23,086 bases of DNA from a virus. Both the position numbers and the translations under genes were made by a program. Shown here in pieces: positions 1 through 23,086 of this stretch (its first letter is position 1; the number at the start of each line of letters is the position of its first letter). Location of the stretch: the IMG/VR virus record IMGVR_UViG_3300027792_000057, positions 1-23,086 of that record. One strand, given 5' to 3'. Under the pieces are notes generated by a model. The model was not told the origin of the DNA and did not search any database. It saw only the letters and a list, made by a program, of their open reading frames with translations.

Positions 1-586
1 TGTAGGTAGCTTCATCAGACATTTCACCAAGGATTTTCTTAGCTTTAATGGGACCGACCTTTGGTAGTCCAGGTATGTTATCTACCCTATCCCCTGTTAA
101 AAGCTGTTGGTAGAAGAAATAAATACCTTCTTCTGGGGTAACAATGGTGTGTTCATTCTTAACGAAGTTATAATGCCTACCACTAATCTGATGTAGGTCT
201 TTGTCGATACTACAGATGATAGTAGTATCATTACCTGCTGTCTGAGCTATACCGAGAGCATCATCTGCTTCTTGATACTCTTCTAGTATAGCAGCTTCGT
301 GATCAATAAGATACTGTTTGATAAGATTGTAGTGAAGAGGCTTCTCCTGTATACGATTAGCCTTGTACTCAGGGTACAATGTCTTACGATAGTTGTTGCC
401 ACCTGTAAGATAAATCATATAGTCACTAGCATGAGAGTTAAAAAGAATCTCATCTATGTAGGCATTCACCCGAGACAAAGCTATACGTTCATTCACATCT
501 TGAGTAGTAAACCCAATGCGGTATACAAGGATATCGCCGTCAATAAGTGCTAGTGTACCCTCAATCGGAGAGTATGTAAGTGTCAT
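1..586 (-). CDS. 5'-3' exonuclease (T7 gp6 / T5 D15 flap nuclease type), 3' end cut off
   Basis: Only the first 195 codons lie in the window; the reading frame is open to the left edge. The protein belongs to the FEN/T5 5'-nuclease superfamily, which removes RNA primers and degrades DNA during phage replication and recombination. Seen: an N-terminal metal-site strand ending in LIDGDIL (about residues 14-20), an EADDALG motif (about 107-113), a SIDKDL motif (about 132-137), and the helix-hairpin-helix signature GDRVDNIPGLPKVGP (about 169-183). These are the ordered acidic motifs of the family. The ATG at 586 follows GAAGAGA and overlaps the end of the preceding gene by 26 bases. It is the last visible gene of the leftward replication operon. 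The function is well supported; the C-terminus is unseen. Confidence 0.9.
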   Translation of the reverse strand, partial: MTLTYSPIEGTLALIDGDILVYRIGFTTQDVNERIALSRVNAYIDEILFNSHASDYMIYLTGGNNYRKTLYPEYKANRIQEKPLHYNLIKQYLIDHEAAILEEYQEADDALGIAQTAGNDTTIICSIDKDLHQISGRHYNFVKNEHTIVTPEEGIYFFYQQLLTGDRVDNIPGLPKVGPIKAKKILGEMSDEATY

Positions 587-746
587 TCTCTTCACAAGTT
601 TTCCCTCGTTCTTCAAGTTTTTTCAACATGTCTCGGCGGACATACCAAGGAATTTTTTCTCCGAAAATTTTCTCATAGTTTTCCAGATACTCCTCACTAT
701 CTGGTTTACTATAGAGCCTAGCTCCAGAATCTTCATAGCTGTTCAT
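561..746 (-). CDS. Hypothetical protein, 61 aa, charged
   Basis: Small, strongly charged hypothetical protein rich in Glu, Lys and Tyr, with no motif I recognise. The start at 746 is preceded by AAGGAGAATATAAAG, a good Shine-Dalgarno at normal spacing. Its start overlaps the end of the upstream 57-residue gene by 14 bases, and its own end overlaps the exonuclease start by 26 bases. That tight packing supports a real gene in the operon. No membrane segment or signal peptide is seen. Function unknown. Confidence 0.7.
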   Translation of the reverse strand: MNSYEDSGARLYSKPDSEEYLENYEKIFGEKIPWYVRRDMLKKLEERGKTCEENDTYILSD

Positions 747-906
747 CTTTATATTCTCCTTCTGCTAAGATATTCTCCAAGTAATATTCTTGTTCCCATT
801 CATCAGGAAATTCTTCCTCATCTACTTCCTCTTGTGATTCAAGGAAGTCAAATAGAAGCTGTTCAAAATAACGATCTTCAGGATCACTGCCATAGCATCC
901 ACTCAT
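733..906 (-). CDS. Hypothetical acidic protein, 57 aa
   Basis: Very acidic small protein: roughly a third of its residues are Asp or Glu, with a run EEVDEEEF near residues 26-33. It has a strong Shine-Dalgarno (AAGGAGAAAC) five bases before the ATG at 906. The start overlaps the preceding stop as ATGA, which indicates translational coupling. Extreme acidity is common among small phage proteins that bind host factors or mimic DNA, but nothing here shows a target. Function unknown. Confidence 0.72.
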   Translation of the reverse strand: MSGCYGSDPEDRYFEQLLFDFLESQEEVDEEEFPDEWEQEYYLENILAEGEYKDEQL

Positions 907-1055
907 TTTTGTTTCTCCTTAACAAGTTCACCAGTTTTCCTATCAACACCTGTGGTTGACCTACAATTATCATAGCACTCATAGTAGCTCATATTCCATC
1001 TTTGCCAGAAATATGTAAGCTTACCACAGTAAACACATCTATGTCTTACGTTCAT
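903..1055 (-). CDS. Small zinc-ribbon-like protein, about 50 aa
   Basis: Small protein with CVYC near its N-terminus and CYDNC about 16 residues later, a spacing compatible with a structural zinc site. The start is uncertain: ATG codons in the same frame exist at 1085, 1079, 1076, 1064 and 1055, and none has a clean Shine-Dalgarno. I chose 1055, which overlaps the upstream gene least and keeps both Cys pairs. The end overlaps the next start as ATGA. It is one of several tiny Cys-rich proteins in this operon. Specific function unknown. Confidence 0.6.
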   Translation of the reverse strand: MNVRHRCVYCGKLTYFWQRWNMSYYECYDNCRSTTGVDRKTGELVKEKQK

Positions 1056-1248
1056 TCCACTCATAGTGCAGGCCATCATTTCCATTTGAACCGATAATAT
1101 CTATCCTTTGTTCTTCTACGTAAGCTTTAATCTCCTCTTTATTCTTCAAGCCAAAGAGCCTATACCATTCATTCCAAGGTCGTCCATATAAGCGAGGAAT
1201 GTATATGCCATTTTCATCATAGTGGTCATCAGGGAAAGGTCTGCTCAT
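1039..1248 (-). CDS. Hypothetical protein, 69 aa
   Basis: The frame is open up to 1332, but the start at 1248 is preferred because AAAGGAAGACCT lies just before it and the ATG overlaps the previous stop as ATGA. The product is hydrophilic with aromatic clusters (RLYGRPWNEWYRLFGL in the middle) and no recognised domain. It is cotranslated with the Ea22-like gene upstream. Function unknown. Confidence 0.68.
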   Translation of the reverse strand: MSRPFPDDHYDENGIYIPRLYGRPWNEWYRLFGLKNKEEIKAYVEEQRIDIIGSNGNDGLHYEWNERKT

Positions 1249-1496
1249 AGGTCTTCCTTTCGGTACAAGGGGACGTAATCCGGTTGAAGCTGCCTGTGAG
1301 AACAACGAGCTAACATTGAATCTGCGCCACACGCATGTTGCTCAAACTTATCCAGATGGTTACTTTGCATCCATACAACAGGATCAGGTTCAGGCTTCGC
1401 CAGTTCTGCGCTTAGTGCGTTGATAACACCCTGGCGGTCTGGGTAGTCGTATTCCAGCGCATCAAGCGCCATCTTCATTACTTCTCTTTTGCTCAT
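1245..1496 (-). CDS. Ea22-like phage accessory protein, 83 aa
   Basis: The sequence contains MALDALEYDYPDRQGVINAL, then an AKPEPDPVVWMQ block, and ends with VPLYRK. This is the layout of a modular phage protein group (Ea22-like and relatives) in which an ALREAL-like helix is followed by QPEPEPVAWM and a terminal PLY motif. That recognition is by memory of the family. Function is unknown even in lambdoid phages, where such genes sit in dispensable early regions. The DNA is visibly richer in G and C than its neighbours, which suggests acquisition from another phage. The start at 1496 overlaps the previous stop as ATGA, with GGGATGG upstream. Confidence 0.7.
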   Translation of the reverse strand: MSKREVMKMALDALEYDYPDRQGVINALSAELAKPEPDPVVWMQSNHLDKFEQHACGADSMLARCSHRQLQPDYVPLYRKEDL

Positions 1497-1810
1497 TTAA
1501 CCATCCCATGAATAGGACAATCACCAGAATAGTAGTGCAAGCTATACCCCCAACTATCTCTATTATCCATTCTTGGACAAGTACATCCAGCCATTTCCCA
1601 AAACATATGGTAGTTACTATCTTGAGGAAAGCCCCATAAGGCTTGTAGAAGATATTCATTTTCTTCCCAAGCTTCTCTATACATTAAAGCACCAATCTTA
1701 CCAGCTAGATAACTCTCTCCTAGCTGTGTACGATATGCTTGAAGCTTTTCAATAGCCGCTACTGTTTCTTCTGAAAGATTTTTTTCTCTTGCTAAGTCAT
1801 AGTTAATCAT
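1493..1810 (-). CDS. Hypothetical protein with C-terminal Cys/His cluster, 105 aa
   Basis: Mostly helical N-terminal two thirds, then a tail with GCTCPRMDN and DCPIHG. The three Cys plus His near the C-terminus could form a metal site, a tail seen in other small phage proteins. The start at 1810 has AGGAAAATACT upstream and overlaps the end of the preceding gene by 8 bases; the stop overlaps the next start as ATGA. A competing hydrophobic ORF in another frame (1462-1659) is less convincing. Function unknown. Confidence 0.75.
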   Translation of the reverse strand: MINYDLAREKNLSEETVAAIEKLQAYRTQLGESYLAGKIGALMYREAWEENEYLLQALWGFPQDSNYHMFWEMAGCTCPRMDNRDSWGYSLHYYSGDCPIHGMVK

Positions 1811-1979
1811 AGTATTTTCCTACAGGAATAACTTCATAAGTAGAAGGAAGTTTCAGCTTAGTTCCATTCTCAGCTCTAAGATAAGCAAAGCTTTGATCTA
1901 CACTAAGGAACTTAAATACTCTACCATCTCCTTCTGAAAGTTTAATCAAACTATTTTCTGGTACGTTGTAGAGTTTCAT
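1803..1979 (-). CDS. Hypothetical protein, 58 aa
   Basis: The start at 1979 is chosen over an ATG six codons upstream because it overlaps the stop of the 33-residue gene as ATGA. The protein is short and beta-rich by eye (VFKFLSVDQSFAYLRAENG, then KLKLPSTYEVIPV), resembling a small SH3-like or OB-like barrel. It has no catalytic motif. It overlaps the next gene by 8 bases. Function unknown. Confidence 0.68.
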   Translation of the reverse strand: MKLYNVPENSLIKLSEGDGRVFKFLSVDQSFAYLRAENGTKLKLPSTYEVIPVGKYYD

Positions 1980-2077
1980 GAGTGCCTTGCTCCACATTTA
2001 ATGCAATACCAGTAACTCCCGTAGTCTCCATCATTAAAAAATTCCCATACATGATCACAAATAGAATATTTTTTCAT
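1976..2077 (-). CDS. Mini zinc-finger-like protein, 33 aa
   Basis: Tiny ORF that I accept because it has a clear Shine-Dalgarno (AAAGGAAAACTGCA before the ATG at 2077), an ATGA overlap with the next gene, and a convincing metal-ligand pattern. It carries CDHVWEF near the N-terminus and YCIKCGARHS at the C-terminus, that is Cys-x-His followed about 18 residues later by Cys-x-x-Cys. It lies directly downstream of the tRNA gene; the Shine-Dalgarno begins 5 bases past the tRNA CCA end. Function unknown; binding of nucleic acid or a host protein is possible. Confidence 0.65.
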   Translation of the reverse strand: MKKYSICDHVWEFFNDGDYGSYWYCIKCGARHS

Positions 2078-2094
2078 TGCAGTTTTCCTTTATT

Positions 2095-2169
2095 TGGCAC
2101 CCTCGCTAGGAATCGAACCTAGAATAAAGACTTAGAAGGTCTTTGTTATGTCCATTTAACTACGAGGGT
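2095..2169 (-). tRNA. tRNA-Arg (anticodon UCU), CCA encoded
   Basis: Complete cloverleaf by hand folding. The 7-bp acceptor is ACCCTCG with CGAGGGT; the D stem is GTTA/TAAC; the anticodon stem AAGAC/GTCTT closes the loop CTTCTAA. Positions 34-36 are TCT, giving UCU, which reads AGA and AGG. The T arm is CTAGG-TTCGATT-CCTAG. The discriminator is G and CCA is encoded. The gene sits between two protein genes of the leftward operon, so it must be processed from the polycistronic transcript. It fits the heavy AGA/AGG use in most phage genes here. Confidence 0.95.
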
Positions 2170-2178
2170 GTAAATCAG

Positions 2179-2814
2179 TTAATAAGGGCTTTCCTCCGGC
2201 TCATCATCAGGCATATCAGAGAAGCTACCTGCACTCTTGGCAAAGGGTGTAGACTCATAGTCAATACCTTCTTGAATACGCTTCTTCATCCAGTCAGGCA
2301 AACTATCGAAAGTCTTACGATCATTACCATCCAGATCAAAGAACAGTGTAGGATTAGTAAGGGGATCAACTGTCATACCTTTGACAAGAGAAGATACATT
2401 AGAAATCTTGTCTTTGTCAGATGATGTACTACCTACAGTAATCATCAATGGCAGACCAAGGAGGCCAGCTACGTTACGTCCCTTGAGGGTAGCCTTGCCA
2501 CCAGGATCAGCAGCCTTCAGAAGGGCCGTTAGGGCAGCTTTCTCATGGGTAGAGACAGTGTATTCTTTACCAATCCAACGAGGTTTCTGAATACCCTCAA
2601 CTTCAATGGTTTCAGTAGGCAGCTCAAAGTCAAGCCATACCTTGTGTTGAACAACTTTATTGCCATCATCATACGTTTTGATTTCCCCCGTCTTGAAGTC
2701 AGTAGCATACTGCATTCCGAAATCAAGAATACGTACAATACGTGCAGGGTAGGTGCCCTCACCAATACGGGGATAGACTTTCTTAGCTTTAGTTTCTGCA
2801 AAGTTTAGTGCCAT
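2179..2814 (-). CDS. Putative single-stranded DNA-binding / recombination-associated protein, 211 aa
   Basis: The protein begins with ALNFAETKAKKVYPRIGEGTYPARIVRILDFG, has a beta-rich middle (VWLDFELPTE, KEYTVSTHEKAALTALLKA), and ends in an acidic tail DMPDDEPEESPY. That tail resembles the C-terminal acidic tip of SSB and T7 gp2.5, used to contact polymerase and helicase. The position directly beside the DNA polymerase supports a replication role. I recognise the N-terminal signature from phage proteins often labelled as putative ssDNA-binding, but this is memory and not a search. The start at 2814 has TGAGGAAATAAA upstream. It could instead be an uncharacterised accessory replication protein. 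Confidence 0.65.
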   Translation of the reverse strand: MALNFAETKAKKVYPRIGEGTYPARIVRILDFGMQYATDFKTGEIKTYDDGNKVVQHKVWLDFELPTETIEVEGIQKPRWIGKEYTVSTHEKAALTALLKAADPGGKATLKGRNVAGLLGLPLMITVGSTSSDKDKISNVSSLVKGMTVDPLTNPTLFFDLDGNDRKTFDSLPDWMKKRIQEGIDYESTPFAKSAGSFSDMPDDEPEESPY

Positions 2815-2830
2815 TTTATTTCCTCAAAGG

Positions 2831-3949
2831 TTAATGTACTTCAAGCCAGGATTTACCTGTCTTAGGTGTACCTACAATTTCTACGTTAAGTTTAAACCAC
2901 TCACCAGCTTTCTTAAAAGCTTTCTCTGTAATAGGAAGAAACTCAGCTACGTGTTCATTAAGCACCTCGTATTCATATTCATCATGGTAGAAAATAAGTT
3001 GGTGACTGTCAAGATGACTACTCCACTTGTCTATAAATAAACCAGCTACCTTAACAACCACACTACCTGCATTTTGAAACATAAGGTTCACAAGGGAATG
3101 CTGGCTACGTGCATGTAATTTACGTCCATCAATTCCTCTTATGAATCCACCTTTCTTACCACCACGGCTCTCCCAAGCCTTAGTTAAATCCTGCTTGAAT
3201 AACTCTAGTGGCTTATATTTTTCCCAGAAAGCGTCATAATATTTCTGACCATCTCTGGCACTACACTTTAATGTAGCTGTAAACTTAGGGACTTGAGCAC
3301 CATACATTAACGCATAGTATGGACTCTTCGCATCATTACGAGAACAGTTCCACATATCTGCATTCTCTTGGTGAATGTCTCCGTGAAGTACCAAGTCTGC
3401 TAGTACATCACCACCAGGATAATTCAGCATGAAGTGAGCAAATATACGTGCTTCAAGTGCTGCTGCATCTACACCTACAAGTGTATACCCATCAGCAACA
3501 ATAAACAAGTCTCTGATTTCAGCCCCGTAAGCAGCATGAATAGAGGGTATGTTGACAATGTTACTGTGGGTAGCTCGGCCTGTGTTAGTCCCTTGAGGAA
3601 TACATCTTGCCTCAACCCTACCATCACTCCTCACATTATTCAGAAGACCACTAAGACTACCATCTGTACGAACATTCTCCAAGAGTCTCTGACGATGTAT
3701 AAGAACATTACGTCTAGCGACTAGCTTAGGTACTTCTCCAGTGACAGATGCAAAAGAATCTTCTGTTAGCTTAGGGCTAGTGGGGATAAGTTCTCCATTC
3801 TCATCCTTAGCAAAGTAACCCTTAGCATCTTTCTGATAGTTGTATTCGCTTGGAACCCATCCTTGAGTGAGGAGGTAATTCTTTACCTGATCGTGAGAGT
3901 TCAGGTTGATGGGTTTCCAGCCCACCCTACAGAATGGGCCACCTATCAT
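2831..3949 (-). CDS. DNA polymerase family A, polymerase (palm/fingers) domain polypeptide
   Basis: This encodes the 5'-3' polymerase part of a T7-like family A replicative polymerase. Seen: TGRATHS (about residues 124-130), motif A VDAAALEARIFAHF with the metal Asp near 162, motif B RNDAKSPYYALMYG (about 205-218), IRGIDGRKLHARS (about 271-283), and motif C YHDEYEYEV with the second metal Asp at about 324. The 3'-5' exonuclease domain is absent and is encoded separately at 4265-5017. The chain starts with GPFCRVGWKPINLNS, which corresponds to the thumb region of T7 gp5 (APYTPVEHVVFNPSS), so no polymerase motif is missing. The ATG at 3949 overlaps the upstream stop as TGATG; a GTG one codon earlier is also possible. 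The two chains probably associate into one enzyme. Confidence 0.9.
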   Translation of the reverse strand: MIGGPFCRVGWKPINLNSHDQVKNYLLTQGWVPSEYNYQKDAKGYFAKDENGELIPTSPKLTEDSFASVTGEVPKLVARRNVLIHRQRLLENVRTDGSLSGLLNNVRSDGRVEARCIPQGTNTGRATHSNIVNIPSIHAAYGAEIRDLFIVADGYTLVGVDAAALEARIFAHFMLNYPGGDVLADLVLHGDIHQENADMWNCSRNDAKSPYYALMYGAQVPKFTATLKCSARDGQKYYDAFWEKYKPLELFKQDLTKAWESRGGKKGGFIRGIDGRKLHARSQHSLVNLMFQNAGSVVVKVAGLFIDKWSSHLDSHQLIFYHDEYEYEVLNEHVAEFLPITEKAFKKAGEWFKLNVEIVGTPKTGKSWLEVH

Positions 3950-4173
3950 CACACAGCTTTCTTAGCTACAGGTTTCTCCTCAAACAGGGGCATGTTATCC
4001 CAAGAGAAATTTTCTTCTTCCTTCACAAAGTATTTATCAATAGACAAATCACTGAAAGAAGCTGCACGAAGAATAGGCTTAATAAGACATTCGATGTAAT
4101 CATCCATGAGATCAAAGTCTTCATTCAGGAAAATACTGTAGGTTCCATTTGCATCAGTAAGAGAGATTTGCAT
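3949..4173 (-). CDS. Hypothetical protein inserted between the two polymerase chains, 74 aa
   Basis: The frame is open to 4281, but the start at 4173 is preferred because AAGGAACACAAA immediately precedes it. The protein begins MQISLTDANGTYSIFLNEDF, then an acidic helix LMDDYIECLIKPIL, and ends FEEKPVAKKAV. The beta-strand start followed by a helix resembles small phage proteins of unknown function; it is not an HNH, GIY-YIG or LAGLIDADG endonuclease. It lies exactly between the exonuclease and polymerase ORFs and is coupled to the latter by TGATG, which hints at a polymerase accessory role, though this is inference. Confidence 0.7.
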   Translation of the reverse strand: MQISLTDANGTYSIFLNEDFDLMDDYIECLIKPILRAASFSDLSIDKYFVKEEENFSWDNMPLFEEKPVAKKAV

Positions 4174-4264
4174 TTTGTGTTCCTTGTGTAAGTTCGCACG
4201 AGTGCTCGCACGAATATTAGGTTGGTTAGGAAAATTCCAAAGGTTCAAAGGTGGGAAGGTTAAG
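4174..4264 (-). other. 91-base spacer with short repeats between polymerase exonuclease ORF and inserted gene
   Basis: In an operon where almost every gene overlaps its neighbour, this spacer stands out. On the minus strand it has ACCTTTG twice and two copies of TCGTGCGA separated by GCAC, which also make short dyads (GTGC-GA-GCAC and CGAG-CA-CTCG). It ends with the ribosome binding site of the 74-residue gene. It is too short for a group I intron core. It may be a remnant of the insertion that split the polymerase gene. Confidence 0.5.
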
Positions 4265-5017
4265 TCAGGCCACTGTATCATCTTCTAGCCACTTCAAAGC
4301 TATGTTAGACAACGTACCATCTTTCTTGAAAGGTTTGTTCACAGGTCCAAGATTCTCAAGAGAAGGTGGAATAAGAGGTACTACTGTATGTTCTATGTCT
4401 TCTATCTCCTTACAAATAGTATGTACAAGTTCTCTTGCTTTGTCAACAGCAAAGAGCACTCCATGTGTTTCCTGCTTAACTTGTAGTGCTTGCATTGCAT
4501 ACTCAAGGGTTAAGCTAGGTATCCAATCCCATCCAGCTTGCTCCTCAAGCATCTTAGCATATACTCTACGGGTGATATCTACATCTCGAATACAGTATGT
4601 TAGCATCTCTTGTGACAAGCAAGAGAAGTCTGAGTGATCTCCTTTAGGAAACTTAAACACTTCTCCCCAGTATGCAACACTATGTCCAGGTCTATCAGGA
4701 AAGAATAACCTAGACATAATTATAGTATCAGCTACAGAAGAAGGAGAAATACTATAGTTAAAGTTATATAGCTTCTTTAGTAAAGGTAAGTCAAAGCCAA
4801 GTACATTGTGTCCTACTAAATAAGAAGAAGTAAGAAGCTGTAAGTATTCTTCTATATTTATATATATAATAGAGTTCTTAGGGTAGCTGTAGTTCTCCTC
4901 TTTGTCAAGGTATATGTGATATTTATTTTCTTCCAAGTTGTAAGCTACGATAGTCCATATCTTTGTAGCATCTTGGAGAAGTGCGTTTGCCTCAATATCG
5001 AAGATTAAGGTTTGCAT
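4265..5017 (-). CDS. DNA polymerase family A, 3'-5' proofreading exonuclease domain polypeptide
   Basis: DnaQ/RNase D-like exonuclease domain plus the start of the polymerase thumb. Seen: Exo I FDIEANALL (metal Asp and Glu at about residues 7 and 9), Exo II VGHNVLGFDLPLLKKLY (about 68-84) and Exo III YCIRDVDITRRVY (about 141-153), the Tyr-x3-Asp type. After about residue 180 the sequence (VKQETHGVLFAVDKARELV, then VVPLIPPS) matches the thumb helices of T7-like polymerases. The ORF stops at LEDDTVA, where homologous polymerases would continue into the stretch that begins the 2831-3949 ORF. It therefore looks like the N-terminal third of a split polymerase with all exonuclease residues intact. 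The start at 5017 is one base after the upstream TGA. Confidence 0.9.
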   Translation of the reverse strand: MQTLIFDIEANALLQDATKIWTIVAYNLEENKYHIYLDKEENYSYPKNSIIYINIEEYLQLLTSSYLVGHNVLGFDLPLLKKLYNFNYSISPSSVADTIIMSRLFFPDRPGHSVAYWGEVFKFPKGDHSDFSCLSQEMLTYCIRDVDITRRVYAKMLEEQAGWDWIPSLTLEYAMQALQVKQETHGVLFAVDKARELVHTICKEIEDIEHTVVPLIPPSLENLGPVNKPFKKDGTLSNIALKWLEDDTVA

Positions 5018-5018
5018 C

Positions 5019-5258
5019 TCATTTTGCTCTCTCCATTGCTAGGTAGATGCCTGTAACAGAATCAATTTCCTTACTCAGATACATTTCAATCAGATCAACA
5101 TTCTTGAACTGATCCATCTGCCACTGTCGTTGCTCCTTGGTGGAACCTAGTTCACCCATACTTCTTGCAATAGAGGCGTCTACCGCATGTGAAGCGAAGT
5201 CATTACCTGCTTGGATCATTTCCAATGTTACATCTGGGTCAAGGTTTGCATCTGTCAT
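5019..5258 (-). CDS. Hypothetical protein, 79 aa
   Basis: Hydrophilic, predicted helical protein (SMGELGSTKEQRQWQMDQF, then VDLIEMYLSKEIDSVTGIY). It has an excellent ribosome binding site (GGAGGTGGAAGA before the ATG at 5258) and an ATGA overlap with the upstream gene. Its TGA is followed one base later by the start of the polymerase exonuclease chain, so the two are probably translated together. No domain recognised. Confidence 0.72.
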   Translation of the reverse strand: MTDANLDPDVTLEMIQAGNDFASHAVDASIARSMGELGSTKEQRQWQMDQFKNVDLIEMYLSKEIDSVTGIYLAMERAK

Positions 5259-5827
5259 TCTTCCACCTCCATTTCAGACCAGTAAGCAGGTTGAATAAAC
5301 GTGATAATAGTACTATAGTAATTCTTAGGCTTTTCTTTGAAGAACTCGTTTGTTGTCCAGTATTTACCGTTACTATCTTTATAAATCCACAACCACGTCT
5401 TCACCTTGGCTTTCGGCTTGTCGCGTATTTCGTAGTCCTTGACTGAGTAATTCCACTCCCATGTATGCGTCCCCCCGTCTACCCAACAACCAAAACCTGC
5501 ACGAATCTGCTTCGTCGGGTCTTTCGCCGCAGCCTTCAATTCTGCGTATGGGTCTGACTTGTCGCGGATTTCGTAGTCTTCAGGGGGCAAATTAAACGCC
5601 CAATAAGTGCCATCATACCAATCGCTACCATTACAGCGAATCTCCTTGTTCGGGTCTTTCGCTGCTTCTTTCAGTTCACGGTATGGGTCTTTGATGCGGT
5701 ACTCAAAAGATGAATGCCATGCTGGGCTATTAACTGGACTCCACGGCCCATCTAGCAATCTTTGCTCAATCTCAGCCCCATCAGCCCAGGCTTTGATAAG
5801 ATCAGCGTGCACGTGTTTAGTAGCCAT
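5255..5827 (-). CDS. Phage protein with two ~45-residue tandem repeats, 190 aa
   Basis: The N-terminus (HADLIKAWADGAEIEQR, then PAWHSSFEYRIK) is a widespread phage module seen in many proteobacterial phages; its function is unknown. It is followed by two copies of a repeat starting DPYxELKxAAKDP and ending DYEIRDK (about residues 47-90 and 92-137), each with Trp-rich centres, then a C-terminal domain with WLWIYKDSNGKYW. Repeats of this kind usually form small beta domains. The DNA of the first two thirds is richer in GC than the surrounding replication genes, suggesting import. The start at 5827 overlaps the primase stop by 11 bases. Confidence 0.75.
   Translation of the reverse strand: MATKHVHADLIKAWADGAEIEQRLLDGPWSPVNSPAWHSSFEYRIKDPYRELKEAAKDPNKEIRCNGSDWYDGTYWAFNLPPEDYEIRDKSDPYAELKAAAKDPTKQIRAGFGCWVDGGTHTWEWNYSVKDYEIRDKPKAKVKTWLWIYKDSNGKYWTTNEFFKEKPKNYYSTIITFIQPAYWSEMEVEE
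5417..5689 (-). repeat. Two tandem in-gene repeats encoding DPYxELK...DYEIRDK units
   Basis: Two diverged copies of about 135 bases, visible at DNA level. The stretch TTGTCGCG(G/T)ATTTCGTAGTC occurs near 5418 and 5552 on the plus strand, and CGGGTCTTTCGC near 5516 and 5653. Both copies keep the reading frame, so the duplication extended the protein by a whole module. Confidence 0.75.
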
Positions 5828-7424
5828 TTAAAGTAATCTCCTTTGGTAAAAGCCTTCCAGTGTTAAAGTCATACTGACATACATCTGCACTACCTGTCCA
5901 GCCTGTTTCTCTGGACTTCAATACCCTAATCTTACTCTCGTTATTATCTTCTCCTTGTTGGTCACGTTCAAGGGCAATCACGTTGAAAGATAATTGTTCA
6001 AGTGCTGCACTACCACGTAAGTCAGTAAGAGAAATCTCACCACCTTCATTGAAAGAAGTCTTACCTTTGTTACGTGATAGATGAACAACAGAAATAATAC
6101 CTACTCCACTTTCTACAACAAAAGCAGCAAGCTCAGTCATGGCATTATCAATAGCTATACGTTCATTATCATTAGCTTGCCCAGAAAAGACTAAGCTCAA
6201 ATGATCAAGTATAATGAAATCACAGCCAGCACCGTAGGCGAGATAACGCATCTTTGCAAGAAGCTCCTCTGTCGGTAACGAGCCAAAATGTTGGAGAGCA
6301 TACCATTTGTCATTGATTAACCTATCGAAGGAAGTTTGCCATTGTTCATCGGTAAGAATAGTGTTGTTTTTACGCAACATACTCAAAGGTACGTTATTGT
6401 CCAGTGCAATGTAACTTTGTACAGTTTTTTCCAGTGTCTCCTCAAGGAAAAGATTACCAATAGTAAGATCATGTGTCTTACGTAAGTGATAACCAATTTC
6501 TTTAGCCATTGTGCTCTTGCCGATACCACTACCAGCAGTTAGCGTAGTTAGTTCACCCTTACGTAAGCCACCAATCATACGATTAAGAATCGGGTAGGGT
6601 AAGTCATAACCAGCTACTTGCATCTTCTTGATAGATGCTAAATCAATTTCTGTACCAGATATAATGCCTTTAGGTTTATGCTTCTGAGCACCAAAGAAAG
6701 CATTGATGAACTCAGCTTGCTTACCTGCAAGGAGCATATCACAAGCATCTTTCTCACTTGTAACCATAATCCTAGCTTTACCTGGACCAATTAGTGCAGC
6801 AATTTCTTCAGCACATTTCCTTCCCGGTACATCCATATCTGTGTAGATGATTACTTCTTTGAAGGATAATACATACTCAAGGTTATCCTTCACAGCTTCA
6901 GCATTTTCTCCCTTTGGTAGAGATACAACAGAAGGCTTAAAGTTAGGGTATTTTTCATATAAAATCTGATAAGCTGCTAGTGCATCAAGCTCCCCCCCAG
7001 TAATAAGCAATTTAAGGCCACCAGGGGGGCATACAGCCTGTCCAAATAGATCGACAATACCTTTGCTAGTACCAACAGAAAAGAAGTCCTTGGGCAGCTT
7101 CCTGACCTTGTAACCAGTGATTGTTCCTCCCTTGGTAAAAGGATAGAAGTGGCTATCTACTTCTCCCGATGTTTCACTATTACCCATCTTTACTTTGAAG
7201 TGCTCTACAATGCTTTGCTTTATCTTTCTTTCTGGTATAGCAGCAGAAGGAAGATGACCGACCATCTCGATATCCATTATTTGTTCCTCAACTTCTTCTC
7301 CATTATGTTCATGATAACCACATCTGTTACAGTGCCAAGATACCCCATCCTTCATGAGGAATAGATGATCGCCTGTCTTATCCCTGCCATTACTACGGCA
7401 TTTAGGGCAAGGTTTATTTTGCAT
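5817..7424 (-). CDS. T7 gp4-like primase-helicase, 535 aa
   Basis: Replicative primase fused to a RecA-fold DnaB-type hexameric helicase. Domains in order: an N-terminal zinc ribbon with CPKC (residues 6-9) and CNRC (32-35) for template recognition; a TOPRIM primase core with ITGGELDALAAY (Glu near 145) and YTDMD (about 194-198); then the helicase with Walker A GSGIGKST (298-305), the glutamate motif FLEET (about 326-330), Walker B DFIILDH (402-408), SVVHLSR (445-451) and LRGSAALEQ (469-477). The length is close to T7 gp4 (566 residues), and all key residues appear present. The start at 7424 overlaps the preceding gene by 11 bases. It should work with the split polymerase and the SSB-like protein at the fork. 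Confidence 0.95.
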   Translation of the reverse strand: MQNKPCPKCRSNGRDKTGDHLFLMKDGVSWHCNRCGYHEHNGEEVEEQIMDIEMVGHLPSAAIPERKIKQSIVEHFKVKMGNSETSGEVDSHFYPFTKGGTITGYKVRKLPKDFFSVGTSKGIVDLFGQAVCPPGGLKLLITGGELDALAAYQILYEKYPNFKPSVVSLPKGENAEAVKDNLEYVLSFKEVIIYTDMDVPGRKCAEEIAALIGPGKARIMVTSEKDACDMLLAGKQAEFINAFFGAQKHKPKGIISGTEIDLASIKKMQVAGYDLPYPILNRMIGGLRKGELTTLTAGSGIGKSTMAKEIGYHLRKTHDLTIGNLFLEETLEKTVQSYIALDNNVPLSMLRKNNTILTDEQWQTSFDRLINDKWYALQHFGSLPTEELLAKMRYLAYGAGCDFIILDHLSLVFSGQANDNERIAIDNAMTELAAFVVESGVGIISVVHLSRNKGKTSFNEGGEISLTDLRGSAALEQLSFNVIALERDQQGEDNNESKIRVLKSRETGWTGSADVCQYDFNTGRLLPKEITLNGY

Positions 7425-7710
7425 TTCTATTCTCGAACCTCTTGTACATTACTGCAATCTTACGTTCAATAGCAGTTTGTTGTAGAGGAACATCCCCTGA
7501 GTATAGTGTGAAATATTTTGCCACTACACCAAACTCTTCCCCAATATAATACTTAGCAGTTCCTTCATCTACGGATGACAGGACTTTAACCTTCATTGCA
7601 CTGTTCTCTGGATTAAAGAATACAACCTCCATAATGGCATCAGAATTAGTAATGCCATATTCTCTGATACTCTCAGGAGTACCTGTAACAATATCCCCTA
7701 CCTTAAACAT
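7414..7710 (-). CDS. Member 1 of a three-protein paralogous family (VGDI...ERKIAVMYKRFE), 98 aa
   Basis: The start at 7710 is chosen for the AAAGGAAGAATC before it; the open frame extends six codons further. The protein starts FKVGDIVTGTPES, continues as a beta-rich, probably SH3-like domain, and ends with the basic helix TAIERKIAVMYKRFENR. That terminal block is almost identical in two other genes nearby (7703-7975 and 8152-8424), while the middles differ. The start overlaps the previous stop by 8 bases and the end overlaps primase-helicase by 11 bases. Function unknown; position suggests a replication or host-interaction role. Confidence 0.78.
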   Translation of the reverse strand: MFKVGDIVTGTPESIREYGITNSDAIMEVVFFNPENSAMKVKVLSSVDEGTAKYYIGEEFGVVAKYFTLYSGDVPLQQTAIERKIAVMYKRFENRNAK

Positions 7711-7975
7711 GATTCTTCCTTTGCTCAAAGCGTTTATACATCACAGCTATTTTTCTTTCTACTGCTGTTTTATAGTTAATAGTTCCACGGTGAATCTTAA
7801 CACCAGTATTACCTTGGTAATACTCCCAGGTGAAGCTATTATCTCCTTGCACACCTGTTTCCGTATTAAATACTGCAAGCCTATAACCATCATTTTCTTC
7901 AGCTAAGACAATATATTCTGTATCCCAATTTACATGAGAAATGATATCTCCTACTTGTAGTGGCTCATTCATCAT
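7703..7975 (-). CDS. Member 2 of the three-protein paralogous family, 90 aa
   Basis: Starts with MMNEPLQVGDIISHVNWDTEY and ends with TAVERKIAVMYKRFEQRKN. Two adjacent ATGs (7975 and 7972) follow TGAGGAGGAGAAAG, a strong Shine-Dalgarno. The middle (EYIVLAEENDGYRLAVFN, FTWEYYQGN) is beta-rich and diverged from its sisters. It begins inside the end of the zinc-ribbon gene and overlaps family member 1 by 8 bases. The shared ends with different centres suggest duplication followed by diversification of the binding surface (inference). Function unknown. Confidence 0.75.
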   Translation of the reverse strand: MMNEPLQVGDIISHVNWDTEYIVLAEENDGYRLAVFNTETGVQGDNSFTWEYYQGNTGVKIHRGTINYKTAVERKIAVMYKRFEQRKNHV

Positions 7976-8150
7976 CTTTCTCCTCCTCAGAGTAGAAGCC
8001 CCTATCTCCAATGATAGGCAAATCAACAATAGCTATTACTTCACGTAAACAATTACCACATAGATCGAAGTATTCTCCTGTCTCTGCATGTTTACGTTTC
8101 ATATCAGCTACAGACATCTTTGCATTACAACTACGGCATCGTCCTGACAA
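7965..8150 (-). CDS. Small zinc-ribbon protein with TTG start, 61 aa
   Basis: The likely start is TTG at 8150, placed by AAGGAGAATTAAA directly upstream. Upstream in-frame codons include no ATG, and the first internal ATG would remove the first Cys pair. The protein carries CRSCNAK near the N-terminus and CGNC about 23 residues later, a classic four-Cys zinc ribbon, followed by a helix (REVIAIVDLPI) and an acidic tail. It sits between two members of the paralogous family, three bases after the stop of one and overlapping the start of the other by 11 bases. The function is unknown; zinc ribbons of this size often contact RNA polymerase or nucleic acid. Confidence 0.7.
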   Translation of the reverse strand: MSGRCRSCNAKMSVADMKRKHAETGEYFDLCGNCLREVIAIVDLPIIGDRGFYSEEEKDDE

Positions 8151-8151
8151 T

Positions 8152-8424
8152 TTAATTCTCCTTACGATTTTCAAATCGTTTATACATCACTGCAATCTTA
8201 CGTTCAATTGAGGTTTTTTTATTAACACCACCATAAGCTATAGCTTCCGGGCGTATCCACCATCCACCATTATAATCTGTGTGTACTGACAAGGAGTTAC
8301 TTTCTCCTCCCTTATACAATTTAGTAATGATGTATGTATTACCACGCATAGCAAAAGCACCATCAACACTGACAATAGGGGCATCTTCTGCAATAGTGAT
8401 AACATCTCCTACAGCATAGTTCAT
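8152..8424 (-). CDS. Member 3 of the three-protein paralogous family, 90 aa
   Basis: Begins MNYAVGDVITIAEDAPIV and ends with TSIERKIAVMYKRFENRK. It is most like member 1 at the C-terminus, and its centre (AMRGNTYIITKLYKGGE, GGWWIRPEAIAY) is again a beta-rich small domain. The ATG at 8424 has AAGGAGAAACTAGC upstream and overlaps the ATP-grasp stop as ATGA. Its last codons contain the ribosome binding site of the TTG-started zinc-ribbon gene. Function unknown. Confidence 0.77.
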   Translation of the reverse strand: MNYAVGDVITIAEDAPIVSVDGAFAMRGNTYIITKLYKGGESNSLSVHTDYNGGWWIRPEAIAYGGVNKKTSIERKIAVMYKRFENRKEN

Positions 8425-9119
8425 GCTAGTTTCTCCTTAAATTGCGCAGCAAAACCCTCTACTAGCCCTATGTTAAACAGAGTAGGAGCACTATTAGCCT
8501 CAAGAATATATACAGTGTAATCCTCACTTACCTTGAAGTCAACAGCACCATAGGATAGTTCAAGACGATTAGCTACTTTCTCGGTGTATTCCTCGAGAAT
8601 ATTTTTAAGGCCCGTTACACGAGAGAACTCATCTTTAGTAGACCCATACCCCCACCCATTACCTGAAGTCTGTAAATGGTGGCTTGTAGGCTCTCCTAGA
8701 GGTAGCTTCTGGTAGTAGTGATATGTCATATCGTAGCAGAAGTATACCCTGAACTCATTTCCTACAATTTCCTTGGTAGAAAAGAAGTCAGGCATGAAGT
8801 CTTCTTCACGATCTACATATATTACACCAACACCATTGCTACCATTAGGTACACGATGCTGAAAGCATGGGCCTTCATAAGATGTACACACTGGTACAGT
8901 TCCAAGGTCTTTACATAGTTCAAAGAACAATCGTTTGTATCCACTACGGCCTACAGCTTCAAGCTTGTTACCCCACACATGGGTATGTTCATGCCGATTA
9001 AGTGTACTGTTACCCCAATTAACCTTAATGGTACGCTCAGTAGGGTAGAAGTCATTCATCGTATCTTGAATAACCTCTGCTGTTTCTTTACAGATAGAAG
9101 GAGCTAGAATTCGCCACAT
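8421..9119 (-). CDS. ATP-grasp domain protein (carboxylate-amine ligase type), 232 aa
   Basis: The start at 9119 is chosen because GGAGAGTGATT precedes it; the frame is open 22 codons further upstream. Seen: a substrate-side N-terminal region, a GSNGVGVIYV loop (about residues 93-102) that fits the nucleotide-binding lid of ATP-grasp enzymes, EFRVYFCYDM (about 122-131), and the C-terminal catalytic block GAVDFKVSEDYTVYILEANSAP with the metal ligands Asp 194, Glu 207 and Asn 209. The family forms amide bonds through an acyl-phosphate. It is about 230 residues, shorter than RimK-like enzymes, and may lack part of the first subdomain. It overlaps the glutamine amidotransferase gene by 32 bases, and together with the amidoligase it looks like one small biosynthetic or peptide-modifying pathway. 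Confidence 0.8.
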   Translation of the reverse strand: MWRILAPSICKETAEVIQDTMNDFYPTERTIKVNWGNSTLNRHEHTHVWGNKLEAVGRSGYKRLFFELCKDLGTVPVCTSYEGPCFQHRVPNGSNGVGVIYVDREEDFMPDFFSTKEIVGNEFRVYFCYDMTYHYYQKLPLGEPTSHHLQTSGNGWGYGSTKDEFSRVTGLKNILEEYTEKVANRLELSYGAVDFKVSEDYTVYILEANSAPTLFNIGLVEGFAAQFKEKLA

Positions 9120-9909
9120 AATCACTCTCCATATAGTCGTCAATAGATTGTACAAAAGCAGCAGGAATAACACTCTTACGCTCAATTATTCCTTCAGCAG
9201 TCTGAGTATGGCTAATAACCTCAAGCTTATTGAAAGGCAAGATGTTATCTACATATACAACAGCACCTTTCTTGTAACCCATAAAGTCCCGAGTAAAGCA
9301 TACCATTTCTCCCTCAAGGAAATAGCTACTTTTATGTGCTACCCATGTACCTTGCTTAGGTGGAGAGTATACAGGAATACGGAAGCTAGTGTTGCTGTAC
9401 CACACACCATCCTCCCAAACACCACGATCAGGATTAATAATGGTGCTGCGGCCCTTGCTATCAAGAAAGATTAGCTTACTGCTACCAATGAAGCTCTTGA
9501 TAAGTTCTTGATTATAAAGGCGTTTAATGAATGCCCTATTGTCCCTATACATAGGCTTGATGATAGCTTCGTTGAAGTGCCATGTATCAGAGAACTTTTT
9601 ATTATCTTCTTTGATGTTGATAATACCATTATGAACAAAAGCCAAGTCATTACTTACCTGGAAGGGATGGGTATTATCTGCGGAAATATCTCCATGTGTC
9701 TTAATACGGAAGTGGATTACACATTTCTCCTGCTCAACAGGCTTATAGCTTTCATAGAATTCATCAAAGGAAAAGAAACCCTTATGTATGTGCAACTGAT
9801 TATCTCTTGCATACATATATCCAGCACCATTGCTATTTGCCTTGAAGCATTGGGCTAGGGTTTCTTTGGAAACTGTCTTACCTTCAGGTTTTAGTAGGGC
9901 AATGCACAC
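9088..9909 (-). CDS. Class II (Ntn-type) glutamine amidotransferase domain protein, 273 aa
   Basis: The GTG start at 9909 with GGAGAGCTAAC upstream puts Cys at position 2, so removal of fMet exposes the N-terminal nucleophile required by this family. Other family residues are visible: HFRIKTHGD with Arg 68 and His 72, HPF (81-83), VHNGI with Asn 94-Gly 95, and SDT with Asp 108. The role is to hydrolyse glutamine and pass ammonia to a partner. The C-terminal half (after about residue 150) is not a known synthase domain: it has a beta-rich stretch with EGEMVCFTRDFMGYKKGAVVYV. It is followed by the ATP-grasp gene and preceded by NinX-like and amidoligase genes, so ammonia or an amine is probably the co-substrate of an amide-forming step. 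Confidence 0.85.
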   Translation of the reverse strand: MCIALLKPEGKTVSKETLAQCFKANSNGAGYMYARDNQLHIHKGFFSFDEFYESYKPVEQEKCVIHFRIKTHGDISADNTHPFQVSNDLAFVHNGIINIKEDNKKFSDTWHFNEAIIKPMYRDNRAFIKRLYNQELIKSFIGSSKLIFLDSKGRSTIINPDRGVWEDGVWYSNTSFRIPVYSPPKQGTWVAHKSSYFLEGEMVCFTRDFMGYKKGAVVYVDNILPFNKLEVISHTQTAEGIIERKSVIPAAFVQSIDDYMESDYVANSSSFYL

Positions 9910-9910
9910 G

Positions 9911-10270
9911 TTAGCTCTCCAATTCTTTAGGGATAGTTACTTCATCACCAAGTTTACTTGCCACATAACAGCGCATGGCTGTGACGAGGGGGGTGGAGCC
10001 AGTTCGATTAAAGCGCCAATCCCAGTCGGCATCGGTTAAGCCTTCTGGTATATATGCAGCTACCCACAGCGTCTTTGGGCCGCCTAACCAAGTGACGGAA
10101 ATACGTTCTCGCTCAATGATTGGCCCGCCTTGGGACCAATCTGTTGAGTAAGTATGCCCCATGAAGTAGTCATAAGGAATCATTGAGGATTTGCCCCAAT
10201 TCTTTTCCTTGCCTTCGCATTTCGCCACAGCCCAATCAAGGGCAGGCCCAATCAGTTCAGATGTTTTCAT
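9911..10270 (-). CDS. NinX-like phage protein (DUF2591 family), 119 aa
   Basis: Strong recognition by signature: KTSELIGPALDWAVAKCEG at the start, YSTDWSQGGPIIERE in the middle, and TAMRCYVASKLGDEVTIP at the end. This is the phage NinX/DUF2591 group, found in many enterobacterial and Burkholderia phages; its function is unknown. The DNA is clearly more GC-rich than its neighbours (33 of 60 bases are G or C in 10021-10080, against 18 of 60 in 11461-11520). It interrupts the amidoligase cluster between amidoligase and glutamine amidotransferase, so it is probably a later arrival. It starts by ATGA overlap with the amidoligase stop. Confidence 0.88.
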   Translation of the reverse strand: MKTSELIGPALDWAVAKCEGKEKNWGKSSMIPYDYFMGHTYSTDWSQGGPIIERERISVTWLGGPKTLWVAAYIPEGLTDADWDWRFNRTGSTPLVTAMRCYVASKLGDEVTIPKELES

Positions 10271-11634
10271 GCTATTGCTCCAATCAAATTAGGATACATC
10301 TTCTTATTACCCCACACAAAAGCCCTGAACTTCTCCCAAGATACAGCATCTTTCACACTGCAAATAGCTGGCTTGGTCCAGTCAACTAATGCTTGGACAA
10401 ACTCAAGACGCATAAACAGAGTAGTTTCATCTGTAGGTGGGGCAAAGATACGGACTTCAATGGTATTTTTAGGAGAAGTATTCAATGCTTCGTACTTACC
10501 TGCGCTATCTCTTGATACTCCATCAAGATTACCATATAAGCCATCTGTTAATGTTCGTTCACTACTAGCTTTACAGAAGCGATTGGAGGAGAATGACCGA
10601 CCTGCTAGTGCCTCAATACTCGGGATGTTTTCTTTCTTGTAGATGAAAGCAAGCATCTTACCTATTTGCATTTCCCCCATAGACCTCTTGTCCACATGAA
10701 CGTGCATACCACAATTACTTAAGGCTTCCAGTCCCGTAACCTTATCATAAAAACCTTTAAATTCCCGCTTATGGGATGCAATTGTAGCTGGCGCAGTAAC
10801 AATCTCAAAGCCAGAGGATAAGCTACCATCACGTTTGACAATTACATGATTGTGTAAGGCAATGTATACATCCTTAGCCTTACTTGTGCAGTTTTCATAC
10901 TCAAGTTCAATACCAAGATATACAGGGGATGCTTCACCATCATCCTTGAAAGGGAGGGTATGTTCAGCACGTTCACTATAGGATTTAATTTCATACCTTC
11001 GAGCACATCTTGGGCATGTGCTATCTACATGAATATACCCGCATTCATCACACTCGTTGAATCTTGAGATAATATATGAAAGGGGCAAATACTCCCCATT
11101 AATTTCATACATTCTATCAAGTGTCCAATATCCACCATTAAACCTTCCCCATGAACTTACGGAAAGATAAAAGGTTTCACGTAATAGCCAAGTCTTTTCA
11201 CCATTAAGGTAAGTTTCTACACATAAACATTTAGGGAGAAACTGCCCATCATGCGTAGTGACGAAAAAATTCTTCTTGCGTAAGACCTTATATGCCCAGG
11301 ATTTCTGAGCCTTCTCTGATTTACCATTACATTCCAGAAGATACTTACGATACCCTTCTGGAGTTAGTAGCCTATTTTTAGTTACAAGTAATCCCTTATA
11401 GGGTAATAAGCCAAGGTCTTGTAGAGAAATATTCAGGTTAGTATCATTGCCATAGAACCAAGAAATATAATCTTGTGGCCTCTCTCCGTATTCATTATAA
11501 ATTACACAAAACGGATAATATTCATATATACTAAATAGTGAAATACCATCTCTTAATATAGAGCTGCCTTCTATTGTAAATCCTTGAGGAAGGAGAATAT
11601 CTTTTACCTCTTGTAGTGTTTTATCAATTCTCAT
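10267..11634 (-). CDS. Putative amidoligase (glutamine-synthetase-like COOH-NH2 ligase), 455 aa
   Basis: The C-terminal half has the ordered motifs of the amidoligase superfamily, ATP-dependent amide-forming enzymes with a glutamine-synthetase-like fold: GIELEYEN (241-248), VKRDGSLSSGFEIVTAP (266-282), CGMHVHVDKRSMG (308-320), KYEALN (380-385) and TIEVRIFAPP (391-400). In front of it sits a zinc ribbon CDECGY...CPRC (195-210), and before that an N-terminal region of unknown fold with many Trp and Tyr. Such enzymes are predicted to join amino acids or amines to peptides or small molecules. Neighbouring ATP-grasp and amidotransferase genes match contexts described for amidoligases. Start at 11634: AAGGTGAAATC upstream and ATGA overlap. 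Confidence 0.82.
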   Translation of the reverse strand: MRIDKTLQEVKDILLPQGFTIEGSSILRDGISLFSIYEYYPFCVIYNEYGERPQDYISWFYGNDTNLNISLQDLGLLPYKGLLVTKNRLLTPEGYRKYLLECNGKSEKAQKSWAYKVLRKKNFFVTTHDGQFLPKCLCVETYLNGEKTWLLRETFYLSVSSWGRFNGGYWTLDRMYEINGEYLPLSYIISRFNECDECGYIHVDSTCPRCARRYEIKSYSERAEHTLPFKDDGEASPVYLGIELEYENCTSKAKDVYIALHNHVIVKRDGSLSSGFEIVTAPATIASHKREFKGFYDKVTGLEALSNCGMHVHVDKRSMGEMQIGKMLAFIYKKENIPSIEALAGRSFSSNRFCKASSERTLTDGLYGNLDGVSRDSAGKYEALNTSPKNTIEVRIFAPPTDETTLFMRLEFVQALVDWTKPAICSVKDAVSWEKFRAFVWGNKKMYPNLIGAIA

Positions 11635-11804
11635 GATTTCACCTTATAGCAAGCGTCATAGAAAGTATCTTTGTTAAAGCGTGGATTATCTTCCTCTAGA
11701 GCACTAGCAATATCATAGATGAGATCATCTACATCCCATGCGCCTTTATTCCTAGCGTAACTATTCAGAACACTGGCAATGAGTTCATAATCTTTCTTAG
11801 TCAT
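11631..11804 (-). CDS. Small conserved phage protein (MTKKDYELIA... type), 57 aa
   Basis: Starts MTKKDYELIASVLNSYARN and ends with DNPRFNKDTFYDACY. I recognise the pattern of an N-terminal KKDYELIA helix and a C-terminal DNPRFD..F..AC from a common family of small phage proteins of unknown function. AAGGAG lies upstream of the ATG at 11804, and the stop overlaps the amidoligase ATG. It is all-helical by eye. Confidence 0.75.
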   Translation of the reverse strand: MTKKDYELIASVLNSYARNKGAWDVDDLIYDIASALEEDNPRFNKDTFYDACYKVKS

Positions 11805-11806
11805 AA

Positions 11807-11938
11807 TTAACTCCTTGATAACATTAAAGCAAGAAGAAATGTTTCAATAGGTAAACCAGCTTTACATGCTTGGCTCGCTACTTGTTTGATACCAAGCATG
11901 TTGATTTGATTTGCTAGGTACGTTAGATAGGGGGTCAT
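11807..11938 (-). CDS. Hypothetical protein, 43 aa
   Basis: Small ORF with AAAGGTAATGT upstream of the ATG at 11938 and an ATGA overlap with the preceding 37-residue gene. The product has two short amphipathic helices (NQINMLGIKQVASQACKAG, then IETFLLALML). It is possibly membrane-associated but has no full transmembrane segment. It ends 2 bases before the next start. Function unknown. Confidence 0.6.
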   Translation of the reverse strand: MTPYLTYLANQINMLGIKQVASQACKAGLPIETFLLALMLSRS

Positions 11939-12048
11939 ACATTACCTTTCTTCAGATGATAATAAAGCCACACAATAGACTCATGATCTTGCGGTGGACG
12001 TCCATACATGTAAAAGAAAATAGTTTTAAGCGATCTGATTTTACTCAT
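11935..12048 (-). CDS. Hypothetical protein, 37 aa
   Basis: Small ORF with AAAGGACAATC upstream of the ATG at 12048, an 8-base overlap with the preceding membrane peptide gene and an ATGA overlap with the next. The product is aromatic and basic (KTIFFYMYGRPPQDHES, IVWLYYHLKK). The coupling at both ends argues for a real gene. Function unknown. Confidence 0.6.
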   Translation of the reverse strand: MSKIRSLKTIFFYMYGRPPQDHESIVWLYYHLKKGNV

Positions 12049-12142
12049 GATTGTCCTTTGCCATAACAAGAATGCTGGATAAGATAAAACCTAGAACAAC
12101 ACCGAAGGAAAGATAGAGAAGTTTAACAAGTAGAAAACTCAT
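12041..12142 (-). CDS. Small single-pass membrane protein, 33 aa
   Basis: The product is essentially one hydrophobic helix (LLYLSFGVVLGFILSSILVM) with a short polar tail AKDNHE. The ribosome site is weak (GGGG before TTAATC), but the start follows the preceding stop within 2 bases and the end overlaps the next gene by 8 bases. It may insert in the host inner membrane as an early host-takeover or superinfection-type peptide; that role is inferred only from location and hydrophobicity. Confidence 0.55.
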   Translation of the reverse strand: MSFLLVKLLYLSFGVVLGFILSSILVMAKDNHE

Positions 12143-12144
12143 GA

Positions 12145-12225
12145 TTAACCCCAAAGAATAGTGATAAAGAATACTGTCCACACAATAACAAAGAAAGCAA
12201 CAGCCCATTCGCTGCACTTAAACAT
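12145..12225 (-). CDS. Small single-pass membrane protein, 26 aa
   Basis: A 26-residue ORF with a strong ribosome site (GGGAGGGAAT) in the end of the upstream gene, which it overlaps by 8 bases. After a short polar start (MFKCSEW) the chain is a Trp- and Phe-rich hydrophobic helix. It stands in tandem with the 33-residue membrane peptide. Function unknown; very small size keeps confidence moderate. Confidence 0.55.
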   Translation of the reverse strand: MFKCSEWAVAFFVIVWTVFFITILWG

Positions 12226-12403
12226 ATTCCCTCCCATTAATACGTGTTGCTATAGTTTTCAATCCTGTAGCTGTATAGATTTTGATTTCACTTGTTGCAT
12301 ACTTACGAAAGCGATCATAAGCCTTTTGCATGTTCTTAAAGCCTCCAATTTTTACATTCTCAAGTATGCCGTCACGTTTATGTGCCATAACAAAGTATGT
12401 CAT
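12218..12403 (-). CDS. Hypothetical protein, 61 aa
   Basis: Start at 12403 is supported by GAGGGG upstream and by the stop of the preceding gene only one base before. Upstream in-frame ATGs would overlap that gene. The product (MTYFVMAHKRDGILENVKIG, then YDRFRKYATSEIKIYTATG) looks like a compact alpha/beta fold of the small phage type, with no catalytic motif. Function unknown. Confidence 0.68.
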   Translation of the reverse strand: MTYFVMAHKRDGILENVKIGGFKNMQKAYDRFRKYATSEIKIYTATGLKTIATRINGREYV

Positions 12404-12404
12404 G

Positions 12405-12593
12405 CTAATTCCCCTCATAAGGATAAACACTACTTCCAACTTCAGAATAATTCATCTTGATTAGTTTCTCTCTAACCAAGTTATAAGGTAAGACAAAAAC
12501 ATGAGAGTCGATTAAATACTCTCCCTTCTTAGTCTGCCATAGGTATGTAAGACATCCTTCTGGGTTAGTCCATTTTGAAATAATATGCATCAT
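12405..12593 (-). CDS. Hypothetical protein, 62 aa
   Basis: First gene after the terminator-like hairpin at 12621-12663. GGAGATTATC precedes the ATG at 12593; a second ATG follows directly. Contains HIISKWTNPEGCLTYLWQTK and PYNLVREKLIKMNY. It has no recognised domain. It opens the long overlapping part of the operon. Confidence 0.68.
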   Translation of the reverse strand: MMHIISKWTNPEGCLTYLWQTKKGEYLIDSHVFVLPYNLVREKLIKMNYSEVGSSVYPYEGN

Positions 12594-12620
12594 GATAATC
12601 TCCAGGTTAAATACAAATAG

Positions 12621-12663
12621 AAAAGCCCCAGGAATGCCCTTTTAAGGCGATTCTAGGGGCTTT
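12621..12663 (-). terminator. Hairpin with U-rich tail, probable leftward (possibly bidirectional) terminator
   Basis: On the minus strand AAAGCCCC pairs with GGGGCTTT, with further pairing (GAAT with ATTC, CC with GG) inside an imperfect stem, and the descending arm runs into TTTTCTATTT. It lies between the 28-residue gene and the 62-residue gene, so early transcripts must read through it or restart after it. I found no convincing promoter between it and 12593. Confidence 0.65.
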
Positions 12664-12673
12664 CGTTGAATGA

Positions 12674-12708
12674 CCTAGGCTACCCTACTTGCAAGGGTAT
12701 AACCTAGG
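12674..12708. repeat. Inverted repeat CCTAGG-TACCCT / AGGGTA-CCTAGG
   Basis: Two palindromic CCTAGG copies flank TACCCT and AGGGTA, giving a hairpin with outer and inner stems and a loop ACTTGC. ACCTAGGCT is also a direct repeat. It stands just before the terminator-like hairpin in the leftward direction. It could be an operator or an RNA processing or stability element. Confidence 0.55.
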
Positions 12709-12734
12709 CTTAAATGCAAGCATATGACCGACCA

Positions 12735-12821
12735 TTAAAGCCAGCAGTAGTCTGGAATAATCCAGCCCATAGCAAAGCTATCAATAGCCAAGGGGATAAA
12801 AGACAGGGGATATACGTACAT
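12735..12821 (-). CDS. Micro-ORF, 28 aa, hydrophobic/aromatic
   Basis: AAAGGAAAGATC precedes the ATG at 12821. The product is hydrophobic with Pro and aromatic residues and ends WIIPDYCWL. It is isolated from both neighbours by strong hairpins. Together with the 35-residue ORF upstream it has a Tyr-Cys and Trp-rich C-terminal end. Small size makes it tentative, but the ribosome site is good. Confidence 0.5.
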   Translation of the reverse strand: MYVYPLSFIPLAIDSFAMGWIIPDYCWL

Positions 12822-12848
12822 GATCTTTCCTTTCGTTAGTGCAACAAT

Positions 12849-12866
12849 AAACAAGCGAACTTGTTT
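12849..12866. repeat. Perfect 7-bp inverted repeat AAACAAG-CGAA-CTTGTTT
   Basis: Perfect dyad with a 4-base loop, placed directly beside the terminator at 12873-12909. The AAACAA / TTGTTT arms are the same as the outer arms of that terminator, so the two may compete or act in tandem. Confidence 0.6.
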
Positions 12867-12872
12867 CGCAAT

Positions 12873-12909
12873 AAACAAAAGCCCACTATTTCTAATGGGC
12901 TTCTTGTTT
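12873..12909 (-). terminator. Intrinsic terminator, leftward
   Basis: On the minus strand AAGCCCA pairs with TGGGCTT around a 10-base loop, with AAACAA / TTGTTT extending the base and a downstream tract TTTTGTTTATT. It stands 10 bases after the stop of the 35-residue gene. The plus-strand reading also forms a stem followed by TTCTTGTTT, so weaker rightward activity is possible. Confidence 0.75.
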
Positions 12910-12918
12910 AGTGTTTAC

Positions 12919-13026
12919 TTACCAGGGAAAATAATCCCAACCGATTGCGCAGTATGCACCATCAGCGAATTCATATTCTTGAAGGGATATAACGTAGTAA
13001 GAGTAAGTAACCGGACAGTAATCCAT
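12919..13026 (-). CDS. Micro-ORF, 35 aa, Tyr/Cys-rich
   Basis: AAGGAAATAAA precedes the ATG at 13026. The product is rich in Tyr and aromatic residues (PVTYSYYVISLQEYEF, then YCAIGWDYFPW at the end). It is bracketed by the hairpin at 13057-13080 and the terminator at 12873-12909, a monocistronic-looking early unit. Function unknown. Confidence 0.6.
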   Translation of the reverse strand: MDYCPVTYSYYVISLQEYEFADGAYCAIGWDYFPW

Positions 13027-13056
13027 TTTATTTCCTTATTGCTGTTGATAAATTGT

Positions 13057-13080
13057 AGGGTACTAGCGAACTAATACCCT
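13057..13080 (-). other. Perfect 10-bp RNA hairpin with UUCG loop after the first early gene
   Basis: Minus-strand AGGGTATTAG and CTAGTACCCT pair along their full length (one G-U pair) around the tetraloop TTCG. It starts 14 bases past the stop of the 167-residue gene. No U tract follows, so it is more likely an mRNA end-stabilising or RNase III-type element, or a factor-dependent pause site, than a plain intrinsic terminator. Confidence 0.7.
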
Positions 13081-13093
13081 AGGGTTTATCAGC

Positions 13094-13597
13094 TTACGCA
13101 GGGAGCATTGCTTTGAACTCAGCCAGCTTTTCCAGATGGTCAACCTTCAGGGGGCGATTCTCTGCTGCTGCTTCTTTAATCTTGCGCTCAATACTTGCAA
13201 TAGCAGACTTGATAACAGCATAAACGTCGATCTCAGTCTGTACCTTTTGTTCTTTCACAATGGTAAACATGGGGTTTGAGATACACTTCTCCGCCATATT
13301 CAAAGCCATTTCTTCGGTGCGGGGATAAACAGATTTGAATTGCAAGCCTTCTTTCTTACTGTATTTGAAATTCCCCATCTTGGTCAGGTATGTAATGCAA
13401 TCATTCGTGCGATTGTAGCCGTTGCCCATCAATGCAGCGATAAGCTTAATGCCCGTGTCTGCATTACTGCCTGCAATGCTTTGATAAACAACCTGCGCCA
13501 TGAGATTTGTAAGCATAGACTGAACTTCTTTTTGTTTCACACCAAAAGATTTGATAGATGCAACAACTTTGGAAACTTCTTGTTTAGCGAATGTCAT
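13094..13597 (-). CDS. Unknown early protein, 167 aa
   Basis: First gene of the leftward arm. The frame opens at 13645, but GGAGAAATATC before the ATG at 13597 decides the start. The protein is mainly helical: an N-terminal KQEVSKVVASIKSFGVKQK, a centre AGSNADTGIKLIAALMGNGY that may form a small nucleic-acid-binding helical domain, and a C-terminal predicted coiled region (SAIASIERKIKEAAAENR, then LEKLAEFKAMLPA). I do not recognise the family. As the first product made from a strong promoter it may act in host takeover or as a regulator, which is inference. Confidence 0.8.
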   Translation of the reverse strand: MTFAKQEVSKVVASIKSFGVKQKEVQSMLTNLMAQVVYQSIAGSNADTGIKLIAALMGNGYNRTNDCITYLTKMGNFKYSKKEGLQFKSVYPRTEEMALNMAEKCISNPMFTIVKEQKVQTEIDVYAVIKSAIASIERKIKEAAAENRPLKVDHLEKLAEFKAMLPA

Positions 13598-13626
13598 GAT
13601 ATTTCTCCAAAAGAAAAAGAGGGAAT

Positions 13627-13644
13627 TGATGCGAGAGCGCATCA
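13627..13644 (-). terminator. Attenuator-like hairpin before the first early gene
   Basis: Minus strand TGATGCG-CTCT-CGCATCA is a perfect 7-bp stem with a 4-base loop, followed by ATTCCCTCTTTTTCTTTT. The U-rich tract begins a few bases late for a canonical terminator, but the element sits in the leader just upstream of the ribosome site of the 167-residue gene and could act as an attenuator controlled by the boxA elements upstream. Confidence 0.5.
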
Positions 13645-13645
13645 T

Positions 13646-13676
13646 CTAGCAGACTAGGGTTTTTCTAATCTGCTAG
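13646..13676 (-). other. 12-bp leader hairpin
   Basis: Minus strand CTAGCAGATTAG pairs with CTAGTCTGCTAG (one G-U pair) around the loop AAAAACC. It lies directly 5' of the attenuator-like hairpin. Two stable stems in tandem at the end of the leader suggest RNA processing or a transcriptional pause. Confidence 0.65.
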
Positions 13677-13801
13677 GGTGATATGTTCTAATTATCAGGA
13701 TTGTTTAAGTGTTCTGTAAGTTTCACCCTAAGGGCGCGCTCCACAGTCTTTACGTGATTGCCATGCCCATAGCCTGACGCCTTAGGGCTTCACGTTGTTT
13801 A

Positions 13802-13818
13802 TGAATTGTTAAAGAGCA
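13802..13818 (-). promoter_or_regulatory. rRNA-operon-type boxA antitermination element (copy 1)
   Basis: The minus strand reads TGCTCTTTAACAATTCA. This has the exact TGCTCTTTAACA core of enterobacterial rRNA leader boxA, the RNA site bound by NusB-S10 to make RNA polymerase resistant to Rho-dependent termination. It is oriented for the leftward early transcript and lies about 205 bases before the first early gene. A hairpin (13832-13862) stands just 5' of it. Confidence 0.75.
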
Positions 13819-13831
13819 GGCACAGGTTTCC

Positions 13832-13862
13832 CCCATCAAATGATGATGCAATCCTTAATGGG
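13832..13862 (-). other. boxB-like hairpin 5' of boxA copy 1
   Basis: Minus strand CCCAT and ATGGG pair around an inner CATCA/TGATG stem. It lies 13 bases upstream of boxA in the transcript, the same order (stem then boxA) as in rRNA leaders. The stem is short, so the assignment depends on the boxA context. Confidence 0.45.
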
Positions 13863-13887
13863 TAGGGTTTCGGCTTTCCGCTCAAAT

Positions 13888-13906
13888 GATAATGATTCTC
13901 GTTTGT
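13888..13906 (-). promoter_or_regulatory. Fur-box-like sequence (copy 1)
   Basis: The minus strand contains GAGAATCATTATC, identical over 13 bases to a site at 14420 in the opposite orientation. In the 19-base frame it matches 14 positions of the consensus GATAATGATAATCATTATC. Whether Fur binds a phage leader here is unknown. Confidence 0.35.
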
Positions 13907-13993
13907 AACTCGTACAAACAAATCAGCACCACGGGAAGGCTACTACTTACCATCCAAACATGCACACACATAAGCAGGCATGAGGGAAACTGT

Positions 13994-14011
13994 GCGAACT
14001 GTTAAAGAGCA
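13994..14011 (-). promoter_or_regulatory. rRNA-operon-type boxA antitermination element (copy 2)
   Basis: The minus strand reads TGCTCTTTAACAGTTCGC. It has the same 12-base core as copy 1, 193 bases further upstream in the leader. A hairpin (14018-14041) again stands immediately 5' of it. Two exact cores in the same orientation in one untranslated leader make chance unlikely. Confidence 0.75.
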
Positions 14012-14017
14012 GACCAG

Positions 14018-14041
14018 ACCCAGGACAACAAAAACTTGGGT
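14018..14041 (-). other. boxB-like hairpin 5' of boxA copy 2
   Basis: Minus strand ACCCA and TGGGT pair around a 14-base loop, six bases before boxA copy 2 in the transcript. The arm sequence resembles the stem before copy 1, which supports a duplicated stem-boxA unit. Confidence 0.45.
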
Positions 14042-14048
14042 GAGGTAT

Positions 14049-14210
14049 GAGATATAGAGCAAAGTCTGTGCCAACTATGACCGTCCAATGAAATCAATGA
14101 CTTAGCTATGGCATGAATATTGCTTGCTGTTGAAATATCAGCAACTATGGCGAGATATAGGCGGCATGAATATTGCACAGGCAAGAAGTATGCCAACATG
14201 GTGCAACTAT
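14049..14210. repeat. Iteron-like array of three interspersed short motifs
   Basis: Order on the plus strand: GAGATATAG (14049), CAACTATG (14072), GGCATGAATATTGC (14110), CAACTATGG (14142), GAGATATAG (14152), GGCATGAATATTGC (14163), CAACTAT (14204). The 14-base motif is exact in two copies 53 bases apart, and its first part GCATGAATATT recurs at 14525. Such arrays occur in replication origins and in multi-operator control regions; the sequence does not say which. Confidence 0.65.
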
Positions 14211-14228
14211 ATGAGGATGAGAATGGGT

Positions 14229-14245
14229 ATGAGAATCCTTCTCAT
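14229..14245. repeat. Perfect dyad ATGAGAA-TCC-TTCTCAT
   Basis: Seven-base arms with a three-base centre; operator-like. It also has the 7-1-7 layout TGAGAAT-C-CTTCTCA, similar to Fur-type sites nearby. Confidence 0.6.
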
Positions 14246-14277
14246 TAAAGTGAGAGAAGCCAGAGAGATGCTAGGAT

Positions 14278-14293
14278 GTTACCAAATGGTAAC
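14278..14293. repeat. Perfect dyad GTTACC-AAAT-GGTAAC
   Basis: Six-base arms with a four-base AAAT centre. Its design (6-4-6 with an AAAY centre and CC/GG inner ends) is shared with the dyad at 14338-14355, suggesting two sites for one dimeric regulator. Confidence 0.65.
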
Positions 14294-14337
14294 GTAGTGA
14301 GAGAAAGGGAGAGGATATATTGCTTTCAAACCATACA

Positions 14338-14355
14338 TGTATCCAAACGGATACA
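14338..14355. repeat. Perfect dyad TGTATCC-AAAC-GGATACA
   Basis: Seven-base arms with an AAAC centre, 60 bases from the sister dyad at 14278. It is followed by another small palindrome TGTAG-C-CTACA at 14357-14367 and a further GGATACA. Confidence 0.65.
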
Positions 14356-14413
14356 GTGTAGCCTACAGGATACACATTACAAATGAGAATGCTTCTTGCT
14401 AGCAAAGAAGAAT

Positions 14414-14432
14414 GCTATTGAGAATCATTATC
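14414..14432 (+). promoter_or_regulatory. Fur-box-like sequence (copy 2)
   Basis: GCTATTGAGAATCATTATC matches 16 of 19 positions of the Fur consensus GATAATGATAATCATTATC by direct alignment. It shares GAGAATCATTATC with the inverted copy at 13888. It lies within the leftward leader about 250 bases downstream of that promoter. Confidence 0.4.
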
Positions 14433-14574
14433 GAGCAGGGGCAGGCAGGGGGGATGGGGGAGAGCTTGTATATGTGCAATCCACCTTAAATTTTTCTCTG
14501 AGAAATTCTAGCAAGCTTAGGATAGCATGAATATTACAAGCAAGCTTGTCTTACTACATTCTGTGCTCTCTGCC

Positions 14575-14670
14575 ACTATAAGCATATATATCATTCTTCG
14601 AATGTAAGATATGATATATAGAATATATTATAGTAGTGTATATATAACTTGGTATGTACATATAACTTCG
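14575..14670. other. AT-rich block with nested inverted repeats
   Basis: Dominated by TA steps. ATATATCAT (14586-14594) and ATGATATAT (14611-14619) form a perfect 9-bp inverted repeat that encloses the smaller hairpin CATTC-TTC-GAATG (14592-14604). ATATAACTT occurs twice near 14642 and 14660. This is a candidate duplex-unwinding element or a cluster of promoter -10 elements. Confidence 0.6.
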
Positions 14671-14685
14671 GCTGCACATGATTCG

Positions 14686-14714
14686 AGTATAACATGTATT
14701 TCATCTTCTGTCAA
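14686..14714 (-). promoter_or_regulatory. Strong leftward sigma70-type early promoter
   Basis: The minus strand has TTGACA (14714-14709), a 17-base spacer, then TATACT (14691-14686), preceded by TG one base upstream (TGTTATACT), an extended -10. The -35 matches 6 of 6 and the -10 matches 5 of 6. Transcription would begin near 14679 and run about 1.1 kb before the first gene, through both boxA elements. Confidence 0.85.
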
Positions 14715-14762
14715 TAGTTTGGCTTAAGGAGTAGCTACTAACAAGCAAGCTTGTCTTGCGAC

Positions 14763-14791
14763 TTGACATATTCTTTCAATTATGGTAAACT
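14763..14791 (+). promoter_or_regulatory. Rightward sigma70-type promoter overlapping the first virion gene start
   Basis: TTGACA, a 17-base spacer ending TATGG, then TAAACT; extended -10 (TGG before TAAACT). The predicted transcript starts near 14798, downstream of the ATG at 14782, which questions that start codon. It aligns without gaps with the promoter at 20521-20549 (18 of 29 positions by my count). Confidence 0.6.
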
Positions 14792-15378
14792 TCCCATATG
14801 ACAATCATTCTAGCTGCATACTTATGATGTATTCTGAAGGTTTAGCTCCCTCTGTCTTTAGGGATACAATGTACAGATGGCGTACTCGTAGCTTGTTCTA
14901 CGAGATGTCTGACCCTGTTCGTAGAGAAACTCTCCCCCCTATCTATACACTTCATGATGAACCTATTGAAAGAGATGGTAAGGTGTATCCTTCTCTTAAG
15001 AAACTATACATGCAGTATGATCATGCTCCTCATAATGAATATGAATTTGCTACTGAATGTCTAGGTGGATGGGATCATTGGCTTGTACTTACTAATTCTT
15101 CTCGTAAAGATATGAGAGAAGTATTTGAAGCCTGGAGGCAAGAGATTGAAGTTAAGCATAAAGCTATGGCTATTAAGCAAATGATTGTTTCTGCCAAGAA
15201 TGATGGTGTAAAAGGATTCTCTGCTGCTAAATATTTAGCTGATAAAGGTTATGCTTCTGTTAGAGGTAGGCCTTCTAAAGATGAAGTAGAAAAAGAAAGA
15301 AAGATTGCTGCTGCTATTTCTAATGAGCTTGAAGAAGACATTACACGTATTGGTTTAAGTATTGTTAGGAGTGCATAA
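14782..15378 (+). CDS. Putative terminase small subunit, 198 aa
   Basis: Position two genes ahead of tail-fibre-like proteins and the large terminase, together with the sequence style, supports the DNA-recognition subunit of the packaging motor. Seen: SEGLAPSVFRDTMYRWRTRSLFYEM at the start (helix-turn-helix-like), YEFATECLGGWDHW in the middle, a long basic helix AWRQEIEVKHKAMAIKQM, and RGRPSKDEVEKERK near the C-terminus, a pattern I associate with phage small terminases. The start is uncertain: the ATG at 14782 has no Shine-Dalgarno and lies inside a promoter spacer; 14824 or 14827 are alternatives. The stop overlaps the next ATG as TAATG. DNA-binding specificity cannot be read from sequence. 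Confidence 0.7.
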   Translation: MVNFPYDNHSSCILMMYSEGLAPSVFRDTMYRWRTRSLFYEMSDPVRRETLPPIYTLHDEPIERDGKVYPSLKKLYMQYDHAPHNEYEFATECLGGWDHWLVLTNSSRKDMREVFEAWRQEIEVKHKAMAIKQMIVSAKNDGVKGFSAAKYLADKGYASVRGRPSKDEVEKERKIAAAISNELEEDITRIGLSIVRSA

Positions 15379-15641
15379 TGCCATTCATGAAAAATGGTAA
15401 AAGAGACTACCAGAAAGAAAAAGAGTGGGATCATAAGAATGGTAGACTTAAAGATAGGGCAGCTAGGAATAAAGCTCGTAGGGAAGCTGGCTTGAAAGTA
15501 GGTGATCCTAGAGTAGCTGATCATATTAAAGAGCTTGATAAAGGCGGTAGTCATAGTAAGTCTAATGTACGAGTTATTTCTGCTAAAGCTAATGCTCAGA
15601 AGGAAGTAAGACGTAAACGTAAAGTTAAAGGAAATAACTGA
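15378..15641 (+). CDS. Small HNH-like endonuclease-type protein, 87 aa
   Basis: Very basic N-terminal half (YQKEKEWDHKNGRLKDRAAR) followed by an HNH-like core VADHIKELDKGGSHSKSNVRV: Asp 48-His 49, Gly-Gly, then Asn 63 and a later Asn 72 in place of the final His. This matches a group of short phage HNH-type proteins found beside terminase genes; in some phages HNH proteins next to terminase assist cos cleavage and packaging. The start has AGGAG upstream and overlaps the previous stop. Catalytic competence is uncertain because the last metal ligand is not obvious. Confidence 0.72.
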   Translation: MPFMKNGKRDYQKEKEWDHKNGRLKDRAARNKARREAGLKVGDPRVADHIKELDKGGSHSKSNVRVISAKANAQKEVRRKRKVKGNN

Positions 15642-16834
15642 TGGCTAAACTTGCATTAAATAATATCACAGCAGGCTTTGCATCCACAGCAGCACTTAAT
15701 GCTAACTTTGATGCTATTGAAGCTGCTATTGAAAATACTCTTAGTCGGGACTGTACTCCACCTAATTATATGAGTGCAGACTTCGATATGAATGGATATC
15801 GAATTCTAAACTGTGCTGATATTCTCACATCTGGAAATATTATTGCTAAAGGAGATTGGGTAGCAGAAACATGCTATACCAAGGGGGACATTGTTAATGT
15901 AGATACACAAACATACATTGCTATAGATGACTACTGTGCTTCTACTGTGTTTGCAGATGATTCTGCTCATTGGCAAGAACTCTTTATTTCTTTCATCTAT
16001 ACAACTGTAGCAGGGTGTGGTGGTAGTGGTGGGCTACCTGCGCTACCTGATCCTGCTTCTGGTGATGGTAGTGGTTGGCTTCTGCTTACAGATGGTATTA
16101 CAGTATCTTGGGTACAAGCTTCTACCCTAGGGGGTTCTGGCACACTAGCTACTTTCTCTGTATATAATCTTACGGCTACTGGTGGGGAAACAACCCTTAC
16201 TCTACCTTTTGCCTATACTGTAGGAGGACAGAGCCTTACTGTATTCCTTAATGGTTTGGCACAATATCCCTCCTCAGAATATACTGAAGATAGTATTACA
16301 ACAGTAACCTTTATAGATGCACTCTCTGCTGGAGATAAAGTAAGAATCATAGCTAACGTAGAGGTAGCTCAATATGTTCCTACGGATGCTACTCTAGCTT
16401 CACTTTATACGCTCACTCCTGCTGCTAATAAGTTCCCGTACTTTACAGGTGCAACTACTGCAGCACTATCTGACCTCAGTGCTTTTGTTAGGACCATTCT
16501 AGGTTCAGCAGATGCAGCAGCTTTCCTTACAGCTATTGGTGGAGCAGCAGCATCTACTACTAGCTCTCTAGGGGTAGAACAGACTTGGCAACCCATGTCT
16601 GCATCTAGGACCCCAGGTGTCGCTTATAGAAACGAAACAGGGAAGCCAATAGAGGTTTATATTAAAACATCTGGCTCTAGTGGGACATTCCAAGTATCTT
16701 CAAATAATAGTACATGGATTTCTTTTGGTAGTTCTGCTGAGGGACGTAGTATAGTTATGCCGAATAACTACTACTATAAGGTGGCATACACTGGTGGAGC
16801 ACCTACTATTGATCATTGGGCGGAGCTTAGATAA
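15641..16834 (+). CDS. Tail-fibre-like structural protein with carbohydrate-binding-type module, 397 aa
   Basis: N-terminal LNNITAGFASTAALNANFDAIEAAIEN is typical of phage fibre shafts. A module around residues 73-111 (W-x-Y-x-x-GD-I-V, then TYIAID, ending AHW) resembles the small chitin-binding-type (CBM5/12) fold. Next comes a beta-rich FLNGLAQYPSSEYT segment, then PAANKFPYFTGATTAALSDL, a pattern repeated in many fibre and tailspike proteins. The C-terminus (GVAYRNETGKPIEVYI, then YYYKVAYTGG) looks like a receptor-facing tip. AAGGAAATAACTG precedes the ATG and the stop overlaps the next ATG. The location upstream of the large terminase is unusual for a fibre. Confidence 0.72.
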   Translation: MAKLALNNITAGFASTAALNANFDAIEAAIENTLSRDCTPPNYMSADFDMNGYRILNCADILTSGNIIAKGDWVAETCYTKGDIVNVDTQTYIAIDDYCASTVFADDSAHWQELFISFIYTTVAGCGGSGGLPALPDPASGDGSGWLLLTDGITVSWVQASTLGGSGTLATFSVYNLTATGGETTLTLPFAYTVGGQSLTVFLNGLAQYPSSEYTEDSITTVTFIDALSAGDKVRIIANVEVAQYVPTDATLASLYTLTPAANKFPYFTGATTAALSDLSAFVRTILGSADAAAFLTAIGGAAASTTSSLGVEQTWQPMSASRTPGVAYRNETGKPIEVYIKTSGSSGTFQVSSNNSTWISFGSSAEGRSIVMPNNYYYKVAYTGGAPTIDHWAELR

Positions 16835-17220
16835 TGACACAAAAGATTAATACTGCACAGACAAAACTCCCCGAGACTGCTAATACTTGGACTAAGGCTC
16901 AGAGTGGAGCATATGTAACGCTTTCTAGTAGTTCCAATAGCATTGCTGTTGATTTGTCTCTATCGAATAACTTTAAACATACAACTTCAGAAGATGCAGT
17001 TCTTGCTGCACCAACAAATCTATCTGCGGGACAAAGTGGTGTTATTGAGTTTACTCAGGGTGCTACTGCTAGGCTAATCACATACAATGCTACATGGAAG
17101 TTTGCAGGTGGAACAGACCCTACCCTAACTGCCACCGTAGGGGCAAAAGATATACTTAACTATATAGTAGACTCTACCGCAACTTATGTAATATGTGTAA
17201 TGATTAATGATGTTAAATAA
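16834..17220 (+). CDS. Fibre-tip-like structural protein, 128 aa
   Basis: The sequence NNFKHTTSEDAVLAAPTNLS, then GQSGVIEFTQGA, TWKFAGGTDPTLTATVGAKD and a final CVMINDVK match a beta-sandwich domain found at the C-terminus of many phage fibre and tail proteins. Here it is a separate short gene, TAATG-coupled to the fibre-like gene before it and to the large terminase after it. It may be a second subunit of the same appendage or a detached receptor-binding domain. Confidence 0.7.
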   Translation: MTQKINTAQTKLPETANTWTKAQSGAYVTLSSSSNSIAVDLSLSNNFKHTTSEDAVLAAPTNLSAGQSGVIEFTQGATARLITYNATWKFAGGTDPTLTATVGAKDILNYIVDSTATYVICVMINDVK

Positions 17221-18752
17221 TGGCTAAGTCTCCAATAGATCAGATTAGGGAAGCTGCTGAAGCTGATCTACAGACATTTATTAAGCTTGTCTCACCTAAG
17301 AGGCTCCTTGGTGGTGTACATGAGGAACTCTGTAGGTGGTGGAGTAGAGAAGATGCCAAGGCTTCTCAACTTGTGCTCTTGCCTCGGGGGCATCAGAAGA
17401 GTGCTCTTATAGCTTATAGGGCAGCTTGGCATATTACAAAGTTTCCAGATACAACTATTCTTTATGTTTCTGCAACTGCTGACTTAGCGGAGAAGCAACT
17501 ATATGCGATTAAGAATATTATTGACAGCCCTATTTATAAACGCTACTGGCCCAACATGCTTGACCCAGAAGAGGGGAGACGCGAGAAATGGTCAGTGGCA
17601 GAAATTTGTGTAGACCACCCTCTTCGTAAGACTGAAGGTGTTCGAGACAGTACAGTAAAAGCTGCAGGTCTTACGACTAACGTAACAGGCTTCCATGCTG
17701 ATGTTCTCATCTATGATGATATCGTAGTACCAGCTAATGCATATACAGAAGATGGAAGAGAGAAGGTTAACTCTGCTTATTCACAACTTGCTTCAGTAGC
17801 TAATCCTGGAGCTTTGGAGTGGGTAACTGGAACTAGATATCATCCTAAAGATATTTACAACACACTTCTTTCTATGAAAGAAACTGTGTATGATAAGAAT
17901 GGGGATGTTATCAGAGAAGATGATGTATATGAAGTATTCCAAAGAGTTGTAGAAGAAGATGGTGAGTTTCTCTGGCCTAAACAAAGTAGAAGTGATGGTA
18001 AGTATTTTGGCTTTGATGAAAACATCTTAGCTCGTATTAAAGCTAAGTATGTAGATAAAACTCAGTTCTATGCCCAATATTATAATCAACCAAACAGTGC
18101 AGAGAATGCACCTATTGATAGTAGTAAGTTCCAGTATTATGAGCGTACCAGATTAAAGACTGAAGAAGGTGATTGGTTCTTTAATGAGAAGAAACTAAAT
18201 ACTTTTGCAGCTATTGACTTTGCATTCTCTTTAGGAAAGAAGGCTGACTATACAGCTTTAGTTGTTATTGGTATAGATAGTGATTACAATTACTATGTGT
18301 TAGACATTGATAGATTTAAAACTAGCCGTATTGCTGAATACTTTGAGCATATTAAGAAAGCTCAATACAAGTGGGGCTTTAGAAAGATTAGGTGTGAAAT
18401 TACTGTTGCACAACAGATGATTGTACAAGAGCTAAAAGAAAGCTATATTAAACCTGCTGGTATTAGTTTATCTATTGATGAATATAGGCCTAATCGTTCT
18501 CAAGGAGATAAAGCAGAACGTATTATGGCAGCACTACAGAATAAGTATGATAATTTACAAGTTTGGCATTATAAAGGTGGTAACTGTCAGACACTAGAAG
18601 AAGAACTTACATTAGCTCATCCTCCTCATGATGACGTAAGTGATGCTTTAGCTAATGCTATAACTATTTCTACTGCACCTAAGAAAGCTTTTTCTACCAG
18701 AACAACTGGTAATATTATTTACAATAGCCGCTTCGGTGGTATTAGTTACTAA
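17220..18752 (+). CDS. Terminase large subunit, 510 aa
   Basis: Packaging ATPase and nuclease. Seen: a deviant Walker A LLPRGHQKS (about residues 53-61), motif FPDTTILYVSATADLA (75-90), Walker B ADVLIYDD (160-167), coupling motif WVTGTRYHP (201-209), and the C-terminal RNase H-like nuclease with AIDFAFSLGKKADYTALVV (Asp 333) and a final acidic pair in HPPHDDVSDAL (Asp 471-472). The length is normal. It uses many AGA/AGG arginine codons, unlike the capsid gene. The ATG overlaps the previous stop; the Shine-Dalgarno is weak, so translation probably depends on coupling. Confidence 0.93.
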   Translation: MAKSPIDQIREAAEADLQTFIKLVSPKRLLGGVHEELCRWWSREDAKASQLVLLPRGHQKSALIAYRAAWHITKFPDTTILYVSATADLAEKQLYAIKNIIDSPIYKRYWPNMLDPEEGRREKWSVAEICVDHPLRKTEGVRDSTVKAAGLTTNVTGFHADVLIYDDIVVPANAYTEDGREKVNSAYSQLASVANPGALEWVTGTRYHPKDIYNTLLSMKETVYDKNGDVIREDDVYEVFQRVVEEDGEFLWPKQSRSDGKYFGFDENILARIKAKYVDKTQFYAQYYNQPNSAENAPIDSSKFQYYERTRLKTEEGDWFFNEKKLNTFAAIDFAFSLGKKADYTALVVIGIDSDYNYYVLDIDRFKTSRIAEYFEHIKKAQYKWGFRKIRCEITVAQQMIVQELKESYIKPAGISLSIDEYRPNRSQGDKAERIMAALQNKYDNLQVWHYKGGNCQTLEEELTLAHPPHDDVSDALANAITISTAPKKAFSTRTTGNIIYNSRFGGISY

Positions 18753-18760
18753 GGATTAAC

Positions 18761-20524
18761 ATGGCTGGTAAAATAGCTCAGATCAGAGAAATTATTAATG
18801 CTGACAATCTAGCCCGTCAGTTATCCTCTCTTTATAATCAGTGGTATATTCAGAGACAGGGTAAAGAAGCTGAATGGAGAGAGCTTCGTAATTATCTCTT
18901 TGCTACAGATACTACTACTACATCTAATAGCAGCTTGCCTTGGAAGAATAAAACTACTCTTCCCAAGCTAACACAAATTAGAGATAATCTCCATGCAAAT
19001 TACATGGATGCTCTCTTTCCTAATGATAATTGGTTGCGTTGGGAAGGCTATAGCCAAGATGCTGTTACCCTGAGTAAGCGTAAAGCTATTGAGGGCTACA
19101 TTAAGAATAAGTGTAGGCAAAGTGGATTCCGGGAGGAAATCTCCAAGTGCCTCTATGACTATATTGATCATGGTAATTCTTTTGGAGAAGTAGTCTGGAA
19201 GAATGAAAAGTATATTGATCCTATTACTAAGCAAGAGATTATTCGCTACGTTGGTCCTGCAGTAGCCCGTATTAGTCCGTATGATATTGTCTTTAATCCT
19301 ACAGCAGCAGCTTTTAAAGATAGTCCCAAGTTTACCCGTTATATTAAATCCATTGGTGAACTCAAGAAAGAAACTACCACTCGTCCTGATTTGATGTTTG
19401 ATCAGGGGGCTTTTACTAAAGTAATTGATACTCGTAGAAGTCTTTCTGGCTTTAAGATGGAAGATGTGAATAAATCAGATGCCTATATTGTAGATGGATT
19501 TGGTACACTCTTTGAATATTATCAAAGTGATTATGTAGAGATTATTGAATTTGAAGGCGATATTTACGATAAGGAGAATGATGTACTTCTGGAAAATCGT
19601 ATTATTACTATTGTTGATCGTAGTTATATTCTTAGGAACATTGAGAACCCATCCTGGCTTGGAAAAGACACTAAGGAACATGTGGGCTGGAGAGATCGTC
19701 CAGACAACCTCTATGCAATGGGGCCTCTCGACAACCTCGTAGGTATGCAATATAGATTGGATCACCTTGAGAACCTTAAGGCTGATGCTCTTGATCTTAC
19801 TATTCATCCACCTAAAGTTATTGTAGGAGATGTTGATCCCTTTACTTGGGAACCTGGAGCAGATATTCATATCGCTGAAGATGGAGATGTACGTACACTT
19901 CCACCTAATCCTGCTGCCTTCCAGGTAAATAATGAGATTCAATATTTGCTCATGCTTATGGAAGAAATGGCTGGTGCTCCTAAAGAAGCTATGGGTATTC
20001 GTAGTCCTGGAGAGAAAACTGCATTTGAGGTACAACAACTTCAGAATGCTGCAGGTAGGATCTTCCAGCATAAGGTTAATAAGTTTGAGATCGAATTTCT
20101 TGAACCGCTTCTTAACTCAATGATTGAAGTATCCAGACGTAACATGGATGCAAGTGATCTTATTCGTGTAATGGATGATGATTTGGGTGTAACAGAATTT
20201 CTCACTATTACCAAGGATGATATTACTGCTACTGGTAAGCTCCGTCCTGTTGGTGCTAGGCACTATGCAGTAAGAGCACAGCTTGTACAGAATCTTTCTG
20301 GCATTTTTAATAGTCCTGTTGGACAAATTATTGCTCCTCATATCTCTGGTAAGAAGCTTGCTAGTATGGTTGAGGATGTTCTCGGCTTTGAGCAGTGGGA
20401 CTTTATTGCAGATAATGCTGCTGTGTTTGAACAAGCAGAAACACAACGACTTGTACAACAGTCGCAGCAGAATATGCAAGTAGAGGCTGCTACCCCTGTT
20501 GAGGAACAACTCATGGGGGGTTGA
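18761..20524 (+). CDS. Portal (head-tail connector) protein, 587 aa
   Basis: Identified from size, position between large terminase and scaffold, and sequence: WREL...LPWKNKTTLPKLTQIRDNLHANYMDALFP in the N-terminal wing, YDIVFNPTAAAFKDS, DNLVGMQYRLDHLENLKADAL before the tunnel region, and the conserved stretch MEEMAGAPKEAMGIRSPGEKTAFEVQQLQNAAG in the crown-stem region. It forms the dodecameric vertex through which DNA enters. AAGGATTAAC precedes the ATG. Its stop TGA lies within the -35 hexamer of the promoter at 20521-20549. The C-terminus is Gln-rich. Confidence 0.9.
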   Translation: MAGKIAQIREIINADNLARQLSSLYNQWYIQRQGKEAEWRELRNYLFATDTTTTSNSSLPWKNKTTLPKLTQIRDNLHANYMDALFPNDNWLRWEGYSQDAVTLSKRKAIEGYIKNKCRQSGFREEISKCLYDYIDHGNSFGEVVWKNEKYIDPITKQEIIRYVGPAVARISPYDIVFNPTAAAFKDSPKFTRYIKSIGELKKETTTRPDLMFDQGAFTKVIDTRRSLSGFKMEDVNKSDAYIVDGFGTLFEYYQSDYVEIIEFEGDIYDKENDVLLENRIITIVDRSYILRNIENPSWLGKDTKEHVGWRDRPDNLYAMGPLDNLVGMQYRLDHLENLKADALDLTIHPPKVIVGDVDPFTWEPGADIHIAEDGDVRTLPPNPAAFQVNNEIQYLLMLMEEMAGAPKEAMGIRSPGEKTAFEVQQLQNAAGRIFQHKVNKFEIEFLEPLLNSMIEVSRRNMDASDLIRVMDDDLGVTEFLTITKDDITATGKLRPVGARHYAVRAQLVQNLSGIFNSPVGQIIAPHISGKKLASMVEDVLGFEQWDFIADNAAVFEQAETQRLVQQSQQNMQVEAATPVEEQLMGG

Positions 20525-20549
20525 CTTTTAATTTAGAATGTGGTATCAT
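20521..20549 (+). promoter_or_regulatory. Internal sigma70-type promoter for scaffold and capsid genes
   Basis: TTGACT, a 17-base spacer ending TGTGG, then TATCAT; each hexamer matches 5 of 6 and the TGG before TATCAT makes an extended -10. The predicted start is near 20556. It would boost the scaffold and capsid genes independently of the terminase-portal transcript. Confidence 0.65.
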
Positions 20550-20558
20550 CAATTATAT

Positions 20559-20783
20559 ATGATTAAACTATCTTCTAAAGAATATAAAGAAAAGAGTAAG
20601 AAAGAAGTTGTTGATTATATTCTTTCTTATTTAGAAGAGCAAAAGCAAATGGTAGTTAGAGATATGTCTAGCCAAGAAGCTTTTACTCTTCCTTCGTGGT
20701 CTGAGTTCCAAGCTTATAAACTTGGTATGCTTAAGGCTTTCACTAAAGTTGTAGAATTTATTCCTGACCAAGGACAAGAATGA
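20559..20783 (+). CDS. Hypothetical protein between portal and scaffold, 74 aa
   Basis: Highly charged helical protein (KLSSKEYKEKSKKEVVDYIL, then LPSWSEFQAYKLGMLKAF). The frame also has an ATG at 20538, but that lies inside the promoter spacer. From the predicted transcript start, 20559 would be almost leaderless; neither start has a Shine-Dalgarno. The stop overlaps the scaffold ATG as ATGA. Small genes at this position occur in many podovirus-type phages; function unknown. Confidence 0.68.
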   Translation: MIKLSSKEYKEKSKKEVVDYILSYLEEQKQMVVRDMSSQEAFTLPSWSEFQAYKLGMLKAFTKVVEFIPDQGQE

Positions 20784-21451
20784 CTGAAGAAACTATTTTC
20801 GATCAGGTAGACCAACCTGTAGAAGAAAATCAACCTACTATTCCTCTGGAAGTTGCAGAGTTTGTAGGTGAAGGTAAAAAGTATGGTAGTATTGAAGACG
20901 CTTTGAAGAGTGTCCCTCATGCTCAAACTCATATTCAGAAGCTTGAACAAGAGATGCAGCAAATGAAGGAAGAGCTTGCAAAGCGTAAAACTACTGAAGA
21001 ATTGTTGGAGGATTTGAAAGCCAATGGTTTGCCTGAGAAGACCTCTCCCGCTGCCCTTGATGCTGCTTCTCTAACAAAGATTGTAGAAAGTGTGCTCTCT
21101 CAAAGAGAGGATCAAAAGACATCACAGAAGAACATTGCTTCAGTTGTTGATGCCTTTAATACCCAATTCGGGGAGAAGGGTCCAGAGATGTATAAGAAAG
21201 TAGCAGAAGAAAGTGGACTTCCACTGGCCGCCTTGAACAACTTGGCAGCGAAGAGTCCCTCTGCTGTATTGAAGCTAGCAGGACTGAGCCAAGCGCCACA
21301 AGCCCCTGGCAAGACAAGTTCTAGCGTAAATACTGAGGCTTTTGTCGCTCATAAACCTTCTTCTAATAGTGCTGTAAAAGTTAAACCCGTTGGCAGTAGC
21401 ACCAAGGAACTTGTAAGTGCCTGGAAAGCTGCTGGCGAAGGTCTCTACTAA
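20780..21451 (+). CDS. Capsid scaffolding protein, 223 aa
   Basis: Position directly before the major capsid gene and composition identify it: acidic N-terminus, a coiled-coil stretch (about residues 50-80, HIQKLEQEMQQMKEELAKRK), a helical Ala/Lys-rich middle, and a low-complexity Ser/Ala/Pro segment before a short C-terminal helix (TKELVSAWKAAGEG), which in scaffold proteins usually contacts the capsid protein. No protease motif. AAGGACAAGA precedes the ATG. Confidence 0.87.
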   Translation: MTEETIFDQVDQPVEENQPTIPLEVAEFVGEGKKYGSIEDALKSVPHAQTHIQKLEQEMQQMKEELAKRKTTEELLEDLKANGLPEKTSPAALDAASLTKIVESVLSQREDQKTSQKNIASVVDAFNTQFGEKGPEMYKKVAEESGLPLAALNNLAAKSPSAVLKLAGLSQAPQAPGKTSSSVNTEAFVAHKPSSNSAVKVKPVGSSTKELVSAWKAAGEGLY

Positions 21452-21466
21452 ACTTAAGGAAAAACT

Positions 21467-22450
21467 ATGTCTCAACTCACTGCAAACACTGCTGCGTTTA
21501 TCCACGCACAGCAATACTCCAACTTCATCCTGGAGAATATGGATGATGTCCTTCTGCCCGAAGGTTTCTATCGTGATGTGTCTGACTTCGGTTCTGGCAC
21601 CACGCTTAATATCAAGACTGTCGGTACGGTAACTCTGCAGGATGCTGCCGAAGATACTCCGCTGGTCTACAATCCGATTGATACGGGTGTTGTCAACCTG
21701 ACGATCACTGACTACGTTGGTGATGCTTGGAAGGTTTCTGATGATCTGTATGAAGATGGTGATCAAGTTGATACGCTGATGGCTATGCGTGCTCAAGAAT
21801 CTACTCGTGCTCTTGGTGAATACTTTGAGACGAAGTTCTTGGCTGCTGCTAATGCCTCTCAGACCGCTGCAAACATTGGTTTGATTAACGGTCGTCCTCA
21901 CCGTTGGGTTGGTAGTGCTGCTGCTAATGCTCGTAAGATCACGATGGCTGACTTTATTGCCATGAAGTTGTCTTTCGATAAAGCAAATGTGCCCCAATCT
22001 GGTCGTATTGCGATTGTTGATCCGATTGTGGAAGCTACGATTAATGGTCTGGTACTCAACACCACGTCTATTTCGTACAATCCTCAGTTTGAAGGTCTGA
22101 TGACTACTGGCTTCTCTGCTAGCCATCGCTTCGTTCGTAATATTATGGGCTTTGACGTGTATACCAGCAACTTCTTGCCGGTTAAGACTGCAACGGAAGC
22201 TTTGAATGCTTCTTCTTACGGTCTGACTTCTGAAACTGCTGCTGTTGGTGACGTTGTTAATCTGTTTATGTCTGTTGCAGATGACAATACGAAACCGATT
22301 ATGCACGCTTGGCGTCGTAGTCCGAAAACTGAAGGCTGGCGTGATAGCGAGACCCGCTCTAACAAGTTCCAAGTAACTTCTCGTTTTGGCTTCGGTGCCC
22401 AACGGATTGATACCCTTGGTGCGGTTCTCACCACTGCTTCTGCTTACTAA
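21467..22450 (+). CDS. Major capsid protein, 327 aa
   Basis: HK97-fold-type major head protein by size, position and sequence style: an N-terminal segment (TANTAAFIHAQQYSNFILEN), VTLQDAAEDTPLVYNP, DDLYEDGDQVDTLMAMRAQE as the long spine-helix region, and ASHRFVRNIMGFDVYTSNFLP near the C-terminal strand. AAGGAAAAACT is upstream of the ATG. Codon use differs from the rest: all 15 Arg codons are CGN (no AGA/AGG), and CTG, ACG and GGT are frequent, consistent with selection for very high expression. This bias also produces a long spurious antisense ORF. Confidence 0.9.
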   Translation: MSQLTANTAAFIHAQQYSNFILENMDDVLLPEGFYRDVSDFGSGTTLNIKTVGTVTLQDAAEDTPLVYNPIDTGVVNLTITDYVGDAWKVSDDLYEDGDQVDTLMAMRAQESTRALGEYFETKFLAAANASQTAANIGLINGRPHRWVGSAAANARKITMADFIAMKLSFDKANVPQSGRIAIVDPIVEATINGLVLNTTSISYNPQFEGLMTTGFSASHRFVRNIMGFDVYTSNFLPVKTATEALNASSYGLTSETAAVGDVVNLFMSVADDNTKPIMHAWRRSPKTEGWRDSETRSNKFQVTSRFGFGAQRIDTLGAVLTTASAY

Positions 22451-22462
22451 AAGGTAATTATT

Positions 22463-22993
22463 ATGACTCTTTCTACTCGTACTTGGCCCGCTAATGGCGG
22501 CACCGCTGGTTCTGTTGTTACCAGTTATGGTCCTCGCACCGTTGATCAATCAAGAGGTGGTTTGATTGGTGATGAGGTTATCAAATATGTTTCCATTGAA
22601 ATTACTGCACCCGATAAAGGCATTGCTGCTGCCGCTTGGGCAAAGAATGGCTTGGATGTAGTTATTCCTACTGGTAGTGTTTTCCTTACTGCTGATTTGG
22701 TTGTGGAAACTGCCTTTGATGCCCTTACTGGCCTGAATATCGGTACGTATGCGGCCTCTGATGGTACTACTGCTATTGATGCTGATGGTCTTGCTGCTGC
22801 GGCTGCTTGTACTCTTGAAATGATCAATGCTGTTGGTGATCGCGTTAAGGGTGCTGGTGCTCAACTGGCTACGGGTACTGCTGGTATTGGTGCTACGACT
22901 GCCGCTTCGGTTATTCGTACTCTCTACACTGGTACGGTTCCTACGGTTGGTAAGGCTCGCTTGATTGTTTCTTACGTTCAGCCTACTGCGTAA
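22463..22993 (+). CDS. Probable capsid decoration or minor head protein, 176 aa
   Basis: Follows the capsid gene by 12 bases with AAAGGTAATTATT upstream and shares its high-expression codon style. The protein is Ala-, Gly- and Thr-rich with beta character (WPANGGTAGSVVTSYG, then GSVFLTADLVVETAFDALTG, and a C-terminal ARLIVSYVQPTA), reminiscent of capsid-surface or spike-type proteins. It has no enzymatic motif. The terminator after it ends this transcription unit, so it is probably made in amounts close to the capsid protein. Decoration function is inferred. Confidence 0.7.
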   Translation: MTLSTRTWPANGGTAGSVVTSYGPRTVDQSRGGLIGDEVIKYVSIEITAPDKGIAAAAWAKNGLDVVIPTGSVFLTADLVVETAFDALTGLNIGTYAASDGTTAIDADGLAAAAACTLEMINAVGDRVKGAGAQLATGTAGIGATTAASVIRTLYTGTVPTVGKARLIVSYVQPTA

Positions 22994-23011
22994 ACTCCCT
23001 TGATGGGGATT

Positions 23012-23045
23012 AGGGGAGATGGGGTAAAACCTTTCTCCCCTTTTT
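23012..23045 (+). terminator. Rho-independent terminator after capsid genes
   Basis: AGGGGAGA pairs with TCTCCCCT around a 14-base loop, followed by TTTTG. It lies 19 bases after the stop of the 176-residue gene and before a new ribosome binding site, so it separates the capsid unit from the genes beyond the window. Confidence 0.85.
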
Positions 23046-23057
23046 GTTAGGAAAAAC

Positions 23058-23086
23058 ATGACGATACAACATAAGGACATTACAGA
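23058..23086 (+). CDS. Start of a further virion gene (only 9 codons visible)
   Basis: AGGAAAAAC precedes an ATG at 23058 and the frame is open to the window edge, reading MTIQHKDIT. N-termini of the form IQHKDIxD are familiar to me from phage structural genes after the capsid genes, but nine codons cannot establish a function. Confidence 0.5.

Follow-up and report, generated by a model that had tools for sequence, protein, structure and literature searches.

What reaction is carried out, and on which molecule, by the amidoligase, glutamine amidotransferase and ATP-grasp enzyme that a bacterial virus encodes side by side? The window, by which we mean the whole stretch of 23,086 nucleotides analysed (IMG/VR record IMGVR_UViG_3300027792_000057), represents 23 kb of the genome of a Zobellviridae-like podovirus, a fragment in which the initial annotation had described an operon of three overlapping genes for these enzymes. 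All three were recovered at their positions on the minus strand, with products as named, through Pfam and PHROG matches, alignments and structural models. The genes and the parts of their products are as follows.

10267..11634, minus strand: amidoligase, 455 aa; a variable N-terminal region is followed by a zinc ribbon and, at the C-terminus, by a carboxylate-amine ligase domain that is GS/GCL-like
11005..11052, minus strand: zinc ribbon of the amidoligase, C195-C198-C207-C210, each Cys kept in at least 90% of 51-52 relatives
10270..10935, minus strand: predicted ligase domain of the amidoligase, residues 234-455, pLDDT mostly >90, with invariant residues in 51 sequences
9911..10270, minus strand: NinX-like protein, 119 aa (PF10765, E 8e-19; phrog_4389, 1e-28)
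9088..9909, minus strand: glutamine amidotransferase of class II, 273 aa, starting at a GTG and with Cys2 as nucleophile (GATase_4, 1.8e-4)
9370..9906, minus strand: predicted Ntn glutaminase domain of the amidotransferase, residues 2-180 (GlmS glutaminase 1xff, Z 13.7; EgtC 4zfk, Z 13.4)
9142..9324, minus strand: predicted C-terminal SH3/KOW-like barrel of the amidotransferase, residues 196-256 (SH3 1zuk, Z 8.6, rmsd 1.3; NusG 2xhc, Z 8.3, rmsd 1.3)
8421..9119, minus strand: RimK-like ATP-grasp ligase, 232 aa (phrog_2599, E 7e-13)

The description as a single operon stands, but the genes do not all overlap: only the ATP-grasp and amidotransferase reading frames do so, by 32 nt, while the amidoligase gene is split from the amidotransferase gene by NinX, a fourth gene that had been overlooked and that joins its two neighbours with a 4-nt overlap and a 1-nt gap, respectively. 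NinX had no other match among 165 loci, and this position is unique to the window. The ATG at 9119 taken as the ATP-grasp start agrees with the starts in the closest relatives, L007 and L087. The cassette lies beside or just upstream of the primase-helicase gene in the window, L007, RIO-1, LUZ24 and phiEco32. The window genes sit in the early/replication gene block and not among the lysis genes. Elsewhere in the window, a group I intron was considered for the split DNA polymerase gene and rejected, as there was no Rfam match and the small gene that separates its two parts is 56% identical to its L007 counterpart.

The assignment of a zinc-ribbon amidoligase was borne out by family matches, conserved cysteines and predicted fold. 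Against the single window protein the Pfam Amidoligase_2 profile gave E 0.04 and 14.2 bits (gathering score 22), while 47 of 52 relatives matched it at E ≤ 0.01, and the PHROG families phrog_16683 (4e-17) and phrog_2443 (3e-10) were matched as well. The model, for which, as in all our structure predictions, the alignment was built from window and viral-contig sequences only, superimposes on YbdK (1r8g) with Z 11.9 and rmsd 3.8 over 209 residues, glutamate-cysteine ligase also being matched, and E243, E245, D269, E277, H311, H313, R346, E393 and R395 are invariant in 51 sequences. As modelled, the enzyme has a ligase fold of the YbdK/glutamine synthetase type with metal and ATP ligands, and belongs to the GS-GCL superfamily. 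Residues 1-90 are poorly modelled, and the whole region N-terminal to the zinc ribbon (190 residues) differs in length among relatives.

The GTG start of the amidotransferase is followed directly by TGC, which places Cys at position 2, as the initial annotation had pointed out, and this N-terminal MC is invariant across all aligned relatives. Also invariant are R68, T71, G73, H81, H93-N94-G95 and D108-T109, and the class II motifs (N-terminal Cys, R-x-x-T-H-G, H-P-F, H-N-G and the acidic D-T) are present. The Pfam score of the single window protein, 21.0, lies below the cut-off of 23; 43 of 49 aligned members match GATase_4. No synthetase domain is fused to the protein. Its C-terminal half, left without a role by the initial annotation, is not structureless in the predicted model, where the barrel listed above also matched a ribosomal protein in the model search. 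A relationship of this SH3-like tail to three small paralogues at 7414-8424 was rejected, there being no profile match (hhalign probability 0.7%).

The ATP-grasp enzyme is RimK-like by its residues: K62, E122, R124, K138, D194, E207 and N209 are invariant in 37 relatives and provide the lysine pair, the E-x-R motif and the metal-binding D and E-x-N that mark RimK-like enzymes. A tblastn search of phage records with the window protein gave no match, whereas its family profile does link to the ATP-grasp proteins of phiEco32, RIO-1 and LUZ24 (1e-49 to 1e-58).

How constant this gene set is was examined in 106 viral contigs. Single-sequence scans of viral contigs with the amidoligase alone or the ATP-grasp enzyme alone found no relatives, so alignment queries were needed, and the genome scan used alignment A2. 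Amidoligase and amidotransferase genes were neighbours on the same strand in all 102 contigs having both, the window included; in the 101 others they lie within 91 nt of each other, commonly with a 1- or 10-nt overlap, and the four contigs with one partner alone are all cut at the contig end. An ATP-grasp gene was additionally present in 49 of the 106 contigs, mostly directly downstream, and about half show none. Among bacterial contigs, 26 of 28 true relatives have an adjacent amidoligase match. Five genome matches (L193-L197) were set aside because their length and low scores marked them as GlmS-like false positives. The pair also occurs on actinobacterial plasmids and conjugative elements: in Labedaea beside a TrwC relaxase and SSB, on Mycobacterium plasmids, and in Atopobiaceae near a MobA-type relaxase. 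In one Atopobiaceae locus (L173) the two proteins share a single frame, but since the nucleophile has to stand at the N-terminus, the internal Met-Cys suggests a fresh start, and we did not take the frame for a genuine fusion.

Catalytic residues are invariant or near-invariant in up to 52 aligned relatives, and dN/dS was below 1 in 12 of 12 close pairs. The amidoligase, amidotransferase and ATP-grasp genes are real, intact and conserved, and chance origin of the gene pair is excluded, because some 100 further contigs have the same pair in the same order. The initial annotation would have been undermined by other folds, or by relatives carrying the genes singly with degraded sites; instead, the models predict the expected folds for both proteins modelled (amidoligase and amidotransferase), and the relatives are paired and keep their active sites. 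The near-obligate core of the cassette is two genes only.

The window set is a compact form of an already described phage cassette. It has been published as a 'peptidoglycan modification cassette' (PMC5498523, PMC11945000, PMC10580990), in each case on the basis of Iyer 2009; the described carriers are phiEco32, LUZ24, RIO-1, MEP401/402 and Marvin, and the wall label is a hypothesis. No experiment on any cassette member was found in the literature, where peptidoglycan as the target is likewise hypothetical. RIO-1/PSA-HP1, LUZ24 and phiEco32 share with the window an operon of Amidoligase_2, class II amidotransferase and RimK-like ATP-grasp genes (Iyer 2009; Hardies 2013; PMC5498523), and RIO-1 also belongs to the Zobellviridae. 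Compared with this full cassette, the compact form lacks a COOH-NH2 ligase (PF14395) and a gamma-glutamyl cyclotransferase, neither of which had a match in the cassette region covered by the 23-kb fragment; its amidotransferase has 273 aa with an SH3-like tail as opposed to roughly 420 to 680 aa, and its gene order differs, with NinX inserted. Among the 106 viral contigs, PF14395 was found in MW202697 only. The nearest named phages by terminase (68%), Methylophilales phages MEP401 and MEP402 (PMC10580990), have the same gene pair, about 28% and 42% identical, but with a longer amidoligase N-terminus, no NinX and no ATP-grasp gene found near the pair. Mycobacterium phage Marvin likewise has a neighbouring pair (gp105/gp106) with identical catalytic residues; unlike in the window, an ATP-grasp gene was not found near it and it sits at the genome's far right.

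We hypothesize that the cassette makes an amide-linked modification of a host molecule during infection, most likely of a wall precursor, which is the best explanation even though we put it somewhat short of an even chance. Its enzyme-class part is highly probable, while the wall as target is tentative. Expressed early or middle in infection, the amidotransferase would use Cys2 to split glutamine or another gamma-glutamyl amide, and the GS/YbdK-like amidoligase would couple an ATP-activated carboxylate to ammonia or an amine; we infer this core step from the folds, the catalytic residues and the near-obligate pairing. In line with the proposed modification, enzymes of gamma-glutamyl amides recur next to the cassette, namely GGACT in 15 contigs and Peptidase C26 in MW202697. 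The RimK-like ATP-grasp enzyme, as an optional third member, may extend that substrate, or one derived from it, by an amino acid or a peptide. The most likely substrate, following Iyer 2009 and Hardies 2013, would be a peptidoglycan precursor in the cytoplasm, modified on its stem peptide, by analogy with MurT/GatD of Staphylococcus aureus (PMC3267633), two proteins that, like the proposed pair, form an amide on a wall precursor in a glutamine-dependent manner. MurT/GatD has Mur-ligase and class I amidotransferase folds, and the likeness is analogy, not homology. A changed envelope may benefit the phage by shutting out competing phages or shielding the infected cell. That a host molecule is modified, rather than the virion assembled, is a reasonable conclusion from gene position and the literature. 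Against a wall target, the window's cassette is not associated with any wall-specific gene. Zinc ribbons and KOW-like barrels are, moreover, at least as usual in nucleic-acid or ribosome binders as in wall enzymes.

These two elements are what would guide the enzymes if the RimK-like ATP-grasp enzyme and the amidoligase instead added amino acids to, or amidated, a host or phage protein, such as one belonging to the ribosome or RNA polymerase. The similarity of the ATP-grasp enzyme to the RimK family, the barrel matches to a ribosomal protein and NusG, the conserved zinc ribbon and the inclusion of the protein-acting PafA/Dop in the amidoligase superfamily all point this way; but the SH3-like barrel is a common fold whose match is no proof of function, about half of the contigs have no ATP-grasp gene, and we consider such protein tagging unlikely. 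Somewhat better placed, if doubtful, is a gamma-glutamyl make-and-break on an amine or small metabolite, as in EgtA/EgtC and PuuA/PuuD, in which the amidoligase would add gamma-glutamate, the ATP-grasp enzyme alter the protected intermediate and the 'amidotransferase' act as a hydrolase removing the glutamyl group. The amidotransferase has the Ntn fold and the catalytic residues of class II in common with both the gamma-glutamyl hydrolase EgtC and the GlmS glutaminase domain and fits them alike, with no fused synthetase; unlike them, it has no ergothioneine or sugar-isomerase partner and carries the C-terminal barrel. Both YbdK and glutamate-cysteine ligase, to which the model of the amidoligase was matched, act on glutamate, and related cassettes have GGACT (gamma-glutamyl cyclotransferase; 15 of 106 viral contigs) or Peptidase C26 (MW202697), which both cleave gamma-glutamyl amides. 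GGACT never occurred with ATP-grasp (0 of 15 contigs; Fisher p 4e-5, with no correction for common ancestry), but LUZ24, phiEco32 and RIO-1 have both a GGCT and an ATP-grasp enzyme, so mutual exclusion is not general, and on the donor side hydrolases and transferases have such similar residues that sequence cannot decide between them.

The mobile elements bear on two further readings. The pair, which lytic phages have in common with plasmids or conjugative elements of several bacterial groups, could serve mobile elements in general as a module for exclusion or counter-defence, placing an unspecified amide or gamma-glutamyl mark on a host target other than peptidoglycan, with ATP-grasp, cyclotransferase and C26 hydrolase as interchangeable finishers, which we regard as improbable. 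Weakening of the wall for lysis, put forward in PMC11945000, by which a new version of the wall would be cut better by the phage's own endolysin, is very improbable, as the pair is also carried by non-lysing elements and its genes are grouped with replication, not lysis, genes.

The wall-modification name has been inferential since 2009, and the three wall linkages proposed for the full cassette require two amidoligases and an ATP-grasp enzyme. Compact forms have a single amidoligase, and roughly half of the contigs show no ATP-grasp gene, so the scheme in its proposed form cannot apply to them. The cassette recurs in at least 100 phage contigs, mostly environmental, and on plasmids and conjugative elements, and the survey, which argues against three-wall-linkage and lysis-only models, narrows the question to one reaction, namely what the amidoligase-amidotransferase pair joins to what.

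The initial annotation had built an amide-chemistry operon on three open reading frames at 10267-11634, 9088-9909 and 8421-9119, all of which were found at these places among the following features.

2095-2169, minus strand: tRNA-Arg (TCT)
2831-5017, minus strand: split family A DNA polymerase (exonuclease gene 4265-5017, polymerase gene 2831-3952)
3949-4281, minus strand: small gene between the polymerase halves, with a 56% identical counterpart in the viral relative L007
7414-7728, 7703-7984 and 8152-8424, minus strand: genes for three small paralogues
8421-9119, minus strand: RimK-like ATP-grasp
9088-9909, minus strand: class II amidotransferase, GTG start
9911-10270, minus strand: NinX-like gene (PF10765, 8e-19)
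10267-11634, minus strand: amidoligase

The window record is linear, with 23,086 bases, and the window is therefore probably a fragment. In the large terminase it shares 68% identity with Methylophilales phages MEP401/402, filed under Zobellviridae, and 66% with Manatee Spring podovirus MW202697; MEP401/402 also have the same split DNA polymerase arrangement. Replication and small genes occupy the minus strand and structural genes the plus strand, and the divergent region at ~13.6-14.8 kb is gene-poor. Among the matches listed, L007 is the closest relative, with synteny spanning the primase-helicase and polymerase. The three paralogues differ in their N-terminal parts, are almost identical over a C-terminal stretch, 'ERKIAVMYKRFE[N/Q]R', and look like a constant tail joined to a variable domain; L007 has at least four genes of this type.

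Profile searches and, for the amidoligase and amidotransferase, structure prediction bore out the proposed enzyme families. The window amidoligase alone fell under the cut-off for Pfam Amidoligase_2 (E 0.04), which was matched by 47 of 52 aligned amidoligases, and it matched PHROG families at 4e-17 and 3e-10. Nine residues (E243, E245, D269, E277, H311, H313, R346, E393, R395) are invariant across 51 sequences, and at least 90% keep the four cysteines of the zinc ribbon. In its model (mean pLDDT 77.8; ligase domain mostly above 90, residues 1-90 near 42), residues 236-455 resemble YbdK 1r8g (Z 11.9, rmsd 3.8 over 209 residues), followed by glutamine synthetases, glutamate-cysteine ligase and Dop; against viral models, phage amidoligases were the best matches. 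The amidotransferase matched GATase_4 at 1.8e-4 (21.0 bits, cut-off 23), as did 43 of 49 aligned relatives, and the residues invariant in 47 sequences (C2, R68, T71, G73, H81-P82, H93-N94-G95, D108-T109) are the class II glutaminase set. Its model (mean pLDDT 89.6) combines a class II Ntn glutaminase at residues 2-180 (GlmS 1xff, Z 13.7; EgtC 4zfk, Z 13.4) with an SH3/KOW-like barrel at residues 196-256 (Z 8.3 to 8.6, rmsd 1.3). Profiles and conserved residues identify the product of 8421-9119 as a predicted RimK-like ATP-grasp: it matched the RimK-like ligase family phrog_2599 at 7e-13, Pfam RimK was matched by 15 of 37 aligned proteins, and K62, E122, R124, K138, D194, E207 and N209 are invariant in all 37.

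The claim that all three genes overlap stands for the amidotransferase and ATP-grasp (32 nt). The amidoligase and amidotransferase do not overlap, since the NinX-like gene, absent from the initial annotation, lies between them, overlapping the amidoligase by 4 nt and ending 1 nt before the amidotransferase GTG; it is apparently translationally coupled there. NinX was found between or near the pair in no other of 106 viral contigs (among the matches listed), and its phage relatives are mostly from Pseudomonas phages. All 12 close pairs tested gave dN/dS below 1 (range 0.00 to 0.73).

These 106 distinct contigs, which include the window and the named phage records, were obtained by searching viral contigs with the amidotransferase and with the amidoligase alignment, taking the best 80 of ~400 each time and merging overlaps. 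Since a locus was selected on its match to one gene, finding the partner gene there is an independent result. Among the matches listed, 102 of 106 contigs have both genes on the same strand; each of the remaining four has just one of them and is truncated by the contig end at that point. Outside the window, the two genes are separated by no more than 91 nt in all 101 contigs, and most commonly they overlap by 1 or 10 nt. An ATP-grasp gene accompanies them in 49 of the 106 contigs listed, in most cases directly downstream.

The pair also extends beyond phage contigs. A bacterial genome scan gave 33 loci, 28 of them taken as true relatives, from Bacteroidota, Actinomycetota, Bacillota, Brachyspira and Victivallis records; an amidoligase match adjoins in 26 of the 28 (three weak). 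Three Mycobacterium/Mycobacteroides plasmids carry the pair, in Labedaea it accompanies SSB, DUF4192 and TrwC relaxase, and on an Atopobiaceae contig a MobA-type relaxase and an Abi_2 protein are encoded nearby. Because the pair occurs on plasmids and beside relaxase genes, a purely lytic role is unlikely in general. Nocardia loci, among them L187, L188 and L189, have two pairs in tandem. Actinobacterial pairs near DUF4192 and/or SSB genes (L176 4680-17412, L201 4795-12756, L188 7754-15820) are on plasmid-like or conjugative elements, and a functional link of DUF4192 to the pair is possible. The Atopobiaceae locus (L173 2797-12002) also has an AAA_13 protein and encodes amidoligase-amidotransferase as one open frame; its neighbourhood is defence-like.

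Because the two genes pair, amidoligase plus amidotransferase is the predicted functional unit. Cys2 of the amidotransferase would split glutamine or a gamma-glutamyl amide, the amidoligase would use ATP to make an amide on a carboxylate, and the ATP-grasp, where present, would attach an amino acid or peptide. A gamma-glutamyl make-and-break pathway acting on a small molecule is a live alternative. Among the matches listed, a gamma-glutamylamine cyclotransferase (PF06094) lies near the cassette in 15 contigs, all of which lack the ATP-grasp (Fisher p 4e-5, shared descent not corrected for), and MW202697 carries ATP-grasp, amidotransferase, amidoligase, COOH-NH2 ligase (PF14395) and Peptidase C26. 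Neighbouring PF06094 and C26 genes point to gamma-glutamyl chemistry, since enzymes of both families act on gamma-glutamyl amides. A protein target is likewise live. By analogy with MurT/GatD (PMC3267633) and the literature's argument, the likeliest substrate is a wall precursor.

The gene combination is already known. A seven-gene cassette was described in RIO-1-like phages and in phiEco32, LUZ24, PaP3, tf, PA11 and others, with the hypothesis that it changes peptidoglycan and stops superinfection (PMC5498523); a lysis-related idea was added (PMC11945000), and amidoligase plus GATase was reported in MEP401/402 and more than 30 viral genomes (PMC10580990), all three accounts building on Iyer 2009. 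Our literature search found no experiment on any of these cassette enzymes. In the genomes of LUZ24, phiEco32 and RIO-1 the cassette lies just upstream of the primase-helicase, as in the window. The window-family ATP-grasp profile matched the corresponding proteins of these phages at 1e-49 to 1e-58, and the amidotransferase and amidoligase profiles gave weak but consistent matches to their counterparts (~1e-4 to 1e-8, 21-protein set). On these profile matches the window cassette is a divergent, compact relative that, unlike the fuller published cassette, lacks the COOH-NH2 ligase and the cyclotransferase.

The initial observation thus holds with corrections, and its interpretation was reasonable, but not novel. 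The two-gene core and its occurrence on plasmids make the old question of what this cassette does more testable.
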